A stretch of DNA of 64,000 nt from Sinomicrobium soli (GTDB lineage Bacteria; Bacteroidota; Bacteroidia; Flavobacteriales; Flavobacteriaceae). The notes under the pieces are model-generated. The model had not been told where the DNA came from. It saw only the letters and a list, made by a program, of their open reading frames with translations, and made no database searches. The stretch spans positions 1 through 64,000 of the forward strand of contig NZ_QLNV01000006.1 in NCBI RefSeq assembly GCF_003285545.1, read 5' to 3'. The translations under genes were made by a program, and so were the position numbers. Positions 1 to 64,000 of the stretch are shown here, piece after piece. Within the stretch, counting starts at the first letter, position 1. Each line of letters begins with the position of its first letter.

Positions 1-57
1 AACCTGATGCTAAGCTATGTTTTCAAGTCCGTTCGCCCGGAAAATCTCTATAACTAA
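1..57 (+). CDS. Possible 3' end of an upstream gene
   Basis: A reading frame is open from the first base and stops at TAA 55-57, giving 18 residues that end in RPENLYN. It could be the C-terminus of a gene cut by the window edge. It is too short to assign a family, and an 18-codon open frame can arise by chance. The 72 bases that follow, up to the next gene, are AT-rich and hold no recognisable site. Confidence 0.3.
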   Translation, partial: NLMLSYVFKSVRPENLYN

Positions 58-129
58 CTATATTTCAAATATTTCAAAGAACTTTTTCAGATTTTAATGG
101 GACAGCAATGACATTAAATATAAATTATA

Positions 130-1764
130 ATGATGATGAAACCACAGAGAATTACAGTATGTATTGTCATGGTTTTGACCATAGTAACAGGATATGGACA
201 AAATATTGCTATTCTTGATTTGTCGTCTCCTTTTACAGAAGGGGTTAATCAATACGCTATCAGCGCGGGGGCCATACGTAGTTCCGTACGATGGGATGAT
301 TATTCTCCAAGGGGCTCTGCTTCATTTTATAGCTCCGGAAATGGGAGTTACCATGTAAGGGTATCCATGCCTGTTGTAAAATTGTCTCAATTCGACTTTA
401 TGGTGAACGGAGAAAAAAAATCAGCTTCTTTTGAACAAGGAGGTCGCTATACACTTGAAAACGTTGAAATAGAAATTTATGAACCCGGAACGGGGTATAG
501 CCAGCGACATCGTTTTTCTATCAACGGTATTTGGGGGCAGGCTAAGCCTGATGTTTTTACAGGGCATGCTTTTTCCGGCGCCGATGTCACAAAAGTCATG
601 GGTAAGGTAAAAGCTACACCTGGTTCTACTGAAGAGGCACACTACAATCTGGCATTGGTTTTTTTTAAAATAAGGCTTATTAATAATGGCAGATTAACAC
701 AATCTTCTTTTCCTGCTGAATTCGTTAAACAGAAAATAAGAGAAGAGCAGGACAGGGCATCAAAACCCGAACCCAAAAAGAAAACCATTGTATTGACCAA
801 TAATAGCAGTTCATCCTCTTCGGGCGGCGGCGGATTAATTTTAAAAAGTACTTCACCCTCTACAACGGGCAAAACTATTCAGAATGAAAAATCAGTTACA
901 TCCCGCACCACTGCAAATTCCAACAGGACTAAAAGCAGGGGCAAAACCCTTGAGCAGATGGAATATGAAAGACAGGCCTACCGGCGTGAACAGCAAAGAA
1001 AAATACAAGATGCCATAGATCCGACCCGGCAGGCCATGCAGCCTGTCAGGAACTATTTCGATGCACAGTTAGACAGGATCAACCGTGAGAACGAAGCGAA
1101 AAGCGCCGCATTAGACCGTAAATTGGAGGCCCAAAAAAGAGCACGGGAACGAACGGAAAGAGAAGAAGAAGCAAAAATAGCAGCAATATTGGCGAGCAGG
1201 GCAAGAATAGACGAAATAACGCAAAACACCAACGCCATTTTTCAAAGGTATAAAACAGGAGAAATACCCACCTCTGCAACAAGGGTGCAAAGCAACAAAC
1301 TGTATTATTTTATTTATACCAACAACCTTGACAGCTTTACCGGGATCGAAATAGATGAAGGGAAAGCTGTTGTAAGGGTTTCCAATGTGTTTGCCATAGG
1401 GCAATATCCGGATGGTACCTGGCCGATGGCAAACACCATACAGGCAGAAATCAATGACCTTACCTCTCATAATGGCCAGTTACATGGCTATTACATTTCA
1501 GAACAGGAAGCACAAACAGTATTGAACAACTTTAAAAACGAAATACAAAATGCAGGTATACGTATAGAAAATAACATCGTCTATACCGGAAAAAATGCCA
1601 ATGAGCAGCAGCAACATACAACAGGCAATAAGCAGCAGTTGGATTACTGGGGCAATCCAATAAAAAAAACAAATACCACACAGACCAAGCAAACGGCTAC
1701 ACCACAGAAACAACAAACCAAAAAACCGAAGTTAGATTACTGGGGCAATCCTGTAAAAGAATAA
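130..1764 (+). CDS. Exported coiled-coil protein of unknown function with C-terminal LDYWGNP repeats
   Basis: I do not recognise the family. Three tandem ATGs (130, 133, 136) precede a classic signal peptide of about 24 residues ending in GYGQ, so the product should be exported. A beta-rich N-terminal part is followed by a low-complexity Ser/Gly tract near residues 226-236. A strongly charged Arg/Glu/Lys coiled coil covers roughly residues 272-361. A second folded region follows at about residues 370-490. The C-terminus is a Thr/Gln/Lys-rich linker carrying two copies of LDYWGNP, near residues 503 and 535; the second is almost at the end. This resembles a repeated anchoring or interaction motif, which is inference. 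The next gene starts 51 bp downstream on the same strand and is also exported, so the two may be co-transcribed. Confidence 0.75.
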   Translation: MMMKPQRITVCIVMVLTIVTGYGQNIAILDLSSPFTEGVNQYAISAGAIRSSVRWDDYSPRGSASFYSSGNGSYHVRVSMPVVKLSQFDFMVNGEKKSASFEQGGRYTLENVEIEIYEPGTGYSQRHRFSINGIWGQAKPDVFTGHAFSGADVTKVMGKVKATPGSTEEAHYNLALVFFKIRLINNGRLTQSSFPAEFVKQKIREEQDRASKPEPKKKTIVLTNNSSSSSSGGGGLILKSTSPSTTGKTIQNEKSVTSRTTANSNRTKSRGKTLEQMEYERQAYRREQQRKIQDAIDPTRQAMQPVRNYFDAQLDRINRENEAKSAALDRKLEAQKRARERTEREEEAKIAAILASRARIDEITQNTNAIFQRYKTGEIPTSATRVQSNKLYYFIYTNNLDSFTGIEIDEGKAVVRVSNVFAIGQYPDGTWPMANTIQAEINDLTSHNGQLHGYYISEQEAQTVLNNFKNEIQNAGIRIENNIVYTGKNANEQQQHTTGNKQQLDYWGNPIKKTNTTQTKQTATPQKQQTKKPKLDYWGNPVKE

Positions 1765-1815
1765 ACACTATGAAAAAATTGATGAAGCAAAATTAAAAAT
1801 CCGACAAAAGTTAAA

Positions 1816-3174
1816 ATGACAAAAACAATAAAACACATCGTATTACTTGTCCTTTTCGTTTGTAGCAGTATTGCCGTGCAGGCTCAAGGCACCATGGAAA
1901 GGCTCAAATTTGAGGAAGCTGAGCAAAGGTTTCAAAAATTTGATTACCATGGAGCAATAAGCTTGTTGGAAGAATTGGAAGCAAAAGGGATGAAAAACCC
2001 GAAAATCCTGTATCTTAAAATTATAGCTCGTGCTCCTTTTGTGAGAGGTATAGGCCGGTATGATAAAATATTCAAAGGACATACTACTGCACAGGCACTT
2101 AGGAAAGACTGTGATTTATATCTTTCCAGGTATGATATAGAAGGTTTGGAAGACAAATATAAGGAGGTGTATCAAATAGCCCAATCCATTCAGCACTTAC
2201 CCAAAACCCAGGAAGAATGGAATCAGGCAGCAAACCAGATGAGAATACACGAAGAGCAATATAGAAGAAAAATTATAAGCGATTTCTGTAATAATGTAAT
2301 AAAAGTAGAAAAGGGAACATTTTACAGAAATACCATAGACCGGCGTAATTACCTGGGGGAATACAGGACAGACAAGGAAATAATAGACTCATATAAAGAA
2401 AAAGCGAGATATTTTAATCCGTACTATAACGGTAATCCGCAAAGGGCCATAGAAATCCCATATAATTTTTATGTTGTAAACCAATACATTACCGAAGCCA
2501 TTATCTGGGCTGTTTTAGACAACCCGAACAACTATTATATTAATTATCACAATAATTATGCCTGGGATACGTGGGAGATCAACTATTTACCCAAAAAACA
2601 GGATTTCAAAACCCGGTTGAGAATAAGTAAAAAAAACGGATATCCTTTTTCTCCTGAAGAGGAAAGGAATATTAGCTACGAAAATGTCCTGTATTTCATT
2701 CAGGCACTCAATTCAAAGACAGGAAAGAAATTTCGCCTGATCACACAAGCAGAATGGCAATATACCCAGAGAGGCGGACATAAACAGCAATTGGATACCA
2801 TTGTGGAAAAACAGATCATCGGTGGGAACAAGCGAAAAGGATATGAGTATAAGTATATAAATTATTATTCGTATAAGTCCGGTTTTATATGGCCTTGCCT
2901 GGATCAAAATGACAGGGAATGCAGAAAACAACCCAATGAACTGGGTATAAAAGTTAAAGGCGCTACTTGTGATGACAGGTCAGAGGCAGAAGAATATGCG
3001 AGATTTACGGGTAAGGCTATACCTGAAACAGGCAATGGGAAAATAATTACGATGAGTGGTTTTAGTTTAGGAGATAACACTGTTAGCGGATACGATCATA
3101 CGATAAAGCATTATGAAGACAAGCGTATTAAAAACGGGGAACGATTGTCTTTTATTCTTGTTTCAGAGGAATAG
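1816..3174 (+). CDS. Exported protein with TPR-like N-terminus and a degenerate formylglycine-generating-enzyme-like region
   Basis: The protein begins with a signal peptide (about 23 residues, ending VQA). Residues 25-100 look like a tetratricopeptide hairpin (AEQRFQKFDYHGAISLLEEL). Near residues 289-320 the stretch ALNSKTGKKFRLITQAEWQY, followed by a TQRGG motif, matches the shape of the FGE-sulfatase (SUMF1) family signature, in which a lysine-rich loop and RLPTEAEWEYAARGG are conserved. The rest of the family core, including the GNVWEW-type motif and the catalytic cysteines, is not visible, so catalysis as a formylglycine enzyme is unlikely. Such domains are often reused in gliding or secretion lipoproteins such as GldK, but no specific role can be assigned. 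It follows another exported unknown by 51 bp. Confidence 0.75.
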   Translation: MTKTIKHIVLLVLFVCSSIAVQAQGTMERLKFEEAEQRFQKFDYHGAISLLEELEAKGMKNPKILYLKIIARAPFVRGIGRYDKIFKGHTTAQALRKDCDLYLSRYDIEGLEDKYKEVYQIAQSIQHLPKTQEEWNQAANQMRIHEEQYRRKIISDFCNNVIKVEKGTFYRNTIDRRNYLGEYRTDKEIIDSYKEKARYFNPYYNGNPQRAIEIPYNFYVVNQYITEAIIWAVLDNPNNYYINYHNNYAWDTWEINYLPKKQDFKTRLRISKKNGYPFSPEEERNISYENVLYFIQALNSKTGKKFRLITQAEWQYTQRGGHKQQLDTIVEKQIIGGNKRKGYEYKYINYYSYKSGFIWPCLDQNDRECRKQPNELGIKVKGATCDDRSEAEEYARFTGKAIPETGNGKIITMSGFSLGDNTVSGYDHTIKHYEDKRIKNGERLSFILVSEE

Positions 3175-3192
3175 CAACAAAGCTATGCCACA

Positions 3193-3957
3193 TTACAACC
3201 ATCCGTTTTGCAGCGCCAGTTTTATCAGTCCCGTAACGGTATGGGTACCGGTCTTTCGATAGATGTTCTTACGGTGGGTGCCTACGGTTTTCGGGCTTAT
3301 ATTCAGGCATCTGCCAATAGCTTCCGAACTGTAGTCCTGTGAGATCAGGTAGAGGACTTCTTTTTCCCTTGATGTCAGCACCTCCCTGGACTTGGAAAAG
3401 TTGGCATCGGGCTGTACATCGATATAGGAAGGTTCGCCTTCCAGGCCAACGAATGAAAGCATCATTTTGTGGTCGTGTTTGATATGGCTGATATCGGTGT
3501 GCACGACAAAAGTGCGGAGCACGGCGCCGTGCTCATCGCTCTGTATGGTGACGATCTGCTGGAGAATACGCATGTATTCGCCGTTTTTTTTCTTGAGGCG
3601 GTAGTCGTACCGGCTTTTGTATTTCATCACTTTTTCCGGCGGCAGCTGTTTCCAGAACCTGGTTACGGTAGTTTCAAAATCCAGGAAGTAGGGAAGGTCG
3701 TCGGGATGAATGATCTCCATCAGCATTTCCAGCTGGAATTCCGAAGGTTCATATCCCAGTATCGGTGTAATGGATGAACTGGTGTATTCGATAATACCTT
3801 CGGGCGGATTAAAAACCATATAATAGAAGTCGCCTACCTGGAAAATATTGAGCATCTTTTTGTAGAGTTCTACCTCCAGTTTAAGGTCTCCCGGTTTTTT
3901 GTGATGGCCGATCTCAAGCCAGTTTTTCCGGGCTTCGTCAAAAAGAAGCTTTTTCAT
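3193..3957 (-). CDS. PAS domain LuxR-family transcriptional regulator
   Basis: The C-terminal 60 residues form a LuxR/FixJ helix-turn-helix: LTSREKEVLYLISQDYSSEA then ISPKTVGTHRKNIYRKTG, with the invariant LTxREKEVL and the VxxHxxNIYRK recognition helix. Upstream, residues 45-165 form a PAS/PAC-like sensor (YTSSSITPILGYEPSEF, then a PAC-like tail ending VVHTDIS). There is no phospho-acceptor receiver domain. Known Bacteroidota proteins of this build sense small molecules or stress and bind DNA directly; the ligand here is unknown. I use ATG 3957, because the in-frame codon further upstream at 3975 is TTG. A promoter -7 box lies 37 bp upstream. It is divergent from the arsenic operon and separated from it by repeats, so a link is not implied. 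Confidence 0.85.
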   Translation of the reverse strand: MKKLLFDEARKNWLEIGHHKKPGDLKLEVELYKKMLNIFQVGDFYYMVFNPPEGIIEYTSSSITPILGYEPSEFQLEMLMEIIHPDDLPYFLDFETTVTRFWKQLPPEKVMKYKSRYDYRLKKKNGEYMRILQQIVTIQSDEHGAVLRTFVVHTDISHIKHDHKMMLSFVGLEGEPSYIDVQPDANFSKSREVLTSREKEVLYLISQDYSSEAIGRCLNISPKTVGTHRKNIYRKTGTHTVTGLIKLALQNGWL

Positions 3958-3993
3958 ATTGGTGTGGTTGGTCAATCAGGTTTTTTGGCGGAC

Positions 3994-4001
3994 CAAATAT
4001 A
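3994..4001 (-). promoter_or_regulatory. -7 promoter box for the PAS-LuxR gene
   Basis: Read on the minus strand this is TATATTTG, a perfect match to the Bacteroidota TAnnTTTG -7 box, placed about 37 bp before the ATG at 3957. Confidence 0.5.
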
Positions 4002-4043
4002 AACAAAATGTTTAAAAGTACGCTGTGGAGGGTATTTTTGTTG

Positions 4044-4080
4044 TTTAGTTTGTAGTTTTTTAGTTCTTGGTTATAGTTGT
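4044..4080 (-). repeat. Dispersed low-complexity intergenic repeat (inverted copy)
   Basis: On the minus strand this reads as a run of AACTA-type words (AAGAACTAAAAAACTACAAA). A similar run occurs on the plus strand at 7695-7720, and in both cases an ATGA/GGAATGA word lies beside it. It does not code for protein. The whole interval 3976-4377 holds no gene: it contains this repeat, the inverted-repeat element 4079-4186, an AT-rich stretch at 4232-4305 and the ArsR promoter. Confidence 0.4.
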
Positions 4081-4186
4081 CATTCCGACCGCAGGGGAGG
4101 AATCTCCGGTGCTTCGGTGATGTTGTTGACGTTCCATTGATCCTGGTTGGAGATTCTTCACTTCGCTGCGCTCTGTTCTGAATGAC
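4079..4186. repeat. Dispersed inverted-repeat element, copy 1
   Basis: A 108-bp element whose ends are imperfect inverted repeats. The left end is GTCATTCCGACCGCAGG... and the right end reads TTCGCTGCGCTCTGTTCTG followed by AATGAC. A related element lies at 32508-32616 with the same end words (GGATCTC / GATTCTTCACT, CTGCGCT, TTCTGAATGAC). Short palindromic elements of this type are common between Bacteroidota genes. It may act as a transcript-end structure or a mobile MITE-like sequence; neither is shown here. Confidence 0.6.
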
Positions 4187-4324
4187 AACTCCCGACTCCC
4201 GGCTTCCACCCATTTCGTCGTTTGCAAACTAACGATGCGTTATTGAGTTGTTACCTGAATAACCTAATAACCCAATAACCAATCATCCAAATAGCAATTT
4301 GCCTCACGGCCCATCAAACCCGGT

Positions 4325-4355
4325 TTTGTAAAATCGATTATTAATCGTAATATTG
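4325..4355 (+). promoter_or_regulatory. Arsenic operon promoter with ArsR-type operator
   Basis: A -33 element TTTG (4325-4328) and a -7 element TAATATTG (4348-4355, one mismatch to TAnnTTTG) are separated by 19 bp. The perfect inverted repeat CGATTA-T-TAATCG (4335-4347) fills the spacer and touches the -7 box. A bound repressor there would block RNA polymerase, as expected for an ArsR/SmtB repressor that lets go when arsenite binds. The assignment to ArsR is inference from position. Confidence 0.6.
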
Positions 4356-4377
4356 CAATGACACAATGAATAAAGTG

Positions 4378-4707
4378 ATGGGATTATCCAAAACAGAGAT
4401 TTTTGCGGACGAACAGAATGAAATTGCCCTTTTTGCAAAGGCTTTCGGGCATCCGGCAAGAGTGGCCATTATCCAGCACCTGTTTAAACTGAACACGTGT
4501 ATATGCGGAGACCTGGTTGATGAAATAGGATTGGCGCAGCCTACCATTTCGCAGCACCTGAAGGAATTAAAGCAACTCGGGCTTATCCGGGGAACAATAG
4601 AGGGGACCAGGGTTTGCTATTGTATACACCCTGACAATTGGTTAAAAATGAAAACATTGATGATTTCTTTTTTCAATCAGGATATACCGGAAACAGATTG
4701 TTGCTGA
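4378..4707 (+). CDS. arsR: ArsR-family arsenite-responsive repressor
   Basis: A winged-helix ArsR/SmtB protein of about 109 residues. The core AFGHPARVAIIQHL, the metal-sensing loop CICGDLVDEIG and the recognition helix AQPTISQHLKELKQLG are all present. The CxC in the loop is the typical As(III) binding site in one class of ArsR, and a C-terminal CC pair may add a ligand. I place the start at ATG 4378 (MGLSKTEIF), because the predicted transcription start is near 4360 and the earlier ATG at 4366 would leave almost no leader. The promoter spacer holds a perfect palindrome, implying autorepression. The gene heads an operon with DUF6428, an arsenate reductase-like phosphatase and ACR3. Confidence 0.9.
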   Translation: MGLSKTEIFADEQNEIALFAKAFGHPARVAIIQHLFKLNTCICGDLVDEIGLAQPTISQHLKELKQLGLIRGTIEGTRVCYCIHPDNWLKMKTLMISFFNQDIPETDCC

Positions 4708-4757
4708 AAAAGGTATAACGGTAATAAATATCATATAAATCGTAAAAGAATGCAGTT

Positions 4758-5228
4758 ATGAAGCTTTCGGAAGTAAAAAACATATTGAGGCAACTGGAGG
4801 TCATTGCTTTTCAATTGCCCGACGGAACATTGGTACCCAATCACTTTCACGTTACGGAGGTGGGGAAGATCTCCAGGCACTTTATAGATTGCGGCGGTAC
4901 CGTACGCGAGGAAAAAACGGTCAATTTTCAGTTGTGGAATGCCGATGATTACGACCACAGGCTGCACCCTGACAAGTTATTGAAGATCATTGAACTTTCG
5001 GAAAAAACGTTGAATATTGATGAGAACCTGCCTGTGGAAGTAGAGTACCAGGGAGAAAGCATATCGAAGTATGGTCTGGGGTTTGAGGGTGAAAATTTTC
5101 TGCTCGTTACTACGCAAACCGATTGCCTGGCAAAGGATAAGTGCCGTATTCCTTCGGAAAAGCCAAGAGTAAAATTATCTGCATTGAAAAACCCGTCCCG
5201 CTGTGCACCCGGCAGCGGATGTTGTTAA
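4758..5228 (+). CDS. DUF6428 family protein of the arsenic operon
   Basis: A soluble protein of 156 residues that I recognise as the DUF6428 type, usually found between arsR and an arsenate-reductase-like gene in Bacteroidota. Visible features are an N-terminal region with LPDGTLVPNHFHVTEVG, a middle stretch with an HRL...KLL pattern, and a cysteine-rich C-terminus (DCLAKDKC, then CAPGSGCC at the very end). The clustered C-terminal cysteines could bind arsenite or a metal, but no function is established. It lies 50 bp after arsR and 11 bp before the next gene, within the operon. Confidence 0.75.
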   Translation: MKLSEVKNILRQLEVIAFQLPDGTLVPNHFHVTEVGKISRHFIDCGGTVREEKTVNFQLWNADDYDHRLHPDKLLKIIELSEKTLNIDENLPVEVEYQGESISKYGLGFEGENFLLVTTQTDCLAKDKCRIPSEKPRVKLSALKNPSRCAPGSGCC

Positions 5229-5239
5229 CTAAAAAACTT

Positions 5240-5857
5240 ATGGCAGTTTATGAAAGATTAGGGGAAACCGTTGAAACACTGAAAACGGCAACCCTTTCCG
5301 GCGAAAGAAAACAGGTACTTAAACCCCTTGTTGAGTTTATCCGGGAAAAGGTCGATGCAATGGCAGAGGTCCGTCTCCATTTTATCTGTACGCACAACTC
5401 GCGAAGAAGTCATTTGTCACAGGTATGGGCGCAGGCTATGGCCCATTACTTTGATATTAAAAATGTTGTCTGTTATTCGGGAGGTACGGAAGCCACCGCC
5501 CTGTATCCGGCAGTAGCGGAAACGTTGAAAGCACAGGGGTTTCTCGTGCAAAAGCTGGCAGGTGCCGGCAATGCTCCCTACACCTTCAAGTTTTCGGAAA
5601 ACGAACATCCCGTTATAGGGTTTTCAAAAAAACTGGACGATGATTTTAATCCGAAATCGGAATTTGCGGCGGTAATGACCTGTGATGCCGCTTTCGAAGC
5701 TTGTCCGTTTGTACCGGGAGCGGAAAAACGCATTCCCGTTACTTACGAAGACCCGAAAGTTTTTGACAACACCCCGCTTCAGGCCGGGAAATATGCGGAA
5801 AGAAGTCTGCAGATCGCTGCGGAATTGTTTTATGTTTTCTCTCAAATTCAATCGTGA
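5240..5857 (+). CDS. Low-molecular-weight phosphatase-like arsenate reductase
   Basis: The protein carries the LMW tyrosine phosphatase / ArsC-type P-loop FICTHNSRRSHLSQVWA, with the nucleophilic cysteine at residue 50 (CTHNSRRS). A downstream MTCDAAFEACPFVPGAEKRI holds further cysteines (TCD, ACP), typical of thioredoxin-coupled ArsC enzymes that shuttle a disulfide. It should reduce arsenate to arsenite for export by ACR3. The N-terminal 45 residues form a helical extension often found in Bacteroidota versions. I use ATG 5240, since the frame open further upstream overlaps the DUF6428 gene. The start lies 11 bp after DUF6428, and the ACR3 gene begins 3 bp after its stop, so translation may be coupled. 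Confidence 0.85.
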   Translation: MAVYERLGETVETLKTATLSGERKQVLKPLVEFIREKVDAMAEVRLHFICTHNSRRSHLSQVWAQAMAHYFDIKNVVCYSGGTEATALYPAVAETLKAQGFLVQKLAGAGNAPYTFKFSENEHPVIGFSKKLDDDFNPKSEFAAVMTCDAAFEACPFVPGAEKRIPVTYEDPKVFDNTPLQAGKYAERSLQIAAELFYVFSQIQS

Positions 5858-5860
5858 AAC

Positions 5861-6907
5861 ATGGCAGTAAAAAAACTGGGCTTTCTCGACAGGAACCTCA
5901 CCTTGTGGATTTTTATAGCAATGGCGACGGGAGTGGGAACAGGTTATTTTTTTCCGGTATTCCCCCGTTTTATTCACTCGTTTAATGAGGGCGATACCAA
6001 TATTCCTATTGCCATAGGTTTGATACTGATGATGTATCCGCCCCTGGCAAAGGTCAATTATTCACTTCTGCCAAAGGTATTCGCCAATACAAAGATTCTT
6101 TTGATATCCCTGGTGCTCAACTGGATTATAGGTCCGGTTTTAATGTTCGTACTGGCCATGTTATTTTTACACGATCACCCGGAATATATGGCAGGGCTTA
6201 TCCTGATCGGCCTGGCGCGGTGTATAGCCATGGTCCTGGTATGGAACGACCTTGCCCGGGGAAGCAGTGAATACGGGGCGGGCCTGGTGGCATTAAACAG
6301 TATATTCCAGGTTTTTGCATATAGTTTTTATGCCTGGATTTTTATTACGGTCCTTCCTCCTTATTTCGGGTTTGAAGGGACAGCCATCGATATTTCAATA
6401 GGGACTATTGCCAAAAGTGTAGCCATTTATCTCGGGATTCCGTTCCTGTCCGGAATAATAAGCCGCCTGATTCTGGTGAAGCTGAAAGGAGAAGAATGGT
6501 ATATGGAGAAGTTTATTCCGGCCATTTCACCGGTCACGCTGATAGCCTTGTTGTTTACCATTGTGGTGATGTTTTCCTTAAAAGGCGGGTTGATCGTGGA
6601 AATACCGGCGGATGTGCTGATAATCGCCGTTCCCCTGTTTATCTATTTTGCCTTGATGTTCGTTATTGGCTTCTTCGTTACCAGGACAATGGGAGTCGGA
6701 TACGATAAAACGACTTCCGTAGCCTTTACGGCGGCAGGAAATAATTTTGAACTGGCTATTGCGGTTGCCATTGCCGTTTTCGGAATAAATTCAGGGCAGG
6801 CATTTGCAGGAGTCGTCGGCCCGTTGGTAGAAGTGCCGGCATTGATCTTACTGGTAAAGGTTTCGCTTTGGCTAAAGGAAAGATATCACGGGGAGCCGGG
6901 CGTTTAA
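5861..6907 (+). CDS. ACR3-family arsenite efflux transporter
   Basis: An integral membrane protein of 348 residues with about ten hydrophobic segments, matching the usual ACR3 length. Family hallmarks are visible: [18 protein letters not shown], containing the conserved cysteine (residue 121) needed for arsenite transport in characterised ACR3 proteins, and [19 protein letters not shown], containing the conserved glutamate (residue 297). It exports As(III) from the cytoplasm using the proton motive force. It is the last gene of the arsenic operon, 3 bp after the reductase. A 56-bp spacer separates it from the convergent DinB gene, with no clear terminator hairpin. Confidence 0.92.
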
Positions 6908-6963
6908 GGCGGTAAAAGCAAAACCGGGGATCTATGACAGGGGAAAGGGGAATATTCCCGGCC

Positions 6964-7404
6964 TTAACGTTTATAAAAAATATAATCCGTTACTATCGGA
7001 GCCACTCCCGCAAGCCTGATATCTGATACGATCTGCCCCCTGTGGTGACTGTGGTGATTGGCAATATGAAAGAGAATCTCCCGGATCGAATTACTGAATT
7101 TATCCCCTTTTGAATTGGTGTAGACTATAGTTTCATCCAACTCCCGTTCGTCCAGTATTTTTAATGTTTCGTCGTAGTTTTCACGATCAATCCGCTTGCA
7201 TTCTTCCAGCGTATGCAATTGGTGGACCCCCAATGTCTTTTTCCGGATGATACGTGCATTCCATATCTGGTGTGCATTTAAGGAATGGGAAAAGAGGGAA
7301 ACGGTCCGTTCGGGCAATTTTTCTTCAAGGTCCAGCAGTTGCCCCGCCAGTTTCTGGTTGAAATGATGATGAAATTCGAAGATATCTCTGAAAAAAGCTT
7401 TCAT
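6964..7404 (-). CDS. DinB-family protein
   Basis: A four-helix DinB/YfiT-type protein of about 146 residues. The metal-binding histidines are visible: one in SHSLNAHQIWNARI near residue 50, and two or more in LFHIANHHSHHRGQI near residues 120-135. Members act as thiol-dependent metalloenzymes (bacillithiol or glutathione transferases) or are uncharacterised; the thiol used here cannot be read from sequence. I prefer ATG 7404, which begins the conserved domain directly. An in-frame start at 7449 is also downstream of the predicted promoter and cannot be excluded. Confidence 0.8.
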   Translation of the reverse strand: MKAFFRDIFEFHHHFNQKLAGQLLDLEEKLPERTVSLFSHSLNAHQIWNARIIRKKTLGVHQLHTLEECKRIDRENYDETLKILDERELDETIVYTNSKGDKFSNSIREILFHIANHHSHHRGQIVSDIRLAGVAPIVTDYIFYKR

Positions 7405-7480
7405 TACTTTGGTTTTTCCGGTTACTTTACTGCTTTTGATATACTGCACCCATTTTGAACTTTTCTATGTGGTTTTATGA

Positions 7481-7543
7481 CAAATTTAGGAAAAACGGGC
7501 TGGCGAATACCAGTTACTTTTATAAACATGGCTTATAAGTAAC
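7481..7543 (-). promoter_or_regulatory. DinB gene promoter and upstream palindrome
   Basis: On the minus strand TAAATTTG (7481-7488) is a perfect -7 box. Upstream of it lies an inverted repeat at 7513-7543 with outer arms GTTACTT and AAGTAAC and inner TTATA words offset by one base. Its centre would be near position -52, suitable for an activator or repressor. The regulator is unknown. Apart from this, 7405-7722 holds only the low-complexity repeat at its right end. Confidence 0.45.
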
Positions 7544-7694
7544 AGAACCCTGGTTTTCATTTTGGATCTTTGCGGAGATATTCGGTATATTGTAGCGTTG
7601 TTTTGACCGGAAAAAATCAGTAAGGAAGCACCGGAGATTGAACTGTATTGAGCCTTTAGGGGTTTCCCATGCCGGAATGATGAACCAAACTAAC

Positions 7695-7720
7695 AACTAA
7701 GAACTACAAACTAAAAAACC
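7695..7720 (+). repeat. Dispersed low-complexity intergenic repeat
   Basis: A run of AACTAAGAACTACAAACTAA type just before the DUF2200 start codon. It resembles the inverse of 4044-4080. It is purine- and A-rich, so it may also serve as the AT-rich leader that Bacteroidota ribosomes favour in place of a Shine-Dalgarno sequence. Confidence 0.4.
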
Positions 7721-7722
7721 AA

Positions 7723-8085
7723 ATGAAAACAACACCCGAACACGATAAACGGATAGCAGAAATGACCTTTGCCTCCGTATATCCGCATTATATTGCAAAG
7801 GTGGAGGGCAAAGGAAGGACCCGGGAAGAACTGCACCGGGTCATTGAGTGGCTGACCGGCTTCGACAGTGATAAACTGCAGGAACTGATTGATGAAAAAG
7901 TGACTTTTAAAACCTTCTTTGGAACTGCAAGGCTGAACCCCAACGCGAGCCTTATCACTGGGGTGATCTGTGGTTATCGCATAGAGGAAATCGAAACTCC
8001 TTTGACCAGGCAGGTAAGATACCTGGACAAGCTGGTCGATGAACTGGCCAAAGGCAGAAAGATGGAGAAAATTTTGAGAACCTAA
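7723..8085 (+). CDS. DUF2200 family protein
   Basis: A small cytoplasmic protein of 120 residues with the DUF2200 look: FASVYPHYIAKVEGKGRTRE, an EELHRVIEWLTGF helix, a FFGTARLNPNA stretch, then CGYRIEEIETPLTRQVRYLD. The family is widespread in bacteria with no known activity. The length is normal for the family. The gene stands alone, about 100 bp before an AT-rich NTF2-like gene, and no operon partner explains its role. Confidence 0.8.
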   Translation: MKTTPEHDKRIAEMTFASVYPHYIAKVEGKGRTREELHRVIEWLTGFDSDKLQELIDEKVTFKTFFGTARLNPNASLITGVICGYRIEEIETPLTRQVRYLDKLVDELAKGRKMEKILRT

Positions 8086-8190
8086 CCCCATATCGGGATA
8101 GAAAACCGGTAGCAGTGTTGCGACGGATTATAGTCATGTAGCATTGACAATACGTTAAAAAAAATGAACTCAAATTAAAAAAGCAGCCAA

Positions 8191-8568
8191 ATGACGAAAA
8201 TTGTTTCAAATTCAAATTGCGGCAATTCCCCAAAAATGGAGTTTTTAAAGGAATTCAATATTGCCTTTGCAAAAGGAAACGTGGAATTTCTTACAGAAAG
8301 CGTAACAGATGATATCGTTTGGAATATAGTTGGCGACAAAAAAATTAAAGGAAAAGACAGTTTTGCAAAGGAATTGAATAAAATGAAGGAAATCAAAACG
8401 GCCGAACTACAACTTGACCAAATCTTGTCTCACGGAAAAGAGGGAGCTGTAAACGGAATTATAAAAATACAAAACGGGAAGAAATATGCGTTTTCGGACT
8501 TTTATCGGTTTAGTGGAGCGAAAGGAAAAAAAATTAATTCAATGACATCCTACGTAATTGGAATTTAA
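8191..8568 (+). CDS. NTF2-like (SnoaL-type) protein
   Basis: A 125-residue alpha+beta cone-fold protein: an N-terminal helix (KEFNIAFAKGNVEFLTESV) is followed by TDDIVWNIVGDKKIKGKDSF, the usual NTF2/SnoaL pattern in which W and G form the pocket mouth. It could bind or transform a small hydrophobic ligand, but no catalytic Asp/His pair is obvious. Its codon use is visibly more A/T-rich than its neighbours, with many AAA, AAT and ATT codons, which suggests recent acquisition. A GC scan against the flanking genes would test that. Confidence 0.65.
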   Translation: MTKIVSNSNCGNSPKMEFLKEFNIAFAKGNVEFLTESVTDDIVWNIVGDKKIKGKDSFAKELNKMKEIKTAELQLDQILSHGKEGAVNGIIKIQNGKKYAFSDFYRFSGAKGKKINSMTSYVIGI

Positions 8569-8673
8569 TAAAAAACCCGGTTTCTGACAAGCTGAAAACA
8601 ATGAAAGAGGTAACATTTATTTTATTTACCACTTTAAACATGATACATATTAAATGCCAAATCGCAGATCACA

Positions 8674-9858
8674 ATGTTAAAAGAAAAAATACAAAGCCTG
8701 GCCCGGGAGATATACGGAAAAACGGTAGCCCACCGCCGGCATTTACACCAACACCCCGAATTGTCGTTTGAGGAATACGAAACCTGTGCTTTTGTGAAAG
8801 CGGAACTGGACAAACTCGGCATTCCGTATGTTACGCTCGCCAGGACGGGGGTCCTGGCGGAGATCAAGGGTGACCTGCCTTCCGATCGCGTTATCGCCCT
8901 CCGCGCAGATATGGATGCCCTGCCCATTACCGAGGTAGACGGCCGGGAATACGGTTCAGAAAATAAAGGCGTGATGCATGCCTGTGGTCACGATGCACAT
9001 ACTGCATCGCTATTGGGCACGGCGCATATACTCCAATCATTAAAAGCTGATTTCGGAGGAACCCTGAAGCTGATCTTTCAGCCCGGAGAAGAGCGACCGC
9101 CCGGCGGTGCCAGCCTGATGATTGAGGAAGGGGCGCTGGAAAACCCCGTACCCCGGGCCGTTGTAGGACAGCATGCGATGCCCCTGATACCCGCAGGTAA
9201 GGTGGGGTTCCGGCCGGGGAAGTTTATGGCCTCCACGGATGAATTCTTCATCACCGTAAAAGGTAAGGGTGGGCATGGTGCCCAACCACAGCAGAATACA
9301 GATCCCGTGGTCATTACTGCCCATATCATCACTGCGTTACAGCAGGTGGTGAGCCGAATTGCCGATCCGAGAATGCCCAGTGTGCTGTCGTTCGGAAAGG
9401 TCATAGCCAACGGAGCAACCAATGTGATACCGGATGAAGTATACCTGGAAGGCACGTTCAGGACGTTCGATGAACAATGGCGCAAGGAAGCCCGAAGACG
9501 TATGAAGAAAATGGCCCGGGGTATTGCCGAAAGTATGGGAGCTAAATGCAATTTTGAGGTGAATACAGGATACCCGGTCCTTGTAAACGAACCGAAGCTG
9601 ACGGACGAAGTGCGCGCCTATGCCGAAGAATTTCTGGGGAAAGAACAGGTGGTAGACCTGGACCTTTGGCTGGCCGCCGAAGATTTTGCCTATTATTCCC
9701 GGGCGGCTGATTCCTGTTTCTATCTCCTGGGAACAGGCAATGAAAGCCGGGGCATTACTTCGGCTTTACACACTTCCACATTTGATGTGGATGAAAGCGC
9801 CCTGCAATTAAGTACCGGCCTGATGGCATATATCGCATTACGGCAGCTGGGCCATTGA
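8674..9858 (+). CDS. M20-family amidohydrolase (N-acyl-amino-acid hydrolase type)
   Basis: A 394-residue M20D-type metallohydrolase. The metal site is seen as HACGHDAH (residues 102-109) with an upstream ALRADMDALPI motif, followed by the catalytic glutamate in FQPGEERPPGGASLMIEEG. A dimerisation domain includes KGKGGHGAQPQQNTDPV, with the conserved His. The last ligand region is AEDFAYYS. This matches hippurate or IAA-amino-acid hydrolases and N-acetyl-diaminopimelate deacetylases; the substrate is not resolvable. Length is normal and no signal peptide is present, so it is cytoplasmic. It appears monocistronic. The 235 bp that follow contain no gene. Confidence 0.9.
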   Translation: MLKEKIQSLAREIYGKTVAHRRHLHQHPELSFEEYETCAFVKAELDKLGIPYVTLARTGVLAEIKGDLPSDRVIALRADMDALPITEVDGREYGSENKGVMHACGHDAHTASLLGTAHILQSLKADFGGTLKLIFQPGEERPPGGASLMIEEGALENPVPRAVVGQHAMPLIPAGKVGFRPGKFMASTDEFFITVKGKGGHGAQPQQNTDPVVITAHIITALQQVVSRIADPRMPSVLSFGKVIANGATNVIPDEVYLEGTFRTFDEQWRKEARRRMKKMARGIAESMGAKCNFEVNTGYPVLVNEPKLTDEVRAYAEEFLGKEQVVDLDLWLAAEDFAYYSRAADSCFYLLGTGNESRGITSALHTSTFDVDESALQLSTGLMAYIALRQLGH

Positions 9859-10093
9859 AACGGGTGGCTGAGCTTTTTGCCGGATATGGATATGCCCGGA
9901 GCTTTTGGCGAAGTATTAAAGCCGGATAGGGGAGATGGTTTAGTTCGATACCTGCCGATTCTACAAAAATCTTTTCAGGCAGGGTGTCCCACTTTTTAAG
10001 AGTTTTTTGTAGAGATTATACATGGGGAATGCTTAAATTAGTCGTGCTTTAGGCCTGAGAAATTCGTATTAAATCCATAACTATCCGTATACC

Positions 10094-10717
10094 ATGCCCG
10101 ATCCCTGGTTAAAAAGGTGGGAGAACCGATATGCCGATGAGGCTTATGCCTTCGGAATCCTGCCCAATGAATATCTGAAAGAACAGTTAAGGAAATTCGA
10201 ACCGGGAGATATCCTGTTTCCCGCGGAAGGCGAGGGGCGCAATGCGGTATTCGCTGCTCTTGAAGGCTGGAATGTATCTGCTTTTGATATCAGCGCGGAG
10301 GGAAGAAAAAAAGCGTTGAAGCTGGCCGGAGCTAACGATGTGAGCATAGACTATAAAGTGGGTGAATTGCCGGATCTCGGTTACCGGGAAGAGCAGTTTG
10401 ACACCATAGCCCTGATCTATGCGCATTTCCCGGCAGCCATTAAATCCGAATATCACAGGTTACTGGACAGATATGTCCGGAGAGGAGGGATTGTCATTTT
10501 TGAAGGCTTCGGAAAAGAACATCTCGAATACCGCATGAAAAATCCAAAGGTCGGGGGCCCCGTGGATATGGAATCACTGTTTTCGGAGGAGGAACTCAAA
10601 TCCGATTTTAAGGATTACGATGTTATTGAACTCTGTACCCGGGAGGTTACATTACATGAAGGTTTGTACCATAACGGCAAAGGATCTGTAATACGGTTTG
10701 TCGGTAGAAAAAGGTAA
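10094..10717 (+). CDS. Class I SAM-dependent methyltransferase (TPMT/TehB-like)
   Basis: A 207-residue Rossmann methyltransferase. The SAM loop appears as [18 protein letters not shown], the form found in TehB and thiopurine-methyltransferase-like proteins, followed by an acidic ribose contact in VSAFDIS and motif IV in [11 protein letters not shown]. The N-terminal [20 protein letters not shown] is typical of this group. Related enzymes methylate tellurite, selenium, thiols or drugs; the substrate here is unknown. It is followed 74 bp later by a HAD phosphatase on the same strand. Confidence 0.85.
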
Positions 10718-10791
10718 CCGTAGCATATGCCGGTATCTGCTTATAGAGAATGTTACAGTGGTGTTTATCAATCTATTAAAAAACAGTAATA

Positions 10792-11445
10792 ATGCAAAAG
10801 ATCAAGGTTGTTATTTTTGATCTGGACGGCACATTGGCCAACACCTTACCCATGTGTATTGCAGCGTTCAGGAAATCGGTCGAACCCCTTACCGGGAAAG
10901 AAGTTTCCGATGCCGAGATCATGGCAACGTTCGGTCCTTCCGAAGAAGGAACTATTGCGGCACTTGCACCGGACCATTATGATAAGGGGATAGAGGCCTA
11001 TTTACATTATTACGAGGAGTTCCACGACATGTGCCCTGAGCCGTTCGAGGGGATCAGGGAACTTTTGAGCCTCCTGAAATCAAGAGATGTGAGATTGGCT
11101 ATGGTTACCGGAAAGGGTAAAAAAAGTGCAGAGATCTCAATGAACCGTTTCGGGATCTCCGGTTATTTTGAAAAGACGGAAACGGGCGATCCCGCGGGTC
11201 CGAGGAAAGTGGAAGGTATAAGAAACTGCCTGGATTATTTCGGAAATCCGGATAGTAATGAAGTTATTTACGTAGGCGATTCCCCCAGTGATATCGGGTC
11301 GTGCCGGGAGGCGGGTATTCCCATTGCCGCAGCAGCGTGGGCAGAAACTGCCGAACCGGAGCAGCTGGAGGCCCTGAACCCCGACGTACTGTTTTACACG
11401 GTCGGTGACTTTTTCGATTGGTTAGCGTCGAGAACCGGCAGATAG
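10792..11445 (+). CDS. HAD-family phosphatase (phosphoglycolate phosphatase-like)
   Basis: Motif I is VIFDLDGTLANT, with nucleophile Asp10 and acid/base Asp12. Motif II is AMVTGKG. A lysine for motif III lies in RKVEGIR, and motif IV is YVGDSPSDIGSC, with Asp163 and Asp167. A helical cap lies between motif I and motif II, as in the Gph/PpaX group. These enzymes hydrolyse small phosphate esters such as 2-phosphoglycolate or pyrophosphate; the substrate is not set by the motifs. Length (217 residues) is typical. Confidence 0.88.
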   Translation: MQKIKVVIFDLDGTLANTLPMCIAAFRKSVEPLTGKEVSDAEIMATFGPSEEGTIAALAPDHYDKGIEAYLHYYEEFHDMCPEPFEGIRELLSLLKSRDVRLAMVTGKGKKSAEISMNRFGISGYFEKTETGDPAGPRKVEGIRNCLDYFGNPDSNEVIYVGDSPSDIGSCREAGIPIAAAAWAETAEPEQLEALNPDVLFYTVGDFFDWLASRTGR

Positions 11446-11613
11446 AATATCCGGAACCCTACGGAGAGGACAAGCGGACAGTATGGGCTTTCTCATATCC
11501 GCTCAATACACCCATAGCATCCCTAACTGCCTGAATTCCGGCAATATTACACTTACCTTCAGTTTTTTCCTGAGTATTCATAAATTATTAACAATACAAT
11601 ATGCTTACCAAAA

Positions 11614-11645
11614 TGTGAGCACTAACTTATGGGTTAGTACTTACA
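11614..11645 (+). promoter_or_regulatory. Near-perfect 13-6-13 palindromic operator
   Basis: Left arm TGTGAGCACTAAC (11614-11626) and right arm GTTAGTACTTACA (11633-11645) are complementary at 11 of 13 positions across a 6-bp spacer. It lies about 60 bp upstream of the NAD(P)-binding gene. Operators of this kind (TACTAAC/GTTAGTA cores) fit winged-helix HxlR or MarR regulators, which often control such oxidoreductases, but no such regulator gene is in the window. The rest of 11446-11705 holds nothing else I can support. Confidence 0.55.
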
Positions 11646-11705
11646 AATAGTTAGCAAATGTAAATATATTTGTAATATTAAAATAATTACAATAGAAAAA
11701 TAAAA

Positions 11706-12335
11706 ATGAACATATCGATCATCGGGGCATCTGCAGGTATCGGTCTCGAAACAGTCAGAAGAGCTTTGGACCGCAGACACACGGTAATAACCCTTTCCCG
11801 TTCAAAAATTGAAATAGAGAACGATGCATTGACATCGGTACAGGGCAGTGCGACCAACAAAGCCGATCTGATGAAAACAATCGAAAACACCGATGCGGTT
11901 TTGGTTACCTTAGGTACCGGAGCCAATATGCAGGCAACGACCCTGTTTTCAGATTTCGCCAAATTGCTAATAGAAATTCAAAGAGAAAACAAGTCTGATA
12001 TCCCCTTTGTTTTTGTTACCGGGTTCGGTGCCGGAGATAGTATAAATTACACCTCGAAGCCTGTTAGAGCGTTTTTGGAAACTGCTCTGAAAGACGTTTA
12101 TGCCGATAAAACAAAAATGGAGGTCATAGTTTCCAACTCCAACCTGAATTGGATAATCGTACGGCCGGGAGAATTACGGGATGGCCCGTTGACGGAAAAT
12201 TATCGGGTTGAAACCCAATTGTACGAAGGGTTCGATATAGGTTCCATAAACAGGGCAGATGTTGCCGACTTTATCGTTAAACAAGCAGAAAATCCCACCG
12301 AACTCAAAAAGTATGTTGCCATTTCTGCGAAATAA
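11706..12335 (+). CDS. NAD(P)-binding oxidoreductase, atypical SDR / NmrA-like
   Basis: An N-terminal Rossmann fingerprint (IIGASAGIGLETVRRALDR) opens a 209-residue protein with DAVLVTLGTGANMQATTLF and VFVTGFGAGDS, the pattern of atypical short-chain dehydrogenases related to NmrA, YwnB and flavin-reductase-like proteins. A full active-site Tyr-x-x-x-Lys is not evident. Such proteins act as NAD(P)H-dependent reductases or redox sensors. A strong palindrome upstream suggests induction by a small-molecule sensor. Immediately downstream lies a truncated YceI gene, so the region has suffered a deletion after the stop codon. Confidence 0.82.
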   Translation: MNISIIGASAGIGLETVRRALDRRHTVITLSRSKIEIENDALTSVQGSATNKADLMKTIENTDAVLVTLGTGANMQATTLFSDFAKLLIEIQRENKSDIPFVFVTGFGAGDSINYTSKPVRAFLETALKDVYADKTKMEVIVSNSNLNWIIVRPGELRDGPLTENYRVETQLYEGFDIGSINRADVADFIVKQAENPTELKKYVAISAK

Positions 12336-12347
12336 TCATGGCATACG

Positions 12348-12746
12348 GTGATAACGCGAAGCGTATTTAAAATAAACGTCTCCAAACGGAACGTGGCATC
12401 CATTGACACCCGAAATGAAATGAGGGATGGGCACCTGAAAGGCCCCGACTTCTTTGACGTGGAGAAATACCCGCAGATTACGTTCAAAAGTACCGGCATA
12501 AACAATGCAGGAGAAGGACAATACAAACTTACCGGAGACCTGACCGCAAAAGGCATCACCAAAAAGGTAGAATTAACCCTTACTTACAGAGGCTCGGTTG
12601 AAAACCCGCAAACCAAAAAAACTTCGGCAGGATTTAAGCTGACAGGAGTTATCAAGCGTTCAGATTTCGGGATTGGCTCAGCATTTCCAGCCCCTATGCT
12701 TGGTGATGAAGTGCCCTTTGTTGTCAATGCCGAATTTCAGCAGTAA
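12348..12746 (+). pseudogene. N-terminally truncated YceI-family gene
   Basis: The 132-residue frame matches the C-terminal three quarters of YceI: VASIDTRNEMRDGHLKGPDF then FDVEKYPQITFKSTG, a long beta region, and RSDFGIGSAFPAPMLGDEV. Complete YceI proteins have about 45-50 more residues at the start, including the WxxDxxHSxxxFxxxH segment that forms the first strands of the isoprenoid-binding barrel; these are absent. The frame can start only at a weak GTG (12348), 13 bp after the previous stop. I infer an internal deletion that joined the oxidoreductase gene to the body of a yceI gene. The remaining codons are intact, so the event may be recent. It could be a working short variant, but the lipocalin-like barrel would lack strands. 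Confidence 0.7.
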
Positions 12747-12752
12747 TTTTAA

Positions 12753-12932
12753 ATTTCTTATATAATACGGTCCGACCCATACCCCGGTAAAACAATTTTG
12801 CAGGCAAAACGTATACGTCAGGTGGTGGATGAAATTGCTTTGGCCGGTGAATACCGTAGAACAGATTTTCTTTTCGAACCAAAAGGATCAACAAAGTGGG
12901 GGGATCTGTCTGTCACATTAAGAAGGGAATAG
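12753..12932 (+). pseudogene. Orphan C-terminal gene fragment, family unknown
   Basis: A frame open between stops encodes about 59 residues containing PYPGKTILQAKRIRQVVDE and YRRTDFLFEPKGSTKW, ending in TLRRE. It has no start codon of its own but reads like natural protein (balanced composition, amphipathic helix). It follows the truncated yceI by 7 bp. I interpret it as the tail of a deleted gene, part of the same decay event. I cannot name the family. Confidence 0.4.
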
Positions 12933-13021
12933 CCCAAAACAAAAACGAGGGCGTCTAAAAAGTTTTTTCAACCCCCCTGAGATTTGCGTATTTGAGATTT
13001 TTCTCGGATACCTACCCGAAT

Positions 13022-13056
13022 AAAAAAGAGGCTGCCTTGACTTTTTAGACAGCCTC
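13022..13056 (-). terminator. Rho-independent terminator downstream of tRNA-Pro
   Basis: On the minus strand GAGGCTG...CAGCCTC forms a stem with loop TCTAAAAAGTCAAGG-like sequence and is followed by a run of six or more T (complement of AAAAAA at 13022-13027). It would end the tRNA transcript. The words GTCTAAAAAGT recur in inverted form near 12949-12963, so the whole 110-bp segment is a larger inverted repeat. Confidence 0.65.
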
Positions 13057-13062
13057 GTCAAG

Positions 13063-13137
13063 TCGGGGTGGCAGGATTCGAACCTGCGGCCTCCTGCTCC
13101 CAAAGCAGGCGCGATAACCGGGCTACGCTACACCCCG
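13063..13137 (-). tRNA. tRNA-Pro (anticodon TGG)
   Basis: The minus strand folds as a complete cloverleaf. The acceptor stem is CGGGGTG/CACCCCG, the D-arm contains TAGCGTAGCCCGGTTA, the anticodon loop is CTTTGGG in stem CCTGC/GCAGG, and the T-arm is GCAGGTTCGAATCCTGC. The discriminator is A and CCA is not encoded. The 5' portion of this gene is duplicated upstream (see the tandem repeat). Confidence 0.93.
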
Positions 13138-13330
13138 ATGAATAGTGTGAATTCTATTCCTTTCCAATATTTTATTCGGCCCTTCGGCCTTCCCGCCAAG
13201 AGCGGGACACGATAACCGGGCTACGCTACACCCCGATGAATAGTGTGAATTCTATTCCTTTTCAATATTTTATTCGGCCCTTCGGCCTTCCCGCCAATAG
13301 CGGGACACGATAACCGGGCTACGCTATACC
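13112..13330 (-). repeat. 98-bp tandem repeat containing 5' halves of tRNA-Pro
   Basis: The word CGATAACCGGGCTACGCT begins at 13112, 13210 and 13308, an exact period of 98 bp. Two full units and the start of a third are present. Read on the minus strand, each unit carries the 5' acceptor strand and D-arm of tRNA-Pro (CGGGGTGTAGCGTAGCCCGG), then diverges from the real tRNA into TGTCCCGC...GCGGGA and GGCCGAAGGGCC hairpins. Full units differ only by single bases (for example CCTTTCC versus CCTTTTC, AAGAGC versus AATAGC). The third copy decays after 13326. Only the copy at 13063-13137 is a complete tRNA. Confidence 0.85.
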
Positions 13331-13340
13331 CGAAAAGAAG

Positions 13341-13424
13341 CGGAGAGACAGGGATTCGAACCCTGGCGACAGTTTCCCGTCGACAGATTAGCAATCTGCT
13401 CCATTACCACTCTGGCACCTCTCC
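13341..13424 (-). tRNA. tRNA-Ser (anticodon GCT)
   Basis: The minus strand begins GGAGAGGTGCCAGAGTGG, with anticodon loop TTGCTAA (GCT) in stem CAGA/TCTG. A long variable arm (CGACGGGAAACTGTCG) is typical of class II tRNA-Ser, and the T-arm is CCAGGGTTCGAATCCCTG. The discriminator is G, as usual for serine. It is upstream of tRNA-Pro in the same direction, so both may come from one precursor that includes the tandem repeat. Confidence 0.93.
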
Positions 13425-13572
13425 GTTGAGCTTTGAATATCTTTAAGAACGTTTCCGTTGCTAAAATGCGGATGCAAATGTAGTGGTTCAGGGTGTAGAA
13501 CGCAACTATTTGCCGGACTTTTTTACGGGATATTTCCGATTTTTTTTTACCTGATTAAGAATCAACAGGATA

Positions 13573-15597
13573 CTATTCGGGGTATTCTATCCTCAGATGA
13601 TAGATATTGGTGAGTTTGCGTTTAAAGACTTTTTTAATGTCCTCGATCTCCTTGAAGGTAATGTTGGCATTGAGGAATTGTCCTGTTTCGATCTGTTTGC
13701 TCACGATCTTTTCCACAAAGTCATTGATCATGCTGAAGGTGGGGTTTTTCAGGCTTTTGGAGGCCGCCTCCACGGCATCGGCCATCATTACTATAGCGGT
13801 TTCCCTGGAAAAGGGGATGGGGCCGGGATACTGGTAGTCTTCTATTGCTGTATGTTTATCCTGTTCCAGCTGTTTTTTATAGAAATAATATACCGTGGTG
13901 GTACCGTGATGGGTACGTATAAAGTCTATAACGCGGTCGGGAAGGTTGTGCTTCCGGGCCAGTTCTATGCCGTCCAGTACGTGGTCGATAATGATCCTGG
14001 CACTTTCTTCCGGACTGATCTCGTCGTGAGGGTTTACTCCGGTGGTCTGGTTTTCCGTAAAGTATATGGCGTTGTTCATCTTGCCTATATCGTGGTACAG
14101 GGCCCCCACGCGGACCAGCATGGCATTGGCCCCCACTTCGTTGGCCGCAGCCTCGGCAAGATTGGCGACCTGCAGCGAGTGGTGAAAGGTTCCGGGTGCC
14201 TTGTCCGACAGTTCTTTTAAAAGTTTTGAATTGGTGTCTGAAAGTTCCAGCAGGGAGACATCCGAGACAAGGCCGAACAGCTTTTCATAAATATAGATCA
14301 GGGGCTGGGCGAAAAGGGTAGCCAGGCCGTTCAGTATGAACAATCCGAAATTAAGCCATATGATATCGTTGAGGTTGCCTTCGTGAATCACGGTAAAGGC
14401 CAGGTAAGCGATCATGTAGACCAGCGTGATCTGCCCGACTGAAATAAACAGGTTGGCCCTCCGGTATAATTCGGATACCGTAAGTATGGTAACCACTCCG
14501 GCAATGATTTGTAAAAAGATATACTCAAAGCTGTTGGGGACCACAAAACCCAGCAGCAGGACGGTGAGTGCATGCACGAAAAAACCGAGCCTGGTATCGA
14601 AAAAGGCTTTTAATACGATAGGGAGGATACACAGCGGGACCACGTATACATAGCTGCCGTCGTACTTTACGGCCAGGGTCGTGACAAAGACCATGATAAT
14701 GATGTTCACAAAAATGAACGTGACCTTGGTATTGTCGTTAAGGATATCTGCGCGGAATTTGCCCAGGAAAAGAAAGAGCATCACAAAAGCCAGCCCTACC
14801 AGTACAATATAACCGAAGAGGATCCAGTAATAATTGGTGCCTTTCCAGATATGGGACGTATACTCCTGTTGCAGGGAATACAGCTTTTCATATTTTTCGC
14901 CTTCCACGACTTCCCCGTTGAGGATGATCCGTTCGCCACGCTCTATGGTCCCCTTGGTGGCGTATATGTTCTCGAGTTCCTCTTTCAGGGCTTTTTCTGA
15001 AAAATCCTTGTTCCAGGTGATGTTGGGTTCTGTTATTTTGTCGAACAGCTTGTAAAAATCGGTCTTATAGGCCGAAAGCCGCCGGTCATCCAGGTACCGG
15101 AAGAGGTGTTGTTTAAGATCTCCCCGCCTGATGATCCTCTCCTTGTTTACCACGGAAACCTCATTCCCTTTCACCAGGTGCATAAAACGTCCCGGCGGCA
15201 TATTCTCCTGGTCTGCAATAATGCCTTTTTCATAAAGTGACCGGAGGAAGTCCTGCCCTGTTTTTTCCAGTTCGCTGCGCTGTACGAAATTGTCGTACTC
15301 CGCGGCGTAATGCTCCATTACCCGGGACATGGTGCCGGAATTATAGGTGTAGTACGGAATAAATTCTTTCCTGACCGTTTCCCGTTCCTTTTCCATTTCT
15401 TCACCGGTCTTGAGCAACGGAAAATCGAACGGGGCATACAGGCTTTCGTACTGCCAGGGCTTTCCTTTCTGCAGCTCGTATTTGAATTTACCTGCCTTGG
15501 GGAAGAGGTATACCACCAGTGCCGTGGCACAGATAAAAAGGAAAATCCTGTAAATCAGTGACTGATTACGGTATATATTGTGAAAGGCATGTTTCAT
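13573..15597 (-). CDS. HDIG-domain membrane phosphodiesterase, PgpH-like
   Basis: A 674-residue protein with one N-terminal membrane segment (residues 15-32), a large extracytoplasmic region to about residue 255, seven transmembrane helices to about residue 450, and a cytoplasmic HD domain. This order is 7TMR-HDED, 7TM_7TMR_HD, HDIG. Metal and catalytic residues are visible: TFHHSLQVANLAEAAANEVG, YHDIGKMNNAIYFTENQ and FIRTHHGTTTVYYFY. Characterised PgpH proteins cleave cyclic di-AMP, so this protein probably controls c-di-AMP levels linked to cell wall and potassium homeostasis. Length and layout are normal. The ATG at 15597 gives the signal-anchor directly. Confidence 0.88.
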   Translation of the reverse strand: MKHAFHNIYRNQSLIYRIFLFICATALVVYLFPKAGKFKYELQKGKPWQYESLYAPFDFPLLKTGEEMEKERETVRKEFIPYYTYNSGTMSRVMEHYAAEYDNFVQRSELEKTGQDFLRSLYEKGIIADQENMPPGRFMHLVKGNEVSVVNKERIIRRGDLKQHLFRYLDDRRLSAYKTDFYKLFDKITEPNITWNKDFSEKALKEELENIYATKGTIERGERIILNGEVVEGEKYEKLYSLQQEYTSHIWKGTNYYWILFGYIVLVGLAFVMLFLFLGKFRADILNDNTKVTFIFVNIIIMVFVTTLAVKYDGSYVYVVPLCILPIVLKAFFDTRLGFFVHALTVLLLGFVVPNSFEYIFLQIIAGVVTILTVSELYRRANLFISVGQITLVYMIAYLAFTVIHEGNLNDIIWLNFGLFILNGLATLFAQPLIYIYEKLFGLVSDVSLLELSDTNSKLLKELSDKAPGTFHHSLQVANLAEAAANEVGANAMLVRVGALYHDIGKMNNAIYFTENQTTGVNPHDEISPEESARIIIDHVLDGIELARKHNLPDRVIDFIRTHHGTTTVYYFYKKQLEQDKHTAIEDYQYPGPIPFSRETAIVMMADAVEAASKSLKNPTFSMINDFVEKIVSKQIETGQFLNANITFKEIEDIKKVFKRKLTNIYHLRIEYPE

Positions 15598-15677
15598 TCA
15601 GGGGAATATTTGTTCAAATTTACACAAAAATGTTTCATATGAGCATTACATACCCGGTGGAAATAGATCTGTAGCAT

Positions 15678-16877
15678 TCAGAGCCTGTTTTTGCCTTTCC
15701 GTTGCAGCAGCCTCCAGATGATAATAATACTGATAAGGATAGTAAACGCGCAGAACAGGAACAGGTATTCCATACCGAAGACATTGATAACAGCACCTTC
15801 CAGCGGACCGGTAACTCCCAGGGAAAGATCTATAAACAATCCGTAACAAGCCAGGGCGGCCCCGGCGTTGGAAGGCGGTACCAGTTTTACGGCTTCTACC
15901 CCGAGAGCAGGAAAGACCAGGGAAAACCCCAGTCCCGTTATGGCTGCACCCGCCAGGGCGGTATGGGGATGTGTGGCCAGGAACAATACGATGAGCCCCG
16001 TCATTTCAGTGACCAGGCATACCAAAGACACCCTGAGACCTCCCCGGAGATTGATCTGGTTGGCAAAAAACAGTCGCCCGGTAATAAAGAGCACACTGAA
16101 AACCGTGAGGCACAGGGCTGCGCCCGGCCAGTGGAAATAATCGTAATACAGGGTGATGAAATTAGACAGTCCTCCGAACCCCAGTCCGGCCAGTCCCAGG
16201 CAAACACCAAAAGGGGCTACCAGCTTCAACACCTTGAAAAAGCCTATCGGTTTGGCTTTGAAACGGCCGGTAACCGCTTTTTTGGAGAGGGCATATAACA
16301 GACCCGTGAGCGGGATGATGAATATCCACAATGCAATATACTCGATCTTCCAGTGTTCGCTGATCAGTACTCCCAGCGGAGCCCCCACGGCCAGGGCGCC
16401 GTAACTGGCAATACCATTGTAGGAGATCGCAGTGGCCGTGTGCCGTTCGCCTACGGCCAGCATCGCCCAGTTTATCGGGCTGGCCCCTATCATGCCTTCC
16501 GCACAGCCGGTAATAAGCCGGGTTACGGCCAGGAGAACAAGGCAGAGCATCCTGTCTTCCTGGGTTTTAAATGCCGCAAACATCAGTATGGCACTGGCCA
16601 TAAAACCGATCATACTTATCAGTACTACCGGTTTCGGCCCCCGGGTATCTACCTGTTTTCCGGAAATCCCTCTTACGATAAATGTGGAAACATATTGCAG
16701 GCTGATAATTACACCGGCCACTATTTCGCTATATCCCAGGGTTTTGTGAATATATATGGGGAGTACGGCCAGAGGTAGTCCGATACACAGGTATCCCAGG
16801 AAAGTAAATGAAACAAAACCGGCTATCTGCATTCTGGTACGGTGCCCGCCGGTAGTTAAAGCAGTATCAAACGACAT
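15678..16877 (-). CDS. MFS transporter
   Basis: About 400 residues with twelve hydrophobic segments. The loop between helices 2 and 3 reads RGISGKQVDTRGPKPV, a variant of the MFS signature GxxxDRxGRR; the group resembles YfcJ/YhhS-type arabinose or drug efflux permeases. The substrate cannot be told. I place the start at ATG 16877, because a -7 promoter box lies 39 bp before it and would exclude the longer frame that starts at 16949. It ends 80 bp before the HDIG gene on the same strand. Confidence 0.82.
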   Translation of the reverse strand: MSFDTALTTGGHRTRMQIAGFVSFTFLGYLCIGLPLAVLPIYIHKTLGYSEIVAGVIISLQYVSTFIVRGISGKQVDTRGPKPVVLISMIGFMASAILMFAAFKTQEDRMLCLVLLAVTRLITGCAEGMIGASPINWAMLAVGERHTATAISYNGIASYGALAVGAPLGVLISEHWKIEYIALWIFIIPLTGLLYALSKKAVTGRFKAKPIGFFKVLKLVAPFGVCLGLAGLGFGGLSNFITLYYDYFHWPGAALCLTVFSVLFITGRLFFANQINLRGGLRVSLVCLVTEMTGLIVLFLATHPHTALAGAAITGLGFSLVFPALGVEAVKLVPPSNAGAALACYGLFIDLSLGVTGPLEGAVINVFGMEYLFLFCAFTILISIIIIWRLLQRKGKNRL

Positions 16878-16915
16878 AATTACAGCCTGTAAAACGAGTA
16901 TTTTTATTGCAGCTG

Positions 16916-16923
16916 CAAAGGTA
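16916..16923 (-). promoter_or_regulatory. -7 promoter box of the MFS gene
   Basis: The minus strand reads TACCTTTG, a perfect TAnnTTTG match, predicting transcription from about 16911 and a leader of about 34 bases to ATG 16877. It decides the start codon of that gene. Confidence 0.5.
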
Positions 16924-17031
16924 TACAGGAATATGGTAATGCGTACCATAACACCTTACTTTTTTTAGGCGGGCATTATGATCTCCGTGTATATCAATAT
17001 AAAGATTTCACGTATTAAAAACATAAATAAC

Positions 17032-17039
17032 TATCTTTG
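17032..17039 (+). promoter_or_regulatory. -7 promoter box of the kinase-regulator operon
   Basis: TATCTTTG matches TAnnTTTG. The predicted start near 17044 leaves a leader of about 90 bases before the kinase ATG. No FNR-type box lies at the expected spacing, so this operon is not part of the regulon proposed for its neighbours. Confidence 0.5.
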
Positions 17040-17134
17040 AACACTGACATTCCGGTATGGGCCCCTGACAATATTGTTCAATGATCGGTTAAGGAGACCG
17101 CTGGTGAGAGATATTCAGATAAACAGTTGTATCC

Positions 17135-18373
17135 ATGAAGTTTTTCCAACAGGAAGAAAAGATTTTCAGCACTCTTCTCGAAACGATTTCGGAAGGAATA
17201 CTGGTCGTAGACGGGGAAAAGAATATCGTAGCGGTAAACAGCCCCCTGGAGGCGATGTTCGGCTATGAGAAAGACGAATTGATAGGAGAGAAACTCGACA
17301 TCCTGATCCCCCCGAGATACAGCAAAAGCCATGACGGGCATTTCAACAACTACTATGCCCGTTCCAGCAAGCGTAAAATGGCTGCGGGCAGGAACCTGTG
17401 GGGCATCAGGAAAGACAAGACACAGCTTCCGGTAGAGATCGGGCTCAATCCTTTCGTATTTAACGGGAACAAGTATGTCATTGCCCTGGTCATGGATGTA
17501 ACCGTGAGCCGGGAGGCAGAAAACAGGATACGCCAGCTCAATGAGGAGCTGGAGGAAAAGGTAGAGATACGTACCCGGGAGCTCAGGACATTGGTAAACC
17601 AGTTGAAGACAGAGGTGAAGCGCAGAACGGATGCCGAGAACAGGATCAAGAATGCCCTCCAGAAGGAAAAGGAACTCAACGAGTTGAAAACCAAGTTTCT
17701 TTCCCTGGTGTCCCACGAGTTCAAAACACCGCTGAGCAGTATCCTGGTATCGGCAACACTTATAGGAAAATACACCGGGGAAGAACAGCAGGAAAAACGG
17801 GAAAAACACCTGGAAACCATTAAAAATAAGGTCAGATACCTGAACAATATCCTCAATGATTTTTTATCTGTAGAACGCATAGAATCGGGGAAGGAAAAGT
17901 ATAAATTTGCTCCTTTTGAAGTGAGTAAAGTATTTAACGAAGTGATTTACGATGCCAATATGTTGCTGAAAACCGGGCAAAGAATCAATTTTCCCGATAA
18001 TACTGATGATTACGTACTCTGTCAGGACGAGAAAATACTTGAACTCATACTTTCCAACCTGGTGCGGAATGCAGTAAAATACTCTCCCGAACATACGGTG
18101 ATCGATATAGGTGTGAGAAGAGAAGAAAACATGTTTGTTTTCGAAGTGAAGGACCAGGGGATCGGTATTCCCCGGGAAGACCAGAAATATATATTCAGCA
18201 GATATTTCCGTGCCAGGAATGCCCTGATCGATCAGGGCACAGGTATCGGGCTCAACATCGTAAAAAGCCACCTGGAAAACCTCGGAGGTGAGATCAGTTT
18301 TGTCAGCGAGGAGGGCAAAGGAACGGTATTCACGGTAAAACTACCTAATTATGAAGAAGATATTACTCATTGA
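17135..18373 (+). CDS. PAS-domain sensor histidine kinase
   Basis: Residues 10-125 form a PAS domain (ETISEGILVVDGEKNIVAVN, FGYEKDELIGEKLDILIPPR) similar to FixL and ubiquitous aerobic sensors. Residues 125-185 are a coiled coil. HisKA follows, with phospho-accepting His194 in FLSLVSHEFKTPL. HATPase_c has an N-box LVRNAVKYSP, a G1-box DQGIGIP and a G2-box GTGIGLNIVKSHL. There is no transmembrane segment, so it is cytoplasmic. The ligand is unknown, and the FixL-type His for haem is not identifiable with certainty. Its last 23 bases overlap the next gene, which encodes its probable partner, so they are almost surely translationally coupled. Confidence 0.92.
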   Translation: MKFFQQEEKIFSTLLETISEGILVVDGEKNIVAVNSPLEAMFGYEKDELIGEKLDILIPPRYSKSHDGHFNNYYARSSKRKMAAGRNLWGIRKDKTQLPVEIGLNPFVFNGNKYVIALVMDVTVSREAENRIRQLNEELEEKVEIRTRELRTLVNQLKTEVKRRTDAENRIKNALQKEKELNELKTKFLSLVSHEFKTPLSSILVSATLIGKYTGEEQQEKREKHLETIKNKVRYLNNILNDFLSVERIESGKEKYKFAPFEVSKVFNEVIYDANMLLKTGQRINFPDNTDDYVLCQDEKILELILSNLVRNAVKYSPEHTVIDIGVRREENMFVFEVKDQGIGIPREDQKYIFSRYFRARNALIDQGTGIGLNIVKSHLENLGGEISFVSEEGKGTVFTVKLPNYEEDITH

Positions 18374-19397
18374 AGACGATCCCGTGTTAAGGGAAACTAC
18401 CGCAGAACTACTTGAGCTGTCGGGATATGAAATGCTGACCGCCCCCAACGGAAAGCAGGGGGTAGCCCTTGCGGTGGAACAGCTTCCGGATATTATCGTA
18501 TGCGATATCATGATGCCGGAACTCGACGGATACGGGGTACTGGAAACCCTGTCGGCAAATAAGGATACCCGTAAAATCCCCTTTATCTTTCTCTCTGCCA
18601 AAACCGAACGAAAGGAAGTACGCAGGGGGATGGACCTGGGCGCCGATGATTACCTGACCAAACCTTTTGAGGAAGAGGAACTTATAAGCGCTATCGAAAG
18701 CCGGATGGCCAAGGTTTCCCTGCTGGAGGAGGCAGGGGAAAAAGTACAACGGGAAGAGCAGGAAGAGGATATTCGCAACATCAATGAACTCAAAAACTTT
18801 TTTACGGATGAAGGGGAGTACCTCAGTTTTAAGGAAGGCGAAGTGATCTATGCGGAAGGAAACCACTCCAATTATATTTACCTTGTAGACCGCGGTATGG
18901 TAAAAACACATCGTATAGAGGAATTCGGCAAGGAGCTTATTACCGATATCAGCCGGGATGATGATTTTTTCGGCTATTATTCCTTTACCCGTAACATTCC
19001 TTATGAAGAATCGGCTACGGCATTGAAAGATACCGGGGTATATGCACTGCGCAAGGATACTTTTGCAGAAGTGCTGCATCAGAATCACAACCTGGCGGTG
19101 GAACTGGTGGAGTTTCTTGCCGGGGATCTTTCCGGGGCCAGGGAAAAACTCCTGCAGATGGCTTACGGATCGGTGCGAAAGAAAACGGCCGGCACCATAT
19201 TGCGTTTCGTGGAAAAACTGCAGTTCAAACCGGAACAGGAGATCAGGATCTCCCGGAACGATCTCGCCAGTGTGGCCGGAATTGCCCCGGAAAGCTTTAT
19301 CCGCACCTTGTCGGAACTCAAAAAGGAAGGACTTATAGCCATAGAAGGAAGAAATATAAAGGTACTTGATATTGAAGGACTTCATAGAATATCCTGA
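18351..19397 (+). CDS. Receiver-Crp fusion response regulator
   Basis: An unusual two-part regulator. Residues 1-120 are a CheY-like receiver (phospho-acceptor Asp52 in CDIMMPELDG, acidic pair IEDD near the start, Lys104 in YLTKPFE). After a short helical linker, residues 140-265 form a Crp/Fnr cyclic-nucleotide-type beta roll (FKEGEVIYAEGNHSNYIYLV). Residues 270-345 are a Crp winged helix, with recognition segment APESFIRTLSELKKEG. That helix has the same E-S-x-x-R pattern as the stand-alone Fnr-type protein at 22520-23203 (TESLIRILS). No FeS-ligand cysteines precede the effector domain. It probably turns a kinase signal into Fnr-like DNA binding. It overlaps the kinase gene by 23 bp. Confidence 0.92.
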   Translation: MKKILLIEDDPVLRETTAELLELSGYEMLTAPNGKQGVALAVEQLPDIIVCDIMMPELDGYGVLETLSANKDTRKIPFIFLSAKTERKEVRRGMDLGADDYLTKPFEEEELISAIESRMAKVSLLEEAGEKVQREEQEEDIRNINELKNFFTDEGEYLSFKEGEVIYAEGNHSNYIYLVDRGMVKTHRIEEFGKELITDISRDDDFFGYYSFTRNIPYEESATALKDTGVYALRKDTFAEVLHQNHNLAVELVEFLAGDLSGAREKLLQMAYGSVRKKTAGTILRFVEKLQFKPEQEIRISRNDLASVAGIAPESFIRTLSELKKEGLIAIEGRNIKVLDIEGLHRIS

Positions 19398-19460
19398 ATG
19401 ACAACTTCAACCTTCAACCACCAATTTATACTTCCCGGATTGCAGGCAGGGGCGGGCGGA

Positions 19461-19504
19461 TTGATATTTATCATATTTTGTTTTTGAAACAGCAGGTATT
19501 TTTG
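19461..19504 (+). promoter_or_regulatory. FNR-like box and -7 element for the universal stress protein
   Basis: TTGAT-ATTT-ATCAT (19461-19474) is a close match to TTGAT-N4-ATCAA. The perfect -7 box TATTTTTG lies at 19497-19504. The box centre (19467.5) is 36.5 bp before the last base of the -7 box, which puts it near -41.5, the class II activator position. Confidence 0.75.
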
Positions 19505-19525
19505 CTGCGATAGTTTGAAAACAAA

Positions 19526-20368
19526 ATGAAAAATATTCTGATCCCTACAGACTTTTCCGCAAATTCCCGGAATGCTATCCGGCATGCTCTTTCACTGTTC
19601 GGGCAGGGGAGTTGTCATTTTTACCTTTTGCATGTCGTCCAGCCTTATATATACGGGGCTACAGAGTTGCCGGTTACGGGTTTTCCCGCAGATGTGGAAA
19701 AGGGAATGATGGAAAAATCGTATTCGGAACTGGAAAGGATATTGTCGGAAATACGGGATGATTACCCGCATGCCGATGCCCGCTTTACACTTATGGCGGA
19801 GTATGGGTTCTTTATTGATTCCATGCGAAAGCTGGTAAGCGAAAAGGATATATCGCTTATCGTAATGGGAACAAGAGGGGCCTCGGGGCTGAGGGAAATG
19901 ACGGTAGGCAGCAATACGGGAGATGTGATCACCAAGGTAAAGTGCCCGGTACTGGTCATTCCGGAAGATACACCTTTGAAACCGGCCGGCCGCATGGTCT
20001 TTCCTACTGATTACAGTATTCCGTATTCACCCAGGGTACTGGATACCCTGTTGTTTTTTGCCGATCACTTTTCCATGTCGGTAGAAGTGCTTTACATGGT
20101 AAAAAAGAACGGAGAGAGCCTTACTGCAGAACAACAGGTGAACAAGGAGTATCTGTGCAGTTACCTGGAGCAGCGGCCACATGGTTTTCACCGGGTAAGG
20201 GGAAAAAACCTCGGCGAAGCCATAGAAGAGTTTACGGCCGGCAGGGATACCGACTGGGTGGCCATGATGGCCAAAAAACTCAATTTTTTCCAGCAGACCC
20301 TTTTCCGGCCAACGGTGGCCCGGATCAGCTATCATACCAGGATACCGTTCCTGGTGCTGCACGAATAA
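19526..20368 (+). CDS. Universal stress protein with two UspA domains
   Basis: A 280-residue protein with two tandem Usp folds (about 1-150 and 151-280). The first starts NILIPTDFSANSRNAIRHAL and contains the ATP loop MGTRGASGLREMTVGSNTGD followed by CPVLVIPEDTP. The second starts RMVFPTDYS and lacks a complete G-2x-G-9x-G(S/T) loop, so only the first is likely to bind ATP. Tandem Usp proteins are commonly induced under low oxygen or stress. The promoter here has an FNR-like box at -41.5, and the gene follows the kinase and receiver-Crp genes by 128 bp. Both support a role in micro-oxic adaptation. Confidence 0.9.
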   Translation: MKNILIPTDFSANSRNAIRHALSLFGQGSCHFYLLHVVQPYIYGATELPVTGFPADVEKGMMEKSYSELERILSEIRDDYPHADARFTLMAEYGFFIDSMRKLVSEKDISLIVMGTRGASGLREMTVGSNTGDVITKVKCPVLVIPEDTPLKPAGRMVFPTDYSIPYSPRVLDTLLFFADHFSMSVEVLYMVKKNGESLTAEQQVNKEYLCSYLEQRPHGFHRVRGKNLGEAIEEFTAGRDTDWVAMMAKKLNFFQQTLFRPTVARISYHTRIPFLVLHE

Positions 20369-20808
20369 CCGCTTATTGTACCGCTATCGGGTCTGGTAAA
20401 GGTTTGGTGGCATAAAACGATATTTTTATGGTAAGTATTTGAAAAATAGTTTTTTGTGATCTGTTTTGTTTGTCACTATTCGCGAATATGACAAAATAAA
20501 AACTTTCCCCGGGCAGACAGTTTCTTTACTTTAGTACCGGTAAATTTTTTGATCCAACCTCGAAGTATTTACCCCAAAAAGATGAGGAGAGGGTCCGGTT
20601 TCTGGGGAGGGACCGGGCATTTCCTCTTCTTTAGTGTTCTCATTCGAAGTCAAAACCTATGTGTTTTAGTTATAATGAGTGTTGCCTGAATAACTTAATA
20701 ACTGATTAACTTATTTACCAGTAATCAGTAACCAAGCAGCAATTTTATCACCTGTCGATTCAAGGCCGATAGGTTTAGTTAAATAATATTTTTATCATTA
20801 TTGATGCC
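20369..20808 (+). other. 440-bp gene-free interval with a palindrome and possible structured RNA
   Basis: No protein gene is visible. A near-perfect palindrome lies at 20469-20495: TTTGTCA-C-TATTCG / CGAATA-TGACAAA, symmetric apart from one inserted base. TACTTTAG at 20527-20534 resembles a -7 box with one mismatch. Downstream, GAGGAGAGGGTCC (20583-20596) can pair with GGGACC and TTTCCTC up to about 20630, giving a nested hairpin, and a T-rich stretch follows. A small RNA or a long regulated leader is possible. The stretch 20680-20760 (GTTGCCTGAATAACTTAATA) resembles 4240-4310 (GTTACCTGAATAACCTAATA), a second type of dispersed AT-rich repeat. Confidence 0.4.
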
Positions 20809-21177
20809 ATGTTACAGGTAAAACATGCCGGCCAGATGGTTTTTAAAGAGGAAATGGAAAATATCGGGAGTACCGGGGCATTGTTTCACGATCCCGGTTC
20901 CGGTTTCTATTATACCGACGGTATATACCGGTCGCTGGTACGCCTGCTGGGAAAACCGGAACTCATAGCTCATATTATCCGTATCGTCTCCGGGATGCCC
21001 GGAAGGGAACGGGAATTTATGAGGGTTAAACTGCGTCGTGACCACATACTTTTCTGTAACAGGGAGGAACACGTACTGCTCCGGGAAGAAGTGCCCGACA
21101 CGATCCCGCTTCCGGAGGAGATCTCGCTTTGTATATACTGTATAGGCCGTACACTCCTTTTGCCCGTGGAGTACTGA
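20809..21177 (+). CDS. Small hypothetical protein
   Basis: A 122-residue soluble protein I do not recognise. It is rich in charged residues, with a helical N-terminus (HAGQMVFKEEMENIG), a GSGFYYTDGIYRSLVRLLG stretch, and a C-terminal cysteine pair, CIYCIGRTLLLP. The CxxC near residue 109 could bind a metal or act in redox, but this is only a suggestion. It lies between a stress protein and a metallochaperone gene, on the same strand, with 440 bp of regulatory-looking DNA before it and a palindromic operator region after it. Codon use is like its neighbours, which supports a real gene. Confidence 0.6.
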   Translation: MLQVKHAGQMVFKEEMENIGSTGALFHDPGSGFYYTDGIYRSLVRLLGKPELIAHIIRIVSGMPGREREFMRVKLRRDHILFCNREEHVLLREEVPDTIPLPEEISLCIYCIGRTLLLPVEY

Positions 21178-21242
21178 GGCATTGATATTCCTGCCGGGCC
21201 TGCAACTTCACGTGGGCGGGGGCATTTTTTATATTTTTTAAA

Positions 21243-21294
21243 TGCAACAAAGTTGTATATGTAAAATAGTTTTTATATTTGCAACATTGTTGCA
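21243..21294 (+). promoter_or_regulatory. Promoter with two TGCAAC-N3-GTTGCA operators (Zur-like)
   Basis: Two 15-bp palindromes flank the promoter: TGCAACAAAGTTGTA (21243-21257, one mismatch) and TGCAACATTGTTGCA (21280-21294, perfect). A -33 TTG (21253-21255) sits in the first; the -7 box TATATTTG (21274-21281) runs into the second, which also covers the start point. A repressor binding both would shut the promoter. A Fur-family zinc regulator is the natural candidate, because the gene is a COG0523 GTPase; that identity is inference. Confidence 0.7.
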
Positions 21295-21308
21295 TTTTTA
21301 TTTAAGCT

Positions 21309-22505
21309 ATGAAAAAACTTCCTGTTACGGTATTAAGTGGTTTTCTGGGTGCCGGAAAAACCACATTGCTCAATTATATACTTCATCACAAACACGGTCT
21401 TAAGGTAGCGGTCATTGTAAATGATATGAGTGAGGTAAACGTAGATGCGAGGCTTGTGGAAGAGCAGAACGTATTGTCGCGTACCGAAGAAAAACTGGTG
21501 GAAATGAGCAACGGCTGTATCTGCTGTACGCTTCGGGAAGACCTGATGGTAGAAGTGGAGCGGCTGGCGCGGGAAGGGCGGTTCGATTACCTGCTGATAG
21601 AAAGTACGGGGATCAGCGAACCCGTACCGGTGGCACAGACCTTTTCCTATGCCGATCCGGAGAACGGGATCGACCTCTCTGCTTTCAGTTATATAGACAC
21701 CATGGTTACCGTAGTGGACAGCCATAATTTCCTGAAGGATTTCGGGACCGACGAATTGCTGGCGGACAGAAACCTGACGGATATGGAAGGAGACTACAGG
21801 ACCATCGTGAACCTTCTTACCGACCAGATAGAATTTGCCGATGTCATTATACTCAACAAGGCCGACCTGGCAGGAGAACAGAAGACCGGGTTGTTAAAGG
21901 CAGCCATAGGAAAACTGAATCCGGGGGCCAGGATTATCTCTACCTCGTTCGGGCAGGTAGCTCCCGCCGAAATACTGAACACCGGGCTGTTCGATTTCGA
22001 AGAGGCACAGATGTCGGCCGGGTGGCAGAAAGAGCTGGAGGCCGGGCACCACACCCCGGAAACGGAAGAGTACGGCATCGGTTCTTTCGTGTTCCGCAAC
22101 CAGCGGGCTTTTCATCCCGAACGTTTATGGAACTACCTGAACGAGCGTTACCCTTCCGGGATTATAAGGGCCAAAGGGCTGTTCTGGCTGGCTTCCAGGC
22201 CCGATGAGGCACTGAGCTTTTCACAGGCCGGCGGATCGTCGCGGATGGAGCGGGCCGGGGTATGGTGGTGCAGCATGCCGTTTTCCGAACGCATACGCTA
22301 TCCTTCTTACCTGGATCATAAGGAAGTGATCGAAGAACGGTGGAGCAGGAAGTGGGGAGACAGGATCAATGAACTGGTCTTTATCGGGCAGGATATGGAC
22401 CGGGAAACCATTGTCCGTGACCTGGAAGCCTGCCTGATCACGGAAACCGAAGAGTTATTGCTGGACGACAATACTTTTGAAGGCCCTTTTACGGGCTATC
22501 TGTAA
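21309..22505 (+). CDS. COG0523/CobW-family metallochaperone GTPase
   Basis: A G3E GTPase of 398 residues: Walker A GFLGAGKTTLL (from residue 11), the metal-binding GCICCTLRED with Cys70, Cys72 and Cys73, ESTGISEPVPVAQTF, the specificity motif ILNKADL, and a C-terminal CobW_C domain containing AFHPERLW and AKGLFWLASRPD. ZNG1, ZigA and YeiR relatives use GTP hydrolysis to load zinc (or another metal) into client enzymes during starvation. The double palindromic operator immediately upstream supports control by a metal repressor. The extended C-terminus resembles the ZigA/YciC group. The gene is monocistronic and convergent with the Fnr-type gene. Confidence 0.9.
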   Translation: MKKLPVTVLSGFLGAGKTTLLNYILHHKHGLKVAVIVNDMSEVNVDARLVEEQNVLSRTEEKLVEMSNGCICCTLREDLMVEVERLAREGRFDYLLIESTGISEPVPVAQTFSYADPENGIDLSAFSYIDTMVTVVDSHNFLKDFGTDELLADRNLTDMEGDYRTIVNLLTDQIEFADVIILNKADLAGEQKTGLLKAAIGKLNPGARIISTSFGQVAPAEILNTGLFDFEEAQMSAGWQKELEAGHHTPETEEYGIGSFVFRNQRAFHPERLWNYLNERYPSGIIRAKGLFWLASRPDEALSFSQAGGSSRMERAGVWWCSMPFSERIRYPSYLDHKEVIEERWSRKWGDRINELVFIGQDMDRETIVRDLEACLITETEELLLDDNTFEGPFTGYL

Positions 22506-22519
22506 AAAATCCGTATTAA

Positions 22520-23203
22520 TTACATCAGCGTAACCTTCTCCAGCCCCGACAGCTGTTCCAGGCGTATTTTTTTTCCGTCTGTAGCAACGTATTGCTCCCT
22601 GGCCAGCACAGATAATATACGGATCAGCGATTCGGTGGCCGTGCCTACCATGCCGGCCAGTTCTTCCCGGGTGAGTTGCACCAGCAGGTACCCGTCTTGA
22701 TCGGTCCCGAAAGTGTGGTACAGGTATAGGAGGGTATCCGCCAGTCGCTGTTTTACCGTTTTCTGTGCCATATTTACGGTAGAGTTATGCGCCTCTTTCA
22801 GATCGTGGCAGACCTCGTGTATGACCTTGGCAGAAAATTCGCGGTTGTTTTCAAAAGACCTCAGGATCTCTTCGCGGGGCAGCAGGCATATTTCCATGTC
22901 GTTTACGGCAGTAGCGCTGAGATTTACGGCTTCATTACCGATAAGGCTCCGCTGCCCCAGAAGGTCGCCCCTGCTCACCAGTTTTACGATGTGTTCCCGG
23001 CCGTTGGCACTTAATTTGGTGAGTTTGCAGATGCCTTTCTTGATACAGTATATTCCCCTGAGGTGCTCTCCTTCCTCAAAAAGGACTTGTCCCTTCTTTA
23101 TGTATTCCGAAGTCTTGCACACCGTCAGCCGTATCAGCTCGTTACGGGTAAGGGCGTGAAGGGCACTGAATTGTTTTACCATACATTGTTCACACTTGTT
23201 CAT
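22520..23203 (-). CDS. Fnr-type transcriptional regulator beside the cbb3 cluster
   Basis: A 227-residue Crp/Fnr protein: N-terminal cysteines Cys4 and Cys7 (MNKCEQCMVKQF), further cysteines at 29, 53 and 59, a cyclic-nucleotide-type beta roll (KKGQVLFEEGEHLRGIYCIK), a dimer helix, and a winged helix (LTREELAGMVGTATESLIRI). The recognition helix T-E-S-L-I-R keeps the Glu and Arg that contact DNA in Fnr and has no Crp-type Arg at the first position, fitting TGAT half-sites. The cysteines could hold an oxygen-sensing iron-sulfur cluster, although the spacing differs from E. coli FNR. I use ATG 23203; the frame further upstream begins with TTG. It is divergent from ccoI, a typical arrangement in Flavobacteriaceae. 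Confidence 0.9.
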   Translation of the reverse strand: MNKCEQCMVKQFSALHALTRNELIRLTVCKTSEYIKKGQVLFEEGEHLRGIYCIKKGICKLTKLSANGREHIVKLVSRGDLLGQRSLIGNEAVNLSATAVNDMEICLLPREEILRSFENNREFSAKVIHEVCHDLKEAHNSTVNMAQKTVKQRLADTLLYLYHTFGTDQDGYLLVQLTREELAGMVGTATESLIRILSVLAREQYVATDGKKIRLEQLSGLEKVTLM

Positions 23204-23248
23204 GGCTGCGGGATATTTCAACGACCGTATAAAAATACGAAAAGAACC

Positions 23249-23291
23249 TGACAAATATCATGTTATTTGCCGGTATGATGGATGATTTTTG
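23249..23291 (+). promoter_or_regulatory. FNR-like box and -7 element for ccoI
   Basis: TGAC-AAAT-ATCA (23249-23260) is followed by GATTTTTG (23284-23291, one mismatch to TAnnTTTG). The centre-to-end distance is 36.5 bp, identical to the other boxes. It lies between the divergent regulator and ccoI; no matching -7 box faces the regulator. Confidence 0.7.
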
Positions 23292-23310
23292 CAGCAAATA
23301 AAGCTGTATT

Positions 23311-25707
23311 ATGGAACATTCCGGGGATCGTTGTTACCATTGCGGAGATCGGTGTAAGGAAGGAACAGTGCCGTATAAGGACAAGGTGTTTTGCTGTACC
23401 GGCTGTAAGACGGTGTATGGCATCCTGTCTGAACACGGGCTGGACGGGTATTACGACCTGGAAAACAATCCGGGGGTGAAACCTGCCGGGAATTCTTCGA
23501 AATACGATTTTCTGGATCAAGCGGAGATAGCCGGAAGGCTGCTGGAGTTTACAGATGAAACCATAGAGGTGGTAAGTCTCTATATTCCCGGAATTCATTG
23601 CAGTTCGTGTATCTGGGTGCTTGAAAACCTGAAGAAATTACACAAGGGAATAAGGGATTCACAGGTAAATTTCCCGAAGAAAACCGTACGGGTTACCTAC
23701 GACAATACGGCAACTTCGCTCAGGGAGGTGGTATTACTGCTGGCTTCCCTGGGATACGAACCTTATATAAGCCTGGAGGATTACGAGTCCGGACCGGAAA
23801 CCGAAGACCGTTCGCTACTCTATAAGCTGGGCATTGCCGGGTTTGTTTTCGGCAATGTGATGCTGTTGTCCTTTCCGGAGTATTTTGAAGTCCGGGAATT
23901 CTGGCTGGAACAGTACAAACCGTTTTTCAGATGGTTGATGTTGTTGCTCTCGTTACCCGCGGTGTTCTATGTGGCCCGGGATTATTTTGTCTCCTCGTAC
24001 CGGAGTATCCGTGCGGGAATGCTCAATATCGACGTTCCCATAGCACTGGGTATTGCCGTAATGTTTGTCAGGAGTGTCACTGATATCGTATCCGGATACG
24101 GACAGGGCTTTTTTGACAGTCTTACGGGACTGATATTTTTTATGACCATAGGGAAATACCTGCAGCAGAAAACCTATACTTTCCTGTCCTTCGAACGGGA
24201 TTACAAGTCTTATTTTCCGGTGGCCGTGACCCGGTTGCACGAAGATAGGGAAGAGATCGTACAGGTCAATGCACTGAAGAAAGGCGATCGTTTCCTGGTT
24301 CGCAACGAGGAACTGATCCCCGTAGACGGCATACTGAAAAGGGGCAATGCCCATATCGATTACAGTTTTGTCACCGGGGAGGCCCATCCGGTGTCCAAAA
24401 CTGCAGGCGACAAATTATATGCGGGTGGAAAGCAGCTTTCCGGACTTATTGAAATAGAAGCGCTGAATACGGTATCGCAGAGTTACCTGACCCGCCTGTG
24501 GGCCGATAGCAGTTTCGGGGAGAAAAAGGAAGAGCGCTATCACAACCTGACCAACCGGGTAAGCCGCTATTTTACCCCGGTTATCCTGGTGGTTGCCTTG
24601 TTGTCGCTGGGGTACTGGCTATGGCAGGGAAAAACGGACACGGCCTTTAATGCTTTTACTGCCGTACTTATCATAGCCTGTCCCTGTGCCCTGGCGCTTG
24701 CCGCACCTTTTGCCCTGGGCAACCTGGTGCGCATTTTCGGCAAAAACAAATGCTACCTCAAAAATGCCGCAGTCATAGAACGACTGGCTGCGATAGACAC
24801 TATTATATTCGACAAGACAGGGACCATTACCGGCGGAAATACCGCTGCCATAGCTTATGAAGGCGAACAGCTTGATGCCGGTGAACAGGATATGCTGAGA
24901 AGCACGCTCCGGAATTCGTCACATCCGCTGAGCAGGCAATTATATGCCATCCTGAAAAGCAACGGCATCCTGGTTCCCGATACTTTTGAAGAACATACCG
25001 GGCAGGGGATGGAGGCGACCTATACCGACCGGCATATCCGGGTAGGATCTGCCGGATTTGTGGGAGAAGACGACACATCAAATACCGGGAAAACCAGTGT
25101 ACATATAAGTTCCGATAACAGGTACAAGGGGCGTTTTACGTTCCGGAATGTCTACAGGCCGGGGGTGCCGGAACTATTTGAGGTTCTGGGTAAAAAATAC
25201 CGGCTGGTGATCCTGAGCGGGGACAACGACAGTGAAAAGGACACCCTTGAGCGCCTTTTGCCACCGGGAGTGCAGATGCTGTTTAACCGGAAGCCGGAGG
25301 ATAAGCTGCACTATGTGAAACAGTGCCGCCGTCGCGGGGCACGGGTCATGATGGTAGGAGACGGGCTCAATGATGCGGGGGCCTTGCAACAGAGCGATGC
25401 AGGGGTGGTAGTGGCCGAAGATACCAACGTGTTTTCCCCGGCCTGCGATGCCATACTCGACGCTTCCCGCTTCCGGGATATCGCCCGTTTTCTGAAGATT
25501 TCGAAAAACGGGATGCAGGTGCTTAAGGTGAGTTTTCTGCTCTCATTCCTGTACAATATCATCGGCCTGTCTTTTGCGGTGAGCGGAAAACTGTCGCCTG
25601 TGGTCGCAGCCATTCTCATGCCGCTGAGTTCGGTGAGTATCGTATCCTTTGTAACGGTAATGACCAATATCATCAGCAGAAAATTAAAACAGGCCGCGCC
25701 TTTATGA
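23311..25707 (+). CDS. ccoI: Copper-exporting P1B-type ATPase for cbb3 oxidase assembly
   Basis: A 798-residue heavy-metal P-type ATPase of the CcoI/FixI kind. The N-terminus has a cysteine-rich region (CYHCGDRC, then FCCTGCKTVYGIL). An HMA domain follows, with CxxC at Cys97/Cys100 in GIHCSSCIWVLENL. Then come eight membrane helices, the actuator TGEAHPVSK, the transport motif CPC (residues 457-459, in CPCALALAAPFALGN), phosphorylated Asp501 in DKTGTIT, and MVGDGLNDAGAL. CcoI supplies copper to the CuB site of cbb3 oxidase. It heads the cluster ccoI-S-NO-Q-P-G-H. A second FNR box sits at its stop codon, so the oxidase genes also have their own promoter. Confidence 0.94.
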   Translation: MEHSGDRCYHCGDRCKEGTVPYKDKVFCCTGCKTVYGILSEHGLDGYYDLENNPGVKPAGNSSKYDFLDQAEIAGRLLEFTDETIEVVSLYIPGIHCSSCIWVLENLKKLHKGIRDSQVNFPKKTVRVTYDNTATSLREVVLLLASLGYEPYISLEDYESGPETEDRSLLYKLGIAGFVFGNVMLLSFPEYFEVREFWLEQYKPFFRWLMLLLSLPAVFYVARDYFVSSYRSIRAGMLNIDVPIALGIAVMFVRSVTDIVSGYGQGFFDSLTGLIFFMTIGKYLQQKTYTFLSFERDYKSYFPVAVTRLHEDREEIVQVNALKKGDRFLVRNEELIPVDGILKRGNAHIDYSFVTGEAHPVSKTAGDKLYAGGKQLSGLIEIEALNTVSQSYLTRLWADSSFGEKKEERYHNLTNRVSRYFTPVILVVALLSLGYWLWQGKTDTAFNAFTAVLIIACPCALALAAPFALGNLVRIFGKNKCYLKNAAVIERLAAIDTIIFDKTGTITGGNTAAIAYEGEQLDAGEQDMLRSTLRNSSHPLSRQLYAILKSNGILVPDTFEEHTGQGMEATYTDRHIRVGSAGFVGEDDTSNTGKTSVHISSDNRYKGRFTFRNVYRPGVPELFEVLGKKYRLVILSGDNDSEKDTLERLLPPGVQMLFNRKPEDKLHYVKQCRRRGARVMMVGDGLNDAGALQQSDAGVVVAEDTNVFSPACDAILDASRFRDIARFLKISKNGMQVLKVSFLLSFLYNIIGLSFAVSGKLSPVVAAILMPLSSVSIVSFVTVMTNIISRKLKQAAPL

Positions 25708-25747
25708 TTTTTATCATGTTTTATCCCGGTGGGTGAAATTAATTTTG
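25705..25747 (+). promoter_or_regulatory. FNR-like box and -7 element for ccoS-ccoNO
   Basis: TGAT-TTTT-ATCA (25705-25716) starts on the TGA stop codon of ccoI. TAATTTTG (25740-25747) is a perfect -7 box. The box centre is again 36.5 bp before the last base of the -7 box. Confidence 0.75.
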
Positions 25748-25765
25748 ACCGCAAACAAGAGCACC

Positions 25766-25954
25766 ATGAGTGTCATTTATATTCTTATTACAGTGAGTAT
25801 CGTCGTGGCCGCTGTTTTCCTGATCGCCTTTATTACCGCAGTGCGCCGCGGGCAGTATCAGGACAGTTATACCCCTTCCGTACGTATGCTTTTCGAAGAC
25901 GAACTGGTTACGGATAAGGATGCTGCCGAAACTGAAAACAAACAATCATCATAA
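25766..25954 (+). CDS. ccoS: cbb3 oxidase maturation protein CcoS
   Basis: A 62-residue protein with one N-terminal membrane helix (MSVIYILITVSIVVAAVFLI) and a short polar tail, the size and layout of CcoS. CcoS is needed for insertion of the redox cofactors into CcoN in Rhodobacter. The start is ATG 25766, about 19 bases after the -7 box, so the leader is short. It precedes ccoNO by 5 bp. Confidence 0.85.
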   Translation: MSVIYILITVSIVVAAVFLIAFITAVRRGQYQDSYTPSVRMLFEDELVTDKDAAETENKQSS

Positions 25955-25959
25955 TCATT

Positions 25960-28155
25960 ATGGAAATGGAGCAATTTTATTACGATAACAAAATTGTGCG
26001 GAAGTTTTTACTGGCCACCCTGTTCTGGGGAGTCATAGGGATGACCGTAGGGCTGTTGCTCGCTTTTTTATTTATATTTCCGGGGCTTACCGAGGGTATT
26101 TCCTGGCTCAGTTTCGGGAGGATCAGACCGCTGCATACCAATGCCGTGATATTCGCTTTCGTCGGGAATGCCATTTTTGCCGGGGTGTATTATTCCCTGC
26201 AACGCCTGCTGAAAGCCCGGATGTACAGTGACTTCCTCAGTAATTTTAACTTCTGGGGCTGGCAGCTCATTATTGTAGCGGCGGCGATTACCCTTCCCCT
26301 GGGCTATACCACTTCCAAGGAATATGCAGAACTGGAATGGCCCATAGATATAGCCATTGCCGTGGTATGGGTAGCTTTCGGGGTCAACATGATCGGAACC
26401 ATCCTCAAACGGAGACAACGGCACCTGTATGTGGCGATATGGTTTTATCTCGCTACTTTTGTCACGGTTGCCGTGCTGCATATTTTCAACAGCCTGGAGA
26501 TCCCCGTAAGCGGCCTGAAGAGCTATTCGGTATACGCAGGGGTACAGGATGCCCTGGTACAGTGGTGGTACGGGCATAATGCGGTAGCTTTTTTCCTGAC
26601 CACACCTTTCCTTGGACTGATGTATTATTTTGTCCCCAAGGCCGCCAACAGGCCGGTGTATTCCTATAAGCTTTCCATAGTGCACTTCTGGTCGCTGATA
26701 TTTATCTATATATGGGCAGGCCCTCACCACCTGTTGTATTCGTCCCTTCCCGACTGGGCGCAAAACCTGGGAGTGGTATTTTCCGTTATGCTGATCGCGC
26801 CTTCCTGGGGAGGAATGATCAACGGGCTGCTGACGCTGAGAGGTGCCTGGGACAAGGTGCGTACCGACCCGGTGCTCAAATTTATGGTCGTGGCCATAAC
26901 GGGATACGGGATGGCGACTTTCGAGGGCCCCATGCTGTCTCTTAAAAATGTCAATGCCATCGCGCATTTTACCGACTGGATCGTGGCCCACGTACACGTA
27001 GGGGCGCTGGCGTGGAACGGCTTCCTGACCTTCGGGATGGTCTACTGGCTGGTGCCGCGAATGTTCAGGACAAGCCTGTACTCGAAATCCCTGGCCAACT
27101 TTCACTTCTGGATAGGGACTCTCGGGATCGTATTGTACACCCTGCCCATGTATGTGGCCGGGTTTGCACAGGCCTCTATGTGGAAGCAGTTCAATCCGGA
27201 CGGAACCCTGATCTACGGAAACTTCCTGGAAACCGTCACACAGATCATGCCCATGTACTGGATGCGTGCCATCGGGGGATCGCTCTACCTGTTCGGCGCC
27301 CTGGTGGGTATTTACAATATATGGGTAACTATACGCAGGGGGCAGGAGGTAAGTGATGAACTCGCCGAAGCCCCCGCTCTGAAAAGAGTGTCAAAAGGAA
27401 AACTTTCCGGGGAGGGCTTCCATACCTGGCTCGAGCGAAAGCCGGTACAGCTTACCGTACTGGCTACCGTGGCCATCCTTATCGGGGGGATCGTGGAGAT
27501 CGTGCCTACCATCATGGTAAAATCGAATATCCCTACCATATCCAGTGTTAAGCCATATACCCCCCTGGAACTGGAAGGAAGGGATATTTATATCCGCGAG
27601 GGCTGTGTAGGGTGCCATTCCCAGATGATCAGGCCTTTCCGAAGCGAGGTGGAACGCTACGGGGAATACTCCAGGTCGGGGGAATACGTATATGACCACC
27701 CTTTCCTGTGGGGCAGTAAACGTACCGGCCCCGACCTGTTGAGGGTAGGCGGGAAGTATTCCGACAACTGGCATTTTAACCATATGTGGGAGCCCGAGAG
27801 TACTTCATCCGGGTCCATTATGCCGAGTTATAAATGGCTGATAAGGGACGAACACGACCGGAGCAATATCCGGAAAAAAATGGAGGCCATGGTATCCCTT
27901 GGTGTTCCCTATACGGATGAAGACATAGCCGGGGCCGGGGAAAGTATGGAACGGCAGGCTGCAGCTATAGAGGAAAACCTTCATAACGATCCGGACTTTG
28001 TACGGTCGTATGAAGAGGACAGGCGGATAGCCGAAGAGAACGGAGAGCGGTTTGTTCCGATGAAAGACCGGGAGATCGTGGCCCTTATTGCCTACCTGCA
28101 AAGACTGGGTACGGATATCAGGATTGAAGATAACAATATCACCGAAAACGAATAG
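25960..28155 (+). CDS. ccoNO: Fused cbb3 oxidase subunits I and II (CcoN-CcoO)
   Basis: A 731-residue fusion. Residues 1-490 are the twelve-helix CcoN haem-copper core: LHTNAVIFAFVGNAIFAGVY gives the low-spin haem His, YGHNAVAFFLTTPFLGLMYY and WAGPHHLLYSS the CuB ligands, and AHVHVGALAWNGF the haem b/b3 histidines. Residues 500-731 are CcoO, a membrane-anchored monohaem cytochrome c with CVGCH at Cys549-Cys552-His553 and a methionine-rich IMPSYKWL loop. In most bacteria these are two genes; the fusion is the usual Bacteroidota form. The complex reduces oxygen with high affinity. MEME at the start offers a second ATG at 25966. Confidence 0.95.
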   Translation: MEMEQFYYDNKIVRKFLLATLFWGVIGMTVGLLLAFLFIFPGLTEGISWLSFGRIRPLHTNAVIFAFVGNAIFAGVYYSLQRLLKARMYSDFLSNFNFWGWQLIIVAAAITLPLGYTTSKEYAELEWPIDIAIAVVWVAFGVNMIGTILKRRQRHLYVAIWFYLATFVTVAVLHIFNSLEIPVSGLKSYSVYAGVQDALVQWWYGHNAVAFFLTTPFLGLMYYFVPKAANRPVYSYKLSIVHFWSLIFIYIWAGPHHLLYSSLPDWAQNLGVVFSVMLIAPSWGGMINGLLTLRGAWDKVRTDPVLKFMVVAITGYGMATFEGPMLSLKNVNAIAHFTDWIVAHVHVGALAWNGFLTFGMVYWLVPRMFRTSLYSKSLANFHFWIGTLGIVLYTLPMYVAGFAQASMWKQFNPDGTLIYGNFLETVTQIMPMYWMRAIGGSLYLFGALVGIYNIWVTIRRGQEVSDELAEAPALKRVSKGKLSGEGFHTWLERKPVQLTVLATVAILIGGIVEIVPTIMVKSNIPTISSVKPYTPLELEGRDIYIREGCVGCHSQMIRPFRSEVERYGEYSRSGEYVYDHPFLWGSKRTGPDLLRVGGKYSDNWHFNHMWEPESTSSGSIMPSYKWLIRDEHDRSNIRKKMEAMVSLGVPYTDEDIAGAGESMERQAAAIEENLHNDPDFVRSYEEDRRIAEENGERFVPMKDREIVALIAYLQRLGTDIRIEDNNITENE

Positions 28156-28160
28156 TCGTC

Positions 28161-28346
28161 ATGCTTAAATTTGTCAAAGACCACCTGGCCACCATAGACG
28201 GTGTGGCCGTGTATCCCATCATCTCGCTGTCCATATTCTTTCTCTTTTTCGTGGGCCTTTTCTGGTGGGTGCTTACAGCGCGGAAAGATTATATAGAAAC
28301 TGTCAAACAGATTCCGCTGGAATCTCAAGAAAACGAATCATTATGA
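28161..28346 (+). CDS. ccoQ: cbb3 oxidase subunit CcoQ
   Basis: A 61-residue single-helix protein (YPIISLSIFFLFFVGLFWWV) with a short charged tail, as in CcoQ, which stabilises the cbb3 complex. It starts 5 bp after ccoNO, and its stop overlaps the ccoP start in ATGA (28343-28346), a sign of coupled translation. Confidence 0.85.
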   Translation: MLKFVKDHLATIDGVAVYPIISLSIFFLFFVGLFWWVLTARKDYIETVKQIPLESQENESL

Positions 28347-29215
28347 GGTCATTTTCATCCTATCTCCGCATTATAGCTATTCTGGTCCTGGTTTCGGGGG
28401 CTACGGAATACTTTATCGACTCGGGCGATAAGCCTGCCTTTATCACATACCCGGAAGTATTGCTCTTCCTGATCGTGTTTGCCATCCTGCTGGTCGCCGT
28501 AGAGAGTGTGCTTGCGGCACTCAACAGGCTCACCGATATCATGATGACCGAAGAACAGCGAGAGGCCAGAGCCGCAAAAGTCCCGTGGTACCGCAGCCTG
28601 GCCAAAAAACTTTCAGGGACCAGGCCTATGGAACAGGAAGGAGAGCTGTTGCTGGATCACAATTACGACGGTATCCACGAGCTCGACAACACCCTTCCCC
28701 CCTGGTGGCTTTACGGGTTTTATCTCACTATTGTATTTTCCGTAATCTATATGGTGAGGTATGAGATCATGGGGGCGGCCAGCCAGGACGAAGAGTACAG
28801 GCAGGAAGTGGCCGAGGCGGAAACAGCCATTGCCAGGTACCGGGAAACCGCCAAAGACCTGGTCGATGCCAGTACGGTGACCCTGCTTACGGAAGCTGCT
28901 GATATGGAGGCCGGGAAAAGTATTTTTCAGACGAATTGCGTGGCGTGTCACATGGCTGACGGAGGTGGGGGGATAGGCCCTAATCTTACGGACGACCACT
29001 GGATACTCGGAGGCGGGATCAGCAATGTGTTCCACACCATCTCCGAAGGAGGGCGTTCGGGGAAAGGAATGATCGCGTGGAAACAGTCGCTGCGTCCCCG
29101 TGAGATCCAGCAGGTGGCCAGCTATGTGTTGTCAATGCAGGGAACCACTCCCGCTGATCCCAAGGAACCGGAAGGCGACCTGTGGAAAGAACCGGGGCAG
29201 GAATTGCAGGAATAA
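28343..29215 (+). CDS. ccoP: cbb3 oxidase subunit CcoP, monohaem
   Basis: A 290-residue membrane-bound c-type cytochrome. It has two hydrophobic segments near the N-terminus, the CcoP N-terminal region (LLLDHNYDGIHELDNTLPPW, then WWLYGFYLTIVFSVIYM), and one haem motif CVACH (Cys199-Cys202-His203) with a Met ligand likely in KGMIAWKQ. Proteobacterial CcoP has two haem c groups; here only one CxxCH is present, a known reduction in Bacteroidota. I start at ATG 28343 in the ATGA overlap with ccoQ, since the frame further upstream only covers ccoQ. It passes electrons to CcoO. Confidence 0.9.
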   Translation: MRSFSSYLRIIAILVLVSGATEYFIDSGDKPAFITYPEVLLFLIVFAILLVAVESVLAALNRLTDIMMTEEQREARAAKVPWYRSLAKKLSGTRPMEQEGELLLDHNYDGIHELDNTLPPWWLYGFYLTIVFSVIYMVRYEIMGAASQDEEYRQEVAEAETAIARYRETAKDLVDASTVTLLTEAADMEAGKSIFQTNCVACHMADGGGGIGPNLTDDHWILGGGISNVFHTISEGGRSGKGMIAWKQSLRPREIQQVASYVLSMQGTTPADPKEPEGDLWKEPGQELQE

Positions 29216-29262
29216 AACAACTCAGGAAGGTCCGGGCAGAAAAGAGATAACAAAGGAAGGCA

Positions 29263-30681
29263 ATGACACCACAAGATGAAAATTTCAGGGATTCCATCGG
29301 GACCATCAATGCGGAAGGGAAAAGGGCATGGGTATACCCCAAAAAACCTTCGGGAAGGTATTATACCTGGCGTAAAAGGGTAAGCTACCTGTTGCTGATC
29401 TTCCTCTTTGCGGCTCCCTTTGTAAAAATAAACGGAAACCAGTTTCTCCTGTTCAATATACTCGACCGCAGGTTTCATATTTTCGGTTTTCCGTTCTGGC
29501 CGCAGGATTTTTATCTCTTCGTCCTGTCGATGGTTGTCGGGATCGTTTTCCTGGCATTATTTACGGTGGCATTCGGAAGGATATTCTGCGGATGGATCTG
29601 TCCGCAGACCATATTCATGGAAATGGTATTCCGCCGTATCGAATACTGGATCGAAGGCGACAGGGGGGCACAGATGCGCCTGAAAAAGCAGGAGTGGAAC
29701 GGTGAAAAAATAAGAAAACGGCTGTTTAAATGGGGCGTTTTTATCCTGGTGTCCTTTGTTATAGCGAATATTTTCCTGGCCTATATCATCGGGAGCGACG
29801 TCCTGCTGGCTTATATAAAGGAGGGCCCCGGAAATCACCTCGGGGTATTTATTCCGCTACTGATCTTTACGGGGGTGTTCTATTTCGTATTTGCCTGGTT
29901 CCGGGAACAGGTGTGTATCATAGCCTGCCCGTACGGACGTCTTCAGGGAGTGCTGCTCGATGAAAAATCGGTAGTGGTAGCCTACGATCACAAAAGGGGA
30001 GAGGGCGAAAAAGGGCGAAAAAAAATAAGGAAGAACGAGAACAGGAAAGCACTGGGTTACGGAGATTGTATCGACTGTATGCAATGTGTGCAGGTGTGTC
30101 CTACCGGGATAGATATCCGCAACGGCACCCAGCTCGAGTGTATCAATTGTACGGCCTGTATCGATGCCTGCGATCATATCATGGAAAGGACAGGGTTGCC
30201 GAAAGGACTGATACGGTATACCAATGAAGAAAACATCGAAACAAAGGCACCCTTCCGGCTGACCCTGAGGATGAAGGGATATGCCGCCGTACTTTTCGTA
30301 CTGGTAGGGATACTTACCGGGTTACTGCTGCTGAGGAACGAGGTAGAGGCCAATTTGCTGCGTGTTCCCGGGCAGTTGTATCAGCGCGAAGGGGAGAATA
30401 TCATAAGTAATGTATATACCTATAAAACAGTCAATAAAACCACCGCAGTGATGGATAGTGTCACCTTTAAGCTCCTCTCTCATGAGGGAATGGTAAAACT
30501 GGTGCCGAAAACCTATTTCACCATCCCGGGACAGGGACTGAGCCAAGGGACACTGTTCATCAAGCTTCCCGTCTCCGAACTGGACGGGGACAAGACAAGG
30601 GTGAGGCTCGGGCTGTACCGGGAAGGGACCCTGATAGAAACCACTGCGGTCAGTTTTCAGGGACCGGCGAGTTACAGGTAA
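29263..30681 (+). CDS. ccoG: cbb3 oxidase accessory ferredoxin CcoG (FixG/RdxA)
   Basis: A 472-residue polytopic iron-sulfur protein. Membrane helices lie near residues 40, 85, 160 and 340. Cys motifs include CGWICPQTIFMEMVFRR, CIIACPYGRLQG, CIDCMQCVQVCPTGIDIRNG and LECINCTACIDACD, giving two [4Fe-4S] ferredoxin clusters plus the redox-active CGWICP pair. The C-terminal 110 residues form an Ig-like periplasmic domain. CcoG reduces Cu(II) for cbb3 assembly in characterised bacteria. It lies 47 bp after ccoP. Confidence 0.93.
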   Translation: MTPQDENFRDSIGTINAEGKRAWVYPKKPSGRYYTWRKRVSYLLLIFLFAAPFVKINGNQFLLFNILDRRFHIFGFPFWPQDFYLFVLSMVVGIVFLALFTVAFGRIFCGWICPQTIFMEMVFRRIEYWIEGDRGAQMRLKKQEWNGEKIRKRLFKWGVFILVSFVIANIFLAYIIGSDVLLAYIKEGPGNHLGVFIPLLIFTGVFYFVFAWFREQVCIIACPYGRLQGVLLDEKSVVVAYDHKRGEGEKGRKKIRKNENRKALGYGDCIDCMQCVQVCPTGIDIRNGTQLECINCTACIDACDHIMERTGLPKGLIRYTNEENIETKAPFRLTLRMKGYAAVLFVLVGILTGLLLLRNEVEANLLRVPGQLYQREGENIISNVYTYKTVNKTTAVMDSVTFKLLSHEGMVKLVPKTYFTIPGQGLSQGTLFIKLPVSELDGDKTRVRLGLYREGTLIETTAVSFQGPASYR

Positions 30682-30862
30682 AGGTGATAAGAATTGCGAT
30701 ATGGTTATTTAGTTGGTTTATTTTAGGGCTATCGCTTCGGCATGCAGGGATGATTTATGGTCTGAGTTTGATCCCGTCCGGGGCGGTAGCCTGTTTTAAC
30801 CCTTCCGGTGGTATGTCGGGGCCGGCGATAAAAATGACCCGACCGGGATATTGTAAAAACTG

Positions 30863-31330
30863 ATGGAAATGAAAAAGATAAAGATAAACTGGGGAACAGG
30901 AATCGTACTGGCTTTTATAGGCTTTATACTGTTTATCATGTTTTTCGTGATACGTATGAATACCAGGAAAGAATACGACCATGAAATGGTAACCGAGGCT
31001 TATTATTCCAAAGAGCTTTCTTTTGACCGGGATATGCAGCGGGAACGCCGCACCCTGGAATCGGGGATGGCCCCGGAGATATCGGTAGACAGGGAAGGCC
31101 TGGAGATCGTATTTCCCGAAAGAACACTGTCGGAAAAGATCTCCGGAAAGGTCTCCTTCTATCGCCCTTCGGATCGTTCGGGAGATTTTTCCGTGGCTCT
31201 GAAGGTGTCAGACCACCGGATGTTCATCCCGGCAGCGGTATTGCTTCCCGGAAGATGGGACCTGGAAATAGACTGGATATATGAAAATGACAGCTATCTG
31301 AGTCATAAAAAAATAACATTCAGGGAGTAA
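30863..31330 (+). CDS. ccoH: FixH/CcoH-type cbb3 assembly protein
   Basis: A 155-residue protein with one N-terminal membrane helix (GIVLAFIGFILFIMFFVI) and an extracytoplasmic beta domain containing YDHEMVTEAYYSKELSFDRD, the FixH signature region. It helps assemble cbb3 oxidase. ATG 30863 and 30869 are both possible. The preceding 180 bp hold an imperfect hairpin (GGCTATCGC...GCGGTAGCC) and no gene. Confidence 0.85.
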   Translation: MEMKKIKINWGTGIVLAFIGFILFIMFFVIRMNTRKEYDHEMVTEAYYSKELSFDRDMQRERRTLESGMAPEISVDREGLEIVFPERTLSEKISGKVSFYRPSDRSGDFSVALKVSDHRMFIPAAVLLPGRWDLEIDWIYENDSYLSHKKITFRE

Positions 31331-31356
31331 TTCCCGTGGAACCAAAATATACCGCC

Positions 31357-32061
31357 ATGATATGGATTTCGGCATTTATACTGGGCATTGCAGGGGGCTT
31401 TCACTGTGTAGGCATGTGTGGCCCCATTGCATTGATGCTACCGTTAGACCGCAGTAACGGGGCACGAAGGGCCGTGCAACTGGGCAACTATCACCTGGGC
31501 CGGATACTTACCTATACACTGATCGGGCTTATGTTCGGCATACTCGGACTGGGATTTCGCTTTTTCGGGGTGCAGCAGCAGTTTTCGGTGATCACAGGCC
31601 TGGTCATGATCGTTGCGGTCCTTTTTCCACGGCTTATGCGCCGTAAAGGTATGTTGCCGCCGTGGTATTACCGGTTTGTTTCGGCGGTGAAGAACCGTCT
31701 GGGGGCGCTTATGAGAAAGCGATCGGCCAAAACATTTTTTCTCGCAGGGCTGTTCAACGGGCTGCTGCCCTGCGGTATGGTATATATGGCCGTACTGGGG
31801 GCCATGACCACAGACAGCCTGTGGGAAGGCGGGGCCTATATGGCCTTTTTCGGACTGGGTACCGTACCGTTGATGACGGTGGCGGTATACCTCGGAAACC
31901 TGTTGACCCCGGCAGTGCGGCACAGGGTGAGGAAACTTGTTCCCGTAGTTGTTGTCGGTATGGGGGTCCTCTTTATAGTAAGGGGCCTGGGTCTGGGCAT
32001 CCCTTATATTTCCCCCGCACCGGTGGCAGCGGAGGCCTCTTTTAATATCATGTGCCATTGA
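31357..32061 (+). CDS. SafE/TauE-like membrane protein of the cbb3 cluster
   Basis: A six-helix membrane protein of about 234 residues. The first helix reads FILGIAGGFHCVGMCGPIAL, with the CVGMC and GPI motif of the UPF/SafE group (sulfite exporter TauE/SafE-like), and a symmetric repeat NGLLPCGMVYMAVLGAM occurs near residue 135. Proteins of this group found beside ccoGH in Bacteroidota and Epsilonproteobacteria are thought to handle copper for cbb3 biogenesis. The conserved Cys and Met residues in helices 1 and 4 fit metal transport. I prefer ATG 31357; a GTG 21 bases upstream is possible. Confidence 0.78.
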   Translation: MIWISAFILGIAGGFHCVGMCGPIALMLPLDRSNGARRAVQLGNYHLGRILTYTLIGLMFGILGLGFRFFGVQQQFSVITGLVMIVAVLFPRLMRRKGMLPPWYYRFVSAVKNRLGALMRKRSAKTFFLAGLFNGLLPCGMVYMAVLGAMTTDSLWEGGAYMAFFGLGTVPLMTVAVYLGNLLTPAVRHRVRKLVPVVVVGMGVLFIVRGLGLGIPYISPAPVAAEASFNIMCH

Positions 32062-32112
32062 TCATCCCCGATGTTTGCCCGGATGAACAGGAGATCCGTT
32101 ATCTTTGTATTT

Positions 32113-32496
32113 ATGGACGATATCAAGAACAGAAAAGATGTAGCTCACCTGGTTCGTACTTTCTATAAACAGGTGAGGGAAGACACTGAAATAGGCCCTT
32201 TTTTTAACGGGATGATTTCGGATTGGGAAGAACATTTTGAAAAGCTCACCGATTTCTGGGAGTCTAACCTGTTTTTAAAGGGAAAATACCGGGGCAACCC
32301 GAGAATTGCCCATGCCAGGGTGGATGCCGCCTTTGACCACAGCCTGGAGAGCCGTCATTTCGGGGTGTGGCTGAACATCTGGTTTGCCACCGTAGACAGT
32401 CTTTACACCGGGGAACTGGCCGAAAGAGCCAAACACAATGCCAGGAAAATGTCGACCCATCTGTTTATGGCCATTTACCGGGACAGGACCAATTAG
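32113..32496 (+). CDS. Group III truncated haemoglobin
   Basis: A 127-residue 2-on-2 globin. Visible family features are DVAHLVRTFYKQVREDTEIG with Tyr B10-type residues, the CD/E region WEEHFEKLTDFWESNLF, and the proximal His in ESRHFGVWLNIWFATVDSLY. Group III members bind oxygen, nitric oxide or other small ligands and often sit near cbb3 genes. I start at ATG 32113 (MDDIKNRKD); an in-frame ATG at 32071 would add a hydrophobic extension unlike the family. It lies 51 bp downstream of the SafE-like gene, probably in the same transcript. Confidence 0.88.
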   Translation: MDDIKNRKDVAHLVRTFYKQVREDTEIGPFFNGMISDWEEHFEKLTDFWESNLFLKGKYRGNPRIAHARVDAAFDHSLESRHFGVWLNIWFATVDSLYTGELAERAKHNARKMSTHLFMAIYRDRTN

Positions 32497-32507
32497 TTTT
32501 CACTCCG

Positions 32508-32616
32508 TTTCATCCTGAGCGTAGTCGAAGGATCTCCGGGCTTTCTGTTGTGCCGTTGAGGTTCTTTTGATCCGGGATAGGGATTCTTCACTCCGCTGCG
32601 CTTCGTTCTGAATGAC
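32508..32616. repeat. Dispersed inverted-repeat element, copy 2
   Basis: A 109-bp element: the left end contains CATCCTGAGCGTAGTCGAAG, then GATCTCC; the right end is GGATTCTTCACTCCGCTGCG, then CTTCGTTCTGAATGAC. The ends are imperfect inverted repeats and match the element at 4079-4186. It separates the haemoglobin gene from the FNR-controlled YceI promoter and may act as a transcript barrier. Confidence 0.6.
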
Positions 32617-32662
32617 TTTAAACCTGCAAACCAGCAACCTCTCTTCACTTTTTTTTCAGGGC

Positions 32663-32705
32663 TGATAAATATCATGGTCGGGGAATTTATTTCGCAGCAA
32701 TTTTG
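32663..32705 (+). promoter_or_regulatory. FNR-like box and -7 element for the YceI-porin operon
   Basis: TGAT-AAAT-ATCA (32663-32674) is a perfect core palindrome. CAATTTTG (32698-32705) is a -7 box with one mismatch. The spacing is again 36.5 bp from centre to last base, predicting micro-oxic induction of the downstream genes. Confidence 0.72.
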
Positions 32706-32751
32706 TCCTGTGAATAACCACGAGCCCCGGCTCATTTAAATTTAATGTATC

Positions 32752-33339
32752 ATGAGAAAAACAAAAAAATCATTTCTGAAGATAGCCATTACCCTGATGG
32801 GAGTGTTTTCTTTTATTTCAGTCTCTACAGCGCAGGAAATGAACGCTGTTCCCTCCAAAAGCAAGGTTGAGGTATTCGGTACCTCGAATGTACACGACTG
32901 GGAGCTGACTGCCGACGCTTTTATGAGCTCCGGCGAATTCAAGGTAGCGGGAAATGTACTCGAGTCGGTTGAAAAGCTCAGGTTTACCATAGCTGTAGAA
33001 GCACTGAAAAGCGGTAAGGGCGGAATGGACAAGAATACGTATAAGGCCCTGAATAGCGGGAAACACCCGGAAATCTCTTTTGTAGCCGGTACGGTTACGG
33101 ATATCACGGAAGTGGCTTCGGGAAAATACACGGTCTCCGTTCCCGGAAAACTGACCATTGCCGGAACTGCCAGGCAGGTGACACTGAAATTTGAGGTAAG
33201 CAGTGCCCAGGGAATAAACCTTTCCGGAAGCACGGAGATCGATATGACGGATTACGGTGTAGAACCACCTACAGCGTTGCTGGGAACCATAAAAACCGGT
33301 GAGAAAGTAACGGTAAAAGTAAATATTGCCTACCAGTAA
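32752..33339 (+). CDS. YceI-family periplasmic protein
   Basis: A complete 195-residue YceI with a signal peptide ending in STAQ (about residue 28). The barrel region has FGTSNVHDWELTADAFM, the Bacteroidota form of the WxxDxxHS strand, KGGMDKNTYKAL in place of the DxRDxHL motif, and MTDYGVEPPTALLGTIKTG at the end. YceI proteins bind polyisoprenoids such as quinones in the periplasm. The FNR-like promoter and the following porin suggest a role linked to respiratory quinones or envelope adaptation under low oxygen; this is inference. Confidence 0.88.
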   Translation: MRKTKKSFLKIAITLMGVFSFISVSTAQEMNAVPSKSKVEVFGTSNVHDWELTADAFMSSGEFKVAGNVLESVEKLRFTIAVEALKSGKGGMDKNTYKALNSGKHPEISFVAGTVTDITEVASGKYTVSVPGKLTIAGTARQVTLKFEVSSAQGINLSGSTEIDMTDYGVEPPTALLGTIKTGEKVTVKVNIAYQ

Positions 33340-33382
33340 ATTGTAAATAATCTTTAAAATATCCCATTAAATAACTCATATT

Positions 33383-34639
33383 ATGAAAAAGACGACAATC
33401 ATCGCACTGTTGATTTCACTGTGCCTGGGCACGGTAACAACCAACGCCCAGAAGAGGGACCTCGATAATTTCAGGAGCCCTGACAAAAATGGTATAAACG
33501 TTTTTGAAGCTCCCAAGGATACGGCGACCACTTTCGACGGGGTCCAGGTAAGGATAGGAGGAGCATTTGCCCTGCAGTTCCAGAATATCGCTCATGAAAA
33601 CGGGGGAGCAGTTCCGCTGTACGATATAGGGAACAACTTTAACCTGGCTACTGCCAACCTGGACCTGGATGTGGCATTATACGACGGGGTAAACCTGCAC
33701 TTAAGGACCTACCTCTCCTCAAGGCACCATCCCGAGCCCTATGTAAAAGGAGGGTATATCACCATCAATAAGCTGGATTTTATCGAAAAAGGATTCCTGA
33801 AAGATGTCATGGACAAGGTAACGCTTAAGTTCGGCCATATGGAAAACAACTACGGGGATGCCCATTTCAGGAGGACTGATAATGCCCTGGCTATCTACAA
33901 TCCTTTTGTAGGGAACTATATCATGGATGCCTTTACCACCGAGGTTGGTGCCGAGGTATACTACAGGGACCGGGGCTGGCTGGCTATGGTCGGGGTTACC
34001 AACGGAAGGCTGAACCAGGATGCCAAGGGAGGTACAAGCCCTTCTACCCTGTTGAAACTGGGGTATGACAAACAGGTAAACCAGGACCTGAGGTTGCGGT
34101 TGACCGGGTCTATGTACCACACCGCACAAAGCGGTAACGTATACCTATATTCGGCAGACCGGGCAGGGTCAAGGTACTATTACGTTATGGAAGGTGTAGA
34201 CGCTACCTCCAAAGGGAACTTCCGGTCCGGTAGGTTTGACCCCGGATTTACAAATGAAATGACGGCCTTTATGATTAACCCGTTCGTGAAATACCAGGGG
34301 CTTGAATTCTTCGGACTGGTCGAAACCGTTTCCGGAAAGACAGATGCCGAAACAGACCGCAGGAATACACTGCAGCTGGGAGGCGAATTACTGTACCGCT
34401 TCGGAGCTGACGAGAACTTCTATGTAGGAGGCAGGTATAATACGGTAGACGGGGAACTGGCTTCCGGAGAAGATGTTACCATAGACCGTTTTAACCTGGG
34501 AGCAGGGTACTTCATGACCAAAAACATTCTGGTAAAACTGGAGTATGTAAACCAGCAATACGACGGTTATTATACCGATAATATACTGAATGAAGGTAAG
34601 TTCAACGGGTTTGTGGCAGAAGCCGTGATCAGTTTCTGA
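33383..34639 (+). CDS. Outer-membrane porin-type beta barrel
   Basis: A 418-residue protein with a signal peptide (ending TTNAQ, about residue 23), many alternating amphipathic strands, a terminal Phe (AVISF) typical of outer-membrane barrels, and the pattern of phosphate-selective porin O/P-like proteins (VRIGGAFALQFQNIA, LDVALYDGVNLHLRTYLSS). The solute is unknown. It follows yceI by 43 bp and is most likely in the same FNR-controlled transcript. Confidence 0.82.
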   Translation: MKKTTIIALLISLCLGTVTTNAQKRDLDNFRSPDKNGINVFEAPKDTATTFDGVQVRIGGAFALQFQNIAHENGGAVPLYDIGNNFNLATANLDLDVALYDGVNLHLRTYLSSRHHPEPYVKGGYITINKLDFIEKGFLKDVMDKVTLKFGHMENNYGDAHFRRTDNALAIYNPFVGNYIMDAFTTEVGAEVYYRDRGWLAMVGVTNGRLNQDAKGGTSPSTLLKLGYDKQVNQDLRLRLTGSMYHTAQSGNVYLYSADRAGSRYYYVMEGVDATSKGNFRSGRFDPGFTNEMTAFMINPFVKYQGLEFFGLVETVSGKTDAETDRRNTLQLGGELLYRFGADENFYVGGRYNTVDGELASGEDVTIDRFNLGAGYFMTKNILVKLEYVNQQYDGYYTDNILNEGKFNGFVAEAVISF

Positions 34640-34749
34640 TCAATATTGAAAAGACTCAAAGCAGTTAACATATGAATTTGTATCTTTCGGTCATCCCCCG
34701 GTGGAAAAGCCGGGGAACCGAAAGTACAATATATAAAACAAGGTAACAG

Positions 34750-35337
34750 ATGAGAACCATTTCCGGAATAAGCATACTTTTTATCCTGGTACTCTTCTGT
34801 TCGGGAATGCCTTTCCGGGAGCAGAAAGTACTGATCACTATCGGTGAAGAAAGCCGGCTTTATCTCAAAGGGTATTCCAATGTCCGCAATTTTACCTGTA
34901 CGTACGACAGGGAACTCCTTGCAGAAGCGGTTCCGGTAGTATTTTACAGGGAGGGAAAACGCCTGCTGTTCAAAAAAGCCGGCCTGCTTCTTGAAAACAG
35001 GGGTTTCGATTGCGGAGGCAGGGGAATAAACAGGGATTTTCACGGTCTGCTCAAAACCGATGAATACCCGGAGATAAAACTCGTCCTGAAGGAAATAATT
35101 CCGGAGAAGGAAAATATACATGCCCGGGTATCCATGACCATCGGGGGAGAGCAACGGGATTATACCGTTCCCGTGACCCTTGAAAATGGAAGGGCTTTAA
35201 AATGTTCAGGGATACTTCCTCTCAATATCCGCGATTTCGGACTGCAACCCCCGAAAAAGATGCTGGGGATCATAGTTGTGGATGAGAAAATAGATATTTA
35301 TTTCGACCTGTTCCTGCAGGTCGCAGATGCCGGGTAG
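34750..35337 (+). CDS. Divergent YceI-like exported protein
   Basis: A 195-residue protein with a short hydrophobic leader (SILFILVLFCSGMPF). The C-terminal half shows the YceI-end pattern LPLNIRDFGLQPPKKMLGII, parallel to the complete YceI two genes upstream, and INRDFHGLLKTDEYPEIKLV mirrors the YceI motif RDxHLxSxxFFDxxxYPxI. The N-terminal half has extra cysteines (NFTCTYD, FDCGG). It may be an inner- or outer-leaflet version of the same ligand binder. The next gene starts 3 bp after its stop, linking it to a CoA-transferase. Confidence 0.7.
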   Translation: MRTISGISILFILVLFCSGMPFREQKVLITIGEESRLYLKGYSNVRNFTCTYDRELLAEAVPVVFYREGKRLLFKKAGLLLENRGFDCGGRGINRDFHGLLKTDEYPEIKLVLKEIIPEKENIHARVSMTIGGEQRDYTVPVTLENGRALKCSGILPLNIRDFGLQPPKKMLGIIVVDEKIDIYFDLFLQVADAG

Positions 35338-35340
35338 GGC

Positions 35341-36678
35341 ATGGCAGTCCGGGAAAACAAAGCAATTCAAAAAACAATCATTGATATGTTACACTATACT
35401 ACAGCCGAAGAGGCCGTGTCTCTTGTCCGGTCGGGAAGCCGCCTGTTCTTTCAGGGAGCTGCCATGACACCCAACAACCTGATAGATGCCCTCTGCCAGC
35501 GTTATGAAGAACTCGAAAATATTGAGATCGTACAGATGCACACCGAAGGACAGGCGCTTTATACACAGCAGCCTTACTGCCAGTCTTTCCGGCTGAACAG
35601 CTTTTTTGTGGGAGGGAATGTAAGATCGGCAGTAAATTCCACCTATGGCGATTATATCCCGGTCTTTCTCAGTGAAATACACCTGCTTTTCCGGAAGAAT
35701 CACCTGCCTCTCGATGTGGCATTTATCCAGGTCTCTCCTCCCGACCGGCACGGGTATTGCTCGCTGGGCACTTCCGTGGATATTACGCTTCCGGCCATTA
35801 CTGCGGCACATACGGTTATTGCACAGGTAAACCCCAATGTGCCCAGGACACACGGAGACGGTATAATCCATATCAACCGTATCGATGCAGCCGTATTTGT
35901 GGATGAACCCATTTACAGTACCGGAATAACGGAACCCACGGCGGTAGAGAAGAAGATCGGCTATCACGTAGCCGGACTGGTGGAAGATGGTGCTACCTTG
36001 CAGATGGGAATAGGAGGAATACCCAACGGGGTACTGAGCCAGCTCGGGAACCACAAGAGACTGGGAGTGCATACGGAAATGTTCTCCGACGGGATATTGC
36101 CCCTGGTGGAACAAGGGGTCATCACGGGAGAGGAAAAAGCCATCAAAAAAGGCAAACTGGTTACCTGCTTTGCCGTAGGATCTCCCGAATTATACAGGTT
36201 CCTGGACGATAACCCATCAGTACATTTCAAAGAAACCGCATATACCAACGATACCGCGATTATCCGTCGCAATCCGAAGGTCACTGCCATAAACAGTGCC
36301 ATCGAAATAGACCTTACCGGGCAGATATGCGCCGACAGTATAGGCCCCAGGCAATATTCAGGGGTAGGAGGACAGATGGATTTTATAAGGGGGGCTTCCC
36401 TGTCTGAAGGGGGGAAAGCGATCATAGCGTTCCCTTCGGTGACCAACAAGGGAATATCCAAGATCGTGCCTTTCCTGAAACAGGGGGCGGGGGTTACCAC
36501 CACAAGGGCGCACGTGCATTACGTGGCTACGGAATACGGCGTGGTAGACCTTTTCGGGAAAAACCTGAAGGAACGTGCCAGGACCCTGATCTCCATCGCT
36601 CATCCCGATCACAGGGAATCACTGGAGAAGGCTGCTTTTGAACGTTTCGGAAGCAGTATGATCTCCAGGTCTTCATAA
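35341..36678 (+). CDS. Acetyl-CoA hydrolase/transferase family CoA-transferase
   Basis: A 445-residue CoA-transferase of the Cat1/4-hydroxybutyrate type. Visible are FFQGAAMTPNNLIDALCQR, LDVAFIQVSPPDRHGYCSLG, MGIGGIPNGVLSQLGNHKR and HTEMFSDG, in which Glu246 is the likely catalytic residue forming the CoA thioester. GVGGQMDFIRGASLSEGGKA and VHYVATEYGVVDLFGKNL complete the family pattern. It moves CoA between acetate and other short acids. The link to the YceI-like gene (3 bp) is striking because the functions are not obviously related. A terminator hairpin follows. ATG 35341 is favoured by spacing; ATG 35386 is possible. Confidence 0.88.
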   Translation: MAVRENKAIQKTIIDMLHYTTAEEAVSLVRSGSRLFFQGAAMTPNNLIDALCQRYEELENIEIVQMHTEGQALYTQQPYCQSFRLNSFFVGGNVRSAVNSTYGDYIPVFLSEIHLLFRKNHLPLDVAFIQVSPPDRHGYCSLGTSVDITLPAITAAHTVIAQVNPNVPRTHGDGIIHINRIDAAVFVDEPIYSTGITEPTAVEKKIGYHVAGLVEDGATLQMGIGGIPNGVLSQLGNHKRLGVHTEMFSDGILPLVEQGVITGEEKAIKKGKLVTCFAVGSPELYRFLDDNPSVHFKETAYTNDTAIIRRNPKVTAINSAIEIDLTGQICADSIGPRQYSGVGGQMDFIRGASLSEGGKAIIAFPSVTNKGISKIVPFLKQGAGVTTTRAHVHYVATEYGVVDLFGKNLKERARTLISIAHPDHRESLEKAAFERFGSSMISRSS

Positions 36679-36699
36679 TCTGTGGCAATAAACAGCTAA

Positions 36700-36735
36700 A
36701 AAGCCGTTTCGGATATTCCCGGAACGGTTTTTTTT
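36700..36735. terminator. Terminator between the CoA-transferase and a convergent gene
   Basis: GCCGTTTC...GAACGGT forms a stem around a GGATATTCCCG loop region, followed by eight T on the plus strand; an A-rich stretch on the other side lets it serve the convergent gene too. Confidence 0.8.
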
Positions 36736-36759
36736 ATATCCCGGAACGACCGGGGGACG

Positions 36760-37473
36760 TCAGTTGTAATATTTGCTGTTCCACACCAGCCCGTTGAAGT
36801 TCTTGCCCAGGGCAAAGGCGTAGAAGAGGGTAATACCGCACAGTGATTTCAGTATAAAGAAAAACAGCAGCCAGAAATGGGATGCGTCGGGGTGGGGCGT
36901 AAATAGCCGAAGTGGTGTAATGGCGGTAATTCCGAGACTGATGACAACCATGAGGATAAACAGGTTGAACAGGTTCTTGAAAGGAAGCATCAACCACTTT
37001 CTCAGGGGATGCAGGTCGTTGCCCCACTTGTGTATAAGGTAATAATAATTGTTGCCCAGGGGAACAAACAGCAGGGGGTCATCGGCATTTTCCAGCCTGA
37101 ACAACCCGGCGGGAGCTACTATTTTAAAGCCTGAAAGTGTTGTGCCGTGCTGCTTTTCGAGGCGTTTGATCTCGGCGATGGCTTCCTCCGGGAATGTACC
37201 TTTAAAGTACCGGGTATCCAGAAAACGCAAGCGGTAGTCCGTACACACCTGTTTGATATGGGAGATATGAAAGATCCTGTCGGTAGCCAGCTTTTCGAAG
37301 TCCAGCGTATGGGATTGCGATGAACCCCGGGCCAGTTTTTCGGTGATATGCCGGTTCCTGCGGTCTTCTTCTTCCAGTATCCTTTCCACCTGTTTCAGCA
37401 GGTCGGGGGTACGGGATTTCCTGTCTCTGTATTGCTTTAGCTTATGTTCCAGATTGACCCTGTGTAATACCAT
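36760..37473 (-). CDS. Membrane protein of unknown function
   Basis: About 237 residues. The N-terminal half is charged and helical (LKQVERILEEEDRRNRHITE), with a RIFHISHIKQVCTDYRLRFL stretch and a LEKQHGTTLSGFKIVAPAG segment. The C-terminal third has two membrane helices (FNLFILMVVISLGITAITPL and FWLLFFFILKSLCGITLFYA). The frame is open further upstream to 37626, but a -7 promoter box at 37500-37507 sits 27 bp before ATG 37473, so I start there. I do not recognise the family. The cytosolic-helix plus two-helix layout is like small sensory or peptidase-scaffold proteins; no function is claimed. Confidence 0.65.
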   Translation of the reverse strand: MVLHRVNLEHKLKQYRDRKSRTPDLLKQVERILEEEDRRNRHITEKLARGSSQSHTLDFEKLATDRIFHISHIKQVCTDYRLRFLDTRYFKGTFPEEAIAEIKRLEKQHGTTLSGFKIVAPAGLFRLENADDPLLFVPLGNNYYYLIHKWGNDLHPLRKWLMLPFKNLFNLFILMVVISLGITAITPLRLFTPHPDASHFWLLFFFILKSLCGITLFYAFALGKNFNGLVWNSKYYN

Positions 37474-37499
37474 TTTTCCGAAAGTGTAAAAGGTTATTC

Positions 37500-37507
37500 C
37501 AAAATTA
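37500..37507 (-). promoter_or_regulatory. -7 promoter box for the membrane protein gene
   Basis: The minus strand is TAATTTTG, a perfect TAnnTTTG match, predicting a start near 37495 and a leader of about 22 bases to ATG 37473. Confidence 0.5.
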
Positions 37508-37558
37508 GTGAAAATGACAGGAAACATCAAGGGAAATACCGATATATGCTTTTCATCC

Positions 37559-37588
37559 AAAAAAGAAGGCGGCCTCAGGCCGCCTTCT
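37559..37588 (-). terminator. Strong terminator of katG
   Basis: On the minus strand an 11-bp perfect stem (AGAAGGCGGCC / GGCCGCCTTCT) with a 3-base loop is followed by six T. It ends katG transcription and shows that the downstream gene must have its own promoter. Confidence 0.9.
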
Positions 37589-37641
37589 GCTGTCAGTCCC
37601 GTCCTGCTGCCGGGACTGATTGTCATGGTCCGGGAAACCGG

Positions 37642-40068
<2,427 letters not shown>

Positions 40069-40096
40069 TTACTGCATGATTATTTTCGTAACCGGG

Positions 40097-42523
40097 CTAC
40101 CGCAATTCGGCTTTCAGCTCATTCTCGAAAGCCTGGCGGTATTTGTCCATTATATGGTCGATCTGTTTGTCGGTGAGGGTCCCGTTTTCATCCTGGAAAG
40201 TAAAACTCACGGCATACGACTTCTTGCCTTCAGGCAGTTTGTTACCCTCATACACATCGAACAGGTTGACGTTCTTCAGCAGGGAACGATCTGTTTTACG
40301 CGCTGTTTCATAAATGTCACTGAATGTCACCTTCCGGTCGATAAGGAGGGCAAAATCTCTTCGTACTTCGGGAAACCTGGGGATTTCACCGTACCTGATA
40401 CCCTCGGTATTGAGATGTTGCAGTACATCGTCCCAGCGGAAGTCGGCATAAATGACCTCCTGTTTTATATCGAAAGCCCTGAGGATATCCTGGCGTATGA
40501 CCCCGAGCGATACCAGCGGGACTTTGCCTGCGGATATTACGATCCCCTCGTTAAAGACATCTTTTTCTACAGGGCTGTAGGTGATGTCCCGGAACCCCAG
40601 CCGGTCCAGGATGATCTGTACCACGCCCTTGGCATAGAAGAAATCTGACGGCGTAACCGGGTTTTTCCAGTTTTCCTCATTCCTGTTTCCGGTAAAGAAG
40701 AGCGCAAGGCTCTTGTGTTCTTCCCGGCGGTTTCCGAACTGGTGGTATGATTTTCCGAATTCGAAGAGTTTGAGGTTCGGGCGTTTTCTGTTGATGTTAT
40801 ATGCTATGGCTTCCAGCCCGGAGAACAGCAGTGTCCTTCTCATGATGGAAAGGTCATTACTGAGCGGATTGAGCATGGTCACATTGTTCTCGTCCTTTAT
40901 ATCTCCGGAAAGATCATTGTATTTCGGAGACGTCAGCGAGTTGGCCATGATCTCGTAGCATCCTCTTGCCACGAGCAGATCGGCCACCTTGTTCTGTATC
41001 TTGTAATCTTCGAATCGGGAAGAATAGGAAACCGAAGCGTTCAGTTTTTCTCCCGATTTAATATTGTTGTAACCGTATACCCGGAGTATCTCTTCGATAA
41101 CATCGGCTTCGCGTTGTACGTCTACCCGGTAAGAAGGAATGGTGAGCCCCATTCCGGCTTCGGTAACATTGTTTACCTTGATGTCCAGCGAACTCAGTAT
41201 GGATTTTACCGTTTCTTCCGGCAGGTTCTGGCCGATGAGCTTGTTGATCTTGTCATAGTACAGGAATACCTGGAAATCTTCAAACTTTTTGGGATACATA
41301 TCCACCACATCACTGGTGATCTCCCCGCCGGCCACTTCCTGTATGAGCAGTGCGGCGCGACGCAGGGCATACTCCACGGTCCTGATATCGATACCCCTTT
41401 CAAAACGGAAGGAAGCATCGGTATTGACCCCGTGTCTTTTAGCCGATTTCCGGATGGCTACGGGACTGAAATATGCGCTTTCGAGAAAAATACCTGTCGT
41501 ACCGTCGGAAACTCCCGAATATTCACCGCCTAAAACCCCGGCGATACACATGGGCTTTTCGGCATCACAGATCATAAGGTCTTCTTCGTGCAGTTCTCTT
41601 TCCACCCCGTCCAGCGTAGTGAACCGGGTTCCAGGATCTGCCGTTTTTACTACTATTTTATGGCCTGCTATCTTGGCGATGTCAAAAGCGTGAAGCGGTT
41701 GCCCCAGTTCGTGCAGTACGTAATTGGTGGCGTCTACCACATTGTTTTTGGGAGCGATCCCTATGGCCTTTAGCCTGTTCTGCAACCATTGGGGGGACGG
41801 CATTATCCTGAGCCCCGAAATGGTGACCCCCGTATATCTCGGGGCCAGCGCCTTGTCCTGTACGTCCACATCGATACGCTGTGTCCTGTTATCTACCCGG
41901 AAACTGCTTACCGATGGCGTGATCATTTCCAGGCTGATATCCTGCCGGAGCAATCCGGCCCTCAGATCCCTGGCCACCCCGAAATGGCTCATGGCATCGG
42001 CGCGGTTGGGCGTGAGACCGATCTCAAATACAACATCGTCTTCTACCTGGTAAAGTGTCGCAAGGGAAGTACCGGGCACCAGGTTCTGGTCCAGTACCAT
42101 AATGCCGTCGTGGCTTTTTCCCAGTCCCAGTTCATCTTCGGCACATATCATTCCGAACGATTCTTCGCCCCGTATCTTGCTTTTCTTTATTTTCCAGGTC
42201 TCGCCCTTATCGTCGTAAAGCGTCGTACCTATGGGGGCTACGGGAACTTTTTGCCCGGTAGCTACATTGGGAGCTCCGCATACAATCTGTACCGGCTGGC
42301 CGTTGCCCAGGTCTACCCGGGTTACTTTGAGCCTGTCGGCATTAGGGTGTTTTTCGCAGGAAACCACATGCCCTACTACAATACCCTTCAGTCCTCCCTT
42401 TACGGATTGGAAAGAGGTGATCCCTTCTACTTCGAGACCGAGATCGGTGAGCAATGCTGCAGTTTTGTCTGCTTCCCAGTCCAGTTTGATGAACTGTTTG
42501 AGCCAGTTGTAGGATATCTTCAT
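40097..42523 (-). CDS. pheT: Phenylalanyl-tRNA synthetase beta subunit
   Basis: An 808-residue bacterial PheT. Domains in order: N-terminal B1 region (MKISYNWLKQFIKLDWEADK), OB-fold tRNA-binding domain (GIVVGHVVSCEKHPNADRLK), B3/B4 editing domain (YTGVTISGLRIMPSPQWLQN), B5 domain, core, and a C-terminal FDX-ACB anticodon domain (FPEVRRDFALLIDRKVTFSD). It charges tRNA-Phe together with PheS; pheS is not in this window, as is common for Bacteroidota. Full length and intact. A promoter and a leader hairpin lie upstream. Confidence 0.97.
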   Translation of the reverse strand: MKISYNWLKQFIKLDWEADKTAALLTDLGLEVEGITSFQSVKGGLKGIVVGHVVSCEKHPNADRLKVTRVDLGNGQPVQIVCGAPNVATGQKVPVAPIGTTLYDDKGETWKIKKSKIRGEESFGMICAEDELGLGKSHDGIMVLDQNLVPGTSLATLYQVEDDVVFEIGLTPNRADAMSHFGVARDLRAGLLRQDISLEMITPSVSSFRVDNRTQRIDVDVQDKALAPRYTGVTISGLRIMPSPQWLQNRLKAIGIAPKNNVVDATNYVLHELGQPLHAFDIAKIAGHKIVVKTADPGTRFTTLDGVERELHEEDLMICDAEKPMCIAGVLGGEYSGVSDGTTGIFLESAYFSPVAIRKSAKRHGVNTDASFRFERGIDIRTVEYALRRAALLIQEVAGGEITSDVVDMYPKKFEDFQVFLYYDKINKLIGQNLPEETVKSILSSLDIKVNNVTEAGMGLTIPSYRVDVQREADVIEEILRVYGYNNIKSGEKLNASVSYSSRFEDYKIQNKVADLLVARGCYEIMANSLTSPKYNDLSGDIKDENNVTMLNPLSNDLSIMRRTLLFSGLEAIAYNINRKRPNLKLFEFGKSYHQFGNRREEHKSLALFFTGNRNEENWKNPVTPSDFFYAKGVVQIILDRLGFRDITYSPVEKDVFNEGIVISAGKVPLVSLGVIRQDILRAFDIKQEVIYADFRWDDVLQHLNTEGIRYGEIPRFPEVRRDFALLIDRKVTFSDIYETARKTDRSLLKNVNLFDVYEGNKLPEGKKSYAVSFTFQDENGTLTDKQIDHIMDKYRQAFENELKAELR

Positions 42524-42545
42524 TGAGTCTTGAACTTACGTTTTT

Positions 42546-42605
42546 ACATACGAAAGTATGTCGTTGATGTACGCCTTGTTTTTGCTTTTAACGATGGCAA
42601 AGATA
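42546..42605 (-). promoter_or_regulatory. pheT promoter and leader hairpin
   Basis: The minus strand has a perfect -7 box TATCTTTG (42598-42605). The predicted leader of about 70 bases contains a perfect 6-4-6 hairpin at 42546-42561 (ACATAC / GTATGT on the plus strand). The hairpin is not followed by a T-run or by a peptide rich in Phe codons, so classic attenuation is not supported. Confidence 0.45.
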
Positions 42606-42682
42606 AGCGTTATGAATTTTTTATAAAAGCAGGGATTGCGATTTCTGGGGAGATAACAGATCGCATAAAATTATTATATTTA

Positions 42683-43306
42683 ATGACTGAAATGCAAATA
42701 GTGAACAAAATACTTTCTGACGTATACCGGCACCCCCTGCTTTCCGCTACCGATCTCGGGCTTATTTGTGAGGCCCATACCCTGGTGGAGGCCGGTAAGG
42801 CAACCCTGCTGTTGCGGGAGGGAGAAGTCGCTAATGCCTATTATATTGTGGAAAGCGGTCTTGTACGCACCTATGTATACGATTTTGAGGGCAACGAGAT
42901 CACCACGGCATTTGCAGGAGACTGGGAGGTCGTGATAGAGGTAGCTTCCCTTTTTCAGCGGATCCCCACCCGTGAATACATACAATGCCTGAGCGATGCA
43001 AGGCTCTGGAAAATATCCTTCGAACGCTTCCAGGAGCTGTTTCACGAAATTCCGGCCTTCCGGGAATGGGGGCGTTCCTGGATGGCGGCAGAATTGTCCC
43101 GAAGCAAACTGCGGGCCACCGGGATGATCACCCTTCCGGCTTCTGAAAGGTACCTTCGCCTTCTCGAGGAAAAACCCCGGCTGTTGCAACAGGCTCCCCT
43201 GAAACATATAGCCAGTTACCTCGGCATTACGGATACATCGCTGAGCAGAATACGAAAAGAGATTACCGCAGGGGGTACTGCCGGCAAAAAAAATCGCACC
43301 GTATAA
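42683..43306 (+). CDS. Crp/Fnr-family transcriptional regulator
   Basis: A 207-residue Crp-type protein without Fnr cysteines. The beta roll (LLLREGEVANAYYIVESGLV) and a C-terminal helix-turn-helix (HIASYLGITDTSLSRIRKE) are clear. The recognition helix D-T-S-L-S-R differs from the Fnr-type protein at 22520-23203 by loss of the Glu. I start at ATG 42683 (MTEMQIVNKIL); the open frame reaches further upstream without family-like sequence. Immediately after its stop lies a perfect palindrome placed exactly at -41.5 of the next gene's promoter, so it probably activates the VOC protein gene. The ligand is unknown. Confidence 0.88.
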   Translation: MTEMQIVNKILSDVYRHPLLSATDLGLICEAHTLVEAGKATLLLREGEVANAYYIVESGLVRTYVYDFEGNEITTAFAGDWEVVIEVASLFQRIPTREYIQCLSDARLWKISFERFQELFHEIPAFREWGRSWMAAELSRSKLRATGMITLPASERYLRLLEEKPRLLQQAPLKHIASYLGITDTSLSRIRKEITAGGTAGKKNRTV

Positions 43307-43308
43307 AA

Positions 43309-43353
43309 CTTGTCATAAGACAAGCCTGTTTCCTTGTATTACACCTATTTTTG
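43309..43353 (+). promoter_or_regulatory. Crp/Fnr-type operator and promoter of the VOC gene
   Basis: CTTGTC-ATAA-GACAAG (43309-43324) is a perfect palindrome; its core TTGTC-N4-GACAA has Crp/Fnr geometry. TATTTTTG (43346-43353) is a perfect -7 box. The centre (43316.5) is 36.5 bp before the last base of the -7 box, the same distance as the four FNR-like promoters. Confidence 0.72.
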
Positions 43354-43468
43354 GAAGATGGTGCGGCGGGCTACCGGCATTTCCCGGACCGATCCGGAGT
43401 CGTGGGCGGCCCTGTGAGCTGTGCGGCAGAAAGCGTAAATAAACATTAACCTTCATACCATATCAAAC

Positions 43469-43918
43469 ATGGCAAAGATTCACGCATATCTCAACTTCGA
43501 CGGAAATTGTGAAGAAGCATTCCGTTTTTACGAAAAAGTGTTTCATACACAAAACCTGGGAACGCACCGTTACTGTGATATGCCCGGGGGTGACGGAGCC
43601 CCGGAAATTCCCGATGAAATAAAGGACAGGGTACTTCATACGGCCATACGGATCAATGAAAGTACCATGCTGATGGGCTCTGATATCGTAGAAGGTATGG
43701 TAGGGCTGCCTGTTCATGAAGGAAATCAGACTTATATTATGCTCGATACGGAGTCGGCCGGGGAAGCAGAATCGTTGTATAAGGCATTGGCAGACGGGGC
43801 CAAAAATATCGAAATGAAACTGGAACCCACCTTTTTTGCCGAATTATATGCCAGTTTCCAGGACAGGTTCGGGATATGGTGGATGATACACTATGAAGGG
43901 AATGTGAAGATGGGGTAA
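43469..43918 (+). CDS. VOC-family (PhnB-like) protein
   Basis: A 149-residue glyoxalase/bleomycin-resistance fold protein of the PhnB/YjdN type (KIHAYLNFDGNCEEAFRFYE, VLHTAIRINESTMLMGSD, and an SFQDRFGIWWMIHYE end). The family has no settled activity; some members bind metal, though the metal-ligand pattern is incomplete here. It probably depends on the Crp/Fnr regulator just upstream, via the palindrome at -41.5. Confidence 0.85.
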   Translation: MAKIHAYLNFDGNCEEAFRFYEKVFHTQNLGTHRYCDMPGGDGAPEIPDEIKDRVLHTAIRINESTMLMGSDIVEGMVGLPVHEGNQTYIMLDTESAGEAESLYKALADGAKNIEMKLEPTFFAELYASFQDRFGIWWMIHYEGNVKMG

Positions 43919-44133
43919 TATGCCCGGGGTATTTCCGGGTATGATCCTGGTGTTGCGGGAAATCGGGAACCTCGGGGCGAACCCACGGGGTATACGATTA
44001 TCGGGTAAAAAGTGTTATTATTGTAAAAGAGTCGGGGAAAGAGCGGTTTTATTGGTATATTAGGAGCCGCAAAAGGACTCTGGGGTGGCGACACCCGACA
44101 AAGATATCAGATCACTAAAACAATACCCGGAAC

Positions 44134-44634
44134 ATGACATCCGTTCATAAATACCTTTTTCAGGCTATGGACAATTATCCTTATAGCCTGGAAGACACAT
44201 TGGAATCTCTGGATTATGCCTTGTCTTATGACGAGAACAATACCATGGCCCTGTGCCTGTACGGGCGCATGTTGTCTGAGCAGTTACAGCGGTACGAAGA
44301 GGCAAAGGCCTATTTTCAGAAAGCACTTACCATAGATGTCAATGCGGTGGAAATATATCCCTATTATATAGAGACACTCCTCAACAATGAAGATTTTGAG
44401 GAAGCCGGCGCATTGATCGATTTTGCCCTGAAGGTAAAAGGGATCAGTAAAATTGACATAAAGTGGCGTGAAGTGCAGTTATACGAAATGAAAATGGAAC
44501 TCGGTACGGCACTTTCCCTGGCCGGAAAACTCAAATTATACGTGTTTGATTCGTCCTGGAACAAGACCATAAAGGAAACCACGAGAAGACTGAAAAAGAA
44601 AATAGCTATCCTCGATCCGGAAGCCGGGGGGTAG
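44134..44634 (+). CDS. Tetratricopeptide-repeat protein
   Basis: A 166-residue soluble protein made of helix pairs. Two TPR units are clear: MALCLYGRMLSEQLQRYEEA then KAYFQKALTIDVNAVEIYPY, and NNEDFEEAGALIDFALKVKG. The TPR signature residues (Gly, Tyr, Ala) are present. No catalytic residue is seen; it probably serves as an interaction scaffold. It sits 215 bp after the VOC gene and 51 bp before the metallo-hydrolase gene on the same strand. Confidence 0.75.
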   Translation: MTSVHKYLFQAMDNYPYSLEDTLESLDYALSYDENNTMALCLYGRMLSEQLQRYEEAKAYFQKALTIDVNAVEIYPYYIETLLNNEDFEEAGALIDFALKVKGISKIDIKWREVQLYEMKMELGTALSLAGKLKLYVFDSSWNKTIKETTRRLKKKIAILDPEAGG

Positions 44635-44685
44635 GAGTTTGAAGATGATGCATTCAGGTGAAACGTATTGTATGTATAAACTGCC

Positions 44686-45816
44686 ATGAAAAGAATATGG
44701 TCTGTATTCCGCCGTATTATGATTATTTTTTTATCGCTTCTGGCCATTCTGGTCATATCCCTTATCCTTTACCTGCAACATCCCCAGTTTGGAAAGGCCC
44801 CTTCCGGGGACCGGCTGGAGCGCCTTGCGGCTTCGCCTCACTTCCGGGACGGAGTTTTTGAGAACCTGAGCTATACGCCTCCGCTTACCGAAGGATATAC
44901 CTATCTGGAGGTAATGTATATGTTCTTCTTTAAAAAAAGCCCGGACAATGTACCCAAAGGAACCATCCCTTCGGTACGGACCGATCTGAAGACACTTCCG
45001 GAAGACGAAGATATCCTGGTGTGGTTCGGCCATTCGTCGTATTTTCTCCGGGTAAAGGGGGTGAGCATACTTGTCGATCCCGTCTTTAGCGGCAATGCTT
45101 CTCCCGTACCAGGGTCTACAAGGGCTTTTAAGGGTACTGATATTTATGATGCGGAAGATTTTCCGGATATCGATTACCTGCTTATTACCCACGATCATTA
45201 CGATCACCTGGATTATAAAACGATAGGGAAACTGAAGGATAAGGTCAAAAAGGTGATCTGTGGCCTGGGGGTGGGTGCCCACCTGGAATACTGGGGATAC
45301 CCCGCCGGTATGGTGGAGGAACACGACTGGAACGAGACCGTGGTGCTGGAGGGGCAGATGCGGCTGCATACCCTTCCGGCCCGTCATTTTTCCGGCCGGT
45401 TGTTCAAGCGGAACAATACCCTGTGGATGTCCTATCTGCTGGAAACGGGTTCACAGAAGATATACCTGGGCGGAGACAGTGGTTATGACAGGCATTTTGC
45501 CGAAATCGGAAAGCGTTTCGGCCCTATAGACCTTGCCATTCTGGAAAACGGCCAGTATAATGTGGCCTGGCATGCCATACATTGCCTCCCGGAAGAAACC
45601 GTACAGGCAGCTCTTGATCTCGGGGCCAGAAGGCTGATGCCCGTACACTCTTCCAAATTCTCTCTCTCCCCGCATGGCTGGAAAGAGCCGCTCACGGAAG
45701 TCTCCCGTTATGGAAAAGATGCGGGAATACCGCTGGTAACCCCCGTGATCGGTCAAAAAGTAAGGCTTGACGACGACAGCCAGGTCTTTGAACCCTGGTG
45801 GGAGCGGGTCAATTAG
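44686..45816 (+). CDS. Membrane-anchored MBL-fold metallo-hydrolase (UlaG/NAPE-PLD-like)
   Basis: A 376-residue protein: one N-terminal membrane segment (IMIIFLSLLAILVISLILYL), then a metallo-beta-lactamase fold with WFGHSSYFLRVKG, the zinc motif THDHYDH (His169, Asp170, His171, Asp173, His174), HTLPARHFSGRLF and YLGGDSGYD, and the end motif AWHAIHCLPEE with MPVHSSKFSLS. This resembles the NAPE-hydrolysing phospholipase D / YycJ-UlaG group rather than lactamases. Catalysis on a phospholipid or sugar-lactone type ester is possible but not shown. Its stop codon lies in a 16-bp tandem repeat. Confidence 0.85.
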   Translation: MKRIWSVFRRIMIIFLSLLAILVISLILYLQHPQFGKAPSGDRLERLAASPHFRDGVFENLSYTPPLTEGYTYLEVMYMFFFKKSPDNVPKGTIPSVRTDLKTLPEDEDILVWFGHSSYFLRVKGVSILVDPVFSGNASPVPGSTRAFKGTDIYDAEDFPDIDYLLITHDHYDHLDYKTIGKLKDKVKKVICGLGVGAHLEYWGYPAGMVEEHDWNETVVLEGQMRLHTLPARHFSGRLFKRNNTLWMSYLLETGSQKIYLGGDSGYDRHFAEIGKRFGPIDLAILENGQYNVAWHAIHCLPEETVQAALDLGARRLMPVHSSKFSLSPHGWKEPLTEVSRYGKDAGIPLVTPVIGQKVRLDDDSQVFEPWWERVN

Positions 45817-45856
45817 TCAATGTGTCAATTAGTCAATGTGATAATTAGTCAATGTG
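45809..45856 (+). repeat. Three-copy 16-bp tandem repeat
   Basis: TCAATTAGTCAATGTG occurs twice exactly (45809-45824 and 45825-45840) and once with two changes (ATAATTAGTCAATGTG, 45841-45856). The first copy contains the TAG stop of the metallo-hydrolase gene. It is a typical slippage-prone tract that can vary between strains. Confidence 0.85.
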
Positions 45857-46086
45857 GTAGTGTGTTGACGGGTATATGGGGGAGATTTAGATGGTTTCTT
45901 AGGTATAATGTAATATCAAAGTTATTTTTTTGTTAAATTAAAATGTTCTTTTTCTCAGAAAGATATTACATTTGAAAAGTGCGAACAGGAATTGTGAATT
46001 TTCCGGAGATCTGTGATGTTAATTACGGGGAAACGGGGCAAACTTTTCAAAGGGGGTAATTTCGATTGAAGACATGTAAGGACCAT

Positions 46087-46671
46087 ATGGAAGACGGTTT
46101 TCTGGTAAGCCGGGTCAGGGATCATGACGAACAGGCTTTCAGGGAGTTGTACCACAAATATTATCATGCGGTGTACGGATTTGGTATGTCGCTGGTAAAA
46201 TCGTCCACCATTGCAGAAGAAATCGTCCAGGAAGTCTTTATGCAGGTCTGGCTGCATTGTGAATCGCTGGACCCGAAGCTGTCGTTCAAATCCTATATTT
46301 TGACCATCACCCGCAATAAATCCCTGGATTTTCTCCGGAAAGCCGGTAATAATGAAGTACTTCGCAAGGAGATCTTTTATACCGGTACCTATGTGCACAA
46401 TCAGACTTCGGACTATGTGGACGATGCCGATTACGAGGAGTGGAAGAACAAGGCTATTGCCAGTCTTTCCCCGAAGCGCCGGCGTATTTTTGAAATGTCG
46501 CGAAAGGAAGGAATGAGTTATGAAGATATTGCCCGGGAACTCGGGATTTCCACCAATACGGTAAAAGTCCAGATGAGTAAGGCACTTCGGAATATCCGTA
46601 TTTTTCTGGAGGTGAATACAGACCTTACTTTTACTCTTATATTCTTGCTTTACTCGATCATCGGGATGTAA
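46087..46671 (+). CDS. ECF-type RNA polymerase sigma factor
   Basis: A 194-residue sigma-70 family protein with region 2 (EQAFRELYHKYYHAVYGFGM, EEIVQEVFMQVWLHCESLDP) and region 4 (SPKRRRIFEMSRKEGMSYED, ELGISTNTVKVQMSKAL). It is the FecI-like kind that pairs with FecR and SusC in Bacteroidota. I use ATG 46087; the earlier in-frame codon at 46066 is TTG. It lies 257 bp upstream of the FecR gene and should drive the SusC/SusD genes when the inducer is bound outside. Confidence 0.9.
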   Translation: MEDGFLVSRVRDHDEQAFRELYHKYYHAVYGFGMSLVKSSTIAEEIVQEVFMQVWLHCESLDPKLSFKSYILTITRNKSLDFLRKAGNNEVLRKEIFYTGTYVHNQTSDYVDDADYEEWKNKAIASLSPKRRRIFEMSRKEGMSYEDIARELGISTNTVKVQMSKALRNIRIFLEVNTDLTFTLIFLLYSIIGM

Positions 46672-46928
46672 ACTCCGGGACTTGCCCCGGGGTTCCTGAC
46701 TTTTTTTAAGGTTCTTATTCGTCCCCTGTGCTTTATTATCCCTGTGATTTCCGGCCATTGTTGTTGTTTTCTATCTAAAAAAACTCACTGTATATTATGC
46801 TTGTTGTCAGTGACATAAGTCTTTTTCAGGATAGTCTGTCCGAAAAAAATGCAAAAAATGCGGAAGAGGGATAATACTCATGAACTCTTCAAACGTATTA
46901 TATACAAACGCCCTATAAATTTTGATTC

Positions 46929-48104
46929 ATGAATAAAAGAAATGAGATTAAGAACCTTCTTGAAAAGTATATACAGGGAAATGCTGGTCCGGAAGAAATA
47001 AATCAACTGATACATATCCTGCAAGAGGAAGGAAATGACAGGTTTCCGGAAGCTATGGAAATGGCGGAACTGATGAACATTGAGGATCTGCCGCCTGTAG
47101 ATACCGGGAAAAGGGACCGGATATTACAGGAAATACTACAGGCAAAAAAAGAGCACCGGCGAAAAGTACCCGTGCCCCGGAATAAAAGGTGGCGCAGTGT
47201 AATGAGGATAGCTGCCGTACTGGTATTGTGCCTGGGGATATATACGGTATATGAGACCTTTACGGAGTCTGTGGAGCCGGTGCAGGATACGGACGATCTG
47301 CGAAAACATGAAAATGTCGTAATGAAGCTGGCTTCGGGAGAGACCATGGTACTCACGGGAGAACAGCATGAGATAGTGAGCACAAAAGGGGAGGTGATAG
47401 GTATTGTTGGCAACAATGCGCTGGTAGTAAACCCGCTCAAGGCAGGGGCAACCGATGGAATAAATGAAATAAAAGTGCCCTACGGACGCCGGTTTAATAT
47501 CACCCTGCCGGACAGTACTGTTGTGTTCCTGAATTCCGGTAGCGTATTGCAGTATGCCGGCAGTTTCGGAACGGACGAGCGTTCGGTTGTGTTAAACGGC
47601 GAAGCGTATTTCGAAGTCGCAAAAGATACCTCCAGGCCGTTTATCGTTCATGCGGATGACCTGAACATACGGGTGCTGGGTACACATTTTAATGTTCATA
47701 ATTACGAGTCCGGTAAAAAGGTGGAAACGGTATTGACGGAAGGAAAAATTGCCTTGTATACTGATGAAGAGGGCTTTTCAGACCGACCTGTGGTCATGGT
47801 ACCCGGCACTTTGGCCCTTTTTGATAAGCAGGACCGGAACATTGAAATAAATGAGGTAAATACGGCATCTTATATAGCCTGGATACAGGGAGAAATGATC
47901 TTTGAAAAGCGGCCTTTCCCCTTTATTCTCAACACACTGGAACGAAGATTCAATGTGGAGATCGTAAATAATGACAGGAAATTGGATGAAGCCCGGTTTA
48001 CTGCCAAGTTCGATACGCACTCCTTGCAGGAGATACTGGAATCCTTCCGGCAAAGTTTTCCTTTTGAGTATGCTATGGACAACAAACGTATAATCATTAA
48101 TTAA
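46929..48104 (+). CDS. FecR-type anti-sigma factor
   Basis: A 391-residue inner-membrane protein: a cytoplasmic N-terminal domain (about 1-85) that would hold the sigma factor, one membrane helix (residues 90-107, VMRIAAVLVLCLGIYTVYET), then a periplasmic FecR domain (EIKVPYGRRFNITLPDSTVV, FLNSGSVLQYAG, PFIVHADDLNIRVLGTHFNV) and a C-terminal DUF4974 domain (FILNTLERRFNVEIVNNDRK, FTAKFDTHSLQEILESFRQS). It relays the signal from the STN domain of the SusC partner to the sigma factor. The neighbours are arranged in that order. Confidence 0.92.
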   Translation: MNKRNEIKNLLEKYIQGNAGPEEINQLIHILQEEGNDRFPEAMEMAELMNIEDLPPVDTGKRDRILQEILQAKKEHRRKVPVPRNKRWRSVMRIAAVLVLCLGIYTVYETFTESVEPVQDTDDLRKHENVVMKLASGETMVLTGEQHEIVSTKGEVIGIVGNNALVVNPLKAGATDGINEIKVPYGRRFNITLPDSTVVFLNSGSVLQYAGSFGTDERSVVLNGEAYFEVAKDTSRPFIVHADDLNIRVLGTHFNVHNYESGKKVETVLTEGKIALYTDEEGFSDRPVVMVPGTLALFDKQDRNIEINEVNTASYIAWIQGEMIFEKRPFPFILNTLERRFNVEIVNNDRKLDEARFTAKFDTHSLQEILESFRQSFPFEYAMDNKRIIIN

Positions 48105-48196
48105 CAAGCGGAAGAAATTTATGAAAACATAACAGTCCGACCAGCAAGCAGAAAAAAATCGGAAAATGTTGGCGCATTTCCCGATTTGAAACAAGC

Positions 48197-48213
48197 GATT
48201 TATCAGATAAATC
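48197..48213 (+). promoter_or_regulatory. Perfect 17-bp palindrome just before the susC start
   Basis: GATTTATC-A-GATAAATC is a perfect 8-1-8 inverted repeat ending 22 bases before the SusC ATG. It could be an operator overlapping the leader or a hairpin near the ribosome-binding region. No candidate regulator is adjacent. Confidence 0.5.
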
Positions 48214-48235
48214 ACCAACTAATCACAACAAAAAT

Positions 48236-51200
48236 ATGAAAAAACTCATCAATCTCATGAGGTGGGGTTCTCTTGCCTTAAAATTTGATTTAAAAATGAG
48301 GCTTACACTGTTCTTCTTGTTCATTTCATTATTCAGGATACAAGCCGATTCATACTCACAAAACACAGAAGTTTCCCTGCATTTAAAAAATGCGGCCCTG
48401 GAAGAATTTTTCAATACGGTTGAGGCAATGACTCCCTACAGGTTTTTGTATAATCTCAATGACATAGACCTCACAAAAGAAGTCAGCGTATCTGCGGAAG
48501 AGGAGCCCTTGTACAGGGTGCTGAACCGCCTGTTTAAAGATACCGATATTTCCTATAAACTGGTTAACAACCAGATAGTATTAAATACCTTTCTTCCGAA
48601 ACCGGCTTCCGTACAACAGCAGATATCGGGTGTGGTCAGTGATGAGAACGGAATGCGGCTGTTGGGGGTCACCGTACTCATCAAAGGATCAAACCGGGGA
48701 ACGACTACGGATATGGACGGACGGTACCGGATCAGTGCAGATGCTGAAGATGTTCTGGTTTTCAGTTTTGTAGGATTTGAGTCGAGAGAAGTCGTACTTT
48801 CGGATATATCCGCATCAGACAATGTGGATGTCGTACTGAAAGAATCTGCGGATGAGCTCGCTGAGGTTATTGTAACCGGCTATAACAATATTGTTCAAAA
48901 AAGGATGACGGGAGCAGTCAATACTATCAAGACAGCAGACGTGTATTCGAATGACCAGAACCGGATAGACAATATGCTGAAAGGACAGGTGCCCGGGTTA
49001 AGCATAACCTCTATTTCCGGTGAAGTCGGGTCGGTTCCCATGGTAAAGATCAGGGGAACCTCGACCCTGACAGGAAATACCTCACCGCTGTGGGTGGTGG
49101 ACGGGGTGGTCCTGGAAGACCCGGTTCCTTTAACACCTACCGAGTTGAATACTCCCGATGTGGTAAACAGGATAGGAAATGCCCTGTCCGGAATAAACCC
49201 CCAGGATATAGAGACCATCACGGTGCTTAAGGATGCTTCGGCAACAGCCATATACGGGGTCAGGGCAGCCGGCGGGGTGATAGTGCTGACTACCAAAAGG
49301 GGAAGGGAATCCAAACCGGTAGTGAATTTCAGTATACGGACTTCCGTAGCCGAAAGACCGCGCTACAGTGATTTCAATCTCATGAATTCGAAGGAAAGAA
49401 TAGGGATAGAACAGTATTATTTCGATTCCGGCATGCAGTATTACAATGCAGATGCCAATGTAAACTCTGTAGGTCTCTCAGGGGCCTATGCACGCTATAA
49501 AAGCAGGGAACTGGCTACCTGGAGCGATTTCCAGGAAGAGGTCCGCAAGGCCCAGACCTATAACACGGACTGGTTCGATATCCTTTTCCGCGATGCACTG
49601 AGTGTGAATGCCAATGTCAATGTGTCCGGAGGGAGTGAGAAGACCACGTATTACGCATCGCTCGGGATGGTGGATGAGGACGGGACGGATATTATGACCG
49701 ACAACAAGAGGTTCAACGGGTCCATTAAACTCAATACCCAGCTTTCGGACGCTTTTAATGTGGAGTTATACCTTTCCACTTATCGGAATAAACGAAGTTC
49801 CTATCCCTTCAGTATGGTCCCGCCGGGAATTTCGAATTTTACAAGGCCTACTCCCAGACCTTTTGATTATGCGATCAATACCAGCAGGACCTTCCCCCTG
49901 AAAAATCCGGACGGAAGCTACTATATGTACAGGGGCCACAATGATTTTTACCTGTTCAATATTATGAATGAATACGATAACTCCAACCAGACCTCTACGA
50001 CGGACGGAGTGAATTCACGTATTTCTGTCGATGTGGATATTACCGACAACCTGAAGGTATTCGGTCTTGCCAATTACACCCGCAGCAGTGCGTTGAACGA
50101 AACCTATTACAAGGAGAACACCAACCAGGTTGCCGGGATAAGAAGGTCCAATTACGGCGAACCGGCCCCCGGAGACAGCAACCTGCCCAGCGGAGGGATC
50201 ATATTTTCCAATTCCAATTTTCAGGATTATATCATATTGAAGGGAACATTTGATTATACCCCTTTATCTACCGATCTACATTATGTTAACCTATACGGCG
50301 GAGGAGAGTATCGCTCCAATAATTACCGGGGCGATAATACTATTGGTTATGGGTACCTGCACGAACGTGGCAAGGTTATTTCAACGCATGAAAATATAGG
50401 GGAAGAACTATCCGGTGCTCCTTATCTGACCATCAGGGACTATTCGACAAAATCCGCTTCTTATTTTGGTGTGGCTACCTATTCGTTTAAGGACAAATAT
50501 GTGGCTAATCTGAATATCAGGTATGACGGTTCCAACCTGTTCGGGTCCAATCCCAAATATCGTTGGTCTCCTGCCTGGTCTATTGCCGGGAGATGGAATA
50601 TTATGGAAGAGAGCTTTATGAAAGAGGGACTGTTCGACAACCTCGCCATACGGGCTTCGTACGGCTTACAGGGGTCGACGAATACACAGAGTACCCCGCA
50701 AATTGTAGCATCCTTCCTGAGCCCGGCATCCTGGTCCGGACTCAATTTGTTGACTATCGGATCTCCCGCGAATCCCAACCTGACCTGGGAAAAGACATAC
50801 AATACCAACCTGGGGCTGGATTTTGCCGTGTTTGACAGCAGGGTACAGGGATCAGTAGACGTGTATAGCAAACAGGGAAAAGACCTGATCACCAATACAA
50901 GGATATCTGAAGTTAACGGGTTTTCTACCCTACCCATCAATTTTGCAGATGTGAGCAACAAGGGGATCGAATTCGGGATTAGCACGTATAATTTCCGTGC
51001 GCCCCATCCCGGTTTTAACTGGAGTACGACTGTCAATTTCTCGTATAACAAAAACGAAGTGACCAAGGTAAATATCGACCCTGTGGTGTCGCGCATGTTG
51101 TCGCCTTTCCCATATAAACCCGATGCGGCCATGGTGGGAAAACCGTTGAACGCCATATACTCCGTAGCTTTTGATCATCTGGACGAGAACGGGACCGCAC

Positions 51201-51781
51201 ATTTTAAACTGGCTGACGGAACGGTGACCGAAGGGACCAGGGATCTCGATTTCGAGGTGGAAGACCTGGTATATAACGGCCCTATGGAAGCTCCGTACCA
51301 GGGAGGGATAAGCAATATGTTTGAATACCATAACTTTCAGCTTACCTTCCTGTTTACCTATGGATTCGGAAACTATTTCAGAAGGCAGGATATACTGGAG
51401 TCCTGGATGTACTCACCCGACCAGAACCTCAACAGGGAACTTTTAGGGGCCTGGCGCACACGGGGAGATGAAGCCAATACGAATATTCCGCATATCAAAA
51501 ATGAAACGGGGGCCGATAATCACAAGTATTACTGGGATATGAGTGATATCAGGGTGATCAAGGGAGACTACCTGAGACTGAGCAATGTAACCCTGCAATA
51601 TAGGTTCCCGAAAACATGGCTGGAAACCTTCCGTTTTTCAAATGCCTTTATTCAGTTTGAAGGAAATAACCTGTTCCTGTTTGCCGACAAGGGGCTGAAC
51701 GGGTATGATCCGGAAACCTTTCCCCGTCAGTCCCTGCCTATCCCGAGATCGTATTCATTAAGCATAAACGTAACATTTTAA
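48236..51781 (+). CDS. SusC/RagA-type TonB-dependent transporter with STN signalling domain
   Basis: A 1181-residue outer-membrane receptor. After the signal peptide, residues about 45-115 form an STN domain (VSLHLKNAALEEFFNTVEAM), as required for signalling to FecR. A carboxypeptidase-regulatory-like domain follows (QQISGVVSDENGMRLLGVTV, GTTTDMDGRYRISA). The plug includes a SusC signature (VVLKESADELAEVIVTGYNN, IYGVRAAGGVIVLTTKRGR). The long beta barrel runs to the end (SYSLSINVTF, terminal Phe). With SusD it imports an oligomeric or small nutrient; the substrate is unknown because no glycosidase or peptidase gene accompanies it. Confidence 0.95.
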   Translation: MKKLINLMRWGSLALKFDLKMRLTLFFLFISLFRIQADSYSQNTEVSLHLKNAALEEFFNTVEAMTPYRFLYNLNDIDLTKEVSVSAEEEPLYRVLNRLFKDTDISYKLVNNQIVLNTFLPKPASVQQQISGVVSDENGMRLLGVTVLIKGSNRGTTTDMDGRYRISADAEDVLVFSFVGFESREVVLSDISASDNVDVVLKESADELAEVIVTGYNNIVQKRMTGAVNTIKTADVYSNDQNRIDNMLKGQVPGLSITSISGEVGSVPMVKIRGTSTLTGNTSPLWVVDGVVLEDPVPLTPTELNTPDVVNRIGNALSGINPQDIETITVLKDASATAIYGVRAAGGVIVLTTKRGRESKPVVNFSIRTSVAERPRYSDFNLMNSKERIGIEQYYFDSGMQYYNADANVNSVGLSGAYARYKSRELATWSDFQEEVRKAQTYNTDWFDILFRDALSVNANVNVSGGSEKTTYYASLGMVDEDGTDIMTDNKRFNGSIKLNTQLSDAFNVELYLSTYRNKRSSYPFSMVPPGISNFTRPTPRPFDYAINTSRTFPLKNPDGSYYMYRGHNDFYLFNIMNEYDNSNQTSTTDGVNSRISVDVDITDNLKVFGLANYTRSSALNETYYKENTNQVAGIRRSNYGEPAPGDSNLPSGGIIFSNSNFQDYIILKGTFDYTPLSTDLHYVNLYGGGEYRSNNYRGDNTIGYGYLHERGKVISTHENIGEELSGAPYLTIRDYSTKSASYFGVATYSFKDKYVANLNIRYDGSNLFGSNPKYRWSPAWSIAGRWNIMEESFMKEGLFDNLAIRASYGLQGSTNTQSTPQIVASFLSPASWSGLNLLTIGSPANPNLTWEKTYNTNLGLDFAVFDSRVQGSVDVYSKQGKDLITNTRISEVNGFSTLPINFADVSNKGIEFGISTYNFRAPHPGFNWSTTVNFSYNKNEVTKVNIDPVVSRMLSPFPYKPDAAMVGKPLNAIYSVAFDHLDENGTAHFKLADGTVTEGTRDLDFEVEDLVYNGPMEAPYQGGISNMFEYHNFQLTFLFTYGFGNYFRRQDILESWMYSPDQNLNRELLGAWRTRGDEANTNIPHIKNETGADNHKYYWDMSDIRVIKGDYLRLSNVTLQYRFPKTWLETFRFSNAFIQFEGNNLFLFADKGLNGYDPETFPRQSLPIPRSYSLSINVTF

Positions 51782-51790
51782 GAAAGACTC

Positions 51791-53236
51791 ATGAAAATAT
51801 CAACTAAAATATTGGTGTTACTTCCCGTATTCATTGCTTTTTTTTCATGTGATAAGGCTTTGGAGGAAGATCCTCAAAACAAGTTAAAACCCGAAACCGT
51901 CCAGGATTACGACGAACTCCTGAATTACGGCTATCCGACAACCAGGGATTACGGAACCGAGGTCCCCCTGGATTTTTATGTGGAAATGATGACAGACGAT
52001 CAGGACCTGAGTTATTTTAACCAGGACGCCAACGAATATGCGATCCATCCTTTTTCGTTTGAGATCACCCATGAGCACTCTTCCATGATGCGCGGTTATG
52101 ACCAGGCGTGGAAAAATTTCTACGAGGCGATATACTATGCCAACGTTATCGTGGAAAATATAGACGGTGCCGAAGGAGGTACGGCCGCCAAAAATTACCT
52201 GAAGGGAGAAGCCATGGTGTTGCGGGCCTTTTCCTTCTTTAAGCTGATCAACCTGTATGCAAAGCCCTATGATCCCGGAACGGCAGCTTCTGATCCCGGG
52301 GTGCCTTTAAAACTCGATCCTATCGTACAGGCTTCGTCCTATACGAGAAACAGTGTACAGGAAATCTATGATCAGATCGATAGCGACCTCACCGAAGGGA
52401 CCCGGTTGATGGAAGAGAACGACCAGCGGGTGCAGTCCAAATACAAACTGACCCCGGTTGCAGCAAACCTGCTGGCTTCCAGGGTAGCCCTGTATAAAAA
52501 GGATTATGAAAGTGTTATCGAATTCGCTACGAAGGTAACCGGGGAGAATTCGCAGATCTTCGACATCTCCGGGACTACCATGGAAGAGGCGCAAACGGGC
52601 TGGGGCTACGGGCAGGGTACCCATTACCTGAGCCCGGACAACGATAACGTGCTCTTCGTTTACGGTTCTAACGAATATTATACCTATGCCTATCTCCCCG
52701 GGGCGTTGGGAGTATCAGATGATTTTATGAATACGTTTGAGCCCGGTGACCTGCGATTGTATTATTTCTCTTATGTAAAAGGACCGCAGGGAAGGATCTA
52801 TTTTAAGAACAGGCCATTTCCTAATAGAACAGGAGAACCGGTAAGGGGCTTCCGGGTAGAGGAGGCTTATCTGAACAGGGCAGAGGCCTATGCCGAATCG
52901 GGGATGCTCCGGGAAGCCCTGGACGATATAAATTATATAAGGCGTTTCAAGTTCGATGCGCAATTTGATGAAGAAGACGGCAATTACTACCGGTATTCCG
53001 TTTCCGATTATTCCGGAAAGGAAGAAGTGATCGACATTGTCCGGGAAGAGCGCCGCAGGGAACTTTTCGGGGAGTTCCATCGCTGGTACGACCTTCGCAG
53101 GTACGGTATGCCCGAGATCAGGCACCAGTATAACGATGAGACCTATATACTGCCTGCAGGTGATCCCCGCTATATTCTGCAGATCCCCCAGGTGGAACTG
53201 GATTTTAATCCTTCCATGGAAAAGAACCCCCGCTAA
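51791..53236 (+). CDS. SusD/RagB-family surface lipoprotein
   Basis: A 481-residue lipoprotein: lipobox ending at Cys20 (FIAFFSCDKALEE), a SusD-like helical TPR scaffold (YDQAWKNFYEAIYYANVIVE, KGEAMVLRAFSFFKLINLYA), and a C-terminal RagB/SusD region (FRVEEAYLNRAEAYAESGML, VREERRRELFGEFHRWYDLR). SusD forms a lid on SusC and captures substrate. It starts 9 bp after susC. Confidence 0.94.
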   Translation: MKISTKILVLLPVFIAFFSCDKALEEDPQNKLKPETVQDYDELLNYGYPTTRDYGTEVPLDFYVEMMTDDQDLSYFNQDANEYAIHPFSFEITHEHSSMMRGYDQAWKNFYEAIYYANVIVENIDGAEGGTAAKNYLKGEAMVLRAFSFFKLINLYAKPYDPGTAASDPGVPLKLDPIVQASSYTRNSVQEIYDQIDSDLTEGTRLMEENDQRVQSKYKLTPVAANLLASRVALYKKDYESVIEFATKVTGENSQIFDISGTTMEEAQTGWGYGQGTHYLSPDNDNVLFVYGSNEYYTYAYLPGALGVSDDFMNTFEPGDLRLYYFSYVKGPQGRIYFKNRPFPNRTGEPVRGFRVEEAYLNRAEAYAESGMLREALDDINYIRRFKFDAQFDEEDGNYYRYSVSDYSGKEEVIDIVREERRRELFGEFHRWYDLRRYGMPEIRHQYNDETYILPAGDPRYILQIPQVELDFNPSMEKNPR

Positions 53237-53254
53237 TTATTTAATACAAATATT

Positions 53255-54139
53255 ATGAAAAACAAGAGTTTGCAATATATGTTTCCGGTTTTGGTATTAC
53301 TGCTCTCCCTGCTTGCCTGTTCCGAAGATGATCGGCTTGTAGCCGATTATGATGCCCCGCAGGAACTGCCATCCAACCTGGTTCCGGGCACTCCATTAAG
53401 CGATCGTATTCTCAAGCTGTACGACGATTACGGCATTATTATCTATACCGATACCATAGGCGACCGCAATTATAACGACCTGGTCTCGGAAGATGGCCTG
53501 TCGATCGGGAAAAGAATGCCGCCCGACAGCGCTGCGGCACTGGTATATGTTAATATGATCGAGGATGAATTTGTAATGCAGATCCCGGAAGATAAGGAAA
53601 GTCTGATCTTCAGGAACTTTTACCTGTACAGCAATGAGCTCTCCAGCGGTACCTCGGTATATACCAAATACGATTACCTGTCTTATCTGTGGTACAATTC
53701 CAATTCCGACCTTACTGTCGGAGGGGTTGTCAATGAGGGACTGGATTCGTTGCTGCTAAAGCAAAGCTTCTATTATGGCCTGTCCGGGGTTTTAAGAGCT
53801 GATCCCGTATACACGGATGCCTATTATAACAAATTCACGGATGCAATAACGGATGCGGAGGTATATTACTGGCAGGTAATCGATCTGGAGGATGCCTACT
53901 CCAAAGGTTTTTTGTCAGATAATCAAGATCTTATAAAAAGTGGTCAGCAGGATTTTGACCTTTTTGCTGCCTGGGCTGCCACCGTGCCGCCCCTGGAAAG
54001 GGATAGCCTGTTGAATGAACATGCGCTGTTGAAACAAAAGTACGGCCTGGTGACCTCGATGTTCCGGCAGGAGGGAATCCCGCTGGAAACCATTAACGAG
54101 GCATGGCAGGAAAGTAAGTATAACCCAAAAAATAACTAA
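53255..54139 (+). CDS. Lipoprotein of unknown function in the SusCD operon
   Basis: A 294-residue predicted lipoprotein (lipobox LSLLACSEDD, Cys22). The segment SDRILKLYDDYGIIIYTDTI resembles the start of the putative zinc-binding metallopeptidase lipoproteins that often follow SusD in Bacteroidota, but the HExxH motif of those proteins is not present. It may be a catalytically dead relative that acts as a surface binding protein. It starts 18 bp after susD and ends 3 bp before the TlpA-like gene, so it belongs to the operon. Confidence 0.75.
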   Translation: MKNKSLQYMFPVLVLLLSLLACSEDDRLVADYDAPQELPSNLVPGTPLSDRILKLYDDYGIIIYTDTIGDRNYNDLVSEDGLSIGKRMPPDSAAALVYVNMIEDEFVMQIPEDKESLIFRNFYLYSNELSSGTSVYTKYDYLSYLWYNSNSDLTVGGVVNEGLDSLLLKQSFYYGLSGVLRADPVYTDAYYNKFTDAITDAEVYYWQVIDLEDAYSKGFLSDNQDLIKSGQQDFDLFAAWAATVPPLERDSLLNEHALLKQKYGLVTSMFRQEGIPLETINEAWQESKYNPKNN

Positions 54140-54142
54140 GCT

Positions 54143-55642
54143 ATGCGTTTTGTAAACAAGATGACCAGAACAACAATGGCACTGCTGACCGTCTGGTTGA
54201 CAGGATGTCAGGAGAAGACGAAAGAAGCGGAAAAAAATGATACGATTATCGTTACCGGGCAGGTAGAGCATTTTAAGGATACCACCGGGGCATTTACCTA
54301 TTATAACTATGAATTCCTGAAAAACCTGCAGACAGAACGGGTCGACTTTTCGGAAGAAGGGAAGTTCAGGATGGAATTAAAGACCGGAAGCCCGGTAAAA
54401 GGGTGGTTTTCTTTTGGCAAGGTTCCCGTAACGAGGGAGTTTCAGTACACCACCATAGAAGGAAAGGACACTACCATGAGGACCGGAACTGTCGACCTGA
54501 GGATGGTATACCTTTATTTGCTGCCCGGGGACAGTCTCCACCTGGAGGCGGATGCGGAACGGCTGGAGGAAACCTTGTCTTTTTCCGGAACGAATGTCGA
54601 CAACAGTATTTTTGTAAATGCGGAGGACAAGAGGTTTAACGATTACAAGCACAAATTCCTGAAAAACTGGTATGATGTAGCCAATCGCAAACCTGACGAT
54701 TACAAGAGGATTACCGATTCCCTGTATCGGGAGAAGCTGGATTTTTTAGCTGACTTTTCCTCCCGGCACTCCTTGAGCCAGGAACTGGTACACCTGTACG
54801 AAACCGACTATTACGGGAAAACGGTAGCTGCCAAGGTCAATTACCCGGCTGTCTATGCGAGTTATAACGATCTGGAAGAAACACCCTTACCCGGTGACTA
54901 TTACGATTTTTTGGATAAAGTGAAATTCGGGGAAGAGATCGGTGAAAACGGGATGGGATATTATTATAGCCTGGATGCCTATCTCGATAAGAAGTACGAA
55001 GTATACCGCGAGCGCAATAAGACCGGGGATGTGCAGGGGTTTTATGACTGGGTGGGAACGGAGTTGCCCGAAAAAATCCACTATCAGTATATGGCATACG
55101 CCCTGGCCGGAGATTTCAGCAAGGAGTTGTACGACAGGTTCGGAGCAGACAGCCCGTACCCGGAGATGGCCTCTGTGGTAAGAGAGAAATACAAGGATAT
55201 GGAAGGCATGCTGGAAGGAAATCCTGCACCGGAGGCTGTTTTTGAAGATACCGATGGAGGAAAAATGGCTTTGAGCGATCTCAGGGGCAAATATACCTAT
55301 ATAGACCTCTGGGCTACCTGGTGCGGCCCCTGTAAGAAAGAGATCCCGAGTTTAAAAAAGGTGGCAAGGGCCTATGAGGGCAAAAATATTCAGTTTGTGA
55401 GTATTTCTTTCGACAAGGAAAAGGACCGCGGAAAATGGAAAGATTTTGTCGAAGAAAACGACCTGGACGGGATACAGCTTATTGCGGATAAGAAAGCACA
55501 TGATATAATTTCGAAGGCATTCAATATTAAAATGATCCCTCGTTTTATCCTTCTGGACCCCGAGGGAAAGATCGTGGATGCCACAGCTCCGTTCCCTTCA
55601 GACCAGAAGCTGCTGGAGTTGTTTGACGAACTCAATATATAG
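54143..55642 (+). CDS. TlpA-type thioredoxin-domain lipoprotein
   Basis: A 499-residue protein with a lipobox at Cys22 (WLTGCQEK), an N-terminal beta-rich region, a helical middle, and a C-terminal TlpA/AhpC-like thioredoxin domain (APEAVFEDTDGGKMALSDLR, DLWATWCGPCKKEIPSL) with the redox pair Cys394-Cys397, and a cis-proline region IKMIPRFILLDPEGK. It reduces or isomerises disulfides in the periplasm. TlpA-like lipoproteins are frequent in SusCD loci; the client here is unknown. It starts 3 bp after the preceding lipoprotein gene. Confidence 0.92.
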   Translation: MRFVNKMTRTTMALLTVWLTGCQEKTKEAEKNDTIIVTGQVEHFKDTTGAFTYYNYEFLKNLQTERVDFSEEGKFRMELKTGSPVKGWFSFGKVPVTREFQYTTIEGKDTTMRTGTVDLRMVYLYLLPGDSLHLEADAERLEETLSFSGTNVDNSIFVNAEDKRFNDYKHKFLKNWYDVANRKPDDYKRITDSLYREKLDFLADFSSRHSLSQELVHLYETDYYGKTVAAKVNYPAVYASYNDLEETPLPGDYYDFLDKVKFGEEIGENGMGYYYSLDAYLDKKYEVYRERNKTGDVQGFYDWVGTELPEKIHYQYMAYALAGDFSKELYDRFGADSPYPEMASVVREKYKDMEGMLEGNPAPEAVFEDTDGGKMALSDLRGKYTYIDLWATWCGPCKKEIPSLKKVARAYEGKNIQFVSISFDKEKDRGKWKDFVEENDLDGIQLIADKKAHDIISKAFNIKMIPRFILLDPEGKIVDATAPFPSDQKLLELFDELNI

Positions 55643-55657
55643 ACCGCATACCGTGTT

Positions 55658-55692
55658 CCCGGCCTTCCGGCAATAGTATGCCTGAGGCCGGG
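55658..55692. other. Hairpin after the TlpA-like gene
   Basis: CCCGGCCT (55658-55665) pairs perfectly with AGGCCGGG (55685-55692) around a 19-base loop. There is no T-run, so it may protect the 3' end of the transcript or act as a weak, protein-dependent terminator. Confidence 0.5.
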
Positions 55693-55751
55693 ATGACAGT
55701 TTGCCAAGGTCTGGCCTTTCTGCAATAAGTTTAAAATCAATCATAGTGTAA

Positions 55752-56828
55752 ATGAAGTATATACTCTTTAGTGTGTACCTGATATCCCATATCCTGTCAG
55801 GACAACAAAACATTGATAACAGCGCCTATTTTTCCGGTTTTTTCACTAAAAACAGGGGAGAAAAGAAATTATTGTTACTGGGAGAAAACCATTCTTCTTC
55901 GGCAGCGTCGACCATATATCCCGAACTGGTCGAACTGCTTCATGAAAAAGATCAGCTCCGTACGCTCCTTATCGAATTCGGGCCTTCGGAAGCCTATTTT
56001 TACAATCGTTACCTGGAGTCGGGAGATAAAAAATACCTGGCTTATACGATCTATGGCGGTTTTTATACCGACTGGAAGAAGGCATGGGAAAAGCTGTATC
56101 TCTTTAACAAGACCTTGAAAAAGCCCTTAAAAGTAGTCGGGGTCGATTTCGACCGCACGCGAACTTTTGGCTATGCCCTGTATAATATCTTCAAGACCTG
56201 TGAAAACAGGCCGGCAGAGATAGATTCCCTGATGAACGTGATCAGGCAACCCGAATTTTACAAGACCTACACCATTGGCTATCCTACCGATGAGGGTAAG
56301 GAATTTGTAAAAAAGACCAAGGATATCCTTTCGAGGCATATGGAGTTTATGCGGTCTGCACTGCCTGCCGAAGATATGGAAGTGGTCTCGGAATTGATGG
56401 GGAACCATGCTGTGGAATTCGGGGGAAGCCGGGAAGAAGATATCGGGAAGAATATTACAGACCGTATAAAGGCGTCCGGTGAGAAAAACTTTCTGATGCT
56501 GGTAGGCAGGGACCACACCTATCTGAAGCCGGTGTATAACAATGAAAAAATACGATTGGCGGAGCTCCTGAAAAAGGAGAGTTCCTTTTCGACACTTACG
56601 GGACTGATCCTGCATGAAGAATCCCAGCAATGGGACGAGAAGTATAAAAACCCGATCACCTTATACGAGGTCAGGGACAAGATTCCCTGGAAAGAATTCT
56701 CGCAAGCCATCAATAAAAAAGCCAAACAAGATTTTACCGTAATCCCGCTTACCGGAACCCTGGAGCCCCTGTCTGAATATACCGATTATATTCTGATAGC
56801 CAGGAACCAGGGACCCATTCAGTTTTGA
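55752..56828 (+). CDS. Exported EreA/ChaN-like protein
   Basis: A 358-residue protein with an N-terminal signal peptide (MKYILFSVYLISHILSGQQ). The core LLLLGENHSSSAASTIYPEL (Glu45, His47), TLLIEFGPSEAYFYNRYL (Glu75) and LMLVGRDHTYL gives the GENH...E...H arrangement of the erythromycin esterase / ChaN / TIKI fold. Family members act as esterases, haem-binding proteins or proteases. No substrate is clear here. It follows the SusCD operon by 110 bp and may be expressed with it. A bidirectional terminator follows. Confidence 0.7.
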   Translation: MKYILFSVYLISHILSGQQNIDNSAYFSGFFTKNRGEKKLLLLGENHSSSAASTIYPELVELLHEKDQLRTLLIEFGPSEAYFYNRYLESGDKKYLAYTIYGGFYTDWKKAWEKLYLFNKTLKKPLKVVGVDFDRTRTFGYALYNIFKTCENRPAEIDSLMNVIRQPEFYKTYTIGYPTDEGKEFVKKTKDILSRHMEFMRSALPAEDMEVVSELMGNHAVEFGGSREEDIGKNITDRIKASGEKNFLMLVGRDHTYLKPVYNNEKIRLAELLKKESSFSTLTGLILHEESQQWDEKYKNPITLYEVRDKIPWKEFSQAINKKAKQDFTVIPLTGTLEPLSEYTDYILIARNQGPIQF

Positions 56829-56855
56829 TAGGGGCGTGTGACAATTCATAAAAAA

Positions 56856-56897
56856 TCCGAAGCCTTATTACGAAATGAATAAGGCTTCGGATTTTTT
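56856..56897. terminator. Bidirectional terminator between the EreA-like gene and nrdA
   Basis: TCCGAAGCCTTAT and ATAAGGCTTCGGA form a 13-bp perfect stem with a 10-base loop, flanked by A-run on one side and T-run on the other, serving both convergent genes. Confidence 0.92.
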
Positions 56898-56919
56898 GAT
56901 TTTATATTGTGCTCTCCGT

Positions 56920-58614
56920 TTACGACTCGCAGCTGCTGCAATTCACCAGGTTGTTTACCATTTCTTTCGAAACGCTCTGACTTCTCTGGTAATAGAGGGT
57001 TTTTACCCCGAGTTTCCAGGCTTCTATAAGCAGCTTGTTTACTTCCTTGATCGGAACCGCTGAAGGGATATTGATATTCAGGCTCTGCGACTGGTCTACG
57101 TATTTCTGGCGTATGGAGGCCTGTTGTATGATCTCGAGCTGGCTGATCTCCTTAAAGGTCTTGAACACGGATTTTTCCTGTTCGGTGAGCCCTTCCAGTT
57201 TCTGCACGCTGCCGCTGTCGAGCATGATGTTTCTCCAGGTATCTTCGTTGTCCATACCTTTTTCCTGCAGCATTTTTTTGAGGTATTTATTCTTCCGGAT
57301 AAAGTTTCCTTTAGACAGTCCTGCCTTGTAATAATTACTGCTGAAAGGCTCTATTCCGGGAGAAGTCTGTCCGAGAATGGCCGAAGACGAGGTAGTGGGG
57401 GCAATGGCCATGGTGGTGGTATTCCTTCGCCCGTATCCCTTCAGTACCTCGGGTTCTCCGTATATCCTGGCCAGTTCTTCGGTAGCCTTGTCGGCTTTTG
57501 CCCTGATATGCTTGAAAATTTCGGTCGTCTTCATTTTGGCATCCATACTTTCGAAGGGGATCATGTTTTTCTGCAGGTAGGAATGCCAGCCCAGCACGCC
57601 CAGCCCGAGGGCCCTGTGCCGTTTGGCAAAACGGTTGGCCGAAGCCAGGTAATAATTGCCTTCTGTTTTTTCGATAAATTCCTGTAATACGGCATCGAGG
57701 AAAAAGATGGCCAGTTTTACGGCCTCGGTGTTTTTCCACTCGTCGTAAAGTTCCAGGTTCATGGACGAGAGGCAGCAGATAAACGATTCGTCTTCCGAAG
57801 AAGGAAGCATGATCTCGGAGCAGAGGTTACTGGCATTGACCCTCATGTCCAGGTCTTTGTACACCTGTGGTTTGTTGCGGTTTACATTGTCGCTGAAAAA
57901 GATATAGGGCAGTCCTTTTTCCTGCCGGCTTTCGAGTACCTTGGCCCAGACCTTCCGCTTGTCGATATCCCCGTCTATCATTTCCTGCATCCAGTAATCC
58001 GGTACGCATACCCCGAAAAAGAGATTTTGTATCGGGTTACCGATGTCTTTTATTTTCAGGAATTCCTCTACGTCCGGGTGGTCGATGTCGAGATAGGTGG
58101 CAAAGGCCCCGCGTCGTACACCTCCCTGTGATATGGTGTCCATGGCCGTATCGAACAGTTTCATAAAGCTCACGGCCCCGCTGCTTTTCCCATTGTCCGT
58201 CACGGCACTGCCACGGGCCCTTAGCGAACCGAAATAGCCTGAAGTTCCACCGCCTATTTTGGTTTGCATGATCACTTCGCCGAGCTTATGTGTAATCCCC
58301 TCAATATTATCCGGGATATGCACGTTGAAGCAGGAAATGGGAAGTCCGCGTTCCGTACCCATATTGGCCCATATGGGCGAACTGAGGCTCATCCAGCCCC
58401 GTTCTATCATTTCCTGGAACGACTCTTTCAGTTCGGGTTTGTACAACCGTTTTGCCGCAGCTGTGGTAATACGGTCTATGGCGCCTTCCACGGTTTCTCC
58501 CTTAAGCAGGTATCCCCGGTTCAGTATCTGTTCACTTTCGTCGTTTTTCCACCAAAGTTTTTCTGTTAACGTTACATCGTTTTCATCCGTTAGCGGTAGC
58601 TCTTTTGTTATCAT
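56920..58614 (-). CDS. nrdA: Ribonucleotide reductase class I alpha subunit
   Basis: A 564-residue catalytic subunit without an N-terminal ATP-cone, as usual in Bacteroidota NrdA of this short type. Visible are the substrate-site motif SSPIWANMGTERGLPISCFN (catalytic Cys in SCF), the N-C-E radical-site region NLCSEIMLPSSEDESFICCL with the second Cys pair, and the C-terminal redox tail CSSCES (Cys559, Cys562), which passes electrons from thioredoxin. TMAIAPTTSSSAILGQTSPG is also family-specific. It makes deoxyribonucleotides together with NrdB, encoded 21 bp upstream on the same strand. Confidence 0.95.
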   Translation of the reverse strand: MITKELPLTDENDVTLTEKLWWKNDESEQILNRGYLLKGETVEGAIDRITTAAAKRLYKPELKESFQEMIERGWMSLSSPIWANMGTERGLPISCFNVHIPDNIEGITHKLGEVIMQTKIGGGTSGYFGSLRARGSAVTDNGKSSGAVSFMKLFDTAMDTISQGGVRRGAFATYLDIDHPDVEEFLKIKDIGNPIQNLFFGVCVPDYWMQEMIDGDIDKRKVWAKVLESRQEKGLPYIFFSDNVNRNKPQVYKDLDMRVNASNLCSEIMLPSSEDESFICCLSSMNLELYDEWKNTEAVKLAIFFLDAVLQEFIEKTEGNYYLASANRFAKRHRALGLGVLGWHSYLQKNMIPFESMDAKMKTTEIFKHIRAKADKATEELARIYGEPEVLKGYGRRNTTTMAIAPTTSSSAILGQTSPGIEPFSSNYYKAGLSKGNFIRKNKYLKKMLQEKGMDNEDTWRNIMLDSGSVQKLEGLTEQEKSVFKTFKEISQLEIIQQASIRQKYVDQSQSLNINIPSAVPIKEVNKLLIEAWKLGVKTLYYQRSQSVSKEMVNNLVNCSSCES

Positions 58615-58635
58615 GCGTAACTCGGGTTTTATATT

Positions 58636-59610
58636 TTAAAATAAATCGTCTGCTGTAATACTCTTGTCGTGTTTGGTATAGTCTACCGGTCTTTTGGCAA
58701 AGAAATCGTCGAGGCTGTTGGCAAAAACTTCCTCTTCAAACCAGCGCAGGGGGGCATACTCTTCGGCTGTAATACCGTAAATACGGCCGAGGCCTATTTT
58801 TTCCATACTGTCGTCGATACGGAATTTCATGAAGTTGAGCAGATCGTGTTTTTTGATGGTATCCAGCTCTCCCTCTTCAAAGATCCAGTCCAGTATCTTT
58901 CCTTCGATCTCCAGGGAATTCTTTACGGTATCCTTTACGTGCTGTACGGTTTCTTCATCAAAGAAGCCGGGATATTCTTCCCTGATCTTGTTCACCAGGT
59001 AAATCCCCGCATTGGCGTGGATCTGTTCGTCTACGGAAGTCCACGCAATAATATTGCTCACATTTTTCATATACCCTTTGAACCGGGTAAACGACAGGAT
59101 GATGGCAAACTGGCTGAAGAGCGATACATTCTCTATAAGAATGGAGAAGAGGATCAGGGAGACCACGTATTTCTTATGGTCTTCGGAGTTGGCGTTTTTC
59201 AGCGCCGCAGAGAGGTATTCCACCCGGTCCCTGATCACGGGAACCGTCAGGAGATCTTTAAACTCGTTGTTATATCCCAATACTTCCAGCAATCTCGAAT
59301 ACGCCTCGGAATGCCGGAATTCGCACTCCGCAAAGGTACTTCCCAGTCCGTTAAACTCCGGCTTGGGGAAATGCTGATAGATATTCCCCCAGAAGGTTTT
59401 TACGGCAACTTCTATCTGGGCTATGGCCAGGAGGCTGTTCTTTATGGCCCTGCGCTCTGCCGGACTCAGGTACGAGTGGAAGTCCTGGGTGTCGGCAGTA
59501 AAGTCTACCTCGCTGTGCACCCAGAACGATTTGTTTATGGCTTCTGTAAATTGTAAAACATCGGGGTATTCAAACGGTTTATAGTTCACTCTTCTGTCAA
59601 AAATTCCCAT
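58636..59610 (-). CDS. nrdB: Ribonucleotide reductase class I beta subunit
   Basis: A 324-residue ferritin-like radical-generating subunit: AECEFRHSEAYSRLLEVLG gives the E-x-x-H metal ligand pair, DEQIHANAGIYLV the second, with DFTADTQDF near the first Asp. The radical Tyr lies between these motifs. I start at ATG 59610 (MGIFDRRVNYKPFEYP), which fits the family start; the longer frame from 59661 begins with non-conserved sequence. It heads nrdB-nrdA. No NrdR box of the ACACnATATnTAGTGT kind was seen upstream. Confidence 0.95.
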   Translation of the reverse strand: MGIFDRRVNYKPFEYPDVLQFTEAINKSFWVHSEVDFTADTQDFHSYLSPAERRAIKNSLLAIAQIEVAVKTFWGNIYQHFPKPEFNGLGSTFAECEFRHSEAYSRLLEVLGYNNEFKDLLTVPVIRDRVEYLSAALKNANSEDHKKYVVSLILFSILIENVSLFSQFAIILSFTRFKGYMKNVSNIIAWTSVDEQIHANAGIYLVNKIREEYPGFFDEETVQHVKDTVKNSLEIEGKILDWIFEEGELDTIKKHDLLNFMKFRIDDSMEKIGLGRIYGITAEEYAPLRWFEEEVFANSLDDFFAKRPVDYTKHDKSITADDLF

Positions 59611-59994
59611 AATGCAAGTATTTAAAAAATTCTCCCTTTTCGGTAATAGGTTTGAAATCAATTTCGTGGAAAAAACAAATGAGAAGACATCTGTCTTTTT
59701 TTCGTGATAACTAAATTAAGCCAAGTTCTCACAGGTTTTGCAAGGGGAATAAAAAAGATTTAAAGAGGTTATTAACACTTGGTTAATATGCTGGTAATTA
59801 GATTTTTGTATTTTACGGCCTTTTCCCGGGAAAACAGGGATATCCTCTTGTGTAAGGAGTGGAAATACAAATGTTCGCGCCTGCCGGTTACCGGGGTTTA
59901 ATCCCGGAATCAAGAGAAATAGACCCCGTCATTCCCTGCGAAAAGACGGGGTGTAAAAGATCGGTTCCTTCCGGAATTGCTCCGGGAGTCCGGA
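59611..59994. other. 384-bp gene-free interval with a terminator-like hairpin
   Basis: Mostly AT-rich divergent upstream/downstream DNA of nrdB and OsmC genes. An 8-bp perfect stem ACCCCGTC / GACGGGGT with a 14-base loop lies at 59923-59952 and probably ends the OsmC transcript on the minus strand. Short open frames here have no coding look. Nothing else was found. Confidence 0.5.
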
Positions 59995-60408
59995 TCAGGA
60001 AACAAGCTCTGCTTCCAGCGCTATTTCAAAACTGAAAGCCTGGCTCACCGGGCAGGTTTCCTTGGCCTTTTTTGCAATATCCTGGAAAGTGTTGTGGTCA
60101 ATATCCTTTACCTTTGCCTCGAGCCGCAACAGCGACCTGGTTATTTTTCCGTCCTCCAGGCTTACGGTAGAGGAGGTGCGGAGTTCTTCCACCTCATACC
60201 CGCCTTCGGTCAGGTCGAGGCTGAGTTTCATGGTAAAGCACCCGGCGTGGGCTGCGGCGAGAAGTTCTTCCGGATTGGTGCCCTTCCCTTCTTCAAACCT
60301 GCTTTTAAATGAGTATTGGGTTTTGTCGAGAACAGCACTACCGGTGGTAAGATGTCCTTTTCCTTCTTTGATACTACCGTTCCATACGGCTTCTGCCTTG
60401 CGTTTCAT
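59995..60408 (-). CDS. OsmC-family peroxidase
   Basis: A 137-residue OsmC/Ohr-type protein with the two redox cysteines, Cys57 in AAAHAGCFTMKLSLDL and Cys119 in KAKETCPVSQAFSFE, and the GTNPEELLAAAHAG motif typical of OsmC. It reduces organic or fatty-acid hydroperoxides with thiols in the cytoplasm. It lies between nrdB and the photolyase gene but on its own transcript. Confidence 0.92.
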   Translation of the reverse strand: MKRKAEAVWNGSIKEGKGHLTTGSAVLDKTQYSFKSRFEEGKGTNPEELLAAAHAGCFTMKLSLDLTEGGYEVEELRTSSTVSLEDGKITRSLLRLEAKVKDIDHNTFQDIAKKAKETCPVSQAFSFEIALEAELVS

Positions 60409-60616
60409 AATAATGATTTTTCAGATTAAACATGGTATCTCTGTTACGGTGGGGCCCCGGTACTCCGGAAAGTTGTGGGTGTTTACTGCCCGCAACAGCA
60501 CCGGGATATACACATGGGTAATTTCCCGTTTCGTCTAAAGTTACGAAATTTATGGTGTCTGCCGGACAATTGCCTGTTAAGTAAAGTTTAAAATACCCGG
60601 ATTTTCCCCGGGAAAG

Positions 60617-61918
60617 TCATTCCTTCCCCAATCCCTTTTTATAGGTGTCCAGGGCCCTTTTCCGGGCGTAATGGTGTTCTACTACAGGCGGGGAGAGGTC
60701 AGCCTCGAAATCCGGATACCACCTGCGGACGTAATGAAGGTCCCGGTCAAATTTTTTAGCCTGGGCATAGGGGTTGAATATCCGGAAATACGGAGCCGCA
60801 TCACAACCGCAGCCTGCCGCCCATTGCCAGTTACCATTGTTGGCCGCCATATCGTAATCCAGCAGTTTCCGGGCGAAATAGGCCTCGCCCCACCGCCAGT
60901 CTATAAGAAGGTGCTTGGTGAGAAAACTTGCTGTGATCATACGCACCCGGTTGTGCATCTGCCCGGTACTGTTGAGCTGGCGCATACCTGCGTCTACTAT
61001 GGGATACCCGGTTTTGCCGTTACACCAAAGCCGGAATTCCTTCTCGTTGTTGCGCCATGCTATGTGTTCATACTTCTCCTTAAAGCAACGGTGTTCTACC
61101 CAGGGGAAATGATACAGGATCTGCATAAAAAACTCCCGCCATATCAGTTCATCGAGCCAGGTATCGTTGTATTGCAGGGCCAGGCGTATACACTTCCTTA
61201 TGGAGATGGTCCCGAAACGCAGGGCGATTCCCAGCCCGGTAGTGCGTTCTTTTGCCGGATAGTCCCTGAACTTATCATAAGCAGATACCGTCCCGGTATC
61301 TATGACAGGAGGAGTGAATGTGATATCGGTTTTCCGAAAGCCAATATCTTCCAGCCGGTGTATCCCGGCGCTCTTCAAGGGCATTAAATGCTCTTTTTTC
61401 AATGGGAACCCCGCATAGTGCTGCTCTTTTAAGGTGTCTTTCCATTTTTTCGAATACGGGGTAAACACGGTATAGGGGGTACCGTCATTCTTGACGATCT
61501 CGTCCTTTTCAAAAATCACCTGGTCTTTAAAATCCCTGAAATCTGTTCCCATACTTTTCAGCAGGGTTTTGATGTCGCGGTCTCTCTGCAGGGCACGGGG
61601 TTCGTAATCGCGGTTGCAGAAAACAGTATCCACAGTATAAGATGCCGTTATTTTTTGAAATACCTCGCTGGCGTTTCCGTAGAAAGTACGGAGTGCCGAC
61701 CCGTATTTTTGCATTTCTTTATCAATGTGTACCAGGGCCTGCCGGATATAATCCACCCGCCGGTCTTCCGGGTCCGGAAAACGCTTGAGAATATCGGTGT
61801 CGAAGATAAAAACGGCCAGCACCTGTCTGCCCGATTTTAAGGCGTGGTGCAGCCCTGCATTGTCTTCCAGCCTGAGGTCCCTGCGGAACCAGAATACATG
61901 TATTTTATCTGTCTGCAT
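60617..61918 (-). CDS. phrB: Cryptochrome/photolyase-family DNA photolyase
   Basis: A 433-residue FAD protein of the class I CPD photolyase type. The N-terminal antenna domain begins VFWFRRDLRLEDNAGLHHAL. The FAD domain shows RFGTISIRKCIRLAL, ELIWREFFMQILYHFPW, YPIVDAGMRQLNSTGQMHNR and DYDMAANNGNWQWAAGCGCD, the family core with the Trp electron chain. It repairs UV-induced cyclobutane pyrimidine dimers by blue-light electron transfer. I use ATG 61918, because the frame's first codon at 61924 is TTG and a -7 box lies 22 bp upstream. Confidence 0.93.
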   Translation of the reverse strand: MQTDKIHVFWFRRDLRLEDNAGLHHALKSGRQVLAVFIFDTDILKRFPDPEDRRVDYIRQALVHIDKEMQKYGSALRTFYGNASEVFQKITASYTVDTVFCNRDYEPRALQRDRDIKTLLKSMGTDFRDFKDQVIFEKDEIVKNDGTPYTVFTPYSKKWKDTLKEQHYAGFPLKKEHLMPLKSAGIHRLEDIGFRKTDITFTPPVIDTGTVSAYDKFRDYPAKERTTGLGIALRFGTISIRKCIRLALQYNDTWLDELIWREFFMQILYHFPWVEHRCFKEKYEHIAWRNNEKEFRLWCNGKTGYPIVDAGMRQLNSTGQMHNRVRMITASFLTKHLLIDWRWGEAYFARKLLDYDMAANNGNWQWAAGCGCDAAPYFRIFNPYAQAKKFDRDLHYVRRWYPDFEADLSPPVVEHHYARKRALDTYKKGLGKE

Positions 61919-61940
61919 AGGCAATCCCTTTCCTTTTCTT

Positions 61941-61948
61941 CAAAAATA
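61941..61948 (-). promoter_or_regulatory. -7 promoter box of the photolyase gene
   Basis: The minus strand reads TATTTTTG, a perfect TAnnTTTG match, giving a predicted start near 61936 and a leader of about 18 bases before ATG 61918. Confidence 0.55.
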
Positions 61949-62000
61949 GGCATAGATCGGGAATACGGGGATTGTTTTGGTCTGCAAATAATCCGTTTTT

Positions 62001-63527
62001 TTAAAACCAGAAGCTTACCGAAGCTGAAATATGCCGGAAATTTTTATTTGCTCCGGACCCTTGTCCCGAGGGAAGTATCAGCGAATAAGCGATATCGAAT
62101 TCGAGGGCATTGTGTTCCAGGTTCCTGGCCGTAGACAGCCTGGTATTCAGCTGAAAATAGTCGGTGGTGTGATAGGCCATGGCCGGAATAGCTATCCAGT
62201 TGTAGTAGATATTGTCGCGGGCGGCTTTCGGATCATGGCTGTGTTGAAGGTGGAGTTTATAATCTGCCCCGGCACTCAGGTTGGTATCCCATGAACCGAG
62301 GTACAGCCCTCCCGTAAGGGAAGCCCCTGCGTACAGATTGCTATAGGCAAATTTGTATCCGTAACTCTTGTCCAGTTCGTCCAGGCTCTCATAGCGGGTT
62401 TTCAGGCTGATGGCTTTCAGGCCGTTTTCGACGGGAATACGATATATATTTGTCAACCCGGCATTTATAACGGAGGTGGTGTAGTTTTTCCGGAAATTTT
62501 CCAGGGTATTGTCCCTGCTTTTTCCCGTTCCGGAAATGTATTCGGCTTCCAGAAGCTGTTCGAGGCTGTTTTTCCCTGCGGAGGCCTTGTGGAAAAGGGT
62601 GGCGGTATGGAGGGTATAATCGTATCTTGCCACAATATTGCTTTGTGTAGCCTTATAGATCTCGTCGTTGATCCATTTTCGCTTTCCCGACCTGATGGAA
62701 TAACGTGCGAGGATCTCTCCCGACTTGTTATCGAGGTGCCATTGTACAAGGGCCCCGGGACTGGTTTCCCGGCTGATGATCCCGCTGGTCAGGTTTTTGA
62801 AATAAGATCCCAGCCCGGTATTGAAGTATATGTTATAGGTGTCGTCACTGGTAGGATGAGGGTATTTATTATGGAGTTCCGATCCGGTTTTTTTCTGGTA
62901 GAGCTCAATGCCCATGCTGTAGCGGCCGTATGCTCCGGAGTTGTAAGTCAGGGAATAGCGCAGGAGGGAGGCCAGTTTTGTAAATTCATTCCGGGTATCG
63001 ATCTTGCGGTATGCCAGGTCGATATCGTATTTTATGGAGAGCCCCATGGCGTATTTGTCATTTGCAAATGTTTTGCTGATATCTGCGTTAAAACCGTAGT
63101 GCTGCAAGTTCCATTCGCCCGGTTTTTTGATAAAAAAGTAAAAAGGAGCGCCGTGATCCCTGTTAAAATAGGACAGGTTGGTATTTACACTGTCCGCACG
63201 ACTGTTCTCATACTCGAAACTTCCGTGTAAAGTCCACCCGCTGTTACCCAGGGTGGAAAGCGATGCGGTCTTCAGCCCTGTAAAGTTTCCCTTCCCGTAT
63301 TGTTGAGGGTTCCGGAAATCACCCTGCTCATTGGCAAACCGTCCTTTTATATAGGCCCGGTTTTTTCCTTTCCACCAGGAGATGGAAGAGGGAACGCGGG
63401 CATACAGTTTTTCAAAATAGAACTGTTCCTCCCGGCGCTCGGCAAAGGAACCCTGCTGGGCATGTACACGAAAGGCCAGGAGAACGAATGCGGCCAAAAG
63501 TAATTTCCGGATACTCACACTGATCAT
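62001..63527 (-). CDS. Outer-membrane beta-barrel protein, DUF6850-like
   Basis: A 508-residue protein with a signal peptide (KLLLAAFVLLAFRVHAQQ) and about sixteen alternating amphipathic strands ending in ISASVSFWF, a terminal Phe as for outer-membrane barrels. The composition and its position after a DUF4876-like gene fit the DUF6850 family, which in Bacteroidota accompanies TonB receptors and DUF4876 lipoproteins. Function is unknown. It starts 1 bp after the stop of the upstream gene, so the two are co-transcribed. Confidence 0.75.
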   Translation of the reverse strand: MISVSIRKLLLAAFVLLAFRVHAQQGSFAERREEQFYFEKLYARVPSSISWWKGKNRAYIKGRFANEQGDFRNPQQYGKGNFTGLKTASLSTLGNSGWTLHGSFEYENSRADSVNTNLSYFNRDHGAPFYFFIKKPGEWNLQHYGFNADISKTFANDKYAMGLSIKYDIDLAYRKIDTRNEFTKLASLLRYSLTYNSGAYGRYSMGIELYQKKTGSELHNKYPHPTSDDTYNIYFNTGLGSYFKNLTSGIISRETSPGALVQWHLDNKSGEILARYSIRSGKRKWINDEIYKATQSNIVARYDYTLHTATLFHKASAGKNSLEQLLEAEYISGTGKSRDNTLENFRKNYTTSVINAGLTNIYRIPVENGLKAISLKTRYESLDELDKSYGYKFAYSNLYAGASLTGGLYLGSWDTNLSAGADYKLHLQHSHDPKAARDNIYYNWIAIPAMAYHTTDYFQLNTRLSTARNLEHNALEFDIAYSLILPSGQGSGANKNFRHISASVSFWF

Positions 63528-63528
63528 T

Positions 63529-64000
63529 TTAAAAATTTAATGCATTATAACCTTTGGCATCCGGGTAATCTATAGACTCGAAATCTGCCCCCGAATTATC
63601 GGTGTCCTGCAAGACTACCCTTCCGAAGAGAGTCGAGCGGTTTTCATCTACTTTTCTTCTCATGCTCATACTGGAATAGAAGGCCCCTCCGTCTGCCTTG
63701 AGGTAATTAAATCCGCTATCTATGACATCCGGTAGTCTTTTATAGGCCGCCGCCTGTGAGTTTTCGAGAAAATCAACCCCGTCTATGATATCACTTACCG
63801 GTATCTTCATCAGGTATGAGGGTGAGCCGTACCCTTCGTATTTGTAATATTCCACAATGTCCGTATCGCCGAAAGCCTTGTCTGTCCTGAAAATCACGGC
63901 CGAAGTGCCGTAAGAATCAAAAAGGCAGAGGGCGCCCTCAATATAAATATTGATCATGTTGGGGACATTCGGATTATCAAAATCAAAGAATGCACTGCCT
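63529..64000 (-). CDS. DUF4876-like protein, 5' end beyond the window
   Basis: The frame is open through the right edge of the window; reading from the edge gives GSAFFDFDNPNVPNMINIYI and continues to the stop at 63529. The visible part has FDSYGTSAVIFRTDKAFGDT, FLENSQAAAYKRLPDVIDSG and RSTLFGRVVLQDTDNSGADF, typical of the C-terminal part of DUF4876 proteins, which have lamin-tail-like beta domains. It precedes an outer-membrane barrel gene, so the pair may build a surface complex. The missing N-terminus prevents a firmer call. Confidence 0.7.
   Translation of the reverse strand, partial: GSAFFDFDNPNVPNMINIYIEGALCLFDSYGTSAVIFRTDKAFGDTDIVEYYKYEGYGSPSYLMKIPVSDIIDGVDFLENSQAAAYKRLPDVIDSGFNYLKADGGAFYSSMSMRRKVDENRSTLFGRVVLQDTDNSGADFESIDYPDAKGYNALNF

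Follow-up and report, generated by a model that had tools for sequence, protein, structure and literature searches.

The locus between the tRNA-Pro and tRNA-Ser genes of Sinomicrobium soli raises the question of how half of a tRNA gene comes to be repeated in tandem beside its intact parent, and of what such truncated copies represent. The locus lies within the first 64,000 nucleotides of contig NZ_QLNV01000006.1, a stretch that was analysed at its full length and is called the window here. The best reading of the array, based on a comparison with other bacterial genomes, is that it belongs to a family of small, selfish cassettes resident at the tRNA genes of Bacteroidota and lacks the nuclease gene; to this reading we give a probability of roughly 60 %. 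The nuclease that such cassettes encode is of the GIY-YIG kind and is probably a homing enzyme.

According to TRF, the tandem array has a period of 98 bp, 2.2 copies, 97 % matches, 0 % indels and a score of 419, and it is the sole array at the locus. Because ARAGORN and Rfam place both neighbouring tRNA genes on the minus strand, the array lies between the two and on their strand, exactly where the original prediction, which was made from the letters of the DNA, had put the duplicated halves. The features of the locus, listed approximately in transcription order, are as follows.

13340..13424, minus strand: tRNA-Ser(GCT), the upstream neighbour in transcription order (ARAGORN, Rfam)
13112..13331, minus strand: complete 98-bp tandem array, 2.2 copies (TRF)
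13308..13333, minus strand: 5' part of defective tRNA-Pro copy 1, 26 nt, with three differences from the gene (sequence, TRF)
13289..13305, minus strand: hairpin 1 at the place of the anticodon arm, TCCCG CTATTGG CGGGA (sequence, folding)
13210..13235, minus strand: 5' part of defective tRNA-Pro copy 2, 26 nt, identical to the gene (sequence, TRF)
13191..13207, minus strand: hairpin 2 at the place of the anticodon arm, TCCCG CTCTTGG CGGGA (sequence, folding)
13178..13189, minus strand: small hairpin GGCC-GAAG-GGCC directly after hairpin 2, a motif also present in copy 1
13138..13177, minus strand: spacer from defective copy 2 to the intact gene, resembling the spacer of a Robiginitalea marina unit
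13140-13159, minus strand: third hairpin, GAATAG..CTATTC, in the spacer before the intact gene
13062..13137, minus strand: intact tRNA-Pro(TGG) (ARAGORN, Rfam)
13022..13056, minus strand: terminator-like stem and T run 3' of tRNA-Pro (seen in the sequence, without a tool score)

The order in transcription is therefore tRNA-Ser, copy 1, spacer, copy 2, spacer, intact tRNA-Pro and the terminator-like stem, with the final 26 bp of the array (13112-13137) falling within intact tRNA-Pro. While the period and its coordinates stand as originally proposed, the description of that period as exact was too strong, given that three of the 26 bases in the outermost half, next to tRNA-Ser, depart from the gene (TCGGGTATAG for CGGGGTGTAG) and that the stretch from the hairpin to the end of the spacer carries two base differences between the two copies. 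Likewise, the 5' half of tRNA-Pro is indeed repeated, but its description as a half gene plus spacer was incomplete, as it passed over the replacement of the anticodon arm by a hairpin and the AAGGCC behind it. When copy 2 is aligned with the intact gene, tRNA bases 1-28 are retained with one change, and the CCTGC-TTTGGGA-GCAGG of the gene gives way, at the same place and over the same 17 nt, to TCCCG-CTCTTGG-CGGGA (loop CTATTGG in copy 1), from which the anticodon is absent. The variable-loop-like AAGGCC follows and then an unrelated, hairpin-rich spacer, the T arm and the 3' acceptor strand being missing. Thus, the window has the two traits by which members of the proposed family are recognized, i.e. 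a half copy directly beside the intact tRNA gene on the same strand and a TCCCG..CGGGA hairpin in the anticodon-arm position. One unit folds at -31.4 kcal/mol (z -1.7; 13/200 shuffles as stable) and the other at -32.4 kcal/mol (z -3.0; 1/200), and the 17-nt hairpin alone folds at -10.5 kcal/mol (z -3.8; 0/200). Taken alone, the hairpin pattern is not rare, with two occurrences in the window and at least two in 18/100 shuffles. An assembly artefact, one of the outcomes that would have overturned the original prediction, is unlikely, since a 353-kb contig encloses the array and independent assemblies contain comparable ones. A separate tandem repeat of 16 bp (GTCAATTAGTCAATGT, 3.1 copies by TRF) is present elsewhere in the window, at 45808-45856.

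Units of this anatomy recur at tRNA-Pro genes in other genomes. A pattern in which the 5' side of the hairpin alone is fixed (AGCCCGGTNATCGNGTCCCG) was found in 87 stretches from named genomes, 80 of which were taken as loci, and 40 of these were set apart by recorded organism before their sequences were seen: they come from Bacteroidota, mostly Flavobacteriaceae, together with two loci of neighbouring phyla, one from Ignavibacteria and one from a Cloacimonadota MAG. The set-apart loci, to which some genomes contribute two, contain 45 units, and the 3' arm CGGGA is kept in 45/45, after 6-11 nt, compared with 0/40 units at the other 40 loci (mostly Streptomyces; four sequences inspected). The loops show further regularity. 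With the reservation that relatedness of the sequences inflates these counts, the first inner pair is complementary in 25/25 distinct loops of the Pro copies (A-T 7, C-G 16, T-G 2; shuffle mean 14.9) and in 30/30 of the non-Pro copies described below (A-T 22, C-G 7, G-C 1; shuffle mean 18.6), none of 2000 shuffles being as high in either set; the second inner pair is complementary in 26/27 non-Pro copies (again 0/2000 shuffles as high) and, at 17/21 against a shuffle mean of 16.7, is not above chance in the Pro copies; and the third is above chance in neither set.

A tRNA-Pro gene lies within 900 bp downstream of 34/45 Pro units, and a tRNA-Ser gene within 700 bp upstream of 19/45. Among the 11 units without a tRNA-Pro at that distance, eight meet a contig end (three each at L067 and L115, one each at L068 and L121), whereas the remaining three comprise one that meets the end of the fetched stretch (L082), one that sits after its tRNA-Pro (L075) and one for which no tRNA-Pro was found (L128). 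Arrays are present in Cochleicola gelatinilyticus (three copies at 127 bp), Aequorivita lipolytica (three copies at 86 bp) and a Flavobacterium MAG (two copies at 67 bp); because these three sit at contig ends, their copy number is possibly under-counted. Half-tRNA units or arrays were noticed at contig ends at L067, L115, L121 and L132, and short-read assemblies may therefore under-count copies. The spacer of the Robiginitalea marina unit matches that of the window, with a local score of 49 against 27 for the largest of 300 shuffles. The exact two-copy pattern was found in 5/397 genomes of the family; two of the five (G064 and G143) were rejected as half units, both being complete tandem tRNA-Pro genes. 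As a separate observation, the anticodon stem of intact tRNA-Pro(TGG) varies among genomes (CCTGC/GCAGG, CCTGG/CCAGG and CCGCG/CGCGG, as seen at L010, L011, L028, L151, L157, L160, L182 and in the window), and such changes could represent nuclease-resistance alleles.

The original prediction had also called for a search for the hairpins at other tRNA genes, and that search yielded defective copies with the hairpin arm at tRNA-Arg, Val, Ala and Pro(GGG). The pattern AGAGCNTCCCGN{4,12}CGGGANGGT gave 40 matches in 22/299 genomes of the family and none with the reversed control. The 30 loci inspected contain defective copies of tRNA-Arg(TCT), Val(TAC), Ala and others, usually with an intact tRNA gene adjacent, the exceptions being L228, which is without tRNA context, and L236, which is a complete tRNA-Ala. 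Arrays exist here as well, including one of five copies at Pro(GGG) (L162) and one of four copies with a 78-bp period at Arg(TCT) (L175), each with a short run of N inside. Outside the window, another half unit with the hairpin arm is found at tRNA-Arg(TCT) in the genome of S. soli itself (G000; L238/L271; G000:C42, ~124,634), and its congener G005 has one at that tRNA too (L272); between these two Arg(TCT) units, the half copy and the stem are retained and the loop and the spacer differ.

Viral contigs were searched with both patterns. The Pro pattern gave three matches, none with a tRNA gene within 900 bp, and the Arg/Val pattern gave 30, most of which are ordinary tRNA genes; for this latter reason, the hairpin stem alone is not diagnostic. 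The notion that the stem is unique to these elements was rejected, TCCCG:CGGGA being also a legal anticodon stem (viral contigs, L236). As judged from the sequences, what is diagnostic of the units is the anticodon-free loop together with the missing tRNA half. In two viral contigs (L288 and L301), a tRNA copy with the hairpin arm is accompanied by a GIY-YIG ORF; these contigs are possible vehicles or, alternatively, may be the host flank of a provirus. In three genomes (L230, L231 and L248), a dead hairpin-armed tRNA copy stands after tRNA-Ile(GAT) and tRNA-Ala(TGC), possibly inside ribosomal RNA operons.

The half copies are linked to GIY-YIG genes. At 18/45 Pro units, a GIY-YIG ORF of the same strand is present in the interval from -700 to +900 bp, and at 8/45 it directly follows the unit and reaches or enters tRNA-Pro (with a broken frame at L076). 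In Christiangramia and Gillisia, the last codons of the ORF, CGG GGT GTA GCG TAG, are at the same time the start of tRNA-Pro. Pfam PF01541 was found in all three proteins given (E ~1e-13 to 3e-14). A profile of seven unit-linked proteins matched 195/299 genomes of the family at E <= 1e-6, the weaker of which matches can be other GIY-YIG proteins, as with a 690-aa frame in the genome of S. soli. That frame holds the sole profile match (E <= 0.01) in this genome, in which no small GIY-YIG gene was found, and a search of the window spacer for a trace of such a gene gave no convincing match to eight nuclease-bearing units, the best match being equalled by 7/300 shuffles. We infer that the window units once carried a nuclease, of which their spacer retains no remnant.

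Among the matches listed, 90 GIY-YIG loci were compared, 70 from the upper part (30 plus 40 further places) and 20 from the lower part. A same-strand tRNA gene lies within 500 bp at 62/70 upper and 20/20 lower loci, i.e. 82/90 of the loci among the matches listed, which were chosen by their score against a profile built from tRNA-linked ORFs; an opposite-strand tRNA gene lies at that distance at 0/90 of the same listed loci. For five of the eight loci without a tRNA gene within 500 bp (L165, L169, L170, L174 and L180), one side is at a contig end, as judged from lengths and places, which is not so for the other three (L171, L190 and L192). Again among the matches listed, the stop codon of the ORF falls inside the downstream tRNA gene at 22/70 upper and 9/20 lower loci, and it falls exactly 10 bp inside at 21/90 (16 upper and 5 lower; L150-L219, L251-L270). 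With the stop codon in that position, RNase P processing would remove it from the ORF, and translation of the nuclease and maturation of the tRNA may thus compete at loci of the first of the two types defined next.

Type A loci have the order 5'-half copy with its arm turned into a hairpin, GIY-YIG ORF, intact tRNA gene, and type B loci have the order intact tRNA gene, ORF, hairpin plus 3'-half copy. An upstream 5'-half copy was detected for 25/51 type A ORFs (2 in the 3'-half control) and a downstream 3'-half copy for 22/48 type B ORFs (3 in the control), the latter set including the ORFs of L150 and L152, which were assigned to tRNA-Ser as the nearest gene found. At the set threshold, a half copy therefore accompanies about half of the ORFs; many others are visible by eye, interrupted by extra hairpins in the D, anticodon or T arm. 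Phage records gave no DNA match to the array. The nuclease protein matched four Listeria phage records (~41-42 % identity) and, in the plasmid collection, two Listeria records, and no vehicle for the cassette was identified among the phage and plasmid records searched.

The nucleases also sort by target. On a tree of 95 distinct proteins from 59 genera, the tRNA label changes 26 times, compared with a minimum of 63 and a mean of 68 in 200 shuffles, and the genus label changes 70 times, which is below its shuffle minimum of 81 and near the maximum for 95 rows. With one row per genus and tRNA (n=76), the counts are 25 for the tRNA label (shuffle minimum 53) and 69 for the genus label. Although the tree is weakly resolved (74 columns, with 39/92 inner branches open), the nucleases of Val, Arg(TCT), Pro(TGG), Pro(GGG), Asn, Phe and His largely form groups of their own, while those of Arg(TCG/ACG), Ala and Met share a single, mixed group. 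Grouping by tRNA more than by genus is what mobile, tRNA-specific nucleases would give.

Gain and loss at tRNA-Pro were compared in seven congeneric genome pairs. In G252/G024 and G264/G039, both flanks match, the length difference is ~366 and ~369 bp, respectively (by hand from alignment ends), and 20-22 bp of the tRNA 5' end stand on both sides of the insert. The pair G262/G037 is similar with extra sequence, and G130/G319, G105/G305, G216/G376 and G289/G079 give no simple picture of occupied and empty sites. The 5' flank of the unoccupied site, GATAACCAATTCGGGG, equals the final codons of the nuclease ORF, and hence the unoccupied sites may be scars of loss rather than virgin sites. Among the congeners of the window, the Ser-Pro gene pair is retained in 5/5 searched; G001, G002 and G003 have 9-16 bp between the two genes, G005 has ~108 bp with no half copy visible, and the ~95 bp of G004 are read as a decayed unit (CGGTTATCG...ATCGGGAA). 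In Gillisia hiemivivida, a 150-bp unit aligns to a 303-bp nuclease-bearing unit (score 107, against 88 for the largest of 200 shuffles), with the start and end of the ORF kept and the middle deleted; on this alignment, loss of the nuclease gene has directly produced a short unit comparable with those of the window.

A life cycle can be proposed from these comparisons. The full cassette, of ~300-370 bp, consists of a GIY-YIG endonuclease gene and a half of the target tRNA gene in defective copy. Its nuclease would cleave its own tRNA gene in an allele free of the cassette, and repair with the occupied chromosome as template would copy the cassette in, as in homing. The broken half of the gene would stay behind as the defective copy, while the half supplied by the cassette would keep the tRNA functional. 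Later, the nuclease gene would be deleted, as seen in the Gillisia unit, and the direct repeats of tRNA sequence would allow recombination or slippage to multiply or remove the leftover half-tRNA, hairpin and spacer, of which the window has two units. Of the origins that were first suggested for the array, comparison favours scars of integration or slippage, although in a more specific form, namely defective tRNA copies that GIY-YIG cassettes left behind or that form part of them, followed by duplication in tandem. Counting against the cassette reading, the intact tRNA gene stays beside the nuclease gene with no evident logic of self-protection.

Among known repeats, the tyrT/rtT repeats of Escherichia coli, in which the 3' end of tRNA-Tyr is repeated after the gene, are likewise tandem repeats that sit in a tRNA operon and include a tRNA gene fragment; the window differs in repeating a 5' half, before the gene, with a hairpin for the anticodon arm. 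By analogy, the closest described system is that of phage SegB, a free-standing GIY-YIG homing endonuclease of T-even phages (PMC13096335) whose target is given as a tRNA intergenic region (PMC2988022). SegB resembles the nucleases of the Bacteroidota cassettes in being a GIY-YIG enzyme encoded beside tRNA genes (PMC13096335), but it is phage-borne, and no preferred tRNA isotype is reported for it (PMC13096335, PMC2988022). In contrast, the Bacteroidota genes reside in bacterial genomes, fall into largely tRNA-specific groups, are accompanied by half copies with hairpin-changed arms and often end within the tRNA gene. A literature search that covered few subscription papers found none that appears to describe a chromosomal family of tRNA-linked GIY-YIG cassettes. 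A nuclease cassette of ~300 bp appears to be largely specific to individual tRNAs (Pro, Arg, Val, Ala, Asn, Phe, His and Met), and to leave split tRNA copies behind. Such a family would offer a chromosomal and countable model of the life cycles of homing endonucleases (full, nuclease-deleted, tandem and empty), and would account for half-tRNA debris that annotation ignores.

Four other explanations deserve consideration. The one that survives best is ordinary partial duplication of the tRNA gene, whereby slippage or unequal exchange copied the 5' half and its flank and the dead copy decayed, with no mobile element involved. The 26-bp direct repeats adjoining the gene make such copying easy, complete tandem tRNA-Pro genes exist too (G064 and G143), and the two window spacers are nearly identical, from which it follows that at least the last step was a tandem duplication. 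However, neutral decay should not yield a 3' arm that is kept in every Pro unit or a first inner pair that is complementary in every loop of both sets, and the dead copies of Pro-TGG, Pro-GGG, Arg, Val and Ala genes all have the TCCCG..CGGGA hairpin where the anticodon arm would be. Furthermore, the Arg units of S. soli and G005 keep the stem while the spacer changes, and duplication leaves the GIY-YIG linkage unexplained. As a full account of the array, duplication is therefore unlikely.

A functional RNA, i.e. half-tRNA and hairpin units transcribed with the tRNA operon and retained as a processing decoy, small RNA or regulator, would suit the placement of the units between two same-strand tRNA genes, and the persistence of half and stem in the two Arg units as their spacers diverged. 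Additionally, a conserved hairpin whose first inner pair covaries from genus to genus may have a structural role. Against a function as RNA, a half copy is unable to build an acceptor stem; a search of 13040-13440 against Rfam at E <= 1 gives the two tRNAs and three weak sub-threshold matches and nothing else; and the distribution is patchy, the array being absent from the congeners G001, G002 and G003 and the exact two-copy pattern being present in the five of 397 genomes noted above, two of them with complete tandem tRNA genes. A functional RNA is thus quite improbable as the explanation of the array. Rather more plausible, and still tentative, is the idea that the hairpin-armed, anticodon-less tRNA copies are a selected core of the elements instead of a product of decay, with one type of hairpin having been fitted into the anticodon-arm position of several tRNAs; these copies might then persist and multiply without the nuclease, e.g. 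as that half of a split tRNA site to which the nuclease is blind or which it recognises, or in the form of an RNA of the tRNA operon.

tRNA genes are the best known sites at which mobile DNA lands, although by way of integrases and with elements of kilobase size. The array might be the attachment-site scar of a tyrosine-recombinase element, a phage or ICE, that used tRNA-Pro. Attachment sites of genomic islands and phages in tRNA genes share with the window a partial duplication of the tRNA gene beside a mobile element, the gene itself being left intact, but they are made by integrases, normally involve the 3' part and accompany elements of kilobases, as opposed to GIY-YIG cassettes of ~300 bp or, as in the window, none. 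An integrase-like ORF was seen by eye to start ~230-250 bp 3' of tRNA-Pro(TGG) in four congeners (L010, L011, L012 and L014, in G002, G003, G001 and G004, respectively), and the sole one tested, that of G001, matches Phage_integrase (PF00589, E 1e-19), Phage_int_SAM_5 and Arm-DNA-bind_5. This tRNA gene is therefore likely an integrase target on its other side; integration there would be expected to copy the 3' end, whereas the window repeats the 5' half. Moreover, inspection by eye of the ORFs listed between 9000 and 19000 of the window showed no integrase, and the array is missing from three of the four congeners that bear the integrase-like ORF (G001-G003), the fourth, G004, having just the decayed unit. 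An attachment scar is, on this evidence, very unlikely.

Least probable of all is that REP-like palindromes were moved by a single-strand transposase into spare tRNA copies, with the nuclease link secondary, for although dead copies elsewhere carry additional D- and T-loop hairpins, some ending in TARACT, the arm in the units is replaced at equal length rather than interrupted, and TCCCGCN{2,9}GCGGGA occurs at only five places in the 4.6-Mb genome, two of them inside the array (reversed control 1), so that the hairpin is not an abundant REP. The additional hairpins, which lie within the D or T loops of dead tRNA copies at L223, L246, L027 and L036 and in several cases are followed by TARACT, possibly belong to a REP-like family of their own with a preference for tRNA debris.
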